DNA from: Candidatus Thorarchaeota archaeon
GTDB taxonomy: Archaea > Asgardarchaeota > Thorarchaeia > Thorarchaeales > Thorarchaeaceae
NCBI GenBank assembly: GCA_029855935.1
Contig: JAGSHN010000030.1
Coordinates: 39,528-103,527 of the forward strand
Reading direction: 5' to 3'
DNA length: 64,000 bases
Below, one piece after another: positions 1 through 64,000 of this stretch. The number at the start of each line of letters is the position of its first letter. Position 1 is the first letter of the stretch. The position numbers and the translations under genes were made by a program. Under the pieces are notes generated by a model, which was given only the letters and a program-made list of their open reading frames with translations, was not told where the DNA came from and made no database searches.

Positions 1-263
1 GTAGAATGAAAAACTCGACGGGAATCATCCTTCTTCGAACGTATGGGTGCGTGGCAACTGACCGTGAAGCTACGCCAGCTTTGACACCGCAGCCTGCCTT
101 GGCGAGTGGTTTGGCCACGACCCTCCCAACGCTCTTGTGCTTCCGATCTGCGGAAACGGCCCCACTGGTGGAGTCGCCCAATCTGGTTTCTACGACAAAA
201 AGGAAACAGTAATGAGAGAATCCTCGCTGAAGAGAGGAAGATGCAAGACGACCAGTTGAAGAA
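1..263. other. Window-edge region without a convincing gene
   Basis: No complete gene is supported here. In one plus frame, about positions 71-229 read as protein-like sequence (including EWFGHDPPNALVLP and ICGNGPTGGVAQSGFYD) after an in-frame TGA, with no start codon, and end at a TGA. A different frame upstream also looks weakly coding. This could be a frameshifted remnant or the 3' part of a gene outside the window. I do not recognise the family. Confidence 0.2.
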
Positions 264-1130
264 GTGAGGGACTGGTGTTTGAAACAGAGAAGGCTAAGAG
301 CCATCTTGGCAACTGTACTAGAAGCCGCTAGGGGATGGGAGAGAGGGAAATGGGTGCAAGCTGGCGGATTCCTCTTGGTCCTAGTTGCGGGCTTCCTTCG
401 ATTCAGTTCATTCCTGCTCATTGTTTCCCCTAGCGAGTACATCAATAACCTTGCTACAGAGAAACTGGAGGTTATGCTCCTATCGGTCGGTGTCTTGTTG
501 TATCTAGTAGGCTACGTGGTTACGGAAACTCCAGTTGAAGAACCACAAGAGGAAGAGCCGGAATTACCATCCACAGAGCTGGAACCATATAGTGTGTCGG
601 TGGAGTTTCTTGTTAGCAGAATTGATGCATTGGAAGATGTGCAAAACAATCTCCGGACTGGAGCAAGCATTCTCGCGGGTGTGTTCAGCGGGATAGCCAT
701 CTGGATGATGAATCTGGGCCGTCCACTGGTTCCTTTTGAAGGCGGGGTGACTTTGGCGTGCATACTCGCAGCGCTACTTTGCCTATGGGCCATTATTTCC
801 TCCTTCAAACTTTGCAGAATTAGATTCCCGGCCGCCACGCTGAACGAGGACCTTCTTCCCGAGAATCAGTCTGAGGGCGTGTACAAGAAACAGCTTTGTG
901 AAATGGTGAAGGAAAAGTTCAGAGTGGTCGAAGGCATTAAGAAAACTGTGGCATCCGCCGTCTTTTGGGTTATCCTAGTCACAGGAGCCGTCTTCGATTG
1001 GAGCGGGATTCTAGCGCACCCGGCAACCTCGCTATGGGTTGACCATCTCGCGTACGTTGCAGCCTTTGCTATGGCTGCGGCAGTTCTGTTGTTCGCCCTT
1101 GTGGTCCTTGAGAGAATATACGTTGGCTAG
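264..1130 (+). CDS. Multi-pass membrane protein of unknown function
   Basis: This 288-residue protein is not recognised. Hydrophobic segments lie near residues 32-55, 68-87, 134-150, 160-182, 230-250 and 262-285, so about six membrane spans are expected. An acidic, proline-rich stretch (EEPQEEEPELPSTELEP) lies between spans 2 and 3 and is probably an exposed loop. A charged segment follows span 4. The start is GTG at 264; the Shine-Dalgarno match is poor, so the N-terminus is uncertain. It lies upstream of the metal-efflux pair but is separated from it by a promoter and operator, so the two are probably regulated independently. Confidence 0.6.
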   Translation: MRDWCLKQRRLRAILATVLEAARGWERGKWVQAGGFLLVLVAGFLRFSSFLLIVSPSEYINNLATEKLEVMLLSVGVLLYLVGYVVTETPVEEPQEEEPELPSTELEPYSVSVEFLVSRIDALEDVQNNLRTGASILAGVFSGIAIWMMNLGRPLVPFEGGVTLACILAALLCLWAIISSFKLCRIRFPAATLNEDLLPENQSEGVYKKQLCEMVKEKFRVVEGIKKTVASAVFWVILVTGAVFDWSGILAHPATSLWVDHLAYVAAFAMAAAVLLFALVVLERIYVG

Positions 1131-1201
1131 CCCTTAATAGAGAATACTTCGCAGTGCCTACAGGCGATCACGGTCTACGCCCCCCCCGCACAATGCGATA
1201 T

Positions 1202-1229
1202 CTTTTTAACGTATGAACATATGTTCATA
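1202..1229 (+). promoter_or_regulatory. TATA-like box and ArsR-type palindromic operator
   Basis: An AT-rich TATA-like element (TTTTTAA, about 1203-1209) is followed by a perfect 18-bp palindrome, TATGAACATATGTTCATA, at 1212-1229. The TGAACA...TGTTCA core resembles operators bound by SmtB/ArsR/CadC-family metal sensors. The palindrome lies between the TATA box and the arsR start at 1245, where a bound repressor would block transcription of both arsR and the downstream ATPase. Confidence 0.75.
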
Positions 1230-1244
1230 TATTGAAGACTGGAG

Positions 1245-1568
1245 ATGAAGATAAGACTATTCGCACGCCGGGGTGACGACGTGCCCGACGATAGGGTCGT
1301 GTCACGCGTTGTCCAGATGTTCCGAGCGCTCGCAGACGAAACCCGGCTGAAGATACTCAGCCTGCTGGAGGGCGGTGACGAGTACGGGGTGACCGAGATT
1401 GCAGTGACGCTCGGACTGACGCAGAGTAATGTGAGTCATCACCTGAGCCGGCTTATGGACATGGGCTTTGTGTCCTACCGGCGCGAGGGCCGGTTCGTAT
1501 ACTACAGGATCTCGGACGAGTGCATCAAGGACATAATGAGGAGAGCAAGAGACCATGTCACATCATGA
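1245..1568 (+). CDS. ArsR/SmtB-family metal-responsive transcriptional repressor
   Basis: This 107-residue winged-helix protein has the standard ArsR fold: a helix with MFRALADETRLKILSLL at residues 24-40, recognition-helix sequence LGLTQSNVSHHLSRL around 62-76, and a beta-wing FVSYRREGRFVYYRIS near 80-95. It lacks an obvious ELCVC-type alpha-3 cysteine pair, so the inducing metal cannot be assigned from this sequence. It overlaps the start of the P1B-ATPase by 14 bp, so the two are co-transcribed. The palindrome just upstream is probably its own operator. The ATG is almost leaderless, as expected for archaeal transcription from the TATA-like box. Confidence 0.9.
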   Translation: MKIRLFARRGDDVPDDRVVSRVVQMFRALADETRLKILSLLEGGDEYGVTEIAVTLGLTQSNVSHHLSRLMDMGFVSYRREGRFVYYRISDECIKDIMRRARDHVTS

Positions 1569-3468
1569 AGAGGGCGTGTACTGTACCTATTGTGCTACGC
1601 TTGAGGACCAAGAGGAGGAGTTCAACCCCAGAAGAGAGTATACACTCACGGCCATCGCGTCGGCCCTGCTGGCCAGCGCGGTGGTGGCGGACTTCATCAT
1701 CAAGAATCTGCTAGTCGCCTACACGCTCTACATTGGCACGATGATAGTTGCAGGAAGAGCGATCATCCCGAAGGGGTTCAAGGGCCTGCTCAGGGTGCAT
1801 CTCGACATCAACTTCCTGATGACATTTGCCGCACTCGCATCACTGATCATAGGTGCCCCGGCTGAGGGTGCGACAGTGCTCCTGCTGTTCTCGGTCGCCG
1901 AGCTTCTTGAGGACATCGCAAATCAGAGGGTCAGGAGAGAGCTGGACGCGGTCATCAGTCTGAGGCCCCACGTCGCGACTGTCATCAGAGATGGTCGGCG
2001 CTACATCGTCCCGGTCGAGGAGGTGGCCGTTGGTGAGATAGTCGCTGTCCGGCCTGGAGAGAGGATCTCTGTTGATGGCGTTGTCGTCGAGGGTACGACC
2101 TACGTTGACGAGTCAGCAATCACTGGCGAGTCGGTCCCGGTTCCGAAGCAGCCGGGCGAGAGGGTCTATGCAGGGACTGTGAATCAGGCTGGCTATATCG
2201 AGATCAAGACGACAAAGAGCGCTGACGAGAGCGTGGTCGCAAGGATTGTCAGCCTCGTTGAGGAGGCGCAGAGGCACAAGTCTCGGACAGAGACCACCGT
2301 GGCACGTATCTCTCACAAGTACACGCCTCTGGTCGTGGCGGGGTCTATTCTTCTCGCACTGTTCAACTTCGCACTTGGAGCCACACCGGCACAGGCCGTC
2401 TACAGAGGGCTGACACTGCTGGTGGCTGGCTGTCCGTGCGCATTCGCCATTGCCATCCCTGTGAGCATGGTGTCCTCCATCACGGGATATGCCCGAGAGG
2501 GCGTGCTCGTCAAGGGGTCCCGCCACGTCGAGACAATGGCGAGGACCGAGGTCGTCGCGCTGGACAAGACCGGCACACTGACCGAGGGCGCACTGTCTGT
2601 GAGCAACATATGCATTCACTCGGATGCAACCCCAGAGGAGGTCCTTGCAACGGCAGCCTCTCTTGAGCAGAAGTCCGAACACCCGATTGCTCAGGCGATA
2701 CTGAGAAAAGCGGAGGAGAAAGGGGTGGCCATATCCGACGTCTCAGACTTTCAAGTCGTCCCGGGAATGGGAGTTGCGGGGACGATTCGTGGCGTTGAGT
2801 ATGGTGCAGGAAACCTCAGACTGATCAAGCAGGAGAGAGTGGCCCTTCAGATGCCCGAAGACCACGAATGCGGTGATGGCTCACTGGTCTACGTATACCG
2901 TGGTGACCACCACCTCGGGACGATTGTGCTGAGCGACACCGAGCGTTCTGACAGTCCTGATGTCATTGCAGAGTTGAAGGAGATGGGAATCCGTGTCGTG
3001 ATGCTCACGGGCGACAACAGAAAGACCGCGGAGATCGTCGCAGAGAGGCTCGGCATCGACGACGTCCACGCGGAGCTCCTCCCCGAGGACAAGGTCAACA
3101 TCGTGAAGAAGATATCCCAGGACCACGTCGTGATGATGGTGGGCGACGGGATCAATGACGCTCCCGCCCTTGCAATGGCGGATGTCTCTGTGGCTGTTGC
3201 GGCGGCGACCAATGACGCAGCCATCGAGGCCGCTGATGTAGCCCTGATGAGAGGAGACATATCGTTGCTGCCAAGGATGATCCAGAAGGCACGCAGAACA
3301 ATGGGCGTCATCCGTCACAATGTTGCCATTGCAATTGGGGCGAAGGCCTTCGTGGGACTCATGGCGGTCTTTGGCCTCGCGCCTCTCTGGTTCGCCGTTG
3401 CTGTGGGCGATATGGGTGTATCCTTTGTCGTCATAGCAAATGCCCTGAGACTGGCAAAGCGCACGTAG
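1555..3468 (+). CDS. zntA: Heavy-metal-translocating P1B-type ATPase (Zn/Cd/Pb efflux)
   Basis: This is a 637-residue P-type ATPase that exports soft divalent metals across the membrane using ATP. Visible motifs in order: a short N-terminal CTYC (residues 10-13) instead of a full HMA domain, the TGES-type actuator loop (AITGESVPVPKQ, ~190), the membrane CPC motif (VAGCPCAF, ~297), phosphorylation site DKTGTLTEG (~340), the HP signature SEHPIAQAIL (~375), and GDGINDAPA (~530). The last membrane region has a Lys (GAKAF) and an Asp (VGDMGVS), the pattern of ZntA/CadA rather than Cu-type CopA. Coupling to an ArsR repressor fits inducible Zn/Cd/Pb resistance. The exact metal is an inference. Confidence 0.9.
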   Translation: MSHHEEGVYCTYCATLEDQEEEFNPRREYTLTAIASALLASAVVADFIIKNLLVAYTLYIGTMIVAGRAIIPKGFKGLLRVHLDINFLMTFAALASLIIGAPAEGATVLLLFSVAELLEDIANQRVRRELDAVISLRPHVATVIRDGRRYIVPVEEVAVGEIVAVRPGERISVDGVVVEGTTYVDESAITGESVPVPKQPGERVYAGTVNQAGYIEIKTTKSADESVVARIVSLVEEAQRHKSRTETTVARISHKYTPLVVAGSILLALFNFALGATPAQAVYRGLTLLVAGCPCAFAIAIPVSMVSSITGYAREGVLVKGSRHVETMARTEVVALDKTGTLTEGALSVSNICIHSDATPEEVLATAASLEQKSEHPIAQAILRKAEEKGVAISDVSDFQVVPGMGVAGTIRGVEYGAGNLRLIKQERVALQMPEDHECGDGSLVYVYRGDHHLGTIVLSDTERSDSPDVIAELKEMGIRVVMLTGDNRKTAEIVAERLGIDDVHAELLPEDKVNIVKKISQDHVVMMVGDGINDAPALAMADVSVAVAAATNDAAIEAADVALMRGDISLLPRMIQKARRTMGVIRHNVAIAIGAKAFVGLMAVFGLAPLWFAVAVGDMGVSFVVIANALRLAKRT

Positions 3469-3469
3469 A

Positions 3470-5047
3470 CTATCTGTAGTTCAGCAGTGCTCTCGAGGCT
3501 CTGGACAGAAAGAACCAGACCGCTGCGAGGACAAACAGCGGAATCGCCAGAATCAGCAGCAGGCCTGAGACCTGAAGGACGAAGTAACCCAAGAGGCCCC
3601 CGAGTGCGAGATTGATCACGGGAAAGGCAAACACCAGGGGAATTGGTGGGCTTGAGGGCTCGTTCGTGAACACGGGTATGTAGGCCCCGATCATTGTGCC
3701 CGTCGCGCAGAAGAGCGAGAGCAACGGAAGCGCCAGAACGACGAGCGACAGTACACCATCAAAAGTGACGAAGTACGCCAGCAGCAGAAGGGCTGGCACT
3801 GAGGCTATCAATGACTCGACAAGACTTCCAACAAACTTGGCGAGAACAACCGATGACCGCGGCAACGGGCTGACCCGAAGCAGATAGATGTTCTCCCGTT
3901 CGTCCGAAAATGACAGCAGTGAAGTCGTGCTTGCAACGTGAAGGAATGCCATCTCGACCAGGAAGAACGCGTATGGAATGAGGTTCCGTGTCGACACTGG
4001 AAGTGTTATTCTCGTAGCAGCATACGGGAAGACCACCCACAGTAGCACGGCGACGACAGAGGCACCAGCCGCAGAGACGTATTTCGCAAACTGTAGGGGA
4101 GAACGCATCCGCGTCCAGAAGTCCTTCAGGATGACCCACATCATTGGATCGCTGAACCGCGACTGCGAGAAGTCCACCTCGCCTCTGACCGCGCGCTCCA
4201 GTCTTGTTGGCCGGCTGACCGGGGTGGGACGTGCGATGTATCTCTCGTAGTCGCCTCTCTCGACGGACACCGTGACCACCAGGAACATTATGAGGAAGTC
4301 GATTCCGATCAGGCCCATCAGTGGCCACAGAAACTGAGTCTGAAGAATGCCAGCGGCCGACAGAGCGACAAGCGAGATCAGGCTGCTTGGCAAGAGAAGC
4401 CCCAGGACTGGGTTCGAGTTCGTAGCAGGATGGACAAGGGCAAGAGCAATGCAGCCCACGCAGACGTATACTGCCAGTCTCTTGAGACGACCCAGTCCAC
4501 TTGCTCTGTGGCGTAGAGTGTACCCCAGCAATGACAGAAGGAAGACAAACTCGAGCAGCCCCAGCGCCCCGAGAACGGCAAGCGATATCTCACCGAGCGA
4601 GAGAGCCGTTCTGATGGTCATAGGATATAGAACCAGTACGATGATGAGGGCGATGGTCAGCTTTCGGAGTATTCGTCTGGCATATCGCGCTACAAAGATC
4701 TGGTGTGGTCCAACTGGTGCTGGCATCAAGGCGAACTCGTCCGGGGGCCTGAGAACAGAGGTCGTCCCTGAGCCGAACATCCCACTGATCAGCGATGAGG
4801 CCATCACCAAGCCAAGGACAGTAGCCACAGACTCGACGGTCAGATAGTCCCGAAGCAGAACGGGGACTGAGGCCAGCATACTACCCGCTGATGCGACCTG
4901 GCCAAGCACCCAGCTGATGAAGATTCCACCACACACCATCACCGCATAGAAACCTAGTAACGATGCGCTCTTCGCGGTCCTCCGCACACCATTGAGTACC
5001 TCGCGCATCTCCACGAAGACGAGTGCGTGAGTCTTCACTTTCCTCAC
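3470..5047 (-). CDS. ABC-2-type exporter, large permease subunit
   Basis: This 525-residue integral membrane protein has about twelve hydrophobic segments in two similar halves, separated by a charged cytosolic linker (residues ~265-305). Such 12-TM permeases occur beside a single ABC ATPase in multidrug or peptide exporters. It overlaps the ATPase gene by 4 bp (5044-5047), so the two are translationally coupled and likely form one complex. The 3' end converges on the P1B-ATPase with a 1-bp gap. Family assignment rests on topology and neighbours, because no signature motif is visible. The substrate is unknown. Confidence 0.7.
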   Translation of the reverse strand: MRKVKTHALVFVEMREVLNGVRRTAKSASLLGFYAVMVCGGIFISWVLGQVASAGSMLASVPVLLRDYLTVESVATVLGLVMASSLISGMFGSGTTSVLRPPDEFALMPAPVGPHQIFVARYARRILRKLTIALIIVLVLYPMTIRTALSLGEISLAVLGALGLLEFVFLLSLLGYTLRHRASGLGRLKRLAVYVCVGCIALALVHPATNSNPVLGLLLPSSLISLVALSAAGILQTQFLWPLMGLIGIDFLIMFLVVTVSVERGDYERYIARPTPVSRPTRLERAVRGEVDFSQSRFSDPMMWVILKDFWTRMRSPLQFAKYVSAAGASVVAVLLWVVFPYAATRITLPVSTRNLIPYAFFLVEMAFLHVASTTSLLSFSDERENIYLLRVSPLPRSSVVLAKFVGSLVESLIASVPALLLLAYFVTFDGVLSLVVLALPLLSLFCATGTMIGAYIPVFTNEPSSPPIPLVFAFPVINLALGGLLGYFVLQVSGLLLILAIPLFVLAAVWFFLSRASRALLNYR

Positions 5048-5961
5048 TCCTCCGGAATGCCACCTGTGAGCTCCAGAAAGACGTGCTCAAGGGTGCGCGC
5101 CCTGGGAAATCTCTCTCTGAGTTCGGTCAGTGTACCCCGGCCCACCACGTCACCCTCGTGCATTATCACGAACCTGTCGCACAGGCCCTCGGCCACCTCA
5201 AGAATGTGGGTGGAGAGGAGGATTGCAGAGCCCGTGTCACGCAGGTGTCTGAGGTGCCGCTTTAGGCTCCAGGCTCCTCTGGGGTCGAGACCGTATATCG
5301 GCTCGTCAAGAAGAAGGACGTACGGCGGCGGTCTGACAAAGATCCCTGCAAGGAGAGTCCTCTGGAGATTGCCCTTTGAGAGAGAGCCAATGTACGAGTC
5401 CAGAAACTCATCGAGCTGCAGCATCCGAGAGAAACGACTTGTTCGGATGATGGCAATGTGTCTCGGCACACCATAGATCTTGGCGACAAACGTCAGGTAT
5501 TCGCGGACACGAAGATTCTCATAGCATGTGGGCCTCTCGGGTATGTAGCCCAGCACACGCTTGGTCTCCGTCGAGTCCTCTCTCATATCAACGCCGTTCA
5601 CCATCACGCTGCCACTTGTCGGGCGGATTATCCCGGCGATGGCCCGGAGTGTTGTCGTCTTGCCGGCACCGTTCGGTCCCACGAGGCCGACAATCTCCCC
5701 CGGCCGCACAGTAAGGTCAAGACTCTTGACCGCTGTTGTCGCCCCATACCTCTTCCTGAGTCCAATGACTGACACAGCCGGGTCTGAGAGGGGTCGACCT
5801 GTCTGGGCAGGCCGAGGCAGTGAGTCAAGAGCCTCCCTCACAAGACCGCGCAGCTCGGTCACAGTGACGTAGCGCGTAGAGAGAGGGACGTTCACTGTCT
5901 GTGCGAGCCGGCGAAGATCCTCAGCTCGCATCATCTCCAATGTCTCATCGACTGTCTCCAC
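5044..5961 (-). CDS. ABC transporter ATP-binding protein (ABC-2 exporter)
   Basis: This is the 305-residue ATPase subunit of the adjacent exporter. It carries Walker A GPNGAGKTTTLRA (~residue 96), ABC signature SLSKGNLQRTLLAG (~192, a variant of LSGGQ), Walker B YVLLLDEPIYGLDP (~212) and switch histidine STHIL (~250). The first 60 residues are an extra helical segment (EDLRRLAQTV...ELRGLVREALDSL) not found in minimal ABC domains, possibly a partner-docking region. It overlaps the permease by 4 bp and the upstream membrane gene by 17 bp, so the three genes form one operon. Confidence 0.92.
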   Translation of the reverse strand: METVDETLEMMRAEDLRRLAQTVNVPLSTRYVTVTELRGLVREALDSLPRPAQTGRPLSDPAVSVIGLRKRYGATTAVKSLDLTVRPGEIVGLVGPNGAGKTTTLRAIAGIIRPTSGSVMVNGVDMREDSTETKRVLGYIPERPTCYENLRVREYLTFVAKIYGVPRHIAIIRTSRFSRMLQLDEFLDSYIGSLSKGNLQRTLLAGIFVRPPPYVLLLDEPIYGLDPRGAWSLKRHLRHLRDTGSAILLSTHILEVAEGLCDRFVIMHEGDVVGRGTLTELRERFPRARTLEHVFLELTGGIPEE

Positions 5962-7024
5962 GACGTTGAAGCCTCCGGCGTATCTTCCAGTATATCACGT
6001 ACCACAACGGTACCTCTACGAGTTCTTCGCCCTCGGTGTGTTCGCGTTCAACACGGTAGGTGTTGAACCGCCAAGCAGCCAAGACGACCACGATCTGAAA
6101 CAGGGGTACAGGCACAACTAGATATAGTATCTGACTGCTCGATATCAGAACCGCTGCTGCCCACGTGAAGTCTGGCAGCAGTGACAAGACCGTCACAAGC
6201 ACAAGGAGAAGCGGACGGGATTCGTCCGACAGGAACAACCTGAGCTCCCTGACCACCAGCAGCATCAACACCAGGGTGATGGGTCCAAGGGGAGAGATCG
6301 CGGCCGCGCCAGCGGTGTAGGACAACGTCACAATCTTGGCGGCGCCAATGCTGTTCTCATAGTACCCAAGCCCCGCCCATAGTGAGAAGAAGACCAGCAC
6401 ACCAGGCCCAAGATGGGGGGCCTCAAGGAACATGAGGGAGCCGCTGAGAAAGAGAAGAACTCCGAGTAGCCGACCAAGACTCACCACGGGAGCGGAAGAG
6501 GACATCTCGGTGTGTCTCAGGCGAAATCGTCCTCCAAGCCGAGATGGGATAACCCTCTGCGGAAAGGCCCTATGAAGAACGGGCACCACAACCAGTGACC
6601 AGATCGCATAGGTACTCGTTCCGACAATCAGACCGAGAGTCTGAAACCCGAGTCCGCCTGCGTGTATCGTCTGCCTGAGCAGCGTGTATGCCAGAGCGAA
6701 CAGACCAGTGAACATCAGCACTGCGACTACGCCGCCCATTCTCAGAGTCCTGTGTTCGCGGATACGACCGACAGCCAGTAGAGCCCAGAACACGAGAGCG
6801 GGAACCAAGAAGAGCAGCGTTAGCGCTAGGCCCCTCCAGTCCGGGACTCTCAGCGCAGGACGCTGAAGGTCCAGCACAAACTGGGTATCCAGTGTCACTA
6901 GCAGCCCATCAGGGCTTGACATCAAGTAGAGGCCGGTTGGAACAAGAAGAACAATCAGACCCCGGACACAGGCAGAGACAATCAGTCGGCTTCGGTCTGT
7001 GGCGCATGGCAGGCTCATCAGCAC
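5945..7024 (-). CDS. Multi-pass membrane protein, probable third component of the ABC exporter
   Basis: This 359-residue hydrophobic protein has roughly nine to ten predicted membrane segments and no motif that I recognise. It is the first gene of the operon, followed with overlap by the ABC ATPase and permease, so it is likely an accessory permease or substrate-handling subunit. GTG at 7024 and ATG at 7018 are possible starts. A TATA-like sequence on the minus strand (AATTTAAG, about 7047-7056) is placed for leaderless initiation at either codon. Role inferred from context only. Confidence 0.6.
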   Translation of the reverse strand: MLMSLPCATDRSRLIVSACVRGLIVLLVPTGLYLMSSPDGLLVTLDTQFVLDLQRPALRVPDWRGLALTLLFLVPALVFWALLAVGRIREHRTLRMGGVVAVLMFTGLFALAYTLLRQTIHAGGLGFQTLGLIVGTSTYAIWSLVVVPVLHRAFPQRVIPSRLGGRFRLRHTEMSSSAPVVSLGRLLGVLLFLSGSLMFLEAPHLGPGVLVFFSLWAGLGYYENSIGAAKIVTLSYTAGAAAISPLGPITLVLMLLVVRELRLFLSDESRPLLLVLVTVLSLLPDFTWAAAVLISSSQILYLVVPVPLFQIVVVLAAWRFNTYRVEREHTEGEELVEVPLWYVIYWKIRRRLQRRGDSR

Positions 7025-7060
7025 ACCGTCTCCCGTTGCCTGTCAATCATCCTAACCCAC

Positions 7061-7870
7061 TTAAATTGTTGATGCTAGGAGGTCGCTGGGCGGACTCAGA
7101 TGTACGGGGATGTGGCCCAAGAGATGCAGACTCCACTCCCTCAGCTCAGTCCTCAGAGCAATGGCCTCAAGGCCCCTCCTGACCGAGTCTCGAAAGGAGT
7201 CGCCGAACGCGGGGTCGGTTGGATCATTAGGAGCAAAGGCGTGTGCGTCCGGTCTCTGTACGACAAACACGACTGCCACACGTTCTGCAACGCGCTGCTC
7301 AAGTGCCCTGGCAAGGTCGCGCAGGTGTCGTGCCCCGCGTGCCGTGACAGCATCTGGGAACAGGGCCCAGCCCGACACCACAAGAGTACAGGACTTCACC
7401 TCGACGAGGAATCGACCGCTCGGCCCTGATAGGAGAAAGTCTGCACGCCCCTCAAAGAGTCTTGGTTCAGGGATCACGGTTTCGTAGTCGCCAAACTCGG
7501 GGAGGAGTCGCTCTTCGAATACCTGCTTCATGAACCTGTTCGGAAGCAATGAGTCAATCGACACAAGGACACCGTCGTGTTCCACCGCGACAACCGTGAA
7601 TCCTGTCTTCCGTAGGACCGCGTTCTCCCGGCGCACCCAGACTCTCTTTCCGGGAGTCATGAGCTCGTGCATACGCCCGGGATTCGGAACGTATGCGTAG
7701 TGGCGTTCGCCGTCGACCAAGACCACCGCGAGGAATCTATTCGGCCGGGTGACAAACGTGGCCCGAAGATGCTCCGGGGTCTCATCTCTCTCCGTCAAGC
7801 AGAACACCCAATGGACCAAGGAAGGCCCTGCAGTGATTATTAATCCTCCCTCCCCACAGGAGCGTGACAT
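7061..7870 (-). CDS. sfsA: SfsA-family nuclease / sugar fermentation stimulation protein homologue
   Basis: This protein matches the SfsA family along its length: RPNRFLAVV near the N-terminus, HVPNPGRM-like YVPNPGRMHEL (~60), SLLPNRF, GRADFLL, the conserved EVKSCTLV (~153), FPDAVTARGARHLRDL (~168-184), FVVQRPDAHAFAPN, and DPAF. SfsA proteins are PD-(D/E)XK-like nucleases; the D and ExK residues are visible in GRADFLL and EVKS. The ATG at 7870 may be too early: a minus-strand TATA-like GATTAATAAT lies inside the reading frame at 7836-7845, which would put the start at TTG 7819 or GTG 7807 and give a protein of about 250 residues, close to the usual family length. Confidence 0.88.
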   Translation of the reverse strand: MSRSCGEGGLIITAGPSLVHWVFCLTERDETPEHLRATFVTRPNRFLAVVLVDGERHYAYVPNPGRMHELMTPGKRVWVRRENAVLRKTGFTVVAVEHDGVLVSIDSLLPNRFMKQVFEERLLPEFGDYETVIPEPRLFEGRADFLLSGPSGRFLVEVKSCTLVVSGWALFPDAVTARGARHLRDLARALEQRVAERVAVVFVVQRPDAHAFAPNDPTDPAFGDSFRDSVRRGLEAIALRTELREWSLHLLGHIPVHLSPPSDLLASTI

Positions 7871-8045
7871 CGCGTTCTTTCAACCCAAGAAGAAACATAC
7901 TATCACCTCCCAAAAAGACCCAAATAGCAGTGGGCCGGATATTGGCACCGTAGGTGCCAACGTTTGCCAGTAGCTGCAGAGGGACCGCTACAGTCACCAC
8001 CGAAGCAGTTGGACTGAAGGCCAATCGAGACGGGGAAGGACGGAT

Positions 8046-9311
8046 ATGGAGCACGGCAAGAGAACAGAGTTTCGGGAATGGCTTGAGTCAGAAGAGGCCG
8101 CCCTTGTGCCCTCAAATGAGCAGGTTCTTTTCATTCTGAACCGTTTCTCGGGCCTAGCGCCCTACACTCACGAGTTTGTTCCTGTCCAGAGCGACTCTCA
8201 GATTCTCTCCGGATTCGTGTCGGCGCTGGGTAGTTTCATGGGCGAGATGACGGGAAAGAGGGCTGGCCAGTGGAGAACGGTCTATGGGGAAGAGACAACA
8301 ATGATTGTCGAGAATGGCGAGTGGGCCAGCGGGGTCCTCGCTGTCAGGAGAGACACAACTGAGGCAAGGAGCAAGTTGCGTGCGGTGGTGGAGGAGTTTG
8401 AGGTGACCTTTGAGACGTTGCGGGACTCTGACGATATTCAGGGGTCCCTCTTCTACGACTTCGACGGGTTTGTGAAGCGGATCTTCACCAGCGACAAGAT
8501 ATCTGCAAGAACCCTGATTGCGGGCATTGACAGGTCACGTCCGCTGTCTGAACAGTTGACGCCCAGTATGAGGTTCAAGGTCACAAGCTTCTTGGAGCAA
8601 GTCACAGAGTGGCAGTCTGTGTCTGAGGCTGCGGCCAACCAGGGGATTCCTGTAGACGAGGCGATTGACATAGTGGCAGCAGCCTATTGGGATCGACTGG
8701 TGACCATACTTGAGGTCCCAAGCGACGAGGATATCCTCGCCCCTTCACAGGATTCGCGGAGCATAGTGTTTGCAGCTGGCAATCCGTTTGCCCTCTCGCC
8801 TGACACGCTGCGATTCATAGGCGCCCTGGACGGTCGACACACTGTGCGGCAGATGTTTCAATCCCTTCAGGTAGAATCGGAAGAGGCAGTTCTTCTGGAA
8901 CTGGGCTATCTATTGAATCACGGAATCCTACAGAGGATCTCTGTCGAGGGGAAGCTCTCACTTGTGATCGAGTGTATGGCAAACCGTGCTATGCGAGTTA
9001 TCGTGGAGCGTACGGGATTTGAAGATGCAAAGAAGATACTGGATGAGATAGTGAGAGAGAACGTCGGACGAATCCCCTGGATATCCTATGTTCGCATATC
9101 TGAAGAGGAGGGGATATTCTATCCCCGAGAGTCGTCTCTCGACCCTCGCGACATCGACCAGATTGCCGATGCGCTTGAGTGTGTCGCAGCAGGGATAATC
9201 CCTGTCGCAGCCGCAGTCCTTCACGAGAACGATGAGCAGACCCTGAGGTCAAAGATGCAGAGTGAGTGCGAGAAGCGGCTCCAAGGAATCCTCTCAAACA
9301 TCGTGATGTAG
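8046..9311 (+). CDS. Longin/roadblock-like domain protein with C-terminal helical regions
   Basis: This 421-residue soluble protein is not assigned to a named family. Residues ~15-135 have the alternating pattern of a longin/roadblock-like sensor domain (SQILSGFVSALGSFMGEMTG, then TTMIVENGEWASGVLAVRRD, then FEVTFETLRDSDD), of the kind associated with small-GTPase systems in many Asgard and other archaea. Residues ~235-305 (FAAGNPFALSPDTLRFIGAL, then VESEEAVLLELGYLLNHGILQR) look like a small winged-helix module. The C-terminal ~110 residues are helical and acidic. The longin relationship is pattern recognition, not a search. It precedes a PAS histidine kinase on the same strand and could belong to a signalling module. 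Confidence 0.55.
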   Translation: MEHGKRTEFREWLESEEAALVPSNEQVLFILNRFSGLAPYTHEFVPVQSDSQILSGFVSALGSFMGEMTGKRAGQWRTVYGEETTMIVENGEWASGVLAVRRDTTEARSKLRAVVEEFEVTFETLRDSDDIQGSLFYDFDGFVKRIFTSDKISARTLIAGIDRSRPLSEQLTPSMRFKVTSFLEQVTEWQSVSEAAANQGIPVDEAIDIVAAAYWDRLVTILEVPSDEDILAPSQDSRSIVFAAGNPFALSPDTLRFIGALDGRHTVRQMFQSLQVESEEAVLLELGYLLNHGILQRISVEGKLSLVIECMANRAMRVIVERTGFEDAKKILDEIVRENVGRIPWISYVRISEEEGIFYPRESSLDPRDIDQIADALECVAAGIIPVAAAVLHENDEQTLRSKMQSECEKRLQGILSNIVM

Positions 9312-9494
9312 TCCCAACCAATCCCTGTCGGGTCCGTGTGTCCGGACATCGAGAAGACGCAGGGCTTAAATGGCGCTCTGCACTCAAGTCTATTTCTGGT
9401 TGGGCCACCCTGAGAGGCTATGGGGAACTGTGGGCGTAGACTCTGAACAACACCGGGTGAAGACTGGAAGATCAAGTCTAGTGGCGGGACACCT

Positions 9495-11225
9495 ATGCTG
9501 GCTCCTGTGATCAAGGCTCTGCCGTTCGGCATTGCCGTATTCGACAGCGGCGGTAGGCTGCACTTGGCCAACAGCAGATGGTGCAGGCTCTTTGGAGTCA
9601 AGGAACGCGACGCAAGAAGCCTTGTTCTAAAAGACCTTCACGGCGACGGCCCCCTTGAGAGAGTACGTTCCCTATTTCTTCTTTTCGAGCAGCGTCCCAG
9701 CGAGGAACATGCTCCGATCAACTTGGAGAGCAGCGATGACCACACTGGGCCAATCACGGTATTTCCCTTGCAGAGCGAAGGCTCCTTCCACGGGCTACTC
9801 GTGATGGAGGATGTCCCACGCGGAATCGTCTCCAAGCTGGAGGCAACGTTTAGTGGAATCGTCGGTTCGGCAGTTGTGGTTCACAGGCCTGATGGTAAGA
9901 TCGTGTACGCCACTCCAGAGTTGGCGGCAATGGTTGGAATTGGCCAAGATGAGATACTCCAGAAGGACATAACAGACCTTGAATATGGCCTCACGAAGAG
10001 ACGGCTTGCAGACAGGCTCAAGAGACTCAGACAGAAGGGCGGACAGATGACGTTCCGGACAAGGATTGTGAGCCGTGCTGGCAACAACATTCCCTGCCGA
10101 GCGAAAGACCTGTGCCTTGGTGTGGACACAATGAGTCTCATCATCAGTATGTTCACACCAACCCGAGCGCAGGACCAGCTTCTACTCCGTCCGGTCTACT
10201 CTGAGCTCGCAGGACGTGCCTTCGAGGCCATTCCACTGCCAGCATTCGTGTGGGAACGCGTGAAAGGCCAGACTGTGCTGAGGATGTACAACAGGGCCGC
10301 CTACGAGTTCACCGACGGCAGGATTGCCAACTACACAGGGTTGCCAGTGGGCAGAATCTTTCCAAGAATGCCTGAGATTGACAGTGCAATCACGCATACT
10401 CTTGAGACCCATCATCCTATTGGTGGTGAGATACCGTGTGCGTGCAATGCCCTCGGGATGAACGGAATCTTCGTCTTCTCGTTTTCGTGGCTTGCTCCGA
10501 AGACCGTTCTCATGACTGTGATGGACATCACCCGCCACATCAGGACGCAACGTCGGCTTGAGCGTCAGACCAAGGAGCTGAGCGCATTTGCCCATGATGT
10601 CAACCACGATGTGAAGAACCTCTTGCAGCAGATACTGATAGAGGTGGACCTTCTCACCGAGGACCACGACCGTTCTCGGGCCGAGCGCGTAGTCGAGCTT
10701 GTGGGCAAGATCACAAGGGTCCTCCAAGAGTCTGTCGAACTGGCAGATGCAGGTCAGATCATTGGAAGACCGGTGGTCACACCGCTGGAGCGACTTGTCA
10801 GAGAGGCCTCAGAACTCCTCGGCCTCCCGCCTCGAGCCGTGAGTATGAACGCCTTGCCGACTGTGAGATGCGACCCCTCACGCATATTGAGGGTGTTCCT
10901 CAACCTGTTCTCAAACGCCATCCAGCACGGCAAGGCAAGAAGCATTCGAGTGAGATGGTATCCGTCCTCCAGGCGCCTCACTGTTTCAAATGACGGCGTG
11001 CTTGTGGACGAGGAGATTCGCAGGAAGATGTTCCGCGAGCGGGTGTCGAGTGACAGACAGGGCGGAAGAGGGCTTCTCATTGTCCGACGGATAATTGATG
11101 CTCACGGCTGGTCGATACGCCTGCTCGATACAAAGAGGACTACTTTTGAGATCAGGATTCCGGCACACGCAATCGTAGATGATAGGAAAAAGGCTGCTTC
11201 GGAAGGCGAGCCTGAAGAGAAGTGA
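9495..11225 (+). CDS. PAS-domain sensor histidine kinase (soluble)
   Basis: This 576-residue kinase has no membrane spans. PAS-like modules are visible at ~5-110, ~115-225 (VVHRPDGKIVYATPELAAMVG) and ~235-350. The phosphoacceptor region is FAHDVNHDVKNLLQQILIEV at ~370. The ATPase domain includes N-box NLFSNAIQHG (~475), a G1 region altered to VSNDGVLVD, and G2 GGRGLLIVRRI (~525). The SNDG form of G1 replaces the usual DxGxG, as in some archaeal kinases. No response regulator is adjacent, so the partner is unknown. ATG 9495 is taken as the start; an intrinsic hairpin follows the gene. Confidence 0.88.
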   Translation: MLAPVIKALPFGIAVFDSGGRLHLANSRWCRLFGVKERDARSLVLKDLHGDGPLERVRSLFLLFEQRPSEEHAPINLESSDDHTGPITVFPLQSEGSFHGLLVMEDVPRGIVSKLEATFSGIVGSAVVVHRPDGKIVYATPELAAMVGIGQDEILQKDITDLEYGLTKRRLADRLKRLRQKGGQMTFRTRIVSRAGNNIPCRAKDLCLGVDTMSLIISMFTPTRAQDQLLLRPVYSELAGRAFEAIPLPAFVWERVKGQTVLRMYNRAAYEFTDGRIANYTGLPVGRIFPRMPEIDSAITHTLETHHPIGGEIPCACNALGMNGIFVFSFSWLAPKTVLMTVMDITRHIRTQRRLERQTKELSAFAHDVNHDVKNLLQQILIEVDLLTEDHDRSRAERVVELVGKITRVLQESVELADAGQIIGRPVVTPLERLVREASELLGLPPRAVSMNALPTVRCDPSRILRVFLNLFSNAIQHGKARSIRVRWYPSSRRLTVSNDGVLVDEEIRRKMFRERVSSDRQGGRGLLIVRRIIDAHGWSIRLLDTKRTTFEIRIPAHAIVDDRKKAASEGEPEEK

Positions 11226-11272
11226 TTGGACCGTATCCCTCAATGCCCTCAATGGTGGATATGGGTCAAGCG

Positions 11273-11303
11273 GGAATCAGGGCCCTCCGAGGACCCTGAT
11301 TCC
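11273..11303 (+). terminator. Hairpin terminator between convergent genes
   Basis: The arms GGAATCAGGG (11273-11282) and CCCTGATTCC (11294-11303) pair perfectly, and inner CCTC/GAGG extend the stem apart from one mismatch. TTTTGTCTT follows at about 11314. The element lies between the histidine kinase (+) and the TusA gene (-), where a bidirectional terminator is expected. Confidence 0.6.
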
Positions 11304-11353
11304 GCGAGGAATCGTTTTGTCTTCCCCGTGGCATTGCCAGGGGCGTCCGCGGT

Positions 11354-11593
11354 CTACTTGGTCCTCTTGATGAACCAGATGAACTTGCCGTCCTCCTCGT
11401 TCATCCCGAGGATCTCGTGGCCGGTACGTTCCGCCCATGCCGGGAAGTCCTTCTTGGTCCCGATGTCAGTGGCTATGACTTTCAGGACCTGCCCGACCTC
11501 CACATTCTGAATCTCCTTCTTCAGCTTCAGTACGGGCATCGGACATCGAAGGCCTGATGCGTCAAATTCTCTCGCAAACTCGTAGTCGGTCAT
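11354..11593 (-). CDS. tusA: TusA/SirA-like sulfur carrier protein
   Basis: This small protein of about 79 residues has the TusA signature FDASGLRCPMPVLKLKKEI, with the sulfur-carrying cysteine in CPMP. TusA proteins bind sulfur as a persulfide and pass it between sulfurtransferases. ATG at 11593 is preferred over the upstream in-frame ATG at 11611 because the family fold starts right after it. It faces a DsrE-like gene pair and is one of two TusA paralogues within 2 kb, so it probably belongs to a local sulfur-trafficking set. Confidence 0.85.
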   Translation of the reverse strand: MTDYEFAREFDASGLRCPMPVLKLKKEIQNVEVGQVLKVIATDIGTKKDFPAWAERTGHEILGMNEEDGKFIWFIKRTK

Positions 11594-11780
11594 TGTGCAT
11601 CGTCGTCGCACGCCAGCTGAGCCCTATTATTCGTTTTCGTATGTGAAATGTCAATTTTTGAAATCGTCATCAGGTGATTGAGTTCGGTTGCAGGCTGTAA
11701 GAGTCGCGCCTCCAAAATGTGCTAGTTTCGTCAGACTTATCTGGATGATTGGCGGACTCCGAACACCTAGGTGAAGAGCT

Positions 11781-12176
11781 ATGGCAGTCTTCCAATTGCT
11801 ACTACTTGTTCTGGTAGGACTGGCCATCGGGACAATGTTCTCGGGTTTCATGCTTGCCCGTAGAATGGGAATGTTCCTGATGATGCAGGTGATGATGTTG
11901 ATGCTGTCGATGTTTGTGGCGTTCGGCGCCCTTGCTGTTGGGCTGCTCCTTCCGCCGCAGGTCCCTGCTCAATTCGACCTTCTGCATCTCATCCTGATTG
12001 TCGACCTGATCCTTGTGCTCCTCGCTCTGCTGATGGAGTTCGGTCAAGTCGTCCCAATCTTGATGAAGACTATGCAGGGCGCACCAATGCACAGCAGCCA
12101 CATCACAAACCTGCTCGTGCTGTTCTTTCTGCTACTCGGGCTTGTGATGTACTACCCGATCCTAGCAGTCCTATAG
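11781..12176 (+). CDS. Small four-span membrane protein beside DsrE
   Basis: This 131-residue protein is almost entirely hydrophobic, with about four spans (~5-27, ~32-56, ~68-90, ~108-130) and methionine-rich stretches such as RRMGMFLMMQVMMLML. No family is recognised. It is followed after 15 bp by a DsrE-like gene on the same strand, so the two are likely co-transcribed. It could anchor or channel a sulfur or sulfite compound for DsrE and TusA, but nothing in the sequence proves this. Confidence 0.65.
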   Translation: MAVFQLLLLVLVGLAIGTMFSGFMLARRMGMFLMMQVMMLMLSMFVAFGALAVGLLLPPQVPAQFDLLHLILIVDLILVLLALLMEFGQVVPILMKTMQGAPMHSSHITNLLVLFFLLLGLVMYYPILAVL

Positions 12177-12191
12177 GAGGATGAAGAGAGA

Positions 12192-12554
12192 ATGCCATCA
12201 CTGTATATCATTGGTCAGTGGGGCCCTGAGGCCGCCGAGCGCTGCTACGGACCATTCGTGACTGGGACTACCGCTCAGGCACAGGAGATTGATGTCACCA
12301 TCTTCCTGATGATGGACGCCGTCTGGCTCGTCAAGAAGGGTGTGCCTGAGAAGATCAAGGCTCCGGGATTCCCGCCCCTGCCGGAACTCATCGACGCGTT
12401 TCTTGAGGCTGGTGGGAAGATTCAGGTCTGTTCGAACTCTGCAGAGTTCAGAGGTCTGAGCGAGAAGGACCTCTATGATGAGCGGATCGAGATTGCCGGA
12501 GCGGCCACCATGGTGGACGGTATCTTCAAGCACGACCGGTACATTGCGTTCTAG
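12192..12554 (+). CDS. DsrE-like sulfurtransferase family protein
   Basis: This 120-residue protein resembles DsrE/DsrF/peroxiredoxin-like proteins: a beta strand plus glycine loop at the N-terminus, a central VTIFLMMDAVWLVKKG motif and EAGGKIQVCSNSAEFRGL carrying the cysteine where DsrE family members hold the active-site Cys (~residue 80). Such proteins bind or transfer sulfane sulfur, often with TusA. It follows the small membrane protein in one operon. GGAGGATG precedes the start as a good ribosome site. Confidence 0.8.
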   Translation: MPSLYIIGQWGPEAAERCYGPFVTGTTAQAQEIDVTIFLMMDAVWLVKKGVPEKIKAPGFPPLPELIDAFLEAGGKIQVCSNSAEFRGLSEKDLYDERIEIAGAATMVDGIFKHDRYIAF

Positions 12555-12893
12555 GGGATGCTGGGCCAATCGGCCCCTCCTCTATCCTATTTTTCTCGGA
12601 ATTGCAGTCGACCCAGAGAAGAGTCTGATTGTGGCGCTCTCCTCAGACCGATGAGCATCTCTGACTCAGAGACGATACCCGTCGGGAGTGCACGCCGTTC
12701 AAACCATGTTCGTCAGAGGTCACGTGAGGCCTCTGGATTGGGCTGCCAATGATCGTCACTCAGGTCCGTGTTCTTGACGACGCGGCCACGAGGAGGGTGC
12801 TCGCACCGTGTGGAGCCAATAGAAATAGTTGGTGGGACGCTCTTCCGACCCGGGCATAGCCGCGTCAGAGGAGCGACCCGCTCGGCAGTGCGA
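12555..12893. other. Non-coding gap between convergent DsrE and TusA genes
   Basis: Beyond the terminator hairpin near its left end, this stretch shows no start codon with a ribosome site, no RNA-like structure and no repeat that I can support. Confidence 0.4.
12563..12594 (+). terminator. Terminator hairpin after the DsrE gene
   Basis: GGGCC (12563-12567) and GGCCC (12572-12576) form a short perfect stem with loop AATC. A run of five T follows at 12590-12594. It lies 9 bp after the DsrE stop codon. Confidence 0.55.
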
Positions 12894-13145
12894 CTACTTC
12901 ACGCACTCGAAGTACAGTGCCCACTCGCCGTCATCAATCTCCTCGACACCAAGGAACTTGTTCTTCGTCTTTGCGATCTCTCTCTGAACAGAGTCCACCG
13001 CGGGTGGATGGTCAATCAGGACCTTAAGTACGGTCCCCGGTGCCAGCTTCATCAGAGTCTGTTTCGTGCGCAAAGCCGGGTAGGGACACACTTGTCCCCG
13101 CACATCAAGCTCTTCATCATAGTCCATCTTTCTGTCTACCTCCAT
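12894..13145 (-). CDS. TusA/SirA-like sulfur carrier protein, second copy
   Basis: This 83-residue protein has LDVRGQVCPYPALRTKQTL, the TusA pattern with CPYP as carrier motif. Methionine 7 (13127) could be the true start. It is the last gene of the operon that carries Hdr subunits, 10 bp after the FrhB-like gene, so it is probably made with them. That position suggests it supplies or removes sulfur for the Hdr complex, as TusA does in sulfur-oxidising Hdr-like systems. The substrate is inferred. Confidence 0.85.
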   Translation of the reverse strand: MEVDRKMDYDEELDVRGQVCPYPALRTKQTLMKLAPGTVLKVLIDHPPAVDSVQREIAKTKNKFLGVEEIDDGEWALYFECVK

Positions 13146-13155
13146 TATGTCTTCT

Positions 13156-14196
13156 CTATTCCTTCAGCGACCACGCGAGGCGATAGGGATCGCTTGGATC
13201 CTCCAGTAGCTCCACAGCACCCTCCTGTTGGAGAACAAGAAGGTGGTAGTGGACCTTCTCGGGTGGCGCCTCCAGTCGTTGAGCTATCTCGACTGTGGTG
13301 GCCTCACCAACGGCCGAGAGTTCGCTCGCAATCCTCTCGCGCAGAGGCCTCTTGACCTCCGCTGGAGTGCGTTTGGCCTTACGTGCCTGAGATGCAGTGA
13401 CCCTTGAGTAGTCAGCCTCACCAATCTCGAAGAGTCCTGCCCCCAGTGCCTGATCAAGCACGGCCTTCCCGCGCTCCGTCAGTGCGATGACTGTCGTATA
13501 GCCCTTCTTGCTGCCCGCAAAGCCGCAAGAGATATCGGCATGCGTGGCCACAAAGTCCGTGCAGTACTCGCAGGGCGTCATCTTTGTGGTCTTGCCGTCA
13601 TCCGTCTTCCGCATGTTGTTGGAACAGAACAGGCCAATCTTGAGTACACTAATGCCAAGAGTCTCCTCCCAACGCGACACCCCACGTAGCTCGCACGGCA
13701 GCCCGACCACTGCGAGTCTACCACGCGTGTCGCGCTGATGCCGGATGAGATGCTCCATCACGCCGCTCGGAGAGTATCTGGTCCCGGCTAGGGAGGGTAT
13801 GTCGTCCGCCTTCTCGACGACCATAGGCTCAGGTGAGTACTTCTCTCCCGTCACCCCCACCACAGCATCGACATCGCCGTTCTCGAGAAGGAACTTGAAC
13901 AGTGTCGTCACAAAGCCGCCATTCGATGCACTCTCCAAGATCGCCTCGTCTTTGGAGCGGACCGAGACGACCGCAAGAGGCTCCTCGATCTCAGCGGGTA
14001 CCTGTTCGGGGTGTGCCTGTGGACAGATGTCAAAACATCGTCCGCAATGGTCGGCACCGCGTCGCAGGATGCATTTGCCCGTCAGAGTCGGTACGCCGTC
14101 CTTCATTGTGATGGACTTGCAGGTACCAACGCATAGGCCGCAGCCCTCGCACAGGCCGCGGTCAATCACCTGTTCCTTAAGCAGATCGAAGCTCAC
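13156..14196 (-). CDS. FrhB-like F420-hydrogenase/dehydrogenase beta subunit fused to a winged-helix domain
   Basis: Residues 1-265 match the FrhB/FdhB family: N-terminal iron-sulfur cysteines in GLCEGCGLCVGTC and HCGRCFDICPQ, then SASNGGFVTTLFKFLL, GTRYSPSGVM, VVGLPCELRG, IGLFCSNNM and ADISCGFAGSKKGYTTV. Family members bind FAD and transfer electrons to F420 or a related acceptor. Residues ~270-346 form a separate winged-helix domain (RERIASELSAVGEATTVEIA, then APPEKVHYHLLVLQQEG), an unusual fusion. GTG 14196 is chosen because GGGAGTGG lies just upstream and the cysteine motif begins shortly after; the longer frame to 14313 would overlap the preceding gene by 137 bp. Confidence 0.82.
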   Translation of the reverse strand: MSFDLLKEQVIDRGLCEGCGLCVGTCKSITMKDGVPTLTGKCILRRGADHCGRCFDICPQAHPEQVPAEIEEPLAVVSVRSKDEAILESASNGGFVTTLFKFLLENGDVDAVVGVTGEKYSPEPMVVEKADDIPSLAGTRYSPSGVMEHLIRHQRDTRGRLAVVGLPCELRGVSRWEETLGISVLKIGLFCSNNMRKTDDGKTTKMTPCEYCTDFVATHADISCGFAGSKKGYTTVIALTERGKAVLDQALGAGLFEIGEADYSRVTASQARKAKRTPAEVKRPLRERIASELSAVGEATTVEIAQRLEAPPEKVHYHLLVLQQEGAVELLEDPSDPYRLAWSLKE

Positions 14197-15439
14197 ATGA
14201 CCACTCCCTGATAACACCCTGTTCATCAGTTGAAAACGAAACGCGGCTACAGCCGTCCTCAGACCGCGCGTGAACGGCCTTGATCTCAAGAGGACCCACG
14301 CAGTACGTGTCAAAGCCGTTCTTGGCGGACTTCACAGGTCTCTTGAAGCCGCCGAAGTAGACGTTCGACAGGACCTCGTTGCCGCCAATAGTCCGAATCT
14401 TGTCAATGACGCCCTCAAGCGCCTCGATGTCGTGCTGGTCCAGTGCCGTCAGAAGCCCGTCCTGAGCAGCACGGAGCTCTGACCGCAGCTCGCGGGTCTC
14501 ATCACTCACCTGAATCCCTGCTGCAGCCTCGTAGGCCTCGATCAGATTCAGAGCAACAGAGATGCCATAGCGGCCGTAGATTGTGGCAGCTATCTGAGGT
14601 GCCTCCTCAATCGGACGAGCCACCATTATGTCGGCAAGCTCGTCGCCTGTTGATGGATTGCGTCCTGGAAACTTGAAATGGGAGGCGAGATGAAACCTGA
14701 AGAACGTCCCCACAACATCCACCAGCGAGCGCGTTATCTCATCAGGTCTGTCGCCAAGCCGGTCTGTCGCGCAGTCCGTGGCGACGGTATCCACCTGCAA
14801 GTTGACCGCCAGGGAGCCAAAGTACCCGATCATTCGACCGGGCGGGTCGTCAACCATCCCGACACAGCCCCTGCACGGAGTATCGAAGTCTATGCAGCGC
14901 TGGGCACATCTCGCAGAGAGGACACCACTACATGCCAGCCCGAGATTGTTGAAGCATTTCTCCCTGTTCGACCAGTCAGGCACGCGGATGATCTTGTCAA
15001 ACTCCTCGTCAGTGAAGTGGCGCTCGCACTCCGAGCAGAGAGGCTGACGTTGAGCAGATTGCCCCTCAATGACTGAGAGGAGTTCATCCGGACTTGGCGC
15101 ACAACCGAGGACTGAGGCCACTGGGGAAAGATATTCGGTCACCGGGACCACATCTGCTCCCTTCTGATTCATCAGTCCGAATATGCCACCAGTGTACGGA
15201 CAGGTGCCGTACAGAATCAACTTCTTTCCTCTACTCAGAAGCTCTCTGAGTCTTGCCTCGTCGGACTTTCGCGCGTATCCGGTGATAACGACAAAGTCGG
15301 CGTCATTGTCACTGCCGCTACCGCCGTCAATGAGAGGATGAGAGACAAACTCCACAGAGCTGTTCTTCGCCAGAGTCAGTAGATCCCACGCACAGCGCTC
15401 GCAGCCCCGCAACTGGACAACACTCAGTCTCACCATCAC
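14177..15439 (-). CDS. Hydrogenase small-subunit-like (MvhG/VhuG-like) protein with long C-terminal extension
   Basis: The first ~210 of 420 residues resemble the iron-sulfur small subunit of F420-non-reducing hydrogenase: QLRGCERCAWDLL, YGTCPYTGGIFGLMN, LCSECERHFTDEEF, and GLACSGVLSARCAQRC followed by TPCRGCVGMVDD. These cysteines would bind three [4Fe-4S] clusters. The C-terminal ~200 residues are an unrecognised, mostly helical extension. No [NiFe] large subunit is encoded in this operon, so this subunit probably acts as an electron conduit between MvhD-HdrABC and the FrhB-like protein. It overlaps MvhD by 4 bp and FrhB-like by 20 bp. Confidence 0.75.
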   Translation of the reverse strand: MMVRLSVVQLRGCERCAWDLLTLAKNSSVEFVSHPLIDGGSGSDNDADFVVITGYARKSDEARLRELLSRGKKLILYGTCPYTGGIFGLMNQKGADVVPVTEYLSPVASVLGCAPSPDELLSVIEGQSAQRQPLCSECERHFTDEEFDKIIRVPDWSNREKCFNNLGLACSGVLSARCAQRCIDFDTPCRGCVGMVDDPPGRMIGYFGSLAVNLQVDTVATDCATDRLGDRPDEITRSLVDVVGTFFRFHLASHFKFPGRNPSTGDELADIMVARPIEEAPQIAATIYGRYGISVALNLIEAYEAAAGIQVSDETRELRSELRAAQDGLLTALDQHDIEALEGVIDKIRTIGGNEVLSNVYFGGFKRPVKSAKNGFDTYCVGPLEIKAVHARSEDGCSRVSFSTDEQGVIREWSCELRSA

Positions 15440-15840
15440 TTTGCACCTCCGGGACAGGGCGGGGTCTCTGGGTCGTACTTCCGCTCGAGGATGTCCTCAA
15501 AGTCGCCGACAATGGTGTCGCCCTCAGCAGCCCTCGATGTGTACATCGTCACGCAGTCGGTGCTGTATCCCATCTCGACAAGGAACTTCTTCACTATCTT
15601 GACCCGTCGGAGCGTGATCAGGTTGGCGTCACTGAAGTGGCAGGCTCCAAAGCAGCAGCCGATGACTGCCACCGCCTCCGCTCCGTTGTTGAAGGCATGA
15701 AGAATCTCCCGTGCGCCCGCACGGCCAGCACACGGCACTCTCACTATGTGTATCTCGTCGCTGTATCTCATTCGTTGGACACCAGCGGTGTTTGCAGCAC
15801 CCTGGGCACAATTCTGACAGAGAAAGGCCACAATCATCAC
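15436..15840 (-). CDS. mvhD: MvhD-like hydrogenase iron-sulfur (delta) subunit
   Basis: This 134-residue protein matches MvhD/VhuD: FLCQNCAQGAANTAG at the N-terminus, RVPCAGRAG, and VIGCCFGACHFSDAN, which supply the cysteines of a [2Fe-2S] cluster. MvhD passes electrons between a hydrogenase (or other module) and HdrA. It overlaps hdrA by 4 bp. The C-terminus ends with a proline-rich, cysteine-containing tail not always present in the family. Confidence 0.9.
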   Translation of the reverse strand: MMIVAFLCQNCAQGAANTAGVQRMRYSDEIHIVRVPCAGRAGAREILHAFNNGAEAVAVIGCCFGACHFSDANLITLRRVKIVKKFLVEMGYSTDCVTMYTSRAAEGDTIVGDFEDILERKYDPETPPCPGGAK

Positions 15841-17873
15841 TCATCGCCTCCTTCAAGCTCTGCTGCCACGGACAATAGCGCACTGACCTCTGCGTTCAGC
15901 TGCGAGTCCCTGAAGTTCCGAATCTGGATTGCACCCACTGGACAGGCCGGAACGCACGCACCGCAGCTCTTGCACGCAACATCGTTCACCTTCGGCTTCT
16001 CCCCCTCGGCCACCGATATGGCACCAACGGGGCACGTCGTCACGCATCCGAGGCAGGATATGCACAGTTCCTCGTCAATCACAGCGGTGTCCATCCGTTT
16101 CTCCAAAAAACCCTGGACAAGGGGTTGTGCAGCAGCCGATGCAGCGCCGCCAGCATGTGCCACCGTCTGGGTGATGTCTTTCGGCCCCTGAATGGCCCCG
16201 GCCAAGTAGACTCCATCGCGACTGCTGCGGACAGGACCCATCTTGACGTGGTACTCCTTCGCGAAGCCCTCCTTTGCTCGGAGCAGCTCCAGCTTGGCAC
16301 TGAGTTTTCCAAAACCCCTCGGCGCGACCATTCCCGCGCTCAGAACAACAAGGTCCGCCTCGATGCACATCGGCATATGGGTCAGTGTGTCCTCGACCTC
16401 GACGCGGATCTTGTCGCCTGTAGGGTCAGGGGTGATGGTCGAGGGACGACCTCGGATGAATCTGATGCCCTTCTTCTGGGCGCGCTTGTAGTACTCCTCG
16501 TAGTACAGTCCTGGTGTCCGGATATCAATGTAGCAGAAGTACACCTCAGTGTCGGGTAGATGGTCCTTGATTATGCCGGCATTCTTGATGCCGAACATGC
16601 AACACACGCCGGTACAGTATTCATTACCCACCTGATCGTTGCGCGACCCGACACATTGGACGACCACCACGGTCTTGGGCACTTCCCCATTAGACGGCCG
16701 TACTATCTTGCCTTTTGTCAGCGTGGTGGGCGCGAGCATGCGTTCCATCTGTAGCTGCGTTATGATGTCCGGATGGCCGTAGTGATAGGCGGTTATCTCC
16801 GTCGGGTCGTACTCCTCATAACCGGTTGCAACTACGATTGTCCCGACTTCGAATGTGCGCTCCTCCTTCGTCATCGAGAAGTCCACAGCGTCAACGGGGC
16901 ACACAATGACGCACGAGCCGCAGTCGATGCAGTGCTTCGTGTCCAGAGTGAAGACTGACGGGAGGGCCTGTGGGAAGGGCTTGTAGATTGCCTTGCGCAT
17001 CCCGAACCCGTGGTCCCACTCGTTCTCCACCTCGACAGGACAGACGTCTGCACATCGTCCACAAGAGGTGCAGTTGTCATGTACGTAGCGCGGCTTTGTT
17101 GTCACCTCGACCACAAAGTGGCCCATCGTTCCCTCTACATTGGTCACCTCACTGAGTGTGAGCACCTCAATGTCGGGATGACTCATCACTCCGTTGAGCA
17201 GCGGGCTGACCGTGCACATCGGGCACTCATTAGTGGGGAATGTCTTGTTTAGCATCGTCATATGCCCGCCAATCGAGGTCTCTTTCTCGACGAGGACCAC
17301 TGGAATCCCGAGCTCAGCAAGGTCCATTGCCGCCCTGAGGCCAGCGACGCCGCCTCCAACGACCATTGTGCGTTTTGTGATCGGAATCTTCCTCGTGGCC
17401 ACGGGCTCTTTCTTCGAGGCCCGTGCGACACCAGCAGCGACCATCCGCTTTGCCTTCTCCGTTGCCGCCTTCTTGTCATCAGTGACCCAAGAACACCACT
17501 CGCGTATGTTCACCTGAGTGTGCATATGCGGGTTCAGTCCGAGATCACTAATGGCCTTGGCAAAGGTCGGCCAGTGCTGCTCGTACGAGCACGACGCAAC
17601 GACCGTTCTATTCAGTCCGTGCTCCTTCACGGCCTTCTGAATGAGCTCAATGCCCTGCTTTGAACACATAAACAGGTAGTCAGTCGAGTATTCCACGTTT
17701 GGCAGATGAGAGGCGAACTCGGCAACATCCTTGACATCAACGACACCCGCTATGTTCTCACCACAGTGACACACGAACACTCCGACGCGGGGCCGTTCCT
17801 GCTCCGCCGGTTCATCCTTGTTCTTCGCCTTCCTCGTCTTCCTCTGCTTGCCTTTCTTCTCGGACTTGCTCAT
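15837..17873 (-). CDS. hdrA: HdrA, FAD- and iron-sulfur-containing heterodisulfide reductase subunit A
   Basis: This 678-residue HdrA is complete. Its lysine-rich start precedes the N-terminal domain VGVFVCHCGENIAG (~30), the FAD Rossmann motif VVGGGVAGLRAAMDLAELG (~175), KTFPTNECPMCTVSP, an inserted two-cluster ferredoxin (CTSCGRCADVCPVEV and CIDCGSCVIVCPVDAV), and C-terminal ferredoxin motifs CISCLGCVTTCPVGAI and CKSCGACVPACPVGAI. HdrA carries the flavin that bifurcates electrons between ferredoxin and HdrBC. It sits between mvhD and hdrB with 4-bp overlaps. Confidence 0.95.
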   Translation of the reverse strand: MSKSEKKGKQRKTRKAKNKDEPAEQERPRVGVFVCHCGENIAGVVDVKDVAEFASHLPNVEYSTDYLFMCSKQGIELIQKAVKEHGLNRTVVASCSYEQHWPTFAKAISDLGLNPHMHTQVNIREWCSWVTDDKKAATEKAKRMVAAGVARASKKEPVATRKIPITKRTMVVGGGVAGLRAAMDLAELGIPVVLVEKETSIGGHMTMLNKTFPTNECPMCTVSPLLNGVMSHPDIEVLTLSEVTNVEGTMGHFVVEVTTKPRYVHDNCTSCGRCADVCPVEVENEWDHGFGMRKAIYKPFPQALPSVFTLDTKHCIDCGSCVIVCPVDAVDFSMTKEERTFEVGTIVVATGYEEYDPTEITAYHYGHPDIITQLQMERMLAPTTLTKGKIVRPSNGEVPKTVVVVQCVGSRNDQVGNEYCTGVCCMFGIKNAGIIKDHLPDTEVYFCYIDIRTPGLYYEEYYKRAQKKGIRFIRGRPSTITPDPTGDKIRVEVEDTLTHMPMCIEADLVVLSAGMVAPRGFGKLSAKLELLRAKEGFAKEYHVKMGPVRSSRDGVYLAGAIQGPKDITQTVAHAGGAASAAAQPLVQGFLEKRMDTAVIDEELCISCLGCVTTCPVGAISVAEGEKPKVNDVACKSCGACVPACPVGAIQIRNFRDSQLNAEVSALLSVAAELEGGDE

Positions 17874-18751
17874 AGCTCTACCGCCTCCAGTTTGAAGTCC
17901 GGTGCGATCGTCTGGTACTCGAGTCCAATGTCATCCAGTCCCATTGCAAAGGCCGTGAGCTGCGAGATGTGAATGACCGGGACGTTGAAGTTAGTCCCGA
18001 ATTTCTCGTTCAGGCTCTTCTGACCAGTGTCGAACTGTAGATGGCAGAAGGGGCAGATGTCCAGGATTGCCTCGGCCCCAACCTCCGTTATGGCCGCCAT
18101 CTTCTCGCCCAACATCTCCAGCGAGACCTCGATGTGACCTGCTCTCACACCGCCGCCCGCTCCGCAGCACGCGTGTTTCCTGCGGTAGTCAATCAACTCG
18201 ACGCCGAGTGCCTCAAAGTAGTCTTCAAGAATCGTCGGGTCCTCGGGATCGTCAATCTGTTTGAGGTGGAATGGCCGAAGGAAGTGACAACCATAGTGGA
18301 TTGCACCACGCAGACGCACCTTGCGCTTGAGATAGTCCCGAATCCCATAGGGCCCAATGTCAAAACCGAGGACCTGAGCAATGTGTTTGACCTCCTGATT
18401 CGCCTCGACATGATAGCCGAGATCCGCCAGCCGGGCGTTCACATCCTTTTTCAGCTCCTCGTCGTTCTTCAGGGCGTGGTTTACCTCGAAGAGTGTGCCG
18501 AAGCATCCGTTGCACACAGTGAGGAGGTCTGCACCGTTCGCCTCCGCGATGGCGAGGTTTCTTGCTGCAGCCACCATCCAGTCCGGCTTGTTGAAGGAGC
18601 GGAAGACTCCGGGTGCAGGACAGCAGCCCGCGCGCTCCATCTCCTTGATCTCGATTCCCAGCTTGTCCAGAACAAATCGTGTCGTGGACTCAATGGCGGG
18701 ATATCGGTTGGGCATTATGCAGCCCAGAAACAACGAGTATGACTGTGCCAC
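17870..18751 (-). CDS. hdrB: HdrB-like subunit with two CCG domains
   Basis: This 293-residue protein has both cysteine-rich CCG modules that bind the noncubane [4Fe-4S] clusters of HdrB: FLGCIMPN, AGCCPAPGVF and VCNGCFGTL in the first half, then YGCHFLRP, HACCGAGGG and DICPFCHLQFD in the second. HdrB is the catalytic thiol-disulfide subunit. In methanogens the substrate is CoM-S-S-CoB; without methanogenesis genes in view, the actual disulfide or sulfur substrate is unknown. It overlaps hdrA by 4 bp and abuts hdrC. Confidence 0.94.
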   Translation of the reverse strand: MAQSYSLFLGCIMPNRYPAIESTTRFVLDKLGIEIKEMERAGCCPAPGVFRSFNKPDWMVAAARNLAIAEANGADLLTVCNGCFGTLFEVNHALKNDEELKKDVNARLADLGYHVEANQEVKHIAQVLGFDIGPYGIRDYLKRKVRLRGAIHYGCHFLRPFHLKQIDDPEDPTILEDYFEALGVELIDYRRKHACCGAGGGVRAGHIEVSLEMLGEKMAAITEVGAEAILDICPFCHLQFDTGQKSLNEKFGTNFNVPVIHISQLTAFAMGLDDIGLEYQTIAPDFKLEAVEL

Positions 18752-19293
18752 TAACGTTCTTCCTCCTCGTCATGGTCCTCTGGTCTCGGTGGCAACTGGA
18801 AGAGCGTTTTGCCGAGCTTCTCCAGTTCTTCGGGATAACAGTAAACAGTGGGAGGGAGCTCGGGCAGGCCGAGCTCCTTTCTTATCTTGCGAATCCTGTC
18901 GTTGATGGGGACAGCGTGGCCCGTCTTGTGTAGAAGGTCCACCGTCTTGCGATGCTTGTCGCTGATGAATCCCCTCGCTGATGCCAGGTTTCTGAGGGCA
19001 ATTATCGCATCTGTCACTTGCAGGTCGCGTGGACATCTGTCATAGCATTGGTAGCATGTCGTGCAGAGCCATATGTCGGGATCCGAGAGGACCACCTCGA
19101 TGCTGAATGCAGCCTTGCGCATCACCTCGCGGGTACGCATCGCTGTCCAGCGCCCAGAGGGGCAGCTGGCGGTACAGGTCCCGCACTGAATGCAGAGATT
19201 GGGATCGAACCCGGCTGCCTTCAATGTCTCCTCGATGGTCGGATCCCTCTTGCCGGAGTCCAGCACGCACGGTGGGTTCTTGAAGACGGACAA
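18751..19293 (-). CDS. hdrC: HdrC-like ferredoxin subunit
   Basis: This 180-residue subunit carries two classic [4Fe-4S] motifs, LCIQCGTCTASCPSGR (~35) and LCTTCYQCYDRCPRDL (~82), typical of HdrC, which wires HdrA to HdrB. The C-terminal tail is acidic (DHDEEEER). It is preceded 22 bp upstream by a DsrE-like gene on the same strand and followed without a gap by hdrB, so it lies near the 5' end of the Hdr operon. Confidence 0.93.
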   Translation of the reverse strand: MSVFKNPPCVLDSGKRDPTIEETLKAAGFDPNLCIQCGTCTASCPSGRWTAMRTREVMRKAAFSIEVVLSDPDIWLCTTCYQCYDRCPRDLQVTDAIIALRNLASARGFISDKHRKTVDLLHKTGHAVPINDRIRKIRKELGLPELPPTVYCYPEELEKLGKTLFQLPPRPEDHDEEEER

Positions 19294-19315
19294 GACGGAC
19301 CACCTCGTCTGACAT

Positions 19316-19672
19316 CTACGCTCCGAAGAAGACCGTCTGGTCGGCCTCTTTCATTGTGTTGACGAGCCTGTGGATGTCGATCACCTCGACACCGTCAATC
19401 AGGCTGCTGGCATCGATGCCGCGCTCCTTGAGACACAGACCACAGGCGATCACTTTGCCGCCGGCGTCCATAAAGTCCTGAAGGACCTGAACAACTTGGA
19501 AGAACTGCTTCGCCTCCTGTCCCTTGACGGCACAGTAGACGCCATCCTCCATCAGGATGATGGTGGTCTCACAGTCCTCCATCACAGACGTAAGTCCAAT
19601 TCTGGCGGCCGTGAACGCTCCAATCTTGTCGTAGGGAGGTGTTGCGATTATTAGTGCGAACTTCTTGCTCAC
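19316..19672 (-). CDS. DsrE-like protein heading the Hdr operon
   Basis: This 118-residue protein is DsrE/DsrF-like: FALIIATPPYDKIGAFTAAR, TTIILMEDGVYCAVKG, then ACGLCLKERG with two cysteines at the position of the family's active-site Cys, and IDIHRLV. GTG 19672 is chosen because GAGGTGA lies just upstream and the fold begins immediately; an upstream ATG at 19825 would overlap the divergent promoter region. It is probably the first gene of the DsrE-HdrCBA-MvhD-TusA operon, linking sulfur transfer to the Hdr complex. Confidence 0.82.
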   Translation of the reverse strand: MSKKFALIIATPPYDKIGAFTAARIGLTSVMEDCETTIILMEDGVYCAVKGQEAKQFFQVVQVLQDFMDAGGKVIACGLCLKERGIDASSLIDGVEVIDIHRLVNTMKEADQTVFFGA

Positions 19673-19822
19673 GTCTCTCACCTCGTTTTGGGTGTTAACG
19701 GCTCGCGGCGATGCTCTAAATAAATGTATGGCTATGAGGCTTCTCTCCAAACAATCGTTTACTGATGAGGGAAAGAGATAAATAAACGAGTGGCGGGGAC
19801 CGAGGCAATACGCCCACGTGCA

Positions 19823-19832
19823 CATATATATC
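19823..19832 (+). promoter_or_regulatory. TATA-like box of the Lrp/AsnC gene
   Basis: CATATATATC is an archaeal-type TATA element about 40 bp before the GTG start at 19871, in a 198-bp divergent intergenic region shared with the DsrE-Hdr operon. Binding of the regulator here could control both directions. Confidence 0.45.
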
Positions 19833-19870
19833 GAGGGACGTCATATTCCGAAGGCCACGGAGACAGAGAC

Positions 19871-20389
19871 GTGAAAGCCAGACTGCCTGTTGACACTCTC
19901 CGAGAACCAGAAAGGGTTCTTGAGATGCTTGAGAGTGCGGCAGGCATTGACGAGCTGGACATCAGTATCATCCTCATTCTGCAGGAAAACGGACGCGCAT
20001 CATTCAATGAGATAGCCAAGCGACTGGGCGTGAGCGTGGCAACGGTCAGCAAGCGTGTCAGGGCACTTGAGGAGAGGGGGATCATAAAGGGGTACGCGGC
20101 CGTCATCTCCTGTGAGAACCTCGGGTTCACCGAGAACCTGTGGCTGATGGTTCACACAAAACCGGGGGCTGACGTAGACTCAATAGGCAAGCAGATCTCG
20201 GGGCTCATCGGCGTCAAGTGTGTGTACAGCATCTATGCCGACTTTGATCTCCTCGTACACATCTGCTGCGCGACACAGGAAGAGATTGCCGCAACACTGC
20301 AGGCCATCGGCAAGATTCGTGATGTCGTCCGCGTCACCAAGATGAGCGTCTGCTCGAAGATAAAAGAGGAGTTCAAGATAGTCCTCTAG
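19871..20389 (+). CDS. Lrp/AsnC-family transcriptional regulator
   Basis: This 172-residue protein has an N-terminal helix-turn-helix (ELDISIILILQENGRASFNE, then GVSVATVSKRVRALEERG) and a C-terminal RAM-like sensor domain (VYSIYADFDLLVHIC). GTG 19871 is preferred: GGAG lies about 8 bp upstream and the longer frame from 19790 runs through the TATA box. It is divergent from the DsrE-Hdr operon, so that operon is a plausible target. The ligand is unknown. The sensor domain contains SCENLGF and ICCATQ cysteines that could be redox-active, which is speculation. Confidence 0.85.
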   Translation: MKARLPVDTLREPERVLEMLESAAGIDELDISIILILQENGRASFNEIAKRLGVSVATVSKRVRALEERGIIKGYAAVISCENLGFTENLWLMVHTKPGADVDSIGKQISGLIGVKCVYSIYADFDLLVHICCATQEEIAATLQAIGKIRDVVRVTKMSVCSKIKEEFKIVL

Positions 20390-20486
20390 CGTCGACTGGA
20401 CGCTCCCGCGAGACTCCAGTGGAGTGCCATTGCCACGGAGAGTACCTCTAAAAGGACTACAGACGGGAGTTCGCCGGCGGAGACGC

Positions 20487-21962
20487 ATGGCGACAGAGAA
20501 CGATCAGCGGGTGCTTCTCTCAGTGGGCATAGATGTGGGGACAGCCACATCCCATCTGGTATTCAGCAGACTCACCCTTCAGCGGGATCCCCAGAGCAGG
20601 ACCAACAAGTTCGAGGTGATGAAGAGGGAGATACTCTTCGAGGGGCCAATTCATCTCACTCCACTCATTGGAGAGACAAGGATAGACTACGACCTGCTGA
20701 AGGATATGCTGCTAGAGGACTATAGAGAGGCGGGTGTGGATCCCGGCGATGTTGACACCGGCGCAGTGATTGTGACCGGTGAGAGCGCTAGGCGTCAGAA
20801 TGCCGACGAGATTGTCCGCGCGCTCGCAGGTGAGGGTGGCAGATTTGTAGCGGCAACTGCTGGACCCAATATGGAGAGCCTACTGGCCGCCTACGGCTCC
20901 GGTGCGGTGGAGCTCTCAAGAAGACAGGGCATCACTGTCATCAATGTCGACATAGGTGGAGGCTCCTCAAATGTCGCAGTATGCTCAAAGGGTCGTGTCG
21001 TTGATACCACTGCTATCAGCGTCGGCGGACGGCTTGTCGCATTGGATGAACACGGTAGAATTCGAAGGATAGAGGCGCCGGCCAAGACCATCGCCCGTCA
21101 TCTCGGTCACACGCTCAGGGTCGGCCAGAGTATTGAGCCCACGGTGATTGGCGAGATCGTGACGCAGCTTGCCGATGCCCTCGCTCAGGTCTTGAGGGGA
21201 CCACAGATTGACCAGCTGGCGCAGCAGCTGATGTTGACCTCCCCTCTGAAGGAGAACTACACACCCGACCTGATTACGTTCTCTGGAGGAGTCGCGGAGT
21301 ACATCTACGGCCTTGAGAAACGGTCCTTTGGAGATATTGGTCGGCAGCTCGCGGAGCAGGTTGCGATGCGCGTGGACTCACTCGGTATGTCGTTGGGGGA
21401 GGTCGAGCAGAGGATCAGAGCCACTGTCATCGGAGTGGGGCAGAACACCCTCCGTGTAAGCGGATCAACGACGTACCTCTCAGAAGGCGTCAGATTCCCG
21501 TTTCGGGATCTTCCCGTCGTCGAACCACTGCTGTCAGAGCGCTGGTGGAAGAAGGGGAGCGTCGTTGAAGAGATAGGGCACGCGCTGAAGAGGTTTGACC
21601 TCCGAGAGGCGAGCGACGCATTCCTCCTCTCCTTCAGGGGACACCTCCCTCCTTCCTATGAGATTCTGGCAGAGTTCTCGCGCGGGCTTGTGCGGGCGGT
21701 CAGGGACCACTGTCAGGACGGAAGGCCACTGTTTCTCTGCTTTCAAGAGGACATCGGCAACAGTGTGGGGAACATCATCCGCAGAGAGACGGACTTTCAA
21801 GGGCCGATCATCTCTGTCGACGAGCTCGATGTGCGCGAGGGAGAGTACGTGGACATTGGAGAGCCCGTCATCGGTGAGTCTGTCGTGCCTGTGATTGTCA
21901 AGACCCTGGTGTTCGCAGGTAGTGACAGCAGACAACACAAGAGGAGAGCCTCGAAGACGTAG
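20487..21962 (+). CDS. eutA: EutA-like ethanolamine ammonia-lyase reactivase (ASKHA ATPase)
   Basis: This protein of about 491 residues matches EutA: SVGIDVGTATSHLVFSRLTL with the phosphate-1 loop of the actin/Hsp70 ATPase fold, LTPLIGETRIDYDLL, GAVIVTGESARRQNADEIV, FVAATAGPNMESLLAAYGSGA, INVDIGGGSSNVAV (phosphate-2) and FSGGVAEYIYG. EutA removes damaged cobalamin from ethanolamine ammonia-lyase EutBC. No eutB or eutC is nearby, so it may reactivate another B12 enzyme. ATG 20487 is supported by GGCGGAG five bases upstream and a TATA-like TCTAAAAGG near 20447; the frame to 20424 adds a basic, unlikely leader. Confidence 0.85.
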   Translation: MATENDQRVLLSVGIDVGTATSHLVFSRLTLQRDPQSRTNKFEVMKREILFEGPIHLTPLIGETRIDYDLLKDMLLEDYREAGVDPGDVDTGAVIVTGESARRQNADEIVRALAGEGGRFVAATAGPNMESLLAAYGSGAVELSRRQGITVINVDIGGGSSNVAVCSKGRVVDTTAISVGGRLVALDEHGRIRRIEAPAKTIARHLGHTLRVGQSIEPTVIGEIVTQLADALAQVLRGPQIDQLAQQLMLTSPLKENYTPDLITFSGGVAEYIYGLEKRSFGDIGRQLAEQVAMRVDSLGMSLGEVEQRIRATVIGVGQNTLRVSGSTTYLSEGVRFPFRDLPVVEPLLSERWWKKGSVVEEIGHALKRFDLREASDAFLLSFRGHLPPSYEILAEFSRGLVRAVRDHCQDGRPLFLCFQEDIGNSVGNIIRRETDFQGPIISVDELDVREGEYVDIGEPVIGESVVPVIVKTLVFAGSDSRQHKRRASKT

Positions 21963-22023
21963 AGAGTGGCCCTCGAAGATAGCAGGCCAGAGATCATCTC
22001 AAGTCTATCGGTGCGCCTCACAA

Positions 22024-22467
22024 TCAGTCAGCGTACCTCGGGGCAAGGTCTCTGAACCACGGTGCAACCACGGCATGATCCACCCTGTCAGAAGAGGGAA
22101 GGTAGGGCTTGATGTCGATGACCGGTGAGCCGTCAAAGGCGTCAATCTCGTCAATCCACACACGGCACTCGTCAAGATTCACCGACTCGACCCTCACAAC
22201 AGAGTGGCCGATTGGATTCGGCCTCGCCGGGCTCCTGCAGGCAAAGACACCGGAGAGTTCCGGGATCCGTCCTCCCTTCTTATGCGGATAGACTGTGGTG
22301 ACAGCTCTGTCATCAGGATTGTCCCTGCCCGATATCCACCACAGCACGATGATGTGAGAGAACTTGTCAACATTGATCAATGCGTCGCAGTATCGCCTGT
22401 CCACCTCGATGCATCTGCGGCCATCTCGCGTTGCTACGACTCCCACACTGACAATACGGAACTCCAT
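22024..22467 (-). CDS. trmO: TrmO/TsaA-family tRNA (N6-threonylcarbamoyl-A37) methyltransferase
   Basis: This protein of about 147 residues has the TsaA/TrmO beta-barrel motifs FSHIIVLWWISGRD, GVFACRSPARPNPIGHSVVRVE, and IDAFDGSPVIDIKPYLP. TrmO methylates t6A37 in tRNA-Thr using S-adenosylmethionine; some archaeal homologues may act on other substrates. The family fold starts at the methionine at 22467, so the 20 upstream codons to 22527 are excluded. It converges on eutA with a 61-bp gap. Confidence 0.88.
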   Translation of the reverse strand: MEFRIVSVGVVATRDGRRCIEVDRRYCDALINVDKFSHIIVLWWISGRDNPDDRAVTTVYPHKKGGRIPELSGVFACRSPARPNPIGHSVVRVESVNLDECRVWIDEIDAFDGSPVIDIKPYLPSSDRVDHAVVAPWFRDLAPRYAD

Positions 22468-22697
22468 AGTTCGTCTGTGTTCGAGGGTGGAGAAAAAGCC
22501 AACGGCCAGCGGTCCGTCGTCCCACATACGATGTCCCGGCCAAGGCCGAAATCCGCTAGAAGTACGCTTTTAAGTGAAGCGCTCTACAGATGAGGAGACC
22601 CCACATCGGTCCCCTCGTCTGATACAACTGACCTCAACAACAGACGGTTCCCCGTCAGCGAAGCGGACGGGTGCCAGCCACCTGATCAAGTGAAACA

Positions 22698-23993
22698 ATG
22701 ATGTTGCAATTCAGCATTCAACTCTCAATGACGCTCGCAGTAGGAACGCTCGTAGTGTTCATACTGATAATGACAATTGCAATCCTCCGATTTGCCGGTT
22801 CGCCACAGTTCAGACTGTGGGCAGCTGGTTGGGCCACAATCACAGTCGGGCATATCTTCGGTCTATTCTCTGCTCCCCGGGCGTTCAGCCTGCCAGACGT
22901 TCTCTCAATATCGGGAATGGTCGTCGGAGGGACGCTCATTGTGATTGCCCGCCGGAGGAGGGTGAAGACACGTCGGGTAGGAACTGGCATTCTATTGTCG
23001 GTTCTCGGCTCCCTCATCTACGCATCAGTGTGCTACCTTCTCACGCCCCCAGCTGTGGTTGCCAATGTCCCCGCGCATCTCTATTCGTCGCTCGTGTTTT
23101 CTGTGCTTCTAGTTGGTCTCCTTCCAACTCGGGCGAGAGGAGTATTCTTTACGCTCTTCAAGTCAAGTGTGGCCATGTGGATTCCCACCAGTGTGCTCTT
23201 CAGTCTGACTCTGCTCAGCCCTGACTCACTGTATCCAGTCTTCTTGTGGGCTGAGATGGCGATCCTTGTTCTCATGGGCGGCGCCATCTTTGGCTTTCTT
23301 CTCATGCTCAATGACTTCAGAATTCGCCAAGAGATTGCCGCCTCGGCCATCCTGGGCGGGATCATCCAGCACGACGTTCGGAACTATCTGCAGACAATCG
23401 CCTCCAGCCTCGAACTCATGAGGACCGATGAAGAGCGATTCGAGGAGTGGCTACAACTAGCCGGGGAGACTACCGAACAGGCAATTGTGTTCGTCAATCA
23501 GATGCGCGAGTTCAGCGTGGCCACACTCAGGAGTGCAGCACCCACCCACGTGCTCGACATTGTAGACGTCGTCACATCAGTCGTCGAGACGATGAACAGG
23601 CTGCGGCGATCATCGCGACAACACATAGCCTTTGAGCCCTGCGCTGAGCTCAGGGTCATCGCAAGTACGGTGGTACGTCAGGTAGTGTGGAACATCATCG
23701 ACAATTCCTTCAAACATGGTAGCAAGGTCGTCACAGTCGGTTGCGGAAAGACCGACGACCACGCCTACGTCACGATCGAGGACCAGGCCGGTGGGCTTGA
23801 CGAGGAGACAATTGCCTATCTCACAGACCCCGACATCGCGTACGCCGACGCACCAGGTCTGGGTATGGGAATCATCCTCATCAAGGGACTGACCGGGATG
23901 TCGGGCGGTGAGCTTCACGTCGAGAATATCAGCGGAGGGGACGGCACTGCCATCGGCACACGGTTCACGGTCCTCCTCCCTCTTGCCAAGTGA
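22698..23993 (+). CDS. Membrane sensor histidine kinase
   Basis: The first ~215 of 431 residues contain about seven hydrophobic spans, an MHYT/7TM-like sensor with no recognisable ligand pocket. The kinase core follows: IIQHDVRNYLQTIASSLELM (~220), N-box NIIDNSFKHGS (~335), G1 IEDQAGGLDEE (~358) and G2 GLGMGIILIKGLTGM (~390). The HDVRNYLQ phosphoacceptor resembles the HDVKNLLQ of the kinase at 9495, suggesting one archaeal subfamily. No response regulator is adjacent. Two ATG codons, 22698 and 22701, are equally plausible starts. Confidence 0.85.
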   Translation: MMLQFSIQLSMTLAVGTLVVFILIMTIAILRFAGSPQFRLWAAGWATITVGHIFGLFSAPRAFSLPDVLSISGMVVGGTLIVIARRRRVKTRRVGTGILLSVLGSLIYASVCYLLTPPAVVANVPAHLYSSLVFSVLLVGLLPTRARGVFFTLFKSSVAMWIPTSVLFSLTLLSPDSLYPVFLWAEMAILVLMGGAIFGFLLMLNDFRIRQEIAASAILGGIIQHDVRNYLQTIASSLELMRTDEERFEEWLQLAGETTEQAIVFVNQMREFSVATLRSAAPTHVLDIVDVVTSVVETMNRLRRSSRQHIAFEPCAELRVIASTVVRQVVWNIIDNSFKHGSKVVTVGCGKTDDHAYVTIEDQAGGLDEETIAYLTDPDIAYADAPGLGMGIILIKGLTGMSGGELHVENISGGDGTAIGTRFTVLLPLAK

Positions 23994-24099
23994 GTGTTCG
24001 AGAGCCGGGTCGAACCATACCTCTCTCCGAGTTGGCTCCCCCGCGTGGCGACACCGATATCGTCTATGTGTATCTTGTCACACCACCGTGCACAACTAG

Positions 24100-24173
24100 A
24101 GGTTTCCAGGACGGGGTGCACACAGCGACCACCATAACGCTTATTTTGGCGAAAATGAGTGAAAATACCTGCG
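24100..24173 (+). promoter_or_regulatory. Putative CRISPR leader
   Basis: About 70 bp of AT-richer sequence precedes the first repeat, including TTATTTTGGCGAAAATG. The array's intact end is on this side and its decayed end on the other, so the leader and crRNA promoter should be here, with transcription to the right. The repeat's GTTGAAAC 3' end agrees with this orientation. Confidence 0.6.
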
Positions 24174-27100
24174 GTTTGAATCGGACTAGAAGTAGGGTTG
24201 AAACCTCCTCCTGCTTGGCAGTGGCACTGGGTGTCTCGTCCTCGGTTTGAATCGGACTAGAAGTAGGGTTGAAACATTCTTGATGGTAATATAAATATCA
24301 CGATTAGACTTTGGTTTGAATCGGACTAGAAGTAGGGTTGAAACCGCACATGTGCTCCTCGAACAACTTGCTGTCATAGATGGTTTGAATCGGACTAGAA
24401 GTAGGGTTGAAACATGGAGTGTTATTTAATGAAACGATTTATGCTTCATGTTTGAATCGGACTAGAAGTAGGGTTGAAACCACAGACAATGGGACTCAGA
24501 AAAATATTCAACATCTTGGGTTTGAATCGGACTAGAAGTAGGGTTGAAACCTGTGAAGGTGTGATTGGACACGGAGTAGTAGACAGGTTTGAATCGGACT
24601 AGAAGTAGGGTTGAAACTCACAGTGCGAGGACTGGCACCCTCTACGTGGATGAGTTTGAATCGGACTAGAAGTAGGGTTGAAACGTTCGAGGACGGTGGC
24701 GCCGTTGGTTTCGTTAGGAACGAGTTTGAATCGGACTAGAAGTAGGGTTGAAACTCTATGAGAAAGTCTCTGGGTCGTGGACTGCCGTCTCGTTTGAATC
24801 GGACTAGAAGTAGGGTTGAAACCAATTTTTCTAGTTCCTTATCCTTCTCCTCCTGCATCGTTTGAATCGGACTAGAAGTAGGGTTGAAACGATGCAGAGA
24901 ACCGACTCTGGCACGAGGTCTCTTCGAGGTTTGAATCGGACTAGAAGTAGGGTTGAAACATATCTCTACTCCTTAGAGGCGTTTCGAAATCGAAACAAGT
25001 TTGAATCGGACTAGAAGTAGGGTTGAAACTATCAACTCGCGGGCCGAAGAGCTCTAGGCGCATGCGTTTGAATCGGACTAGAAGTAGGGTTGAAACGGAG
25101 TTGAAGAAAGAAGATGGATGTACTACTGCTATGTTTGAATCGGACTAGAAGTAGGGTTGAAACCCCAGTACGCCGACACTCTCCTCATCGCGTCGCATGA
25201 CGTTTGAATCGGACTAGAAGTAGGGTTGAAACTGTAGTACAGCACTGCAAGCGCCACCAGCACCATCACGGTTTGAATCGGACTAGAAGTAGGGTTGAAA
25301 CTCACTTGCTTTTGATGCTTTAGTCTTTTGACAAGCATGTTTGAATCGGACTAGAAGTAGGGTTGAAACACAGCACTTCCAATACTTGTAATTCCGCTGT
25401 ATACCCAGTTTGAATCGGACTAGAAGTAGGGTTGAAACCGACAACGACATCCGCATCGTCGCGGGTGATGATCTGTTTGAATCGGACTAGAAGTAGGGTT
25501 GAAACTGTGATCCGATCGGAACAGGAACGAATGGATTTGTTGGTTTGAATCGGACTAGAAGTAGGGCTGAAACCGTCGTCCGCGAGCGTCACTGTCTGCA
25601 GCCTGCCCTGTTTGAATCGGACTAGAAGTAGGGTTGAAACATGAGGCTGAGGAGCTCGCGCTGGCGATGTACGTAGAGTTTGAATCGGACTAGAAGTAGG
25701 GTTGAAACTCACGTCTTCAGGGGGTTCCACAACCCCAGCCTTTATGTTTGAATCGGACTAGAAGTAGGGTTGAAACGAGAAGCTGACTGACCTACTTCGA
25801 GCCTTGACCATCTGGTTTGAATCGGACTAGAAGTAGGGTTGAAACCAATGACTGCAGGCTCTTTTCGAACAATTCATGCAGAGTTTGAATCGGACTAGAA
25901 GTAGGGTTGAAACCCTCGAAGGAGGCGAATACTTCATACGATGTCTCATGTTTGAATCGGACTAGAAGTAGGGTTGAAACCCGCTCTCGGGTCTCTGTTC
26001 CCAGAGGGAGCACCAGTGTTTGAATCGGACTAGAAGTAGGGTTGAAACAGGGACCCCACCTCGACTATCACCCGCTTCTCCCTCTGTTTGAATCGGACTA
26101 GAAGTAGGGTTGAAACCCATTTTTTCCCAGACCATTAGATGATCAGACAACTGGTTTGAATCGGACTAGAAGTAGGGTTGAAACCTGGTGCATACATCGA
26201 GTTCGGCGTCAAGTTCTACGTGTTTGAATCGGACTAGAAGTAGGGTTGAAACTAGCGAGTGTCGCCATGTCAAGGTTACGACGAATCACGTTTGAATCGG
26301 ACTAGAAGTAGGGTTGAAACGAACACGCTACAACTACAACTCGGCAAGACAGGAAACGTTTGAATCGGACTAGAAGTAGGGTTGAAACGTGCCATCTGAT
26401 CCTCCAAGACCATGTGACCATCGAGTTTGAATCGGACTAGAAGTAGGGTTGAAACGTGCCATCTGATCCTCCAAGACCATGTGACCATCGAGTTTGAATC
26501 GGACTAGAAGTAGGGTTGAAACTCGTGAGTATCAGAGGCTGTGTGATTCGCGACATCGGTTTGAATCGGACTAGAAGTAGGGTTGAAACTTGAACACACT
26601 ATATCGTGATGGAATATCCTGAATTTGTTTGAATCGGACTAGAAGTAGGGTTGAAACTCTGAGTACCCGTTCTGAGGTACCCAGATCGATTCGAGTTTGA
26701 ATCGGACTAGAAGTAGGGTTGAAACGATATTGTTCCTTATATGTCTCCGCATCCTTTCTCCATGTTTGAATCGGACTAGAAGTAGGGTTGAAACCTCTGA
26801 TATTCGACTGAAGCTGCTTCTTATTCTTTGAGTTTGAATCGGACTAGAAGTAGGGTTGAAACCAGCTGGCGCAGGAGCGCGTCCTCGAGGTCATCCTGGT
26901 TTGAATCGGACTAGAAGTAGGGTTGAAACCGACATGGACGGGTTTGGCTACTATGCACTGATTGAGGTTTGAATCGGACTAGAAGTAGGGTTGAAACCAA
27001 AGAAAAGAGGTGCAGAGAGGAGAGAGCGACAACAAGTTTGAATCGGACTAGAAGTAGGGTTGAAACCATAGCTGACGACATAGTCCGGGTCGCCCAACTG

Positions 27101-27475
27101 TTCGTTTGAATCGGACTAGAAGTAGGGTTGAAACCACACAGGGCAATGGAAGAACCAGTCAACGCCTCGAAGTTTGAATCGGACTAGAAGTAGGGTTGAA
27201 ACATATGTAGGTCGAGGTCAAGCGTGGTCCGTAGGACACCGTTTGAATCGGACTAGAAGTAGGGTTGAAACCGGTCATAGTGATATCATCTGCGATGAGT
27301 GTCCACGAGTTTGAATCGGACTAGAAGTAGGGTTGAAACCAAGGCTCCTGACTCTCTCGAAATGCGCCTTGTCCCGGTTTGAATCGGACTAGAGGTAGGG
27401 TTGAAACCTATGTAGTCACTGATGATCAGGCGGAGGAGCTGCGTGTTTGAATCGTACTATAAGTAGGGTTGAAGC
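24174..27475 (+). CRISPR. CRISPR array, 49 repeats of 31 bp, 48 spacers
   Basis: The 31-bp direct repeat begins GTTTGAATCGGACTAGAAG and ends TAGGGTTGAAAC. I count 49 copies from 24174 to 27445, with starts 67-71 bp apart and spacers of about 36-40 bp. Nearly all copies are identical. The exceptions are one T-to-C change at 25543-25573, one A-to-G at 27377-27407, and the last copy (27445-27475), which has several changes. Decay at the right end marks the trailer, so the leader is on the left. The GTTGAAAC end resembles the 3' handle of type I and III archaeal repeats. No cas gene lies within the window, so the type cannot be fixed. Confidence 0.98.
26358..26491 (+). repeat. Exact duplication of one CRISPR repeat-spacer unit
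   Basis: The two units 26358-26424 and 26425-26491 are identical, including their 36-bp spacers (starting GTGCCATCTGATCC). This is a 67-bp internal tandem duplication, more likely recombination between repeats than two independent acquisitions. Confidence 0.95.
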
Positions 27476-27513
27476 CGGTACATCATCAATTCACAGTCGA
27501 CTATCTCCCTCTT

Positions 27514-27681
27514 GCTCTGGTTAGACTACAAATGGGGTTGAACAACCGGGCCTCGTAGACTTCACCCTCATTCATAACGGTGCTTGAACCTGAGTACGAG
27601 CAGCGTTGAGACTCTAGATGGGCGTCGCAGCCATCCTCAAGGCCGCCGAGTTTGGATTGGCCTGTAGAACGACCTTGAAAC
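27514..27681 (+). repeat. Three decayed CRISPR repeats beyond the array end
   Basis: Degenerate repeat copies lie at about 27514-27543 (ending GGGGTTGAAC), 27582-27612 (GCTTGAACC...GTTGAGAC, 22 of 31 matches) and 27650-27681 (GTTTGGATTGG...CTTGAAAC, one inserted base). They are spaced 68-69 bp apart, continuing the array's period from the repeat at 27445. They extend the old array to within 10 bp of the next gene's stop codon. Confidence 0.8.
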
Positions 27682-27691
27682 ACGTATTCCC

Positions 27692-28441
27692 TCAGAACAG
27701 AAACTCGTAGGAGATGCCCGAGGCCTCCAAGAGTCGTGAGAGAGCGTCCTTCTGGTCTTCGAAGAACCTGTCGGTCATTGCCCACCCCAGGCCGTTGGCA
27801 CGATACACCCGGTCAGCATAATGATAGTTGTAGCGGTCAATCAGCACGTGATCTGCGACACCTTCAATCTGCGGAACGAGTTCTATCGCGCCAGGAAGAA
27901 GAGGAGCCATCATAACAGTCGTACGAACACCCGCCCGGTGGAGCCGTTCAATTGTTCTCAACCGTTCCTCTACGGAAGGGGCGTTCGGCTCGAAGAGCCG
28001 ACTGATGTCCGGGTCCGCAGTGGGTATTGTGACAATGACCTCCGCAAGGTCCGACTGTGTCAAGAGGTCTATGTCCCTTAGAACGAGAGGCGACTTTGTC
28101 TGGACCGTGACGGGCCAGCCGTACCGCACGAGGACGAAGAGGCAGCCCCTCGTCAACTGATAGGCCTCCTCCAGGGGCTGATAGGGGTCACACACACCAC
28201 TCACCCAGACCCGTCCGGGCCTCTTCCTCCTGACCTCCCGCCTCAGGAGATCGACGGCATTGATCTTGACGTCCACAAACGATCCCCACGGCTGCGAGTG
28301 TCCGGTGAACCGTCTCATAAAGCGAGCGTAGCAATATGTGCACGCGTGTTCGCAGCCAACGTATGCGTTCACGGTGTAGTCAAATACGCGAGACCTCGTC
28401 AGTATTGACTTTGCCTCAATCTCGCGCACTACCAGTGACAC
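27692..28441 (-). CDS. SPL-family radical SAM protein
   Basis: This 249-residue protein has the radical SAM cluster motif in NAYVGCEHACTYCYARFM (CxxxCxxC), followed by WGSFVDVKINAVDLLRREV and RVWVSGVCDPYQPLEEAYQL, as in the spore-photoproduct-lyase-like family common in archaea. The family reduces SAM to a 5'-deoxyadenosyl radical; the substrate of this branch is unknown. A DNA-repair role is suggested only by its neighbour, an SSB-like gene, on the same strand upstream. Its 3' end touches the eroded CRISPR repeats. Confidence 0.88.
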   Translation of the reverse strand: MSLVVREIEAKSILTRSRVFDYTVNAYVGCEHACTYCYARFMRRFTGHSQPWGSFVDVKINAVDLLRREVRRKRPGRVWVSGVCDPYQPLEEAYQLTRGCLFVLVRYGWPVTVQTKSPLVLRDIDLLTQSDLAEVIVTIPTADPDISRLFEPNAPSVEERLRTIERLHRAGVRTTVMMAPLLPGAIELVPQIEGVADHVLIDRYNYHYADRVYRANGLGWAMTDRFFEDQKDALSRLLEASGISYEFLF

Positions 28442-28510
28442 TATGATTCACCCGGATGACGCGCCCGATATCACTGCTCAAGCTGACCGTATGCATTGAA
28501 TGACTTATAG

Positions 28511-28516
28511 AAAAAA
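28511..28516 (-). terminator. Poly-T terminator after the SSB-like gene
   Basis: On the minus strand, GTCCG is followed by six T (TTTTTT) about 85 bp after the SSB stop codon. Archaeal RNA polymerase commonly terminates at such T runs. No strong hairpin is needed or seen. Confidence 0.4.
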
Positions 28517-28601
28517 CGGACGAGGGGGCGGTGATGTGGCCTCCCTCCCTGCCGGCTCGCAGCCGGTCTTCGTTGTGTGGACAGAGCAGGGGCTCGTCCG
28601 T

Positions 28602-29060
28602 CTAGAAGCGTCTACGGCCGCCGTAGCCGCCACTCCGGCCACCGCGATAGCCACCACCGCGGTAGTCCCGGCGCGAGCGCCTCTGGTCCTCGTGCTCCTC
28701 GAGGGACATGTCAACATCCATATTGACCTCCTCGATCGGCTCGTCGGCGACCACCAGCTGGCCATAGCGACCGATGTTGAGTCGCAGGTTCCCACGGAAG
28801 AGTCCCGTGTAGCCGTTGGTCAGAGTATATGTCTCGCCGGGCTGGACCTCGTCAAGAACATCGTCCCAGAGTGGTACCTGAACGGTCCCTGTCGCGTCGC
28901 CCACCTTTGCGTCGGCCACACGATGAGTCGTGTAGTCGCGTCGGGAGGACACCTCTCGCTCGGCTCCAATCTCGATGATCTTGAAGGTTATTGTTATGTT
29001 CTTCATTCTCGGCTTCAATTCAGCCACGGTCGCCTCAATGGGCGGGTTGTCGTAAGTCAT
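28602..29060 (-). CDS. RPA/OB-fold single-stranded DNA-binding protein with RGG tail
   Basis: This 152-residue protein has one OB fold (residues ~8-105: ATVAELKPRMKNITITFKII, then HRVADAKVGDATGTVQVPLW, then GYTGLFRGNLRLNIGRYGQL) like crenarchaeal-type SSB/RPA proteins. An acidic linker precedes a C-terminal Arg/Gly tail (RRDYRGGGYRGGRSGGYGG). The acidic-then-RGG tail could mediate protein contacts and RNA or DNA binding. ATG 29060 is chosen; the 40 upstream codons are basic and unrelated to the fold. It likely shares a promoter region with no upstream gene. Confidence 0.85.
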   Translation of the reverse strand: MTYDNPPIEATVAELKPRMKNITITFKIIEIGAEREVSSRRDYTTHRVADAKVGDATGTVQVPLWDDVLDEVQPGETYTLTNGYTGLFRGNLRLNIGRYGQLVVADEPIEEVNMDVDMSLEEHEDQRRSRRDYRGGGYRGGRSGGYGGRRRF

Positions 29061-29243
29061 GTCGAATTCTCTCGGTTGTACGAATAACGGACAGCCAAAA
29101 CCAGAAACAGTGTTCGAATCTTTCCTGTCCGCACGTCGACGGGCGTGCCTCCCCTTATAACGTTGTGCATCCGACGGCACAGGAACGTGTCCGAAACTGC
29201 GCTCAGAGACCGTCGCTACGCTCCGCTGACAGGTGACCGATGG

Positions 29244-29267
29244 CCGGCCCGCACCAGGGCGGGCCGG
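29244..29267 (-). terminator. Hairpin after dppF
   Basis: CCGGCCCGC (29244-29252) and GCGGGCCGG (29259-29267) pair perfectly around a 6-base loop, about 31-54 bp past the dppF stop. It ends the dpp operon as a strong GC hairpin without a T run. Confidence 0.5.
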
Positions 29268-29297
29268 TGTTGGATACTGCTTCTTGGTCGCCTCGGA

Positions 29298-30287
29298 TCA
29301 ATCAAAGAGGTGGCACGCGACGAGGTGTCCTCCGCCGACATCACGGAGTTCCGGCTCCTCGACAGAACAGCGGTTGAAGGCCTTCGGGCAACGCGGGTGA
29401 AACCTACACCCGGCGGGCGGATTGATTGGACTCGGAATCTCGCCCCTTGGGATTGCCGCCAGCATCTTCGCTCGCGGGTCGGGAATTGGGATGGCACTCA
29501 TCAGGCCGACTGTATAGGGATGCATGGCCTCCTCGTAGATGGTCTTGCTGCTGGCCAGCTCCACTATCTTTCCGAGGTACATCACTGCAATCCTGTCGCA
29601 GACGTGCCGTGCCGTCGCAAGGTCGTGCGAGATGAACAGGTACGTCAGGTTATACTCTCTCTTCAGGTCCATCATCAGTTCGAGAATCTGGGCCTTGATC
29701 GAGACGTCGACCATGGCAACGGGCTCGTCTGTGATGACGAACTCCGGGTTCAGAATGATGGCGCGCCCGAAGACCACACGTTGCTTCTGTCCGCCGCTCA
29801 ACTGGTGCGGGAGCCTGTCGTAGAAGGTCTCAGCGGGCGAGAGTCCCACCCTCTCAAGTATCTCCATTGCTCGCTCCTTTCGCTCGGCGGGCGTACCAAT
29901 TCCCTGCAGCCGCAGGGCATCGGCAATCGCGTCGCCTATCGTCATCCGCGGGTTGAGCGAGGATGTCGGATCCTGAAATGTGAACTGTATCCGCCTGCGC
30001 ATCTGCCTGAGCTCATTGCCCTTCAGCTCGGCAAGGTCCACGCCATCGAATAGAATAGACCCGTCGGTCGGCTTGATCAGCACGGCACACAGGCGTCCCG
30101 TGGTCGTCTTTCCAGAGCCGCTCTCGCCAGCCAGGCCGAGGACCTCTCCTCGATGAATGTCAAACGAGATGTCGTCGACGGCCTTCACAAATGTCTTCTC
30201 TCCCGCAAAGAGGGACTCAAGGAATCCCTTCTGGACAGGAAAGTACTTCTTCAGATGCTCCACGCGTACAAGAGGTTCTTTAGCCAT
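29298..30287 (-). CDS. dppF: Peptide ABC transporter ATP-binding protein DppF
   Basis: This 329-residue ATPase has Walker A GESGSGKTTTGRL (~55), Q-loop FTFQDPTSSLNPR, signature LSGGQKQRVVFGRA (~155), Walker B FVITDEPVAMVD (~178) and switch H (ISHDLA). The C-terminal oligopeptide-transporter motif CRFHPRCPKAFNRC is present. It is the last gene of a complete dppABCDF operon. The D-loop reads PVAMVDVS instead of the usual PVSALDVS. It energises import together with DppD. Confidence 0.95.
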   Translation of the reverse strand: MAKEPLVRVEHLKKYFPVQKGFLESLFAGEKTFVKAVDDISFDIHRGEVLGLAGESGSGKTTTGRLCAVLIKPTDGSILFDGVDLAELKGNELRQMRRRIQFTFQDPTSSLNPRMTIGDAIADALRLQGIGTPAERKERAMEILERVGLSPAETFYDRLPHQLSGGQKQRVVFGRAIILNPEFVITDEPVAMVDVSIKAQILELMMDLKREYNLTYLFISHDLATARHVCDRIAVMYLGKIVELASSKTIYEEAMHPYTVGLMSAIPIPDPRAKMLAAIPRGEIPSPINPPAGCRFHPRCPKAFNRCSVEEPELRDVGGGHLVACHLFD

Positions 30288-30300
30288 TCACTCGACCCTC

Positions 30301-31305
30301 CTATGAGTACAGGTGACACGCCACAATCCCGCCACTGGGACTCTTTGTCAGCATCGGCTGCTCGGTCCGGCAGCGCTCTGTGGCCTGCGGACAGCGCGGA
30401 TGATACATACAGCCGGGGAGCGGCTCCGTTAGATCTGGCGGAGCACCCGGTATCCACGCCAGCTTCTTGTCAGGCTTTCTCACGTCAGGCACGGCCTGCA
30501 GCAGGGCCTGAGAATACGGATGCTGAGGATTCTCGAACAGTGTCTCGGTGTCGGCAAGCTCCATCAGTCGACCGGCATAGATGATGGCGATATTGTCCGC
30601 GTGCTGTGCGAGAACGCCAAGGTTGTGAGTGATCAGTATCATTGTCAGATTGAACTTCTCCTTCAGCTTGGCAATCTCGTCTAGGATCTGGGCCTCGACT
30701 ATGACATCAAGTGACGTCGTTGGCTCATCAGCAATGAGCAACCGCGGCTTGAGAGCCAGGCCGAGCCCGATCATCACACGCTGGCGCATACCGCCACTGA
30801 ACTGGTGGGGATAGTCCGTCATCCGCTCGGGAAGGATACCCAGGCTGCCGAGGATCTCCGCAGCACGCTCGGTCGCCTCCTCCTCAGTCGTCTCTGGACT
30901 GTGCTCCCTGATGATCTCTACGAAGTGGTCCTTGATACTCATCATCGGGTTGAGCGAGGTCATTGGGTCCTGAAAGATGTAGGCTACCTGCTCGCCGCGG
31001 AGACGTCGCATTGCCTCCTCAGGGAGCTTGAGCAGGTCCGTCGGGCCCGGCTCAACCGCCTGACCATCATACTCGATCCTCTTTCCGACATCGAAGACTA
31101 TCTCGCCCTCAACTATCTTGCCCGGATAGGGGACAAGCCGGATGATGGACCGACCGAGGGTCGACTTGCCGCAGCCAGACTCGCCAGCCAGACCGAGTGT
31201 GGTGTTCTCTTCGACGTCCAGTGACACTCTGTCGACAGCACGTGCGACACCGCGGCGGGTCCGATACTCCACGATGAGATCTCTGATACTGAGTAGGTCT
31301 GACAT
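30301..31305 (-). CDS. dppD: Peptide ABC transporter ATP-binding protein DppD
   Basis: This ATPase of about 334 residues has [13 protein letters not shown] (~40), [29 protein letters not shown] (~163), [12 protein letters not shown] (~188) and THNLG. The C-terminal [14 protein letters not shown] completes the oligopeptide/nickel transporter signature. ATG 31305 is chosen: GGTGA ends four bases before it, whereas the alternative GTG at 31314 lies within that ribosome site. It is 13 bp upstream of dppF in the same operon. Confidence 0.95.
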
Positions 31306-31315
31306 CTCTCTCACC

Positions 31316-32629
31316 TCACTCCGTCAGTTTGGGCATCAGTATCTCGTTCAGCCCCTCTCCGGCAAGGGTGAATCCCAGCGCAAGCAGGACGATCATTATT
31401 CCCGGGAACGTGATGACCCACCACGCTCCGAACTGCAGCTGCATCCGGCCGAAGGTGAGGTCCCAGCCCCAATCCGGAACGTCAATTGGCAGGCCCAGAC
31501 CGATGAATGTCAGCCCCGCAGCCGTGAGAACAGCGTCCGCAAAGTTGATCGACATGACGACAACTGCAGACGGGAGCACGTTCGGCAGGACGTACCTCAG
31601 CAGGATGTCCCTGTCCCTTGCACCCATTACGATGGCAGCCTCAACATAGGGCAGCTCCTTCACAGAGAGGACCTGACTTCTGATGACTCTGAAGTACGAG
31701 GGTATGTACACGACGGCAATCGCCAGCGCCATGTTCACGACGCCCGGCCTCAGCATGGCAGCGATTGCGATCGCCAGCACGAGGCCAGGAAAGGCGAAGA
31801 TGCTATCCATAATGAGGGAGGCTACTCTGTCAGCGATGCCACCCCGGTAGGATGCAATGAGACCGATGGTGACGCCCGTGGAGAAGCACACCGCGACCGA
31901 CAGGACTGCCACCTGCAGCATCACTGCACCACCCGCGATCGTCCGGCTGAGCATGTCCTGTCCCAGCTGGGTAGTGCCCAGTGGAAAGTGCTCGGTCGGC
32001 GGGGAGAGCAGTGGGCCAACGTTCAGTGTGAACGGGTCGTACGGCACGATATAGAGCGAGATGCCGGTCATGTACGTGATGGCGAAGACTATCACCAGAC
32101 CCGCCGCCGTGATCAGTCCGGGCGTGCCACGGTCGGCCAGCTGAGGATAGAGGTCGAAGGCCAGAATGAACAATGCGGCCAGCATCACGTTACCAACGGT
32201 CAGAGAGACGGGCAGCGTTGCTCCCTCCTGCGGGACAAGCAGGTATGCCAGCGCTGCTGCGGCACCACAGAATGCCCCTGACAGGCCCACAAAGAACAGT
32301 CGTCCCCTTGTTCGTGACAGAAGCCCTGAGCTAACGAGATGCTTCTGCAGCACTCGCGCCGCGCTGATGGCGATGGCCACAAGAAATGTGGTGGCGACAA
32401 CAGGGACTCCGATCCCTCTGTGGGAGCGAAGTGCGAGGAGTATCAGGTCGGCGACCAGGTCTATGGCAAGGCCCGCTACAATGAGCAGTGCGATCTTGCC
32501 CTTCAGCGAGAGCTCCCCCATTGACTTGGTGGTGCGTCGCAGTCGGAGTACAATGCCGCTCACAATTGTCTCGTGGTGCCGGGCCTTCTCGGGCGCCGTT
32601 GATTCCTTGACAGTAGGTTCTTCACTCAT
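31316..32629 (-). CDS. dppC: Peptide ABC transporter permease DppC with extended N-terminus
   Basis: The C-terminal part of this 437-residue permease is a normal DppC: PLGTTQLGQDMLSRTIAGG, then the EAA loop region (EAAIVMGARDRDILLRYVLP, ~345) and a final ALGFTLAGEGLNE. The family is usually about 300 residues; here ~130 extra N-terminal residues contain about four additional hydrophobic spans. The extension is in frame with no sign of a frameshift. It partners DppB. Start ATG 32629 follows GGAGGTGACC. Confidence 0.92.
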   Translation of the reverse strand: MSEEPTVKESTAPEKARHHETIVSGIVLRLRRTTKSMGELSLKGKIALLIVAGLAIDLVADLILLALRSHRGIGVPVVATTFLVAIAISAARVLQKHLVSSGLLSRTRGRLFFVGLSGAFCGAAAALAYLLVPQEGATLPVSLTVGNVMLAALFILAFDLYPQLADRGTPGLITAAGLVIVFAITYMTGISLYIVPYDPFTLNVGPLLSPPTEHFPLGTTQLGQDMLSRTIAGGAVMLQVAVLSVAVCFSTGVTIGLIASYRGGIADRVASLIMDSIFAFPGLVLAIAIAAMLRPGVVNMALAIAVVYIPSYFRVIRSQVLSVKELPYVEAAIVMGARDRDILLRYVLPNVLPSAVVVMSINFADAVLTAAGLTFIGLGLPIDVPDWGWDLTFGRMQLQFGAWWVITFPGIMIVLLALGFTLAGEGLNEILMPKLTE

Positions 32630-32640
32630 CTGGTCACCTC

Positions 32641-33654
32641 CTACAGCCTGATTCTCGGGTCGAGGTACGCGTACAGAATGTCGACCAGCAGTGTGACGAG
32701 CATCACAAGCAGCCCGAAGAAGACGACAGTCCCCTGTATCGCGGTGTAGTCACGTCTGCTGATACGGTCCACAAGGTATGTTCCAAGACCGTCCCAGTTG
32801 AACGTCGTCTCTGTGAGGACGGCCCCCGCCAGCAACGCTGCGAATTGCAGTCCTATCATGGTGAGGATGGGGAGAAACGCGTTCTTCAGAGCGTACCTAT
32901 ATGTTATTGTCGAGTCCGCAAGACCACGCGCCTGCGCTGCGACAACAAAGTCCTGTCTCAGAGTCTCAAGCATATTGGTGCGGGTGAGTCTGATGAATAT
33001 TCCACACAGGACCGTCCCGAGCGTCACAGCCGGGAGTATCAGATGCAGCGCGGCATCGACGAACGCACGGATGTTGCCTGAGAGCAGTGCGTCGACTGTC
33101 ATCATTCCCGTGACGCGGTCTATCTCAACCTGATAGCGCGGGTCAATCTGACCCCCGGTGGGCAGCCATCGCAGGTATATTCCGAAGACTAGCTGGAGTA
33201 TCATCCCAAGGAAGAACACAGGGATCGCATACGTGACAATGCCAAATATCCTGATGACGTTGTCCTCGAAGGTGTTGTAGTTCTTCGCACTCCTTATGCC
33301 GAGGAACACCCCCAGAATGACGGCAAAGAGCATAGCCCAGATTGTGAGCTCAAGTGTCGCTGGGAATCGAGATAGAATCTGGGCCGTGACTGGCTGGAAG
33401 TCCTGCATTGACAGGCCAAAGTCACCGTGAAACACGCCGATGAGATAGTCGACGTACTGCTGCCAGAGCGGCTTGTCGAGTCCAAGTCTGGCCTTAAAAG
33501 CTGCCAGCACCTCTGGATTGACACCCTTCTCAAAGTGTAGCAGGGCTGGATCACCCGGCATGACTCTGAGAATCAGAAATACGAGTGTCAATAGGAACAT
33601 CAACATCGGTATCATAAGGATGATTCTGCTGACTATGTATGAACGTAGTGTCAT
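32641..33654 (-). CDS. dppB: Peptide ABC transporter permease DppB
   Basis: This 337-residue membrane protein has the DppB layout: an N-terminal span with RVMPGDPA (~32), a cytosolic EAA-like loop (QDFVVAAQARGLADSTITYRY, ~240), VLTETTFNWDGLGTYLVD, and C-terminal DILYAYLDPRIRL. It pairs with DppC to form the translocation channel. It follows dppA after a 116-bp gap that contains a hairpin, a spacing often seen when the binding protein needs more mRNA than the permease. Confidence 0.95.
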   Translation of the reverse strand: MTLRSYIVSRIILMIPMLMFLLTLVFLILRVMPGDPALLHFEKGVNPEVLAAFKARLGLDKPLWQQYVDYLIGVFHGDFGLSMQDFQPVTAQILSRFPATLELTIWAMLFAVILGVFLGIRSAKNYNTFEDNVIRIFGIVTYAIPVFFLGMILQLVFGIYLRWLPTGGQIDPRYQVEIDRVTGMMTVDALLSGNIRAFVDAALHLILPAVTLGTVLCGIFIRLTRTNMLETLRQDFVVAAQARGLADSTITYRYALKNAFLPILTMIGLQFAALLAGAVLTETTFNWDGLGTYLVDRISRRDYTAIQGTVVFFGLLVMLVTLLVDILYAYLDPRIRL

Positions 33655-33694
33655 CTGTCACAAAGGCCCCCTGTCAGAAAGAATAAAGGGGTTG

Positions 33695-33740
33695 GGAGAA
33701 GCCCCGTGAAAATCCTCCTGATGAAGGTTCCGGCTTCTCC
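33695..33740 (-). promoter_or_regulatory. Hairpin in the dppA-dppB intergenic region
   Basis: GGAGAAGCC (33695-33703) and GGCTTCTCC (33732-33740) are perfect inverted repeats of 9 bp. Between dppA and dppB this may attenuate read-through or protect the dppA 3' end, giving more binding protein than permease. Confidence 0.5.
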
Positions 33741-33770
33741 AATGAACCCCACTTTGGACTCTTGCCTACT

Positions 33771-35435
33771 TCACGGCCCAGTTGTGGCTGGCTCACCCAT
33801 ATAGAGCAGCCAGTGCCTCCAGTTCACGGTGATGTCAAGGACAATGCCGTGGACTGTCAGCTTCGAGACTGCCACAGTGTTGCTCTGCCACAGGGGTATG
33901 ACAGAACACTCCTGTGCCTGAAGGTCCTGAAGCTGAGCGTACAGAGACTCGCGCTGGGTGGGATCCGCAGTGCTCCTGGCCTGCAGCCAGAGGCTGTGCT
34001 GCTGCACTCCACCAGCCGGGTACGTTTCGTTGTAGCCCATGTTGAGCCACGAGGCGAACGGCAGGAACGCGTAGTTGTCGGCATCAATGTAGTCTGGATA
34101 CCATCCGTAGATGTACAGCTGCAATGTGCCGGCGTTTCGCTGTGCCCTGTAGGTCGCCCAGTCGAGACCCTGCAGGTCGATGGAGATCACACCAGAGGCC
34201 TCAAGGTCGCTCTTGTACACAGCAGCCTGTTCGGCTGACTGCGGGTAGTGACCAGAGGACTCGTAGAACAGGGTGAGATGTAGTTTGTTGTTCTCGTCGT
34301 AGCCGTACTTGGCCAGCACTTGGCGGGTGTAGGTGTAGTTGGCATCGCCCCAGATGGTGAAGCTTGGCTTGTGGAAGGCCATGCCCTCTGGGATTATGCT
34401 GTACAGCGGTCGGGCAAAGCCGTGGAACACCGTCTCGCAGACGTGGCTGCGGTTCAGTGCTGCAGCGATTGCCTGACGGACATCAGTGTTATTGAGCGGA
34501 GCCATGCGCTGGTTGAAGCACAGGTACTGAATCTGGGCACCAATGCCCTCCCAGACACGCACGTTGGGGTCTTCCTTGAAGGCCTCAACCTGAGTGGCCG
34601 TCAGCTGCCTGTACGCGATGTCAATCTCGCCCGAGCTCATTGCCTGTGCCAGAGAAGTGGAGTCGGAGTACATCTTGATGATGATCCTCTCGGTCTTCGG
34701 CAGTCCAGCAGCCGCGTTCCAGTAGTACGGGTTGGCCCTCAGAACGATCTGAGTGTCCTTGCCGCCGACCCGCTCCCATGACTCGAGGGTGTACGGACCG
34801 AGGCCAAGCGGATGGCTGGCACGGGCGTCGCCCTCTGTGTATGTCACAAGCTCGTCCATGGGAGCGTACTGAGGATCGACCATGTAGGATGCAGCACACG
34901 CCATCAGCTGCAGGAACGGTGAGAACGGGATCTTCAGGTAGAACCGGACCTCGTATTCTCCGAGGACCGTGACGTTGTCGATTATTGTGTCGTAGCCGAT
35001 GTTCAGCTGCGGACCGTCCGGTTCGAACAGTCCGTTGCCTGTCAGGTTGCAGTTTCTGTCAAAGGTGTACTTGACAACGCTGGCATTGAACGGTCTCACT
35101 CCATCAAAGGTCACTCCTTGTCGGAGGTCGAAGTCCCATATGAGACCGTCGTCGCTCACAGTCCAGCTCTCAGCGAGAGCCGGCTGGATGTCGTTAGGAC
35201 CGGCACTTGATCCCGGTTTGATCTCTACCAGTCCTGAGCTAAGGGCCGTGATTATCTCCCAACCGAAGTAGTCGTAGGCCTGAGCATTATCGAGGCTCGA
35301 CTCCACCGAGTCAGTCGTCCCCATGACGATGACGTTGGGAGTCGCCGGTGGCGCACTCAACAGATACCATGCGCCAACACCACCAACGACAATGATGACC
35401 ACGACAACAATGGCCAGGACCTTGGTGCTTGGCAA
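33771..35435 (-). CDS. dppA: Peptide-binding extracellular protein DppA
   Basis: This protein of about 554 residues starts with a membrane-anchor segment (VLAIVVVVIIVVGGVGAWYLL) and continues as a family 5 solute-binding protein: GLVEIKPG, PALAESWTVSDDGLIWDF, VKYTFDRN, HPLGLGPYTLESWE, FNQRMAPLNNTDVRQAIAAALNR and LYIYGWYPDYIDADNY. It captures peptides outside the cell. TTG 35435 is chosen because GGAGG lies 8 bp upstream. A minus-strand TATA-like CTTAAATAC at 35503-35511 lies inside the longer frame to 35516, so that longer start cannot be on the transcript. Confidence 0.88.
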   Translation of the reverse strand: MPSTKVLAIVVVVIIVVGGVGAWYLLSAPPATPNVIVMGTTDSVESSLDNAQAYDYFGWEIITALSSGLVEIKPGSSAGPNDIQPALAESWTVSDDGLIWDFDLRQGVTFDGVRPFNASVVKYTFDRNCNLTGNGLFEPDGPQLNIGYDTIIDNVTVLGEYEVRFYLKIPFSPFLQLMACAASYMVDPQYAPMDELVTYTEGDARASHPLGLGPYTLESWERVGGKDTQIVLRANPYYWNAAAGLPKTERIIIKMYSDSTSLAQAMSSGEIDIAYRQLTATQVEAFKEDPNVRVWEGIGAQIQYLCFNQRMAPLNNTDVRQAIAAALNRSHVCETVFHGFARPLYSIIPEGMAFHKPSFTIWGDANYTYTRQVLAKYGYDENNKLHLTLFYESSGHYPQSAEQAAVYKSDLEASGVISIDLQGLDWATYRAQRNAGTLQLYIYGWYPDYIDADNYAFLPFASWLNMGYNETYPAGGVQQHSLWLQARSTADPTQRESLYAQLQDLQAQECSVIPLWQSNTVAVSKLTVHGIVLDITVNWRHWLLYMGEPATTGP

Positions 35436-35502
35436 ATTCCTTTCCTCCACGCTTTTTCCGCATCGCAAACGTGCGGTGCTGCGTTTCCGTTCGTACGTTC
35501 GC

Positions 35503-35511
35503 GTATTTAAG
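35503..35511 (-). promoter_or_regulatory. TATA-like box of the dpp operon
   Basis: CTTAAATAC on the minus strand sits about 70 bp before the TTG start of dppA, predicting a transcription start near 35480 and a 45-base leader with the GGAGG site. Confidence 0.5.
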
Positions 35512-35681
35512 TTCACCCAGAGCAGTAACTAGAAGCGCCATTCGCCATACATATGTTGACGCTCACCCCAGAGGCCTATGAAGGGCGATGCGCACGGGCC
35601 TCAACAGAGATTTCTCAGGCCGCAGGTCCGGGAGACACGTGGTCACACATTGCAATACCAGTCACAATCAGGGGGGGTGTT

Positions 35682-35715
35682 GTGGGGGCGTCCCAGGGTG
35701 GGCGCACGCCCCCAC
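35682..35715 (-). terminator. GC-rich hairpin after the DUF3160 gene
   Basis: GTGGGGGCG (35682-35690) and CGCCCCCAC (35707-35715) are perfect inverted repeats with a 16-base loop. They begin 6 bp after the DUF3160 stop codon on the minus strand. Confidence 0.5.
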
Positions 35716-35721
35716 CTCTTC

Positions 35722-37950
35722 CTATCTGCTCCATCGGTCGGTGGTGGCGAGGACCGACAGGGCAGAACCGGACACAGTCGACAAGAAGCCTGACGTCCAG
35801 TCTGGCATTGAGGGCGCCTCACCGCTGTCGAGCATCTGCTGCCACTGTTCGTCGGTGAGTCTGTCGCTCATCGGCTGGGTGAACTCATAGTAGGAGAATG
35901 TGCCACCACGGGTCAGTACGATGGCACCGTCAATGTATACTGCGACGTAGATCATCATCGGATCACCCACCGCCTCTTCCAGAACCCGTCCGGAGTTGGG
36001 GTCTGTATGGACGTCAGCCACGAGTGCCATCCTCTTGTCAGCATAGTTCGTGAGCTCGTCATCAGCCGGTATCGACGAGATTGAATCGAGCGTGCCACCC
36101 ACATGTCTGAGGAGGTCCTTCTCCGTGGAATTGAGCGGCTCGCCCTGCAGCTCCTTGATGGAGATTGCTCTGAGGCCAAGAAGCAGATCCTCAAGCGTGC
36201 TGAGCTTGGACAGCAAGTCCTCCCTGACAAGACCACGTGACCCAATGCCCGAGAGCATCATCCCGCACAGGGAGGCGAGGCGCCCGTACAGCGCAGGAAC
36301 GGGCTCCACATAGCCCGGATAGGGGTTCGTGGGCGGCATTGATGTCCGGAAGGTGTACGACTGTTTGGCGTACAGTATGGTGTCGTGCCTGAGCTCGGTC
36401 CACGAGGCAAGCGCCGTCATCAGCTGCTTATCGACCCAGGCCTGGCTCTGCATGAACGTCGGATGTCGGTCGGTGGGCGGGTTGAGCAGCGGCAGCAGGC
36501 TGTAGAGCCACAGATAGTAGAGGTTGGATGTCCAGGTCTCCGGAGGAAGCGAGTTGATCTGCTCCCGGAGCCGGGCCATCTGATTCACATAGCCAGGATA
36601 GTCCTTCTCACTCTCAAGTAGGTCCCACGCGCGCTCGCTGCCCAGCGCCGCCATCACATCGAGACCCTTGGGCATGAACCGACCCTGAACGTGGACGTAG
36701 ACCAGCTGGCCGAGGATGTAGCTGTCCGGAACGTAGCGCTGCGACATGAATCTGAGGCCCTTCGTGTGCGAGATGTCCTCAGTGTCCATCAGAAGACTCG
36801 ACATTATCTGCGGGTCACGGAGGGTGTCCGCCTGCTGGATGAACTCAGTGAGCAGAGTGTCATTGTTGAGGTCGGCAAGTGAGGGATCGAGACCGTAGAT
36901 CCGTTCCACCAGTGTCAGATACTCCCGCGGCGTGAGATCGTCAGCATCGCCCACAAAGAACGCTGTTGGGATGTAGATTGCATCCCATGCGTCATAGCCC
37001 GTCACGCCAACACCAAGTCCGGGAACATTCCCCTCAAGGGCGAGGGTGATGAGAATGGCCTGTGCCGTCTCGTTCATCCCCTTGTCGTTGTTCCCGACGG
37101 GGCCATTGGGCATTAGTCTGAAGGCCACCCGGCCGTACCACATCATCGCAAGGAAGTAATGCGAGAGCGTCTCACTCCGTGTGTAGTGGCCTCGTGGAAT
37201 GAACTGGCTGAAGTCCTCAAGATAGCCCATGAACCAGTCATCGGTGGCGCCCGCGTGCTCGTTGATGAGAGCAAGCACCTTGTCAACCTCGGCCTGAACA
37301 GAGGGGGTGAGTGTCACATCCTGGCCGAGAAGACTGGCTGCAACAGCAAAGAACATCACGTTCCTCTCTGCGGCGTCGCGCCAGCGTCCTGCGGGCGCCT
37401 GCTGATACTGTGTCTCAGAGGCGTCCAACATCATCATAGTCAGGTTGCCGAGAATGTCCCAGAAGGAGTAGACCTCGGCCTCCCGGAGAGCGTAGTCGTA
37501 CAGGACGTGAAAGGCGTGCAGCACGGCGTCGGAGGTCACGAACGAGGGAAGCCCCTCCTCCTCGTTGGCCACAAGTATCTCGTAGATCTGGTCGTAGGCG
37601 TTCTGAGGGACAACCACGAAGCCGTTCTGCTCGATCCTCGACCGCTGCTCTGGGGTCAGCTGCGAGAATCTGTCGAGGTTTATGACGTTGGCAAGACCAG
37701 GCGACAGAATATACTGGGGCGCGTTGGCCGTGAAGTTCTCGTCGTAGGGCACAAAGTCGGCAAAGGCGTGGTGTACCGTCGAGTCGACGTATATGCCGAG
37801 GCTGAATGTGATCGGACTACCTCTTGGGCCCGAGAACAGCCACGACACGAGCCCTACGCCCGTGAGGAGTCCTGCGGCAAGAAGGACTCCCAGCGTGCCG
37901 GTCGCGACCATCTTCTTCTTCGTGGTCGCATCAAGAGCGTTGAGTCTCAT
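35722..37950 (-). CDS. DUF3160-family membrane-anchored extracellular protein
   Basis: This protein of about 742 residues has one N-terminal membrane segment (VATGTLGVLLAAGLLTGVGL). The rest matches the DUF3160 pattern: NGFVVVPQNAYDQIYEI, LPSFVTSDAVLHAFHVLYDY, FSQFIPRGHYTRSETLSHYF, AMMWYGRVAFRL and, near the C-terminus, GGTFSYYEFTQPM. DUF3160 proteins are large extracellular proteins of unknown function. The minus-strand TATA-like element at 37975-37982 supports the ATG at 37950 as a leaderless start. It lies just upstream of dppA on the same strand, separated by a hairpin and dppA's own TATA box, so an operon is doubtful. Confidence 0.85.
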   Translation of the reverse strand: MRLNALDATTKKKMVATGTLGVLLAAGLLTGVGLVSWLFSGPRGSPITFSLGIYVDSTVHHAFADFVPYDENFTANAPQYILSPGLANVINLDRFSQLTPEQRSRIEQNGFVVVPQNAYDQIYEILVANEEEGLPSFVTSDAVLHAFHVLYDYALREAEVYSFWDILGNLTMMMLDASETQYQQAPAGRWRDAAERNVMFFAVAASLLGQDVTLTPSVQAEVDKVLALINEHAGATDDWFMGYLEDFSQFIPRGHYTRSETLSHYFLAMMWYGRVAFRLMPNGPVGNNDKGMNETAQAILITLALEGNVPGLGVGVTGYDAWDAIYIPTAFFVGDADDLTPREYLTLVERIYGLDPSLADLNNDTLLTEFIQQADTLRDPQIMSSLLMDTEDISHTKGLRFMSQRYVPDSYILGQLVYVHVQGRFMPKGLDVMAALGSERAWDLLESEKDYPGYVNQMARLREQINSLPPETWTSNLYYLWLYSLLPLLNPPTDRHPTFMQSQAWVDKQLMTALASWTELRHDTILYAKQSYTFRTSMPPTNPYPGYVEPVPALYGRLASLCGMMLSGIGSRGLVREDLLSKLSTLEDLLLGLRAISIKELQGEPLNSTEKDLLRHVGGTLDSISSIPADDELTNYADKRMALVADVHTDPNSGRVLEEAVGDPMMIYVAVYIDGAIVLTRGGTFSYYEFTQPMSDRLTDEQWQQMLDSGEAPSMPDWTSGFLSTVSGSALSVLATTDRWSR

Positions 37951-37974
37951 ACCCGAACACGGATGCCCGAGTGA

Positions 37975-37982
37975 ACTTAATA
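37975..37982 (-). promoter_or_regulatory. TATA-like box of the DUF3160 gene
   Basis: TATTAAGT on the minus strand is centred about 28 bp before ATG 37950, the spacing expected for leaderless archaeal mRNA. Confidence 0.5.
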
Positions 37983-38143
37983 CCACGGTCTAGAACAGCA
38001 CGTGTCTCGTGTGTCCAGAGTTTAGAACAGATAGAATGATGTCGAAGCGTATCTGTTGGCCCCTCAGTCCGTGCCGTTGCTGGCGAGGGGGCGTCCCAGA
38101 GCCGAAGGATTAATGGCCACTGATGCCCCCTCTGGTTGCAAGA

Positions 38144-38590
38144 ATGCCAGATGATCACATCGACTACGAGCCGAGCCTGAGGGGAACCACTCTCAGGGTC
38201 TACTGGTTCATGCTTCAGAAGGGCGGCCCAGCAGGGGTGAGAGAGGTACAACGTGCTCTCGGCCTGTCAAGTCCGTCGGTCGCGAGTCATCACCTGACAA
38301 AGCTCGAACGACTTGAGCTTGTGAGCAAGAACTCGAACAACGAATACGAGCTGACCAGGGTGGTGAAGGTAGGAGTTCTCCGGGAGTTCATCCGCTTTCG
38401 GGGAATCGTCCTGCCGAGATACTTCTTTCTCGCGGTGTTCTTCACAGTCTTTCTCGTCGTCTATCTGATAGTGACGTGGGGCAGCTATCCCACCTACTTC
38501 GACAGAGCCGCTGTTGTTGTCCTCGGTGTGGCGGGTGCCGTCCTCACGTGGTTTGAGACCTATAGACTGCTTCGTCTGAAGTTTGCGTGA
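38144..38590 (+). CDS. Membrane-anchored winged-helix regulator
   Basis: This protein of about 148 residues has an N-terminal winged helix (RVYWFMLQKGGPAGVREVQR, then LSSPSVASHHLTKLERLELV, residues ~15-60) and two membrane spans (YFFLAVFFTVFLVVYLIV and RAAVVVLGVAGAVLTWF). It is thus an HTH domain attached to the inner membrane face, a type common in archaea. ATG 38144 rather than 38123 is chosen because a TATA-like GGATTAATGG near 38107 places a leaderless start there. Targets are unknown. Confidence 0.7.
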   Translation: MPDDHIDYEPSLRGTTLRVYWFMLQKGGPAGVREVQRALGLSSPSVASHHLTKLERLELVSKNSNNEYELTRVVKVGVLREFIRFRGIVLPRYFFLAVFFTVFLVVYLIVTWGSYPTYFDRAAVVVLGVAGAVLTWFETYRLLRLKFA

Positions 38591-38694
38591 CCCAAAAGTA
38601 GTTGTGCCAGCCCCTGCCCGTCCTGTTGGTGAATGCGAGAACAAAGTGGGCATCCTGCCCACGCTATGACAGGCTAGATGGTCACCATCTCTGG

Positions 38695-38931
38695 TCACGC
38701 CTCCAGTGACTCGGCAAACGATCTTGGCGTGTACTCGAGAGCCTCTCTGCGCGCCTGAAGCTCCTCCCGCACTCTCTTCGTGACCCTGAACTCCTTCACA
38801 ATGTTCTGGACTATCTCACGCGCTGAGAGGTCGCCCCTCGTGAAGCCTATGGCCCCTGAGATGCAGAGGTTGGCGCACGTCTTGCAACCGATAATCAGAA
38901 CAAGGTGAGCGGGTGTATCAACAGAACAGTA
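38695..38931 (-). pseudogene. Start-less open frame with a CxxCxxxC motif downstream of vhuU
   Basis: An open frame of 78 codons follows an in-frame TAG at 38932-38934 and ends with TGA at 38695. It is strongly protein-like: VLIIGCKTCANLCISGAIGF, then GDLSAREIVQNIVKEF, and ends YTPRSFAESLEA. There is no ATG, GTG or TTG before the cysteine motif, and other frames upstream look non-coding. The motif could bind a metal or iron-sulfur cluster, but I do not recognise the family. It is either a gene fragment, a frameshifted gene, or a gene with an unusual start. It is in line with the vhu operon, about 100 bp after vhuU. Confidence 0.5.
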
Positions 38932-39034
38932 CTACGACTGCTCAGAGATTGGGAAACAAAGTCGTGAGGAAGGAGGGCAATTGGCAACCCTTGCGGGGTC
39001 GTCCGGCGTGGTCCCAACGGTTTGCGACCGGCCC

Positions 39035-39187
39035 TCATCCGCCGCCAGTCACCAGCTCCTTCCTTGCCAACTCGCGGCCCTCTTCGTCGACCACGACGAG
39101 ATGAGCGCCGCATGATAGTCAGCAGTCATAACAGCGGACTACCATCTCAATGAGATTCAGTAGTCCCTCTGGGATCTCTTCGCTCAT
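39035..39187 (-). CDS. vhuU: VhuU, selenocysteine-containing C-terminal piece of the [NiFe]-hydrogenase large subunit
   Basis: This 50-codon gene contains one in-frame TGA (39119-39121, codon 23). Read through, its start runs MSEEIPEGLLNLIEMVVR and the core is CYDC-Sec-LSCGAH. Hydrogenase large subunits end with an R-x-Y-D-P-C-x-x-C-x-x-H motif whose first Cys is a nickel ligand. Here R18, Y20, D21, L24, S25, C26 and H29 align and the TGA falls exactly on that Cys, while Pro is Cys22. VhuA upstream ends before this motif. VhuU as a separate selenopeptide is known from Methanococcales and reported in Lokiarchaeota. It starts 22 bp after vhuA, with GAGGA about 8-10 bp upstream. Sec incorporation is inferred; a TGA sequencing error is the alternative. 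A SECIS element should lie downstream. Confidence 0.85.
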
Positions 39188-39209
39188 TTCTCAGTCCTCA
39201 CATCCTGTG

Positions 39210-40526
39210 CTATACCTTCACTATCGGGTCTGGGAGCTTGAGGTCCTTGTGACCCTGCTGTTCAAAGATGAATCTCGCAGCGTCCATCAGACTCTTCTCG
39301 ATCCCAGCAATGTTGTTGTTCGTGGCAACTATGAGGTTGGCCCGGACGATATATCCGTTCTCATCGCACTCATAGTTGTGGATCAGCGTACCGCGCGGGG
39401 CCTCTACTATGCCGACACCGTCGCCAGCACGCGGCTCCACGTCTGACAGCTTGACGTCGGTGCTCACAATCTCTGGGTCCTCAAGCAACGCCTGAATGTT
39501 CTCTGCGGCCTGGACCATCTCGACGACACGCGCGTAGTGGTAGGCGAACGTGTGATGCGATGGCCGGCCCACAAGTTCCCGCATCTCCTCAAGCGCAGCC
39601 TGCGCCATCGGTGTCGCCATCTTGTCGGCCACATTGCAGCGGGCGAGCGTGTTGGCGCGCCAGATGCCATCCGGGTATCCTGCTGGCCTGTAGTAGATGT
39701 GCGTCGCGTACGAGTGGTTCGGTACGTGCTCGCCCACATACTTCGGATAGTCCTGTGGATCAAAGTCCACCTCGACCTTGCCGTCGGGGTTCATCACGCG
39801 GACCTTGCCATCGTAGATGTCGTGGACACCGTTGTTGGTCAGGCCCACGTAGTAAGTCGGCGTGACAGCGACCTTTGTGATGACATCGATGTAGTCGTTG
39901 ACGACCTTCTTTGCCAGGTCGACCGTCTTCTGTAGATTCTCCATCATCTCAGGGATCTGCTTGAGCCACTCGTCACGGACATCCTCTGACAGCGGACTCA
40001 GCATTCCACCGGGAATGCCCAGCGTTGGATGAATCGCCTTCGCGCCGACGGCCCTGCAGAGTTCCTGACCGAACTGCATCAACTTGATTGCCTGTACTGC
40101 GACATCCGGCAGATGCTTGAGAACGCCCGCCACGTTCCTGACGCCCGGAGGCGCGAACGGACCGAACACAAAGTCTGGCGCCGCGAGGGCGTAGAAGTGA
40201 ATCGCGTGGGATGAGAGCTGCTTTGCCTCGATAAGCAGCCTTCGCAACTTTATCGCCGCGGGAGGCGGAGTCACTCCCCACGCGGCCTCGACGGCCTTCA
40301 CAGAGGCGAGGTGGTGCGGAATCGGACAGATACCGCAGATTCTCGGTACAATCCGCGGTGCCTCCTCCATCGGGCGGCCCTCGAGGAACTTCTCAAAGAA
40401 CCTGGTGCTCGTCACGTTGAACTGAACGTCCTTGACCTTGCCGTCCTTGCCGAGGGTAATGGTCAGAGCTCCGTGGCCCTCAAGACGCGTGACGGGGTCT
40501 ATCTTGATGACTCTCTCTTCGGTCAT
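39210..40526 (-). CDS. vhuA: VhuA/MvhA-type [NiFe]-hydrogenase large subunit lacking its C-terminal motif
   Basis: This 438-residue protein is the catalytic subunit: DPVTRLEGHGALTI at the N-terminus and the proximal Ni-binding motif RICGICPIPHHLASVKAVE (~62), then SHAIHFYALAAPDF, GTLIHNYECDENGYIVRANLIVATNNN. It stops at LPDPIVKV without the distal DPCxxCxxH motif that normal subunits carry at their C-terminus. That motif is supplied by vhuU directly downstream, as in Methanococcus Vhu hydrogenase. With no C-terminal extension, no maturation protease cut would be needed on this polypeptide. It overlaps vhuG by 4 bp. Confidence 0.93.
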   Translation of the reverse strand: MTEERVIKIDPVTRLEGHGALTITLGKDGKVKDVQFNVTSTRFFEKFLEGRPMEEAPRIVPRICGICPIPHHLASVKAVEAAWGVTPPPAAIKLRRLLIEAKQLSSHAIHFYALAAPDFVFGPFAPPGVRNVAGVLKHLPDVAVQAIKLMQFGQELCRAVGAKAIHPTLGIPGGMLSPLSEDVRDEWLKQIPEMMENLQKTVDLAKKVVNDYIDVITKVAVTPTYYVGLTNNGVHDIYDGKVRVMNPDGKVEVDFDPQDYPKYVGEHVPNHSYATHIYYRPAGYPDGIWRANTLARCNVADKMATPMAQAALEEMRELVGRPSHHTFAYHYARVVEMVQAAENIQALLEDPEIVSTDVKLSDVEPRAGDGVGIVEAPRGTLIHNYECDENGYIVRANLIVATNNNIAGIEKSLMDAARFIFEQQGHKDLKLPDPIVKV

Positions 40527-41446
40527 TTGGTCTTTGCCTCCTCACGACGAATGCGTATCCTGCCCAGATGGCTGGACGGGTAGGAGAATCTCCAGAACAT
40601 ACCAAGTGGGTCCTTACACTTCTCAAGTATCTTGTCCGGCTCAATTGGAGCATAGGTCCCCAGCATGCCTACTCCGGCCGCGCCCTGGTCCTGAGAAATT
40701 GGCGGTACGGGGCCAAAACAGCCCCTGCACGTTGCACCGCGATTCACGCACTGTCCCTCGCAGAGGCCCCACGTGGCCGAACCGAGGCAGACGTATCCCT
40801 GTTCGAGCAGGCACCTGTCGGGGTCGGCGACGCCCTCGTACGGACGGAGGATCTCGGGGATGGGCGTCTCCTTCTTCTCCCGGTTGCAGTAGTGGCAGAC
40901 AGCATATGGCGGGAGCTCGATCTCCTTACCCTCGAGAAGGGCGCTGACAGCTGTGAAGATCAGGTCAGAGGTGGGCGGACAACCTGGAAGGTAGATGTCA
41001 AAGTCCACATAGTCGCTATTCGGCCGGATGACTGGCTCGAAGGGCGGCACGTTCTCGGTGGGCACCTGACCCCCACTGACTGTCTTGTTGTCCTTGAATT
41101 TCACCTTGAGCGCGTCCTCAATGTCATAGAAGTTGGCAAGTCCGGGTATGCCACCGAAGCACGAACACGAGCCGAACGCTATCAGCGTCTTGCACTTCTT
41201 CCTCATCGTCTTGAGAAGATGCAGGTCCTCCTCCGTTCTCGCAACGCCCTCGTAGAAGCCAACGGCTATCGACCCGTCGGGATAGGACTCTAGGTCTTTG
41301 TGCTTGAAGTCAGCGACACACGCCCAGAACTTGATGTCCAGCTTCGGCAGGACATCAGCCAGTCTCAGATGAATGTCCACCAGACTCTGATAACAGCCCC
41401 AGCAGGAGCTGCCCTGGCCCATGGCCACAGACACCGGTTCGGTCAA
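40523..41446 (-). CDS. vhuG: VhuG/MvhG-type hydrogenase small subunit
   Basis: This 307-residue iron-sulfur subunit has the [NiFe]-hydrogenase small subunit pattern: GSSCWGCYQSLVDIH at the N-terminus (proximal cluster), FGSCSCFGGIPGLANF, YLPGCPPTSDLI, AVCHYCNRE, GYVCLGSATWGLCEGQC and GATCRGCFGPVPP. It has no Tat signal, so it is cytoplasmic like Mvh. TTG 41446 is the start, with AGGAGG 7 bp upstream. It passes electrons from VhuA to VhuD and on to HdrA. Confidence 0.94.
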   Translation of the reverse strand: MTEPVSVAMGQGSSCWGCYQSLVDIHLRLADVLPKLDIKFWACVADFKHKDLESYPDGSIAVGFYEGVARTEEDLHLLKTMRKKCKTLIAFGSCSCFGGIPGLANFYDIEDALKVKFKDNKTVSGGQVPTENVPPFEPVIRPNSDYVDFDIYLPGCPPTSDLIFTAVSALLEGKEIELPPYAVCHYCNREKKETPIPEILRPYEGVADPDRCLLEQGYVCLGSATWGLCEGQCVNRGATCRGCFGPVPPISQDQGAAGVGMLGTYAPIEPDKILEKCKDPLGMFWRFSYPSSHLGRIRIRREEAKTK

Positions 41447-41688
41447 TTCCTAACCTCCTTCTTTTGGTAGATAAGCTCCTTTCCGTTCTGTCCGGCAATC
41501 TCCACCTCGCCCCACTTCACGAGACCCAAGAGATTCCAGACTATGAGTTCCTTAGGAAGGTCTGTCCGCTCGGCCAAGTCGCTGACCGTGGCCGGTCCAA
41601 GCGTCAGTGCCTCAGTGATCATTCGACGCTGCCTTCGTACGTCACCGCGATTCTCCTGGAAGAACTTCCTGAACACTGTCATCTCCAT
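41443..41688 (-). CDS. Small winged-helix protein inside the Vhu operon
   Basis: This 81-residue protein has a clear winged-helix pattern (RMITEALTLGPATVSDLAER, then LPKELIVWNLLGLVKWGEVE). It overlaps vhuD by 10 bp upstream and vhuG by 4 bp downstream, so it is made with the hydrogenase. It could be a local regulator or, since HTH folds also serve as protein interfaces, an assembly factor. The operon place is unusual for Mvh/Vhu systems. Its start ATG could be residue 1 or 3. Confidence 0.75.
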   Translation of the reverse strand: MEMTVFRKFFQENRGDVRRQRRMITEALTLGPATVSDLAERTDLPKELIVWNLLGLVKWGEVEIAGQNGKELIYQKKEVRN

Positions 41689-42125
41689 TGCCCCCTGAGA
41701 GGTCCTAGCTTGCGCACCTGCTCCGTCAGAAGCGTGACCCCGTCAGCAAAGATCTGTGCCTCCGAGGCACTTGCCCACTGTAGCCGAATTCGTCGGGGAT
41801 CAATGCCCGCCTGCTCGACTGCCCTCTTGATGAGGGCCCAGCGCGCACGCATCTTCAGGTTGCCACTTGTGTAGTGGCAGTCGCCCGGATGACAACCGGA
41901 CACGAGTACACCATCTGCACCCATATCCAGTGCAGCAAGTATGAACTCCGGGTCAATCCGTCCTGTGCAGTTGACTCTGATTATCCTCGCATTTGGCGGA
42001 TACTGTATCCTGCTCGTCCCAGCAAGGTCCGCTCCCGCGTAGGAGCACCAGTTGCAGCAGAACGCCACGATCTTGGGCTCCCAGTCCTCGCTGGTGGTCT
42101 TCGTCTCCTGTGCCGCTTCGGTCAT
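41679..42125 (-). CDS. vhuD: VhuD/MvhD hydrogenase delta subunit
   Basis: This 148-residue protein has the MvhD motifs IVAFCCNWCSYAGADLAGTS, RVNCTGRIDPEFI, and VSGCHPGDCHYTSGN. The [2Fe-2S]-binding cysteines are all ordinary Cys; no UGA interrupts the frame, unlike some VhuD homologues that carry selenocysteine. It links the hydrogenase small subunit to HdrA, electrons flowing to the bifurcating flavin. It overlaps hdrA(b) by 4 bp and has GAGGTGAG upstream. Confidence 0.95.
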   Translation of the reverse strand: MTEAAQETKTTSEDWEPKIVAFCCNWCSYAGADLAGTSRIQYPPNARIIRVNCTGRIDPEFILAALDMGADGVLVSGCHPGDCHYTSGNLKMRARWALIKRAVEQAGIDPRRIRLQWASASEAQIFADGVTLLTEQVRKLGPLRGQWR

Positions 42126-43870
42126 CTTGCCTCACCTCCGCTCATCTGCGCGGGCATCAGAAGTGCCTCTACCATCGACAGTATCTGGTCGTCAGTCGAG
42201 TGCAGCATCGTTATCGCACCACTGGGACAGCCCGCTGCACAAGTCCCACAACCGTGGCACTTGGCCTCGGTGACGTGAGCCACAGGGGGATCATGCGACT
42301 CGTCTATCGACATTGCTCCGTACGGACAGGCTGTGATGCACGTGTGACAGGACGAACACACATCGGGATTCACGCTTGCAACGGTCGACTCAATCTCGAC
42401 CTCGCCGCGGGCAAGCAGCGCAGCGGCCTTCGCCGCAGCCCCACTCGCATCCACGACCGTCTCCGAGGCGTTCTTTGCGGCCTGAGCAACACCTGCTATC
42501 ATAATGCCTGCAGTGTGAGTTGTGAGAGGAGCGAGCTTGATGTGCTCGGGGTTGAAGAATCCGTCACTGCTCCTCGTGAGGCTGAATATCTTGGCAATCT
42601 CCTCAACGTCCTCCGGTGGGACCATTGCCGACGCCAAGACGAGGATGTCTGGCTTGAACTCCAGCAGGTCGTCAGCGAGAACATCGCGCCATCGCATCGT
42701 TATCTTGCCTCTCTTCACCCAGACCTCCGGGCGCTCGTCAGGATTGTACTTGCTGAATATGACGCGTTTCTCTCTCGCAAGTCTGTGGATCTCCTCGTGA
42801 CCACGGCCGTAGGTGCGCACATCCTGATAGAGTACGACCACCTCATCGACTCGGTCCTTCAGGTCAGAGGCCGCCTTTGCAACGGCCGAACAGCAATAGC
42901 GGGAGCAGTGCTCGTGACCCTTGACGCCCGGCTCTCGCGACCCAACACAACCGATGAAGGCGAGCTTCTTCGCGGGCTTGCCATCACTGGGCCGCAAGAG
43001 CTCGTCGCTTGGTGGCATCTCCTGTAGCTCGGCCAGGGTCATTATGTCGGGCGAGTCCTCGTATGCATAGTATCCGATCGGCTTGAACGGCTCGAAGCCT
43101 GTGGCAACAATCACGGCTCCGACCTTGACCTTGTGTTCCTCGCCGGTCTTGTTACTCTTGATGGTGATGTCAAAGTTGCCAATGTAGCCATCCAGCGCGG
43201 TCACCTTGCTATCAGTATAGACCGTGATGAGGTCGTGGTCCATCACCTCGTCAATCATCGGCGAGACGACCTCCCGACCGGACCTGTCAGCCGGGAACAT
43301 ATGGGTCCAGTGGATGACGTGCCCGCCCAGCTGCGGGCGCTTCTCCACAAGGACGACCTCGAAGCCTCTGTCTGCAATGTCCAGTGCAGCGCGCAGACCA
43401 GCGATGCCACCACCGACAACAAGTGCGCGAGGAGTCACCTGCACCGTCTTGACAGGGATACTCTCCAGTCTTGCTGCTCGTGCCACAGACATCCTGACAA
43501 GGTCGATGGCCTTCTCGGTGGCCGCCTCAGGCTCGTGCATGTGACACCACGAGACGTGCTCGCGGAGGTTGACCTGCTCGTACAGGTACCTGTTCAGACC
43601 GCCCTCCTCGACAACGCGACGAAATGTCGGCTCGTGCATTCTCGGCGAGCAGCTTGCCACAACGACACGGTTCAGGCCGTGCTCTTTGATCTTGTCACGG
43701 ATGAGCTGCTGGCCCGAGTCAGAACACATGAACATCTCGTCAGTTGAGAAGACCACGTGTGGAAATGTCGCGGCCACCTTGGCCACTCGCTCCACATCCA
43801 CTGTGCCAGCTATGTTATGCCCACAGTGGCACACAAACACGCCAATCCTTGGCTCCTCGCTCTCAGTCAA
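42122..43870 (-). CDS. hdrA: HdrA(b): HdrA with N-terminal and C-terminal domains but no inserted ferredoxin
   Basis: This 582-residue HdrA has the N-terminal cluster domain (IGVFVCHCGHNIAG), FAD motif VVGGGIAGLRAALDIADRG, IGCVGSREPG and C-terminal two-cluster ferredoxin (VCSSCHTCITACPYGAM and CHGCGTCAAGCPSGAI). The usual cysteine segment after KTFPT is replaced by HMFPADRSGREVVSP, and the inserted ferredoxin is missing. These are the parts carried by the preceding hdrA(a). The two likely form a heterodimer in place of the usual homodimer. It abuts hdrA(a) directly, with no gap. Confidence 0.9.
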   Translation of the reverse strand: MTESEEPRIGVFVCHCGHNIAGTVDVERVAKVAATFPHVVFSTDEMFMCSDSGQQLIRDKIKEHGLNRVVVASCSPRMHEPTFRRVVEEGGLNRYLYEQVNLREHVSWCHMHEPEAATEKAIDLVRMSVARAARLESIPVKTVQVTPRALVVGGGIAGLRAALDIADRGFEVVLVEKRPQLGGHVIHWTHMFPADRSGREVVSPMIDEVMDHDLITVYTDSKVTALDGYIGNFDITIKSNKTGEEHKVKVGAVIVATGFEPFKPIGYYAYEDSPDIMTLAELQEMPPSDELLRPSDGKPAKKLAFIGCVGSREPGVKGHEHCSRYCCSAVAKAASDLKDRVDEVVVLYQDVRTYGRGHEEIHRLAREKRVIFSKYNPDERPEVWVKRGKITMRWRDVLADDLLEFKPDILVLASAMVPPEDVEEIAKIFSLTRSSDGFFNPEHIKLAPLTTHTAGIMIAGVAQAAKNASETVVDASGAAAKAAALLARGEVEIESTVASVNPDVCSSCHTCITACPYGAMSIDESHDPPVAHVTEAKCHGCGTCAAGCPSGAITMLHSTDDQILSMVEALLMPAQMSGGEAR

Positions 43871-45184
43871 TCACTTGGCACCTCCGGAAGACAACAGTAT
43901 GGTTGCGCGCATTGCAGCCGCGCTGCCTGCGGTGACAGAGTCCGGAATGTCCTTCGGGCCGTCAGCGCAGCCGCAGACGAGAACGCCTGGGTGATCGGTC
44001 TCCAGCGGAGCCGTGAGGGCATCTCTGATCTCGACGTAGCCGTCTTCTGAGGTGCGAAGACCCAGCATCTCTGCGAGCCTGTGAAGGTCGTCTGCAGGCT
44101 GCAGACCCGGGCAGAGAACGACGAGATCGTGCTCGACATTGAGTATCCTGCCCGAGAGCGTATCCTCGACCTCGAACCTAAGGTTCTGAGTCTCAGGGTC
44201 CTCGATGATCTCACCCACACGTCCCTTTACAAAGTTCACACCGAATCTTGACCGGGCCATCTCATAGAACTCCTCGAAGCCCTTTCCAAAGGCCCGGATG
44301 TCAGCATAATAGACGCTGACCTCGGCATCAGGGTCGTGCTCACGGGCCATCACGGCGTTCTTGACACCGTACATGCAACACACCCGTGAGCAGTTCGGAA
44401 CACCCTTCTTTACGTCCCTCGCCCCGACACACTGGATGAACGCAATACGTTTCGGAACAGCTCCGTCAGTCAGACGGATGAGATGGCCGTTCGTCGGACC
44501 GGCTGCATTGATGAGACGCTCGAACTCCATCGCGGTTATGACGTTGGGGTACCTCCCGTAGCCGTACCGTGGATACTTGCGGACATCGAAGAGCCGGTAG
44601 CCCGTCGACAGGATAATCACGCCCACGTGCAGCTCCACTGTCGAGTCTTGCATGTCAAGGTCGATGGCGCCTCTCTCACAGACGCGGACGCACCTCTTGC
44701 ATCTTATGCAGGCCGAACTATCGATTGTGTACACGTTCGGTGTCGACTGCGGAAACATGACATAGATGGCCTTTCTGAACCCGAGGCCCTCATCAAACTC
44801 ATTGGGAACCTCGACGGGGCACTCACGCGCGCAGTCACCGCATCCTGAACACTTTGTCTCGTCGACAAAGCGGGCCTTCCTCCTGACACGCACACGCATG
44901 TCGCCAAGAGTTCCCTGGACGTGCTCGACCTCCGAGTAGGTGAGCAGCTCGATGTTGGGATGCCTTGCCACCTCGCTCAGGCGCGGTGTCAGAATACACG
45001 CCGAGCAGTCAAGTGTAGGAAACGTCTTGTCCAGTGCGGCCATTCTCCCGCCTATTGACGGGTTCTTCTCCACAAGGTACACTCTGTATCCTTGGTTGGC
45101 GGCATCAAGTGCGGCCTGCATGCCGGCCACGCCACCGCCCACGACCAGTATTGACTTCAATGCATCGTTGTTGGTGTCTACCAT
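43871..45184 (-). CDS. hdrA: HdrA(a): HdrA core with inserted ferredoxin, no terminal domains
   Basis: This 437-residue HdrA begins at once with the FAD motif ILVVGGGVAGMQAALDAANQ, then KTFPTLDCSACILTPRL with the bridging-cluster cysteines, CSGCGDCARECPVEV and CIRCKRCVRVCERGAI of the inserted ferredoxin, and ends after VCGCADGPKDIPDSVTAGS. It lacks the N-terminal CHCG domain and the C-terminal ferredoxins, both present in hdrA(b). The intact cysteines suggest that it carries the catalytic flavin path, with hdrA(b) delivering electrons. It is cotranscribed with hdrB upstream, sharing one base with it. Confidence 0.9.
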   Translation of the reverse strand: MVDTNNDALKSILVVGGGVAGMQAALDAANQGYRVYLVEKNPSIGGRMAALDKTFPTLDCSACILTPRLSEVARHPNIELLTYSEVEHVQGTLGDMRVRVRRKARFVDETKCSGCGDCARECPVEVPNEFDEGLGFRKAIYVMFPQSTPNVYTIDSSACIRCKRCVRVCERGAIDLDMQDSTVELHVGVIILSTGYRLFDVRKYPRYGYGRYPNVITAMEFERLINAAGPTNGHLIRLTDGAVPKRIAFIQCVGARDVKKGVPNCSRVCCMYGVKNAVMAREHDPDAEVSVYYADIRAFGKGFEEFYEMARSRFGVNFVKGRVGEIIEDPETQNLRFEVEDTLSGRILNVEHDLVVLCPGLQPADDLHRLAEMLGLRTSEDGYVEIRDALTAPLETDHPGVLVCGCADGPKDIPDSVTAGSAAAMRATILLSSGGAK

Positions 45185-46062
45185 TATCGCCCCTCCTGCA
45201 GTGCCTCCAACACAGAATCCGGGCTTATGCGGTTCATCTCAAAGCCAAGACGCTCCTCATCGATGCCCATCGCGGCACCGAGAAACTGTGTTATCGGCAT
45301 CACAGGGATTCTCTTCGAAGGCTTGATAGCCTCGTCGAACTGACACTGCGTCAGCTGCAGATCGCAGAACTCGCAGGCAGTCAGTATCACGTTGGCCCCA
45401 ACAAGCCCCACGTTGAATATCTTCTCCTGCCCGATCTTCGTCGCCACAGTGGTGTCCATGGCAAGCATTGGTCCTCCGCAGCAGCGGGTCTTGCCCGGGT
45501 AGTCAACAGCCTCCGCTCCTGCAATCTCGGCCAGACGGTCTATTATCGTCGGATTCTCCGGGTCATCCACCTGGACTATCTCAAAGGGTCTGGTCACGTG
45601 GCAGCCGTAGTGGGCCGCGATCTTCAGCCCATTGTAGGGACGGACGATGTGTCGCTCAATCTCGTCATAGCCAATCTCCTGAGCAAGAATCTGCAGGAGA
45701 TGCAACACTCTGGTCTTCCCGGTGTACTTCAGCCCCTCCTCAGCAAGGGTGTCATTGACCTTGCGACGAAGACCAGGGTCGTTGTCCAGGTTGTGCTTCG
45801 TGATCTTCAGCGAGCCTGAGCAGGCACCACACAGAGTGAGGATGTCCATCTCCTCGTCCTCAGCGAGGGCGAGGATTCGTCCGCCGATGACAGCAAAGGC
45901 GTCGGGGCTGAGGGACTCCACGAACTGTGCGCCGCAGCATGTCACGTCCTTCATCGGAATGGCCTTTACGCCCAGTTCCTTGAGGACATTCATGGTCGCC
46001 AGCTCATAGGCTGGCAGACGCACGGGTGTGGTGCAGCCTCTGTACAGTAGAATCTCTCTCAT
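45184..46062 (-). CDS. hdrB: HdrB-like subunit, second copy
   Basis: This protein of about 292 residues has two CCG modules: LYRGCTTPVRLPAYE, VTCCGAQFVESL, TLCGACSGSL, then HYGCHVTRPFE, TRCCGGPML and TACEFCDLQLTQC. It is the thiol-disulfide (heterodisulfide-like) catalytic subunit of the Vhu-Hdr complex. ATG 46062 is chosen because it overlaps the hdrC stop in an ATGA junction and the family begins there; the 20 upstream codons run inside hdrC. Confidence 0.94.
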   Translation of the reverse strand: MREILLYRGCTTPVRLPAYELATMNVLKELGVKAIPMKDVTCCGAQFVESLSPDAFAVIGGRILALAEDEEMDILTLCGACSGSLKITKHNLDNDPGLRRKVNDTLAEEGLKYTGKTRVLHLLQILAQEIGYDEIERHIVRPYNGLKIAAHYGCHVTRPFEIVQVDDPENPTIIDRLAEIAGAEAVDYPGKTRCCGGPMLAMDTTVATKIGQEKIFNVGLVGANVILTACEFCDLQLTQCQFDEAIKPSKRIPVMPITQFLGAAMGIDEERLGFEMNRISPDSVLEALQEGR

Positions 46063-46559
46063 TTCTCTCCCTCCGCTATCGGCAAGAGGTCCTTGATGCG
46101 TTTCAGGAACTTGTCGTTCCAACCAAGGTCGGGGTCAAGCCCCATATCCTCACGTTCCTCCTCCTCGAAGTCTGTGTACGAGTCCGCAAGCAGCCACCCG
46201 TTGTTGAGAAGTGAGTCCATCACCCGCCTGAACTCGGGAGGCACGTATCCCTCTCGTGCTGCGAGAATCCGAACGGCGTGGAACACCTCGGCAGGACTGA
46301 CACCCTCCTGACAGCGCTCCTCACAGAGCCGACACGTCATACACAGCCAGGGAAGTCTACTCTTCAGCACTTCCTCCCTCTCGCCAAGGAGGATCTTCTG
46401 AATCAGCTGGCGAGGCCGGTACTCATCGGTGTATCTCGCAACGGCGCAGCTTGCAGTGCAGATGCCGCACTGGATACACTTGTTGACGACCTCCCCGCCG
46501 GGAATAGCCGCCAGCTCCTCAGCAAAGCTTGAGGTTGGAACGTGAACCTTCTCAGTCAT
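46059..46559 (-). CDS. hdrC: HdrC-like ferredoxin subunit, second copy
   Basis: This 166-residue subunit has CIQCGICTASCAVARY (~27) and CMTCRLCEERCQEGV (~72). In the first motif the fourth cysteine is followed by Ala rather than the usual Pro. It heads the HdrCBA-Vhu operon, 262 bp after the HdrA-GltD gene, and that gap contains AT-rich candidate promoter sequence near 46650-46680. Its partner is the HdrB directly downstream. Confidence 0.93.
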   Translation of the reverse strand: MTEKVHVPTSSFAEELAAIPGGEVVNKCIQCGICTASCAVARYTDEYRPRQLIQKILLGEREEVLKSRLPWLCMTCRLCEERCQEGVSPAEVFHAVRILAAREGYVPPEFRRVMDSLLNNGWLLADSYTDFEEEEREDMGLDPDLGWNDKFLKRIKDLLPIAEGEK

Positions 46560-46821
46560 TGACCGTCATCTCCAACTATCGTATGTGGGGCCGTGGAGTC
46601 CGAGGGGACCACGGTTTCGGAATGAAACTCAAGTTCCTCGCGAATCCAACGTTTCAGTGCTATTATCCTTAACGAGTCGAATAGCGGACACCAGAGGGGT
46701 AGAACATGAGACCGAAACAGAAGCGAACCGTACCTAAAGTGCTCGTTCTCCATCATCGCGTGGGGAACAGCGCTCCGCACGATCTCGATCGTCTCTCACC
46801 ACCTCCCCTGAGCGTACCGCG

Positions 46822-49608
46822 TCACGCAGATGTCGTCTTCTGGTGACGGACCACTTCGACCGGCTGCCCGGACTCGCTGGCTATCTGACTGAGAACCAGC
46901 GTCGCGTGCATCGCAGCAGCACTGCCAGCAGTCACACTGTCCGGAATGTCCTTTGGCCCGCTCGCACAGCCGCAGACGAAGATGCCCGGCACTCCTGTGT
47001 CTACAGGAGCCGCAATCTCATCCTTCACGGCAACGAAACCGTCCTGACCTAGCTCGATGCCAAGCTCCTCAGCCAGACGTGCTGTGTCCGGAGAGGGTAC
47101 AACTCCCGGGCTGAGGACCACCAGGTCGTGACTCACCATCATCGGCTGATCGCGCTCGGTCTGCTCTACGAACAGGCTCAGGTCGTGAGAGTCGGGAGCC
47201 TCCCAGACCTCTCCAACGCGTCCGCGGACGAAGTTGATGCCAAAGCGCGTCTTCGCCATCTGGTAGAACTCCTCGAAGCCCTTCCCGAACGCACGGATGT
47301 CCGCATAGTAGACCGTCACCTGCGCCTCCGGGTTGTGCTCACGCGCCATCACCGCATTCTTGATGCCGTACATACAGCAGATCCGTCCACAGTCAGGAAC
47401 TCCCTTCTGAGTGTCACGTGCACCGACACACTGGATGAATGCGATGTTCCTTGGCTCCTTCCCGTCGCTCGGCCGGATGAGATGACCACGTGTCGGGCCA
47501 GACGCGTTGATCAGTCGCTCGAACTCCAGAGCATTGATCACGTTTGGATACTTGCCGTAGCCAAGCCGACCGTACTCCGACACGTCGAAGATCTTGTACC
47601 CCGTGGCCACCACGATGGCGCCCACGTCCAGCTCAATCTCCTCGTCCTTCATATCGTGATTGATTGCCTGCCGGTCGCACGCGTCGACACAGAGCTTGCA
47701 CTCACAACACACGGTGCACCCGAGACATCGGCCAGCCTCCTCGATTGCCTCCTCCTCTGAGAAGCCGAGCTCGACCTCCTCAAAGGACCTCTTGCGTTCC
47801 GCAATTCGTGCCTTGGGCATCACGTGCCGCTTCTGTGGTTCGAAGGTGGCCTCATCCACGTCGGGCTCTGCGGGCCTGTAGAGCTGGCCATTCCGACCCT
47901 CGGCAAGGTCCTCGCCGCGGAGGTATCGGTCAATGGAAATCGCTGCCTCCTTGCCGTGGCCCACCGCCTTGACTGCGGTTGAGGGTCCGAGAACGACATC
48001 TCCGCCAGCAAAGACGCCGGACACGCTCGTCTGCAGTGTCAACGGATCGACGACCACCGTTCCCCACTCTGTTCGCGCGACGTGCTCGAGCAGCTTCAGA
48101 CTGGGAACCTTCTGACCGATGGCAACGATGAGCGTGTCAAGCGCGACCGTGAACTCAGAATCAGGTATCGGCACCGGACGACGCCGGCCCGACAGGTCCT
48201 TCTTGCCCAGCTTCATCCGGATGCACTGTAGCCCCTTGAGCTCGCCCTTCTGCGTGATGAGCTTTGTGGGCGCAGTCATCATCATGAAGCGGACACCCTC
48301 CTGTCGGGCGTCCTCCACCTCGCTTGGAATCGCAGGAAGCTCTACCTGCGACCGACGGTAGATGAGGGTCACCTCCTCGGCACCGAGGCGCAGCGCCACA
48401 CGAGCTGAGTCGATCGCTGCGTCGCCGCCACCAATCACACCGACCCTCTTGCCAATCTTGACCTTCTCGCCGCGTGCCACGGCATCCAGAAAGTCTATTG
48501 CGTGATACACCCCCTTCGCATCCTCGCCGGGGATGCCCAGCTTCCTGCTCTCGGAGGCACCTGTCGAGATGAATATGGCCTTGAAGCCCTGCTCCTTCAG
48601 CCAGTCCAGCGACTCGACCTCCGTGTTGAAGACGAACTCCACACCCATCTTCTCGACGCGCTCGATCTCCTCCCGTAGGATGTCGCGTGGGAGCCTGTAC
48701 TCCGGGATTGCATAACGCATCAGACCGCCCGGCTCGGAGCGCTTCTCGAAGACCGTCACAGGATAGCCCATCCGCGCGAGATGGTACGCGCAGGCAATGC
48801 CCGCAGGGCCCGCTCCGACAATCGCGACCTTGTCCTTCTTTGTGATCTCCGCAGTGACCTCCTCGGTCTCGCCCTTCTCGCGCTCCCAGTCGGCGAGGAA
48901 CCTGTGCAGGTTGCGGATGCTCACGCTCTCATCGTAGTTGCCACGCCTGCAGTCGCCCTCACACCAGTGGACGCAGACACGACCGAGGGTGCCCGGGAAC
49001 GGCATCGCGTCGCGGACGATGTCGAGCGCGCGCTTGAAGTCGCCGACCTGGATCAGCCGAATGAAGGCCTGCGTGTTCACGCCTGTGGGACAGGCCAGTC
49101 TGCAGGCCGCATGGCCCCTCTTGTCAATTGTGTAGACGTGCGGAGTTGCCTGCGGGAAGGGCATGTAGGTGGCCTTCCTGAAGCCGAGTCCCTCATCAAA
49201 CTCGCTTGGCACCTCCACCGGACAGACCTTCTCGCACTCGCCACACCCGGAACATGCATCCTCGTCAATGTACCGGGCCCTTCTAACGATCTCCACGTGA
49301 AACTTGCCCACCTTGCCAGCGACACGCTTCACCTCGGAGTATGTCAGAAGGTCGATGTTGGGGTGGTGCGCCACCTCGCTGAGTCGCGGCGTCAGAATGC
49401 ACGCCGAACAGTCCAGCGTGGGAAATGTCTTGTCCAGCATAGCCATATGGCCGCCTATGGACGGGCTCTTCTCCACAAGATAAACATGATAACCCTGATT
49501 AGCAATGTCAAGGGCAGCCTGCATTCCAGCGACACCGCCCCCTATGACAAGCGCACTGGGAGTCTCAGGCTGTTCGAGTCCTCCTGTACTAGCCTCCTTA
49601 ACCGTCAT
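46822..49608 (-). CDS. HdrA with inserted GltD/NfnB-like NAD(P)H oxidoreductase module
   Basis: In this 928-residue protein, residues 1-170 are HdrA (LVIGGGVAGMQAALDIANQ, KTFPTLDCSACILTPRL, CSGCGECEKVCPVEV) and residues ~640-910 are the rest of HdrA (CELCKLCVDAC-like CECKLCVDACDRQAI, GAIVVATGYKIFDV, VCGCASGPKDIPDS). Between them sits a full GltD-like module: CRLACPTGVNTQAFIRLI, CVHWCEGDCRRGNYD, FAD motif AIVGAGPAGIACAYHLARM, NAD(P) motif VGVIGGGDAAIDSARVALRL and FAGGDVVLGPSTAVKAV. The insertion falls in the second ferredoxin domain. It should add an NAD(P)H site to a bifurcating HdrA. GGAGG is 8 bp before ATG 49608; AOR is divergent. Confidence 0.92.
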   Translation of the reverse strand: MTVKEASTGGLEQPETPSALVIGGGVAGMQAALDIANQGYHVYLVEKSPSIGGHMAMLDKTFPTLDCSACILTPRLSEVAHHPNIDLLTYSEVKRVAGKVGKFHVEIVRRARYIDEDACSGCGECEKVCPVEVPSEFDEGLGFRKATYMPFPQATPHVYTIDKRGHAACRLACPTGVNTQAFIRLIQVGDFKRALDIVRDAMPFPGTLGRVCVHWCEGDCRRGNYDESVSIRNLHRFLADWEREKGETEEVTAEITKKDKVAIVGAGPAGIACAYHLARMGYPVTVFEKRSEPGGLMRYAIPEYRLPRDILREEIERVEKMGVEFVFNTEVESLDWLKEQGFKAIFISTGASESRKLGIPGEDAKGVYHAIDFLDAVARGEKVKIGKRVGVIGGGDAAIDSARVALRLGAEEVTLIYRRSQVELPAIPSEVEDARQEGVRFMMMTAPTKLITQKGELKGLQCIRMKLGKKDLSGRRRPVPIPDSEFTVALDTLIVAIGQKVPSLKLLEHVARTEWGTVVVDPLTLQTSVSGVFAGGDVVLGPSTAVKAVGHGKEAAISIDRYLRGEDLAEGRNGQLYRPAEPDVDEATFEPQKRHVMPKARIAERKRSFEEVELGFSEEEAIEEAGRCLGCTVCCECKLCVDACDRQAINHDMKDEEIELDVGAIVVATGYKIFDVSEYGRLGYGKYPNVINALEFERLINASGPTRGHLIRPSDGKEPRNIAFIQCVGARDTQKGVPDCGRICCMYGIKNAVMAREHNPEAQVTVYYADIRAFGKGFEEFYQMAKTRFGINFVRGRVGEVWEAPDSHDLSLFVEQTERDQPMMVSHDLVVLSPGVVPSPDTARLAEELGIELGQDGFVAVKDEIAAPVDTGVPGIFVCGCASGPKDIPDSVTAGSAAAMHATLVLSQIASESGQPVEVVRHQKTTSA

Positions 49609-50243
49609 CTAGTGACCTCCGAAACGCGTAGATATCAAACCGCAGACGCGGGCTCTGGTGTCCTGATTGTCCCTGAGCGAGAGTTCCAGCGTCGAATCGA
49701 AGATGTCCTTGCTGTGACCGCCGGGCCGAGACCACCAATCGGCTGTGGTGAACGGGATGTCGCCTCCGCTGCTGGACGGGTCCGTCGCCACTGATCGCCG
49801 GGTGATGGTACTGTCCTCCATTGAGAGCCGCCAGTCCCTATCTTGGTCCGCCGATGCCGTCTCTGTCCAGTTGGTTCTCCCTCTCCGTCGTTGAATTCTC
49901 TGAACCAATGTCTATCCTAGTTCATCATCAGACGTATCGTTTGGATTCTATATATCGTTGCCTAGTCGTGAAACGCAATGACCGTCTTCGTAGGTTGACC
50001 GGAATCATTCATCATTGCCCAGCGGGATGTTCGGCATCGTTCATCCTCATCCGGACATTATCCGACGGCGCCCTCGCGGTTGGCTTCAATCAAATAATTG
50101 GATAGATATTTATGAGATTACTGAATCTCTCGGACCGCACGACTGTCCGGGAGCATCCTATCTGTACGGCAACACTCAAATCAAGGAACGAGTCGTTCAG
50201 AAGACGTCGGGCCCAGGGAGACTGGGCGAGAAGGTGATCAGCG
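49609..50243. promoter_or_regulatory. Divergent intergenic region between HdrA-GltD and AOR
   Basis: This 635-bp stretch has no supported gene. A plus-strand TATA-like GATATTTATG at 50105-50114 would give the AOR mRNA a leader of about 105 bases. On the minus strand an AT-rich CGATATATAG near 49950-49960 is a candidate box for the HdrA-GltD gene, implying a long leader of more than 300 bases. No palindrome or riboswitch-like structure was recognised by eye. Confidence 0.4.
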
Positions 50244-52427
50244 TTGGCGATAAAGGAGCTGAAGTACGAGGTCCCGAGGCTAGAGCGTGGCTATGCCAAC
50301 CAGACGCTCTACATCAATCTCTCGGACAACACCATCGAGATAAGACCCGTGGACGAGAAGATGAAGGAGACGTTCACGGGAGGCAAGGGTTTTGACCTGT
50401 GGCTCATGTGGAACGGACTGCCAAAGGACCGAATCGTCAAGTGGGACGATCCGGAGAACGAGATATGCATCGCCTGCGGGCCGCTTGGCGGCGTGCCCGG
50501 GTTCCCGGGTGGCGGCAAGTCAATAGTGACAACAATCTCACCGGAGACAGGCATCCCGATTGACAGCAATGTCGGTGGCTACTTTGGCCCACACCTGAAG
50601 TACGCAGGATTCGATGCGCTCGAGATACAGGGCAAGGCGGACAGGGACGTCTACATATTCATTGACGGGGACGAGGGCATCGTCCAGATACTCGATGCGT
50701 CCGACCTGCCTCCGTACGCCCACGAGATAACGAAGATACTGACCGAGCGACACACCGCCAACAAGGGTATGGACATCTCAGTCGTGGCGACCGGTCCGGG
50801 CGCAGAACACGCCTATATGGGCTGTCTGAACTTCTCGTGGTACGATGCGCGGCGTGGTGAGACACGCTACAAGCAGGCCGGACGCGGTGGCACGGGCCGA
50901 GTGTTCCGTGACAAGAGAATCAAGGCGATTGTGGCCAAACTCCAGAAGATGACCCTGGAGATGAACAATCCTGCTGATCCGGAGGAGCTGAGGGCCGTCG
51001 CAAGAGAGCACTCAAGAGAGATAGTGCAGCTAGACCCCAAGCAGAACAGGATGCGTGTCGTTGGCACGGGCCACCTGCCATCCATCATGAACGAGTACGA
51101 TCTGTTGCCTACGCGCAACTTCCGGACAGGCAGCGACCCGGAGGCAAAGAACCTGTTCGATGTTGTGTGGGAGAAGATCTTCACGAACACTGGGAAGGGC
51201 TGGGACGGCTGCTGGAGGGGCTGTGCTGTCAGCTGCTCTCACTGCATCGAGGGCTTTGTGCCGAAGACCGGCCCATTCAAGGGCAAGAAGGTTCTCGTTG
51301 ACGGTCCGGAGTACGAGACGATTGCAGGCTGCGGCTCGAACATTGGCGTGTTCGACCCGTACTACGTGGCAGAGCTAAACTTCTACTGCGACACCTACGG
51401 CATCGACACAATCTCATTCGGCACGACGATGGCCTTCGTGATGGAGCTCTTCTCCGAGGGCTACATCGATGAGAAGGCGACTGGCGGTCACAAGCTCGAG
51501 TGGGGCGCAGCCGAGGAGGCACTTGCAGTGCTCCACGAGATCGCCCGTGGCGAGGGCTTCGGTCTGCACTTTGGCAAGGGCATCGCCTACCTGAAGAAGT
51601 ACTTCGCCGAGAACTTCGGTGTCGACGAGAAGGTGATGCAGGACATCGGCATGGAGCACAAGGGCCTTGAGTACAGCGAGTACGTGACGAAGGAGAGTCT
51701 CGCCCAGCAGGGTGGCTACGGTCTGACGCTGAAGGGACCACAGCACGACGAGGCGTGGCTCATCTTCCTTGATATGGTCCACAACTACATGCCGACGTTC
51801 GAACAGAAGGCCGAGGCACTCCACTGGTTCCCGATGTGGAGAACGTGGTTCAGTCTGCAGGGCCTGTGCAAGCTGCCGTGGAACGACATCGTCCCCGAGG
51901 ACAACTCCCAGACCGACGAGCCCGCGAAGGTGCCCAAGCACCTCGAGTACTATGCGAGAGCCGTCTCCGCAATGACGGGCAAGAAGGTAACCCCTGATGA
52001 CCTCATCCTGCAGTCGGAGAGGGTCTACAACTTCCAGAGGATCTTCAACATCCGACAGGGCAAGGGCCTGAGAGAGCACGACTCCAACCCGCCGTACCGC
52101 AGTATGGGCCCCGTCACCGACTGGGAGTACGAGAGCCGACAGGAACGCTACGACCAGCAGCTGCAGGAGCTCGGCATCGACATCTCAGGGATGTCGACGA
52201 CTGAGAAGCGTGAGAGGCTGCGCAAGTACAGGGAGGAGCGCTACAGGCTTCTCACTGATGCTGTCTACAAGCGCAGAGGCTGGACGCGGAATGGCGTGCC
52301 GACCCTCGAGAAGATAAAGGAGCTCGGTATCGACTTCCCGTCCGTTGTGGAGGTCGTCAAGAAGTATGTGGACACCGAGCCGGATCCCTCGCTGCTCCCT
52401 GAGAGCGACGAGGCCTGGGTCGGATAG
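50244..52427 (+). CDS. aor: Tungsten-dependent aldehyde:ferredoxin oxidoreductase
   Basis: This 727-residue enzyme oxidises aldehydes to acids with reduction of ferredoxin using a tungstopterin. Visible motifs: TFTGGKGFDLWLMW, GPLGGVPGFPGGGKSIV, VGGYFGPHLKYAGFDALEIQ, the pterin loop QAGRGGTGRVFRDKRIKAI (~215-235), iron-sulfur cysteines GCWRGCAVSCSHC (~320) and GLCKLPWND (~545), the last replacing the usual D-x-x-G-L-C/D-x region. The common AOR length is near 610; this one has about 100 extra C-terminal residues. Start is TTG 50244, with GGTGAT upstream. Reduced ferredoxin formed here would suit the neighbouring bifurcating HdrA proteins. The substrate cannot be read from the sequence. Confidence 0.9.
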   Translation: MAIKELKYEVPRLERGYANQTLYINLSDNTIEIRPVDEKMKETFTGGKGFDLWLMWNGLPKDRIVKWDDPENEICIACGPLGGVPGFPGGGKSIVTTISPETGIPIDSNVGGYFGPHLKYAGFDALEIQGKADRDVYIFIDGDEGIVQILDASDLPPYAHEITKILTERHTANKGMDISVVATGPGAEHAYMGCLNFSWYDARRGETRYKQAGRGGTGRVFRDKRIKAIVAKLQKMTLEMNNPADPEELRAVAREHSREIVQLDPKQNRMRVVGTGHLPSIMNEYDLLPTRNFRTGSDPEAKNLFDVVWEKIFTNTGKGWDGCWRGCAVSCSHCIEGFVPKTGPFKGKKVLVDGPEYETIAGCGSNIGVFDPYYVAELNFYCDTYGIDTISFGTTMAFVMELFSEGYIDEKATGGHKLEWGAAEEALAVLHEIARGEGFGLHFGKGIAYLKKYFAENFGVDEKVMQDIGMEHKGLEYSEYVTKESLAQQGGYGLTLKGPQHDEAWLIFLDMVHNYMPTFEQKAEALHWFPMWRTWFSLQGLCKLPWNDIVPEDNSQTDEPAKVPKHLEYYARAVSAMTGKKVTPDDLILQSERVYNFQRIFNIRQGKGLREHDSNPPYRSMGPVTDWEYESRQERYDQQLQELGIDISGMSTTEKRERLRKYREERYRLLTDAVYKRRGWTRNGVPTLEKIKELGIDFPSVVEVVKKYVDTEPDPSLLPESDEAWVG

Positions 52428-52437
52428 GACGCATTCT

Positions 52438-52476
52438 GAGGAGGGGTGATTCAACCCTTCCTCTGATCTGATTTTT
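52438..52476 (+). terminator. Terminator hairpin after aor
   Basis: GAGGAGGGGT (52438-52447) pairs with ACCCTTCCTC (52454-52463), including one G-T pair. A run of five T follows at 52472-52476. It starts 10 bp after the AOR stop. Confidence 0.7.
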
Positions 52477-52643
52477 CACCAGCCGGGGGGTCGATTGATC
52501 ACTAGGCGCAGTCACTTCAAGCGTGCTTCTCGAATTCTGACCCAGAGAGCGCAAATCTAGGATAGAAGGTTTCGGCGACTATGTCACCTAGCCCGCGTCG
52601 TGTGATATTCTAGATACCGCTGTGAGGCTTTCAGAGTGTCAGG

Positions 52644-52725
52644 GCAAGAAAAAGACAAAAGACGGGACCACATGACTCCCGGCAGTCTTTGATTGGCCGG
52701 ACTACAGACCCGAGCGTGGACGCTA
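52644..52725 (+). repeat. Conserved upstream block repeated before each STAND-TPR gene
   Basis: A block containing CAAGAAAAAGACAAAAGAC, then GACTCCCGGCAGTCTTT and GGCCGGACTACAGACC ends in the start codon of paralogue 1. Near-identical sequence precedes paralogue 2 (about 55303-55386). The AGAAACAGACAAAAG core also precedes paralogues 3 (~57885) and 4 (~61483), each about 75-85 bp before the start. It was probably copied with the genes and may hold their promoter or another control site. Confidence 0.7.
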
Positions 52726-55278
52726 GTGAAACTTGAGGATTTGACCAGTTTTCTGGGAGGGCTCGCGAGTAGACTGGACAATACAGAAGAGGCTGCTCTT
52801 GCAGTCCTCGGAATTGCCGCCATCTCCCTTCCAAGCACTCTGTCCGTCGTGGGTGTTGCACAGACGGCAATCGAGATGGACTCAACCATCAAAGACACGA
52901 GGAGAGCGCTGTTGTGGTGGTGGGAACGACGCAAGATCTCGAAACAGATTCCCGCCCGTGTTCACAGGTGGGACGGGATGTCCAAAGACAAGAGAAAGGC
53001 TCTGCTGGAGGCCGTCAAGGCCGTCTTCGCTCTAGACGATGAATTTGCCCGGGTGATGCTCAAAACAACAGACGTGGACAAGGCCCTCTTCGCGTGGTTC
53101 CGGTCTGCAGGCGCGAGCGAGGACATGGCCAAGGCCCTGCGGGACCTCGTGCAGAACGAGATGCACCAGCTCCTCCTAAACAACCCAGAACTGTTGGACC
53201 ATCTACAGTTTCAGGGAATAATGGCGCTCAGGCAGGCTATAATCTCACTGGGCGGTGATACGACTCGTGCTTTGCGTATGCTGGAACAGATCAAAGAGCT
53301 GCTCATAGTCCAGCTAGTTGACCAAATCAACCACAAAGAGAGCCTGCGCTTCATAGCCGGTCTGAAGACGTTTCGAGAGATTGTCAGGGATATCCCTGGC
53401 AAGGAGCCGGAGCCATTCCGTCATGGCCCGCCTATCGTGGCTGATTTTGCCGCGGGCTTTGTTGTAGCCCCCAAGAAGATGCTTGGGAAGGTTGCCAAAG
53501 GCCTCGGCCTCGGGGTTCCCACGCTCGACATCAAGGGCCCTGTCATTCCTGACGAGAGATTTGCGGCCGTCACACTCTTCGGTCATCCAGGATCAGGCAA
53601 GACCTATCTTGCTCTCACGCTGGCCTACGAGCTGGAGCAGTTCGGCTGGGACATATTCTCTCTCGACGTGGCCACATTTGAACGTCTTGTGGACAGATAC
53701 GTGTTCATCCGTAGAATTGTCGACGCTGTACGGGAAAGATACCTTGGTGCGGGAACTGACATCACGGACGACCCGCCGCGAGTACTTCTCATTGTCGAGA
53801 ACATTCATATGGCACCGGAATTCGCCAGTGACTTTCTGTCGACACTCAAACATGTTTGTGAGGATAGCCAATCTGGCGGACTCATTCGATTGCTCCTTGT
53901 TGGACGACCGCTTTGGGAAACCCGGAAACACGGTTCTCTCACAGGTCCCATTGACACAATAGTTGAGCGGTCAGTGCGCATCGATATGGAACCGTTCTCC
54001 GAGACTACGGTCGCCAACATGCTCGCGATAGTGAAGCGGAGGCGAAACGATGTCCAGGTCAGCACAGACACGTTGATAGAGTATGCCGGGGGCGACAACT
54101 TCCTCATTGTGACTGCACTCAAGATAATGTACGAACACGGTAGTCGTGATGTGTTGAGGGACACCACTGCATTGGCTCGCCACGTGTGGCACTTTTGCCT
54201 CGAACATATAGACGTGAGTCTCCGAAACCGGGCCGCGTCAGTCCTTTGTTTTGTCGCGGCATTCAGCAGCATCGGAACTCCGGTTCTAGCCCGCTTTGTG
54301 GCGGAAAGTCTGAGAGAGAGAGTCGCGCAGGTCGCTGACATCATCAGACAACTCGCAGACACTGGTTTCTTGAGGACATATCAGTTCGAAAAGGATTCTT
54401 CACAGGTCTTTGTCGAATTCTACCACTCTCGCTACGCGCAGATCATTCTGGGAACGTGCAAGGACACAAATCCTAGGACACTGCACATGCAATACCTTGA
54501 CTACAATCCGCCGGACTTTGTTCGTTTTGCTACAGCCCTCGCGCTATGGGGCGCACACTCAGGGGACAACCAACTTCTGTCTGAGCTGTTCAATCAAGTA
54601 ATTGAACGCGAGGACTGTGTTGCAGCACTCCGGATCATCGGTGTGAACTTGATGGACACGAATCTCCGACTGGCAACGAGGGCCTTCCGTAGAATCACCG
54701 AACTGAGTCCCGATGATGCTGGGGCGTGGAACAACCTCGGCAATCTGCTCGCCAAGCAGAGGGAACGATGGGACGAGGCTGAGGAGGCATATCGCAGGGC
54801 CATCGAACTGAGTCCCGATGATGCTGGGGCGTGGAACAACATCGGGATCCTGCTCGCCAAACAGGAACGATGGGACGAGGCTGAAGCGGCCTATCGCAAG
54901 GCCATCGAACTGAGGCCCGGCGATGCCGAAGTGTGGTACAACCTCGGTGTTCTGCTCGCCAGACGGAAACGATGGGACGAAGCTGAGGTAGCATTCCGCA
55001 CAGCCACCGAACTGAGGAAGGATTCCGCTATGGGGTGGTACGGCCTAGGTCTTGTCCGTCTTGAACAAGGGCAGACAGAGCGTACGGCCCAGGCCCTTTC
55101 CCATGCCATTCGACTTCGACCCGACCTTGCAAAGGAGTGTCTCAGGCTTGCGGCCTACTGGAGAGAAAGGGGATCAGACGAGAACGCAGAGGCAGTTCTT
55201 CAAGCAGTCCTTGACTCAATCTCAGACGAGCAAGTCAGGAAGCACGCTGACGAAACGCTCAAACAGAAAGACGGATGA
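52726..55278 (+). CDS. STAND-like NTPase with C-terminal TPR repeats, paralogue 1
   Basis: This protein of about 850 residues begins with a helical domain with a hydrophobic stretch (ALAVLGIAAISLPSTLSVVG, ~20-45) and a WWW motif, then LLNNPELLDHLQ. The P-loop NTPase follows: FGHPGSGKTYLALTLAYE (~285) and Walker B-like RVLLIVENIHMAPEF (~350), where Glu takes the usual Asp place, then a winged-helix-like region. Four TPR units (AWNNLG...RWDEAE...AIEL, 34-35 residues) lie at ~660-795. GTG 52726 is chosen because the other paralogues start at the same place; TTG 52693 adds 11 codons. NLR/Avs-like sensors share this order. No ligand or effector activity can be read. Confidence 0.82.
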   Translation: MKLEDLTSFLGGLASRLDNTEEAALAVLGIAAISLPSTLSVVGVAQTAIEMDSTIKDTRRALLWWWERRKISKQIPARVHRWDGMSKDKRKALLEAVKAVFALDDEFARVMLKTTDVDKALFAWFRSAGASEDMAKALRDLVQNEMHQLLLNNPELLDHLQFQGIMALRQAIISLGGDTTRALRMLEQIKELLIVQLVDQINHKESLRFIAGLKTFREIVRDIPGKEPEPFRHGPPIVADFAAGFVVAPKKMLGKVAKGLGLGVPTLDIKGPVIPDERFAAVTLFGHPGSGKTYLALTLAYELEQFGWDIFSLDVATFERLVDRYVFIRRIVDAVRERYLGAGTDITDDPPRVLLIVENIHMAPEFASDFLSTLKHVCEDSQSGGLIRLLLVGRPLWETRKHGSLTGPIDTIVERSVRIDMEPFSETTVANMLAIVKRRRNDVQVSTDTLIEYAGGDNFLIVTALKIMYEHGSRDVLRDTTALARHVWHFCLEHIDVSLRNRAASVLCFVAAFSSIGTPVLARFVAESLRERVAQVADIIRQLADTGFLRTYQFEKDSSQVFVEFYHSRYAQIILGTCKDTNPRTLHMQYLDYNPPDFVRFATALALWGAHSGDNQLLSELFNQVIEREDCVAALRIIGVNLMDTNLRLATRAFRRITELSPDDAGAWNNLGNLLAKQRERWDEAEEAYRRAIELSPDDAGAWNNIGILLAKQERWDEAEAAYRKAIELRPGDAEVWYNLGVLLARRKRWDEAEVAFRTATELRKDSAMGWYGLGLVRLEQGQTERTAQALSHAIRLRPDLAKECLRLAAYWRERGSDENAEAVLQAVLDSISDEQVRKHADETLKQKDG

Positions 55279-55386
55279 GATCCTCCAGTTGCCGAGTATC
55301 CGCAACAAGAAACAGACAAAAGCCAGAACCGCGTGACTCCCAGCAGTCTTTCGTTGGCCGGACTACAGACCTGAGCGTGGGCGCTA

Positions 55387-57624
55387 GTGAAACTCGAGGA
55401 CTTGACCAGTTTTCTGGGAGGGATCGTGAGTAAACTGGAAGGTGCAGGAGAGGCTGCTCTAGCGGCCCTCGGGATTGCGGCCGCGGCACTTCCGAGCACC
55501 TTCTCCTTGGTGGGCGTCGCACAGACAGCAATCGAGATGCACTCGACCATCAAGAACACGAGGAGAGCGCTGTCTTGGTGGTGGAAACGACGCAGAATCG
55601 TGAAACGGATTCCCCTCTATATTGACAACTGGGAGGAAATGAATGGCAGGGACAAGAAGGCTTTGAGAAAAGGCCTGAGAGCAGTCTTTGCTCTAGACGA
55701 AGAATTTGCGAGGACAGTACTCGACACAAAAGACGTGGACCAGGCTCTCTTCAAGTGGTTCCAGTCTGTAGGCGCGAACGAGGATATGGCCAAGGCTCTG
55801 CGGGACATAGTGCAGGACGAGATGCATCACCTTCTTCTGAACAATCCAGAACTGTTGGACCATCTACAGTATCAGGGAATACTGGCACTGAATCAGGCCG
55901 TGGCCTCGCTGGGCGGTGATGTGACTCTGGTTCTCAGTATGCTTGAGAGGATTCGAGGGCTACTCGTGGCCCAGCTCATCGACCAGATCATGCATAGGGA
56001 AAACCTGCGTCAAATAGTCGGCCTGAACACGTTCAGAGAGATAGTCAAGAATGATCCCAACAAAGAGGCAGAGCCGTTCCGTGACGGACCACCTACTATG
56101 GCTGACTTTGCCGCCGGCTTTGTGGTGGCCCCCAAGAAGATGCTCAAGAAGGTTGCCAAGGCCCTTGGCCTCGGAGTCCCCACGCTGAGAATCAAGGGAC
56201 CCGTCATTCCTGACGAGAGTTTTGCTGCCGCGTCACTGTTTGGCCATTCGGGTTCAGGCAAGACCTGTCTTGCTCTCACGCTGGCCTACGAGCTGGAGCA
56301 GTTCGGCTGGGACATATTCTGTCTGGATCTGGCGACATTCGAGCGTCCTGCGGACCAATACGTATTCGTTCAGAGGGTTGCAGATGTTGTGAGAGAGAGA
56401 TACCTTGACGTGAGGACAGACTCGATCGGCGACCCGCCGCGAGTACTTCTCATCATCGAGAACATTCATCTGGCACCGGAACTTGCCAGAGATTTTCTGT
56501 TTGCGCTCAAGCGTGTGTCTGAGAATAGCCAATCCGGAGGACTCGTTCGACTGCTACTCGTTGGGCGGCCACCTCTGGAAACCAAGATGCGCGGTTCTCT
56601 CATAGAGCCGCTCGATGCGGTGATTGAACAGTCGAATCGAATCGATATGGAACCGTTCTCGAAGGTCACTGTGGCCAATATGCTTGCAATAGTAAAACGC
56701 AGGCAACCAAGTATTCGGCTTGGCACCAAGAAGTTGATGGGATTCTCGTGTGGCGACAACTTCCTCATTGTGTCTGCACTCAAGGCAATTGACAAGGACG
56801 GGAGCCTTGATGTACTGAGAGATAACACCGCGCTAGCAAGCAAGGTATGGAATTTCTACCTCCAACATCTTGATCCGCTTGTTCGAGAAAACGCCTCGGC
56901 AGTCCTTTGTATCGTCGCCGCGTTCAGCAGCACCGAGGCTCCTGTGCTCACAAGCTTTGTGAACTATATCCTGCAGGATAGAGTTCCCAAAGTCGATAGT
57001 ATTCTTACCAAGTTCACAACAGAGGGCCTCTTGAGGATGTTTGAATCTCAAGATGACTGTTCACGAGTTTTCATTCAGTTCCACCACTCTCGCCGTGCGC
57101 AGATGATCCTAGACCTGTGCGAGGACACAAATGCCTGGACTCTGTTTGTGCAATACTTTGCCTACAATCCACAGGACTCCGTCCAATTCGCAATGGCCCT
57201 AGCACAGTGGGGAGCGCATCGCGGAGATGAAGACCTTCTCATCAATCTATTCAATCTAATAAAAGACCGTAGGGACTGTGTTTCGGTACTTTGGACCATT
57301 GGTGTGAAACTGTCAGAAACAAAGCCCGGGGTGGCAACGGAGGCCTTTGATAGGATCACCAAACTGAGAGAGGACTATGCCGAGGCATGGAACAACCTTG
57401 GCGTTCTCCTCGCAAAGCAGGAACGATGGGACAGGGCCGAAAGAGCACTCCGCAAGGCCACAGAACTGAGAGAGGACTTTGCCGAAGCGTGGAACAACCT
57501 CGGCATTGTCCTCACTGAGCGGAAGAAATGGAGGGAGGCCGAGTCAGCATTCCGCAAGGCCATCAGACTGAGGCCCGATTATGCCGGGAAGCGGTTCGAC
57601 TTGGATTTTGTTCTTCTTGAGTAG
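55387..57624 (+). CDS. STAND-like NTPase with short TPR array, paralogue 2 (truncated)
   Basis: This 745-residue paralogue has the same layout: hydrophobic N-terminal helix region, LLNNPELLDHLQ, FGHSGSGKTCLALTLAYE (~284), RVLLIIENIHLAPEL (~351), and only two to three TPR units at ~655-745. It stops at FVLLE, where paralogues 1 and 3 continue for about 60 residues. The downstream DNA still resembles the lost tail. It may still be functional, since the NTPase and two TPRs are intact. Its GTG start and upstream block closely match paralogue 1. Confidence 0.82.
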   Translation: MKLEDLTSFLGGIVSKLEGAGEAALAALGIAAAALPSTFSLVGVAQTAIEMHSTIKNTRRALSWWWKRRRIVKRIPLYIDNWEEMNGRDKKALRKGLRAVFALDEEFARTVLDTKDVDQALFKWFQSVGANEDMAKALRDIVQDEMHHLLLNNPELLDHLQYQGILALNQAVASLGGDVTLVLSMLERIRGLLVAQLIDQIMHRENLRQIVGLNTFREIVKNDPNKEAEPFRDGPPTMADFAAGFVVAPKKMLKKVAKALGLGVPTLRIKGPVIPDESFAAASLFGHSGSGKTCLALTLAYELEQFGWDIFCLDLATFERPADQYVFVQRVADVVRERYLDVRTDSIGDPPRVLLIIENIHLAPELARDFLFALKRVSENSQSGGLVRLLLVGRPPLETKMRGSLIEPLDAVIEQSNRIDMEPFSKVTVANMLAIVKRRQPSIRLGTKKLMGFSCGDNFLIVSALKAIDKDGSLDVLRDNTALASKVWNFYLQHLDPLVRENASAVLCIVAAFSSTEAPVLTSFVNYILQDRVPKVDSILTKFTTEGLLRMFESQDDCSRVFIQFHHSRRAQMILDLCEDTNAWTLFVQYFAYNPQDSVQFAMALAQWGAHRGDEDLLINLFNLIKDRRDCVSVLWTIGVKLSETKPGVATEAFDRITKLREDYAEAWNNLGVLLAKQERWDRAERALRKATELREDFAEAWNNLGIVLTERKKWREAESAFRKAIRLRPDYAGKRFDLDFVLLE

Positions 57625-57861
57625 GAGTAAACAGAGGCTGTAGCTAGGAAGGTCTCCTCTGCCCCTCGGCCTCAGCCGGGGCTTCCGAAGCTGTGCATAG
57701 AGCTTGTGGCTTGCCGGAGAGAGAGGGTTTGGAGAGAGCGGTTCGGACGAGAGGGTGGAAACCATTATTCGTGCAGGCCTAGATTCGACCTCAGACGAGC
57801 GGTTCGGGTCACGTGCTGAAGAAATACTCAGGAGAATCAGGAAAGACGAACTAGATACTCG
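57625..57861 (+). pseudogene. Decayed C-terminal tail of paralogue 2
   Basis: Right after the TAG at 57622 comes GAG then TAA, and a few codons on the frame is lost. In another frame, about 57750-57830 reads GSDERVETIIRAGLDSTSDE, matching the GSDENAEAVLQAVLDSISDE tail of paralogue 1. This is the eroded 3' end, not a separate gene, although a short open frame spans it. Confidence 0.65.
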
Positions 57862-57961
57862 TATTGCCGGGTACCCCCCGACGAGAAACAGACAAAAGGC
57901 GGAATTGAATGAACTCCTCAAATCCGTGGTTGCCGAACCACAGACGTGAGCGTGGGGACTG

Positions 57962-60900
57962 GTGAGATTTGAGGACCTGACCAGTCTCTTGAAGAGACTG
58001 GCAAGCAAGTTGGGCAGTACGGCAGAGGTTGCTCTTGGGATTCTTGGAGTCGCGGCGGCGGCACTTCCCAGTGCCCTCTCATCACTGGATCTCGTACAGA
58101 CGGTAGTCGACATGCACTCGGTGGTCAGGGACACCAGAAAGGCGTTGTCATGGTGGTGGAAACAACGCAATATCCTGAAACAGATTCCTGCCTATATTGA
58201 CAACTGGGAGAAAATGGAGGAGGGCCGTAGGAAGGCTCTCCAGAAGGCCCTGAGGGCCATCTTTGCTCTAGACGATGAGTTTGCACGGGTGATACTTGAG
58301 ACCACAGACATAGACGACGCCATTGTCAGGTGGCTCCAGTCTGCAGGCGCGGACGAGATTGTTGCTGGGGCTCTCCGGGACCTCGTGCAGGCCGAAATGC
58401 ATCAGCTTCTCCTGAACAATCCTGAGCTGCTGGACCACTTGCAATATCAGGGCATTATGGCGCTAAGACAGGCTATGCTGATGCTTGGTGATGAGATGGT
58501 CCAAGCCCTCAATACGCTCGAACAAATCAGACGACTTCTTGAGGCTGAGCTCACTGACAAGATCAGCCAGAGGGAGAGCCTGCGACACGTAGTTGGTCTG
58601 AAGACGTTCAGAGAGATTGTCAGGGATGTACCGGGTAAGATGGCGGAGCCATTTCGTGATGGGCCACCCACGATGGCTGATTTCGCCGCAGGTTTTGTTG
58701 TGCCACCAAGAGAGATGCTAGGAGAGGTTGCCAGAGCTCTTGGTATCGGTGTTCCCACGCTCGGAATTGAAGGACCGGTTGTCCCAGACAGCAGGTTTGC
58801 TGCTGTCACACTGTTCGGTCACTCAGGGTCGGGGAAGACGTATCTTGCTCTCACGCTGGCCTATGAGATGGAGCAGTTTGGATGGGACATATTCTGTCTT
58901 GACCTCGCCACGTTCGAACGCCCGACGGACGGATACGTGATTCTCCAAAGGATTGCGGATGTTGTGAGAGAGAGATACTTGGTCTCAGGGACTGCCGCAA
59001 CGGACGACCCTCCGCGAGTACTTCTCATTGTTGAGAACATTCATCTGGCACCTGAACTTGCCAGTGACTCTCTGTCCACGTTCAAGCGCATATGCGGGGA
59101 GAACCAGTCGGGAGGACTTGTTCGACTGCTGCTCATAGGTCGGCCGCCCCTGGAAGCTCACGTGCGCGGTTCTCTCATAGACCCACTTGATATCGTAGTT
59201 GAGCAGTCTGTGCGAATCGATATGGAACCGTTCTCGGAGGTCACTGTGGCCAATATGATCTCAATAGTGGAACGCAGGCAGAGTGTTCGGCTCAGCACAC
59301 GAAGGTTGATCCATTACTCCGGAGGCGACAACTTCCTCATCGTGTCCGCGCTCAAGGCAATCGACAAGGACGGGAGCCTCGACGTCCTCAATGACGGCAC
59401 CGTACTGGCTCGCCATGTGTGGAACTTCTACCTCGAACATGTTGAACCAATCAATCGGACGGCCGCCAAGTCAGTCCTCTGTGTCATTGCAGCGTTCTCT
59501 AGCATCGAGGCTCCCGTGCTCGCAGGATTTGTCAGAGATACCTTGAAGGAGAAGATTACACAGGTCGCTGTCATCCTCAACGACCTCACGGACAAGGGCC
59601 TGCTTAGGATGTACCAGTCCCAAGAAGACAGCTCACAGATCTTCATCGGGTTCTATCACTCTCGCCGCGCGCAGATCATTCTCGCGACCTGCAAGAACAC
59701 AGAGGCAAGGAGCCTTCGTTCGCAATACCTCGAGTCCAATCCACCCGATTTTGTTCCATTCACGACCTCTCTGGCACTGTGGGGCGCACATACGAGGGAC
59801 GAGGAACTTCTAGTCAATCTTCTCAGCCGGATAGAAGAACGCGATGATTGTTTCATACCACTCTGGACGATTGGCGTCAGATTGTCTGAGACGAAACCAG
59901 GACTCGCAGCAATTGCCTTCAGAAGAGTCACCAGTTTGAAAAACGACATCCCTCAGGCTTGGTATAACCTTGGTGTTCTTTTGGCAAGACAAGAACAATG
60001 GGAAGAGGCCGAGGTAGCCTACCGCACGGCCATCAGACTCAGGGACGACCTTGTTGACGCGTGGAACAACCTTGGTGCCCTCCTTGCGAAGCAGAGAGAG
60101 CGATGGGACGAGGCTGAGATGGCATTCCACAGAGCCCTCGAATTGAGAGATGATGATGCTCAGCTGTGGAATAACCTCGGAGTTCTCCTCGCCAAGCAGA
60201 GAGAACGATGGGAGGAGGCTGAACAGGCATATCGCAGGGCCATCGAACTGAGTCCAGACGACGCAAGGGTGTGGAACAACCTCGGCGCTCTTCTCGTCAA
60301 GCAGAAACGATTGGATGAGGCAGAGAGATCACTCCGCAGAGCCATTGACCTTGAATCCGAATATGCAGACGCGTGGTACAACCTTGGTGTGCTCCTCGCA
60401 GAGCATGCTGAAAGATGGAATGAGGCGGAGATGGCGTTTCGCAGAGCCATCGAACTCAGGGAGGAGTTTGCACACGCGTGGTACGACCTCGGTGTCCTCC
60501 TCGCGGAGCATACTGACCGATGGGACGAGGCAGAGGATGCATTCCGCAGAGCTATCGAACTGAGAGAGGACTTTGCAGAGGCATGGTACAACCTTGGTGT
60601 CCTCCTTATGGATAAGGAGGACCGATGGGACGAGGCCGAGATGGCGTATCGCAAGGCCATTGGACTGAAAGACGACTATGCCAAGGCGTGGAACAGCCTC
60701 GGGAATCTCCTCGCCAAGCAGAAACAACGCTGGAGTGAGGCCGAGATGGCATATCGCACGGCCATCAGACTGAAACCTGACGACGCTGAGGTGTGGAACA
60801 ACCTTGGCATTCTCCTTGCGAAGCAGGACCGGTCGGACGAGGCCGAGGCGGCATATCACAGAGCCATCGAACTGAAACCAGACTATGCCAAAGCGTGGTA

Positions 60901-61423
60901 CAACCTCGGCCTCCTTCTCGAAGAGCAGAGAGAGCGATGGGACGAGGCTGAGAAGGCATATCGCAAGGCCATCAATCTGAAACTTGACAATCCTCTGGTA
61001 TGGATCAACCTCGGTGTTCTCCTTGCGGAACGAGAACAATGGGATGAGGCCGAAAGGGCATTTCGCAGAGCCATCGAACTTGGACCTGGGTATGCCGAGG
61101 CGTGGTATAACCTTGGCAACATCCTTGTCAGGCAGAAGCGATGGAGCGAGGCCGAAACGGCATTTCGCGAGGCTATCGCATTGAGGGGTGACTATGTCGA
61201 TGCGTGGAACAACCTTGGTCTTGTCCTTCTGGAACAAGGGGAGACACAACCTGCGGCCAAAGCGCTCTTCGCTGCCATTAGACTTCGACCCAGCCTTGCA
61301 GAGAGATACGTTCTGCTTTCGGCATACTGGAGACAGAGAGGCTCGGAGGAGAACGCAGAGGCCGTTCTTCGTGTTGTCTTCGGCTCGACCTCGGACGAGC
61401 AAATTGGGAATCGTGAGGAATAG
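57962..61423 (+). CDS. STAND-like NTPase with 13 TPR repeats, paralogue 3
   Basis: This 1153-residue protein has the shared helical N-terminus, NTPase (FGHSGSGKTYLALTLAYE, ~284; RVLLIVENIHLAPEL, ~351) and a winged-helix-like region followed by a long TPR solenoid. I count 13 units from ~655 to ~1100, each starting AWYNLG/VWNNLG and carrying RWDEAE and AIELR. Some units have one extra residue (KQRERWDEAE), making 35 rather than 34. The tail GSEENAEAVLRVVFGSTSDE closes it. A TPR solenoid usually recognises protein; the copy-number difference among paralogues suggests different or evolving targets. GTG 57962 is the start. Confidence 0.85.
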   Translation: MRFEDLTSLLKRLASKLGSTAEVALGILGVAAAALPSALSSLDLVQTVVDMHSVVRDTRKALSWWWKQRNILKQIPAYIDNWEKMEEGRRKALQKALRAIFALDDEFARVILETTDIDDAIVRWLQSAGADEIVAGALRDLVQAEMHQLLLNNPELLDHLQYQGIMALRQAMLMLGDEMVQALNTLEQIRRLLEAELTDKISQRESLRHVVGLKTFREIVRDVPGKMAEPFRDGPPTMADFAAGFVVPPREMLGEVARALGIGVPTLGIEGPVVPDSRFAAVTLFGHSGSGKTYLALTLAYEMEQFGWDIFCLDLATFERPTDGYVILQRIADVVRERYLVSGTAATDDPPRVLLIVENIHLAPELASDSLSTFKRICGENQSGGLVRLLLIGRPPLEAHVRGSLIDPLDIVVEQSVRIDMEPFSEVTVANMISIVERRQSVRLSTRRLIHYSGGDNFLIVSALKAIDKDGSLDVLNDGTVLARHVWNFYLEHVEPINRTAAKSVLCVIAAFSSIEAPVLAGFVRDTLKEKITQVAVILNDLTDKGLLRMYQSQEDSSQIFIGFYHSRRAQIILATCKNTEARSLRSQYLESNPPDFVPFTTSLALWGAHTRDEELLVNLLSRIEERDDCFIPLWTIGVRLSETKPGLAAIAFRRVTSLKNDIPQAWYNLGVLLARQEQWEEAEVAYRTAIRLRDDLVDAWNNLGALLAKQRERWDEAEMAFHRALELRDDDAQLWNNLGVLLAKQRERWEEAEQAYRRAIELSPDDARVWNNLGALLVKQKRLDEAERSLRRAIDLESEYADAWYNLGVLLAEHAERWNEAEMAFRRAIELREEFAHAWYDLGVLLAEHTDRWDEAEDAFRRAIELREDFAEAWYNLGVLLMDKEDRWDEAEMAYRKAIGLKDDYAKAWNSLGNLLAKQKQRWSEAEMAYRTAIRLKPDDAEVWNNLGILLAKQDRSDEAEAAYHRAIELKPDYAKAWYNLGLLLEEQRERWDEAEKAYRKAINLKLDNPLVWINLGVLLAEREQWDEAERAFRRAIELGPGYAEAWYNLGNILVRQKRWSEAETAFREAIALRGDYVDAWNNLGLVLLEQGETQPAAKALFAAIRLRPSLAERYVLLSAYWRQRGSEENAEAVLRVVFGSTSDEQIGNREE

Positions 61424-61561
61424 GCGCCTCAGCCGGTCAGGAAACACAAATGAGATACTGGTCTTGCCGGGCGTCCGCAACGAGAAACAGACAAAAGCCA
61501 GAACCTCGGCACTACGAACGATCAAGCATTCGCCGTATTGCAGACTTGAGTGTGGGCACCA

Positions 61562-64000
61562 ATGAGTCTTGAGGATCTGACCGCAATTCTAGAGCGACTG
61601 GCGACCAACCTTAGGAATACAGGAAGGGCTGCTCTCGTGTTCCTTGGAGTTGCGGCGGTAGTAGCATCTCCATTTCTTGCCCCCATCGGTGCCCTGCAGA
61701 CCGCGATTGAAGGCTATTCCACTATCCGCGACGCTAAGAAGGCCTTGGCGTGGTGGTGGAAACGACGCAAGATCTTGCGACGGCTTCCCGACCGCATTGA
61801 CAACTGGAAGGAGATTTCGAAAGACCAGAAGAAGGCCTTGCAGAAGGCCCTCAAGGCTGTCTTCGCTCTCGACGATGAGTTTGCGCGAGTGATACTCGAG
61901 ACGACAGATGTTGAAGAGGCACTCCTCACGTGGTTCTCGTCAGCAGGCGCGGACAAGAATGTCGCCGAGGCTCTCCGGGACCTCGTGCGGGACGAGATGA
62001 ATCACCTTCTCCTCAACAACCCGGAGCTGCTGGACCATCTACAGTATCAGGAGACAATGGCACTGAAACAGGCCATATCCTCACTGGGCGGTGACCTGGC
62101 TCAGGTACGGGATACGCTCGAACAGGTCAGAAAGATATTCTTGGCCCAGCTCATCGATCAGATTAGGCACAGGGAAAACCTGCGTCAAATAGTCGGTCTG
62201 AAGACGTTCAGAGAGATAGTCAAAGACGACCCCAATAAGGAGCCGGAGCCGTTTCATGACGGGCCACCCACTATGGCAGACTTCGCTGCCAACTTCGTCG
62301 TGCCTCCCAAGAAGATTCTGCGGAAGGTTGCAGGGGCACTTGGCCTTGGGGTCCCGACATTGGGCATCAGGGGCCCTGTAATACCTGACGAGAGATTTGG
62401 GGCTGTCACACTGTTCGGCGAGTCCGGCTCAGGCAAGACCTATCTTGCTCTCACGCTGGCCTACGAGATGGAGCAGTTCGGCTGGCACATATTCTGCCTT
62501 GACCTTGCCACGTTCGAACGGCCGACGGACGGATACACAATCCTTCAGAGGACTGCAGATGTCGTGAAAAAGAGATACCTTGATGCGAGGACCAACTCGA
62601 TGGACGGCCCGCCACGAGTACTGCTCATCATCGAGAACATTCATCTGGCGCCAGAACTTGCCGGCGACTTTCTGTCCACACTCAGGCGCGTGTCCGATGA
62701 CAGCAGCTCTGGAGGACTCGTCCGACTACTGCTCGTTGGACGACCACCTCGGGAAACTCGAAAGCGTGGTGGTCTCACAGATCCCCTTGGCACGGTTATT
62801 GAGCAGTCCGCGCGCGTGGACATGAAGCCGTTCTCAAAGGTCACCGTCGCCAACCTGCTTGCGATAGTGAAGCGCAGACGAAGGGGTATCCGACTCAGCA
62901 CAAGAACATTGATGAAGTACTCCCATCGCGACAACTTTCTCATTGTGTCCGCACTCAGGGCAATTGACAAGAACGGCAGTCTTGACGTACTGACGGATGC
63001 CAGGGTACTGGGGAACAATATGCGAAACTTCTACATCGATCACATAGACGAGCGGTATCGAGACCAGGCCGTGACCGTCCTCTGTGTCGTTGCGGCGTTC
63101 TCCAGTGTCGAGGCTCCCGTGCTACTGGGCTTTGTCAGAGATACCCTAGAGGATACCAACAAGCACGTGGCTGATATCCTGAAGGAACTCACAGACAAGG
63201 GCCTTCTGAGGATGTTCCAGTCTGTGAAGGACAGCTCACGAGTATTCATCGAGTTCTACCACTCCCGCCGCGCGCAGTTGATTCTGAGTACTTGCGAGAG
63301 GACAGATGTCAAGACACTACATATGAAATACCTTGACTACAATCCGCCAGACTTTGCTCGTTTCGCCACAGCCCTCGCGCTATGGGGCGCACACACGGGA
63401 GACAAGCAACTTCTGTCTGAGCTGTTCAATCAAACAATTGAACGGGAGGACTGTGTTGCAGCACTCTGGATCATCGGTGTGAACTTGATGGACACGAATC
63501 TCGAACTGGCAACGAGGACCTTCCGTAGAATCACCGAATTGAGGCCTGAAGATGCGAAAGCGTGGAACAACCTCGGCAATCTGCTCGATGAGCAGAGGGA
63601 ACGATGGAAGGAGGCTGAGGAGGCATGTCGTAGGGCCGTCGAACTGAGACCCGATCTTGCTGGGGCGTGGTACAACCTCGGCCTTCTTCTTGTGAAGCAG
63701 AGGGAACGATGGGACGAGGCCGAGAGGGCATATCGCAGGGCCATCGAACTGAGTCCAGACGACGCTGAGGTGTGGAACAACCTCGGTGTCCTGCTCAAGC
63801 AGATGAAGCGATGGGACGAGGCTGAAGAGGCATATCGCAAGGCCATCGAACTGAGTCCAGACGACGCTGAGGTGTGGAACAACCTCGGCCTTCTGCTCAA
63901 GCAGATGAAGCGATGGGACGAGGCGGAGAAGGCATTCCGCAGGGCCATCAAACTGAGTCCAGACGACGCTGAGGTGTGGAACAACCTCGGTGTCCTGCTC
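61562..64000 (+). CDS. STAND-like NTPase with TPR repeats, paralogue 4 (runs off the window)
   Basis: The frame opens at ATG 61562 (MSLEDLTAILERLATNL) and is open for at least 813 codons to the window end. It has the hydrophobic N-terminal part (ALVFLGVAAVVASPFLAPIG), LLNNPELLDHLQ, FGESGSGKTYLALTLAYE (~284), RVLLIIENIHLAPEL (~351) and at least five TPR units from ~660. The last units at 63721-64000 are almost identical at DNA level. Its segment from about 63300 onward is closer to paralogue 1 than the rest of the gene is, hinting at gene conversion. The 3' end is missing. Confidence 0.85.
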   Translation, partial: MSLEDLTAILERLATNLRNTGRAALVFLGVAAVVASPFLAPIGALQTAIEGYSTIRDAKKALAWWWKRRKILRRLPDRIDNWKEISKDQKKALQKALKAVFALDDEFARVILETTDVEEALLTWFSSAGADKNVAEALRDLVRDEMNHLLLNNPELLDHLQYQETMALKQAISSLGGDLAQVRDTLEQVRKIFLAQLIDQIRHRENLRQIVGLKTFREIVKDDPNKEPEPFHDGPPTMADFAANFVVPPKKILRKVAGALGLGVPTLGIRGPVIPDERFGAVTLFGESGSGKTYLALTLAYEMEQFGWHIFCLDLATFERPTDGYTILQRTADVVKKRYLDARTNSMDGPPRVLLIIENIHLAPELAGDFLSTLRRVSDDSSSGGLVRLLLVGRPPRETRKRGGLTDPLGTVIEQSARVDMKPFSKVTVANLLAIVKRRRRGIRLSTRTLMKYSHRDNFLIVSALRAIDKNGSLDVLTDARVLGNNMRNFYIDHIDERYRDQAVTVLCVVAAFSSVEAPVLLGFVRDTLEDTNKHVADILKELTDKGLLRMFQSVKDSSRVFIEFYHSRRAQLILSTCERTDVKTLHMKYLDYNPPDFARFATALALWGAHTGDKQLLSELFNQTIEREDCVAALWIIGVNLMDTNLELATRTFRRITELRPEDAKAWNNLGNLLDEQRERWKEAEEACRRAVELRPDLAGAWYNLGLLLVKQRERWDEAERAYRRAIELSPDDAEVWNNLGVLLKQMKRWDEAEEAYRKAIELSPDDAEVWNNLGLLLKQMKRWDEAEKAFRRAIKLSPDDAEVWNNLGVLL

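Follow-up and report, generated by a model that had tools for sequence, protein, structure and literature searches.

In the window, by which we mean the whole stretch of 64,000 nucleotides that was analysed, a hydrogenase large subunit gene ends without its distal nickel-binding motif, and the motif is found in a short downstream gene containing an in-frame UGA. The question raised by this locus is whether the UGA is read as selenocysteine (Sec) and whether the short peptide completes the nickel site of its neighbour. We are highly confident that vhuU would encode the C-terminus of the large subunit as a separate piece, with UGA codon 23 decoded as Sec via tRNA-Sec, SelB and a SECIS element, and that it would complete the nickel site of VhuA. 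This reading draws on the anatomy of the locus, the decoding machinery, the conservation of the UGA, the covariation of the SECIS and the homology to a solved split enzyme, each of which is established at the level of sequence. The gene is missed by ordinary annotation, and without the 50-codon peptide the nickel site of the adjoining hydrogenase is incomplete.

The vhuU gene and its operon

The vhuU gene is located at 39187-39035 on the minus strand. Translated with TGA as U it reads MSEEIPEGLLNLIEMVVRCYDC-U-LSCGAHLVVVDEEGRELARKELVTGGG-stop and contains the distal (L2) nickel-binding motif DC-U-LSC-GAH. It is a separate ORF of 50 codons situated directly downstream of vhuA, with a gap of 22 bp to the vhuA stop codon; coordinates, length and gap were given correctly in the preliminary description, which did not state the minus strand. 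The in-frame UGA is codon 23 (39121-39119, minus strand) and occupies the first Cys position of the C-terminal nickel-binding CxxC of [NiFe] hydrogenases, and the terminal UGA stop (39037-39035, minus strand) at the same time contributes to the AUGA core of the SECIS. The vhuA gene (40526-39210, minus strand) matches NF041785 VhuA with an E-value of 1.4e-152 and 508 bits (curated cut-off 800), and the best family for the VhuU peptide is NF041786 VhuU (E 1.1e-14, 53.9 bits, curated cut-off 70). The NCBI curated cut-offs of both families are probably tuned to methanogens.

VhuA ends in ...LKLPDPIVKV and the distal CxxC is absent. Its lack of the distal motif and the UGA in place of the first CxxC Cys, both claimed previously, were borne out by the translation and by alignment to solved structures. 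The closest solved enzyme is PDB 9sfi. Its 418-residue large subunit (chain g) matches the window's VhuA with an E-value of 1.3e-136, and the 27 residues of chain M align with residues 5-30 of VhuU, with an X at the position of the UGA, which is consistent with Sec. In 3zfs, 7t2r, 5odc, and 9sw2, the vhuU UGA aligns with the C of DPCLSC; 5odc and similar entries are Mvh-type hydrogenases.

All further genes of the operon are located on the minus strand as well. Beside vhuA, these are vhuG, encoding the hydrogenase small subunit (40523..41446; NF045875 VhuG, E 4e-70), vhuD/mvhD, encoding an iron-sulfur subunit in its Cys form without an in-frame UGA (41679..42125; PF02662, E 1e-52), two genes resembling heterodisulfide reductase subunit A, hdrA (42122..43870 and 43871..45184; NF040770, E 1.4e-168 and 1.2e-174, respectively), hdrB-like (45184..46122; TIGR03288, E 2.1e-67), hdrC-like (46059..46559; TIGR03290, E 3.6e-27), and a third hdrA that also encodes a GltD-like flavoprotein domain (46822..49608; NF040770, E 4.1e-174; NF009410, E 3.9e-159). 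Thus, with vhuG, vhuD, and hdrABC-like genes next to vhuA, the group 3c Vhu/Mvh-Hdr gene set is present. In the third hdrA, the GltD-like NAD(P)-binding flavoprotein domain sits inserted in the protein.

The first two hdrA genes share a frame and are split only by a TGA (43871-43873) followed directly by TTG. A recoded UGA was considered at this site and rejected: the frame is kept in one relative (G002), and three others differ in gap length and offer no simple in-frame codon. Judged from the compared sequences, the TGA at 43873-43871 is an ordinary stop/start junction. At 38698-38931 on the minus strand, an open stretch (DTPAHLVLIIGCKTCANLCISGAIGFTRGDLSAREIVQNIVKEF...) resembles a ferredoxin, has no start codon and is preceded in frame by a TAG. 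It is absent from the other loci compared and is probably a gene remnant.

Conservation and decoding of the UGA

At the stop codon frequency of the window, the 27 open codons that follow the UGA have a chance expectation of 46%. Since such a stretch is expected about half of the time, the case for vhuU rests on comparison and conservation. With the translation of 51 residues as query, 149 relatives were searched and VhuU was found in many Asgard families; nearly all full-length matches contain a single in-frame TGA; about 90 homologues share the TGA of vhuU. The named close relatives are mostly Candidatus Thorarchaeota, which makes a Thorarchaeia-type host the most likely one. The VhuU collection comprises 106 Asgard copies, 75 of them distinct at the DNA level, with some genomes present via two collections. 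All 106 copies have TGA as codon 23, a count that is not independent, as the copies were selected for the Sec motif/UGA. Residue 22 is Cys in 103 copies, Pro in two, and Asn in one; Cys22 in place of Pro, formerly described as unusual, is therefore the norm for Asgard VhuU. The stop codon is UGA (97 copies), UAA (7), or UAG (2), and the last four bases are ATGA in 91 of the 106. The proposed search for homologues with a UGA or a Cys codon also yielded two without UGA, L082 (G014:C68; RCYDCCLSCSAF) and L086 (G072:C227; RAYDCCLSCSAF), in both of which a Cys codon takes this position and the final motif His is changed to Phe.

In the Thorarchaeia-type family, pN/pS of vhuU amounts to 0.13 before the UGA and to 0.22 after it (codons 24-40). 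This purifying selection argues that the part following the UGA is translated protein, and together with the homologues it upholds the in-frame conservation claimed for this part. At the level of these comparisons vhuU is confirmed as a real and well-supported gene, and a base-call error at the UGA is excluded by its conservation across genomes of many families.

Absence of the Sec machinery would have spoken against Sec, and its components were searched for in the genome, which spans 2.97 Mb and is 97% complete. On contig C5, in a span of 6 kb, genes for SelB (283 bits, cut-off 242), SepSecS (437 bits, cut-off 225), Sel_Asgard, and a PSTK-like kinase are clustered with tRNA-Sec, which is located at C5:29220 and carries the anticodon TCA (UCA; 64.4 bits, cut-off 47). 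SelD is encoded on contig C21 (212 bits, cut-off 125) and contains an in-frame UGA of its own in the motif HGUSCK. The decoding set of tRNA-Sec, SelB/EFSec, SepSecS, and SelD is thus complete above curated cut-offs; the kinase next to tRNA-Sec reaches 140 bits for TIGR03574 (E 7.8e-41), which is below the cut-off of 290. Sel_Asgard, an NCBI family of putative selenocysteine system proteins, is encoded between SepSecS and tRNA-Sec (L025:8551-9186; 191 bits, cut-off 132). It is a candidate for the SECIS-binding factor that is still missing; no counterpart of SBP2, the eukaryotic SECIS-binding protein, is known in archaea (PMC11227280).

A SECIS-like RNA, unmentioned in the preliminary description, is situated at 38961..39073 on the minus strand. 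It comprises an AUGA..GGA core, an upper stem of 10 bp, an apical loop with unpaired AAA, a side hairpin, and an outer stem formed by GGAAGGAG/CTCCTTCC. The lower stems extend back into the last vhuU codons, and the AUGA ends in the terminal UGA stop, an overlap that has been published for Lokiarchaeia (PMC11227280). In an alignment of 114 nt around the terminal stop from 38 relatives, A36, T37, G38, and A39 (AUGA), A51 and A52 (apical loop), and G71 and A72 are invariant in all 38 sequences, as is the GAC on the 3' side of the core. The structure was assigned manually from this alignment, with shuffled and slid versions as subsequent controls: 88.5% of the cells pair, 78 two-sided changes contrast with 27.8 in the shuffles, and pairing falls below 50% if the 3' side is slid by 1-3 columns. 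The covariance model scores 87 bits in the window, whose sequence was among those used for training; in Asgard loci on which it was not trained (Helarchaeota, Lokiarchaeota, and others), it detects the element at the corresponding position with 21-54 bits. Neither RNAalifold nor single-sequence folds recovered the element by themselves, and no RNA family of Rfam matched in the window. With the covariance model no second SECIS was found in the genome, that of SelD included, which indicates that the model recognises the vhuU element specifically and is unsuited to finding SECIS elements in general. The features of an eSECIS-like element, namely an AUGA..GA core, unpaired apical adenines, a covarying upper stem, and a position 3' of the Sec codon, are all found. 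This eukaryote-like core counts among the intermediates cited in favour of the view that the Sec system of eukaryotes arose in archaea.

Considered on its own, the window, with a downstream stretch so readily left open by chance, is compatible with a dead or Cys-type gene whose UGA arose by a nonsense mutation or an assembly error. This explanation is refuted by the conservation of the UGA, as the same TGA recurs in the 106 Sec-motif copies (75 distinct), and purifying selection after the UGA, the conserved SECIS, and the Sec machinery of the genome speak against it as well; we give it practically no credence. A reading of the UGA as Trp or Cys, through a change of code or general suppression, would keep the frame open without Sec. 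Genes of this genome nevertheless terminate at UGA, among them vhuU itself, vhuA2 on contig C28, and the hdrA gene at the junction described above. Furthermore, a dedicated tRNA-Sec(UCA) exists, the recoded codon marks the exact Sec ligand position of [NiFeSe] hydrogenases, and a Cys codon takes its place in two relatives. Such read-through is thus scarcely less improbable than a mutation or error. Decoding as Sec, as claimed in the preliminary description, is supported by the machinery, the conserved UGA, and the covarying SECIS taken together.

In the reading as a Sec-containing peptide, the hydrogenase would be of the group 3c type (Vhu/Mvh) and act together with proteins resembling heterodisulfide reductase, and vhuU would encode the detached C-terminal end of its large subunit. 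Codon 23 would be translated as Sec by tRNA-Sec and SelB, and the decoding signal would be the SECIS, with a core 84 nt downstream that includes the gene's own terminal UGA. The peptide presumably binds VhuA, supplying Sec23 and Cys26 of the L2 motif, and Sec would serve as a nickel ligand alongside the CGIC cysteines of VhuA. Sec as a nickel ligand is established chemistry of [NiFeSe] hydrogenases. As in other [NiFe] hydrogenases, the tail, here the 21 residues after His29, would be removed on maturation, probably by a HycI-type protease, for which a gene is located at C14:202608. If cut off, this tail, encoded by the last codons, which are used in the lower stems of the SECIS, would be free to serve the RNA. 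A message in which one UGA is recoded and another terminates 84 nt further on represents a compact test case for the limits on recoding.

A second large subunit without adjacent vhuU

A second large subunit, VhuA2, is encoded at L027:7023-8336 on contig C28, in a second set of vhuA, vhuG and vhuD; a gene for aldehyde ferredoxin oxidoreductase lies nearby (L027:10511-12529). VhuA2 is intact, with the RICGIC and APRG motifs kept, and no VhuU was found near vhuA2 on either strand. The genome contains one vhuU in all; weak VhuU matches elsewhere (C28:223407, C27, and C15) did not qualify as VhuU in score, open frame, or context. A tree was built of 53 VhuA proteins; in the clade of the window's VhuA1 (26 rows), vhuU is always adjacent. 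In the VhuA2 clade it is adjacent in 5 cases and absent beside 10 (L027, L137, L138, L139, L141 (172 nt), L142, L144, L146, L147, and L167), and an eleventh locus, L149, has too little flanking DNA to tell. Such orphan vhuA2 genes recur in Thorarchaeia-type genomes, most of which contain vhuU only beside vhuA1. Both the CGIC and the APRG motif are retained in the orphans, on which purifying selection acts (pN/pS 0.15).

It is tempting to speculate that a single VhuU is shared in trans by VhuA1 of the window and VhuA2 of contig C28, which would extend the Sec-VhuU reading and is not contrary to it. The intact VhuA2 in a genome with one vhuU, the distribution over the two clades, and the selection on the orphans point in this direction, and sharing is the simplest reading; we hold it tentatively, as one that may well prove wrong. 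Against it, orphan VhuA2 could be an electron-transfer subunit that is not a hydrogenase, or could use another partner. In genome G014, moreover, VhuA2 is followed by the Cys version of VhuU that lacks the final His, and in genome G010 an orphan VhuA2 occurs with VhuU undetected, owing to loss or an assembly gap. Because of G010, a role of VhuA2 without a nickel site is possible. The proposal that in Thorarchaeia one VhuU completes both VhuA1 and a conserved VhuA2, which would have lost its own adjacent vhuU repeatedly, is likewise conjectural and rather less than an even prospect. If sharing in trans holds true, a nickel-binding peptide would serve two hydrogenases that have separate small subunits and gene clusters. 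The orphan pattern, which may be new, raises the testable question whether a catalytic-site peptide is shared.

Comparison with known systems

VhuU of the Methanococcales (the selenopeptide of the F420-non-reducing hydrogenase, NF041786) is likewise a separate short peptide encoded beside vhuA; Sec replaces the first Cys of its distal CxxC, and a SECIS is located 3' of the Sec codon. It differs in that DP-U is found there and DC-U in the window, and in its euryarchaeal GAA_A-type SECIS, compared to the eukaryote-like AUGA..GA type of the window; in addition, the window's peptide scores below the NCBI curated cut-off of that family. The split into VhuA and VhuU corresponds to the 418-residue large subunit and the 27-residue chain of PDB 9sfi/9t1s, except for the DP that precedes the X residue in these structures. 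MvhA of the Mvh-Hdr complexes (5odc, 7t2r, and 9sw2) belongs to the same large-subunit family, but its C-terminus is fused and contains Cys instead of Sec.

The closest correspondence is with the Asgard FrhA/MvhA/VhuU selenoproteins (Huang et al. 2024, PMC11227280; PMC11291895), which represent the same family in the same superphylum. According to papers of 2016-2026, including these two, Sec-containing VhuU/FrhA occurs in Asgard archaea. The family is reported for 68% of the Sec-using Asgard archaea (PMC11227280) and is tabulated in PMC13188914, and a VhuU of approximately 50 amino acids is named in PMC11291895. The window's vhuU is not named in the text of PMC11227280 and PMC11291895. Shared features are the eSECIS-like element with its AUGA_GA core and UGG_CCA lower-stem pairs, the overlap of stop codon and AUGA as in Lokiarchaeia, and the apical G[U/G]AAA of Thorarchaeia frhA (PMC11227280). 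The identification of a Sec-containing VhuU in the window is correct and ordinary for the lineage; the selenoprotein has already been published in Asgard archaea, and there is no essential difference between the family described there and the vhuU of the window.
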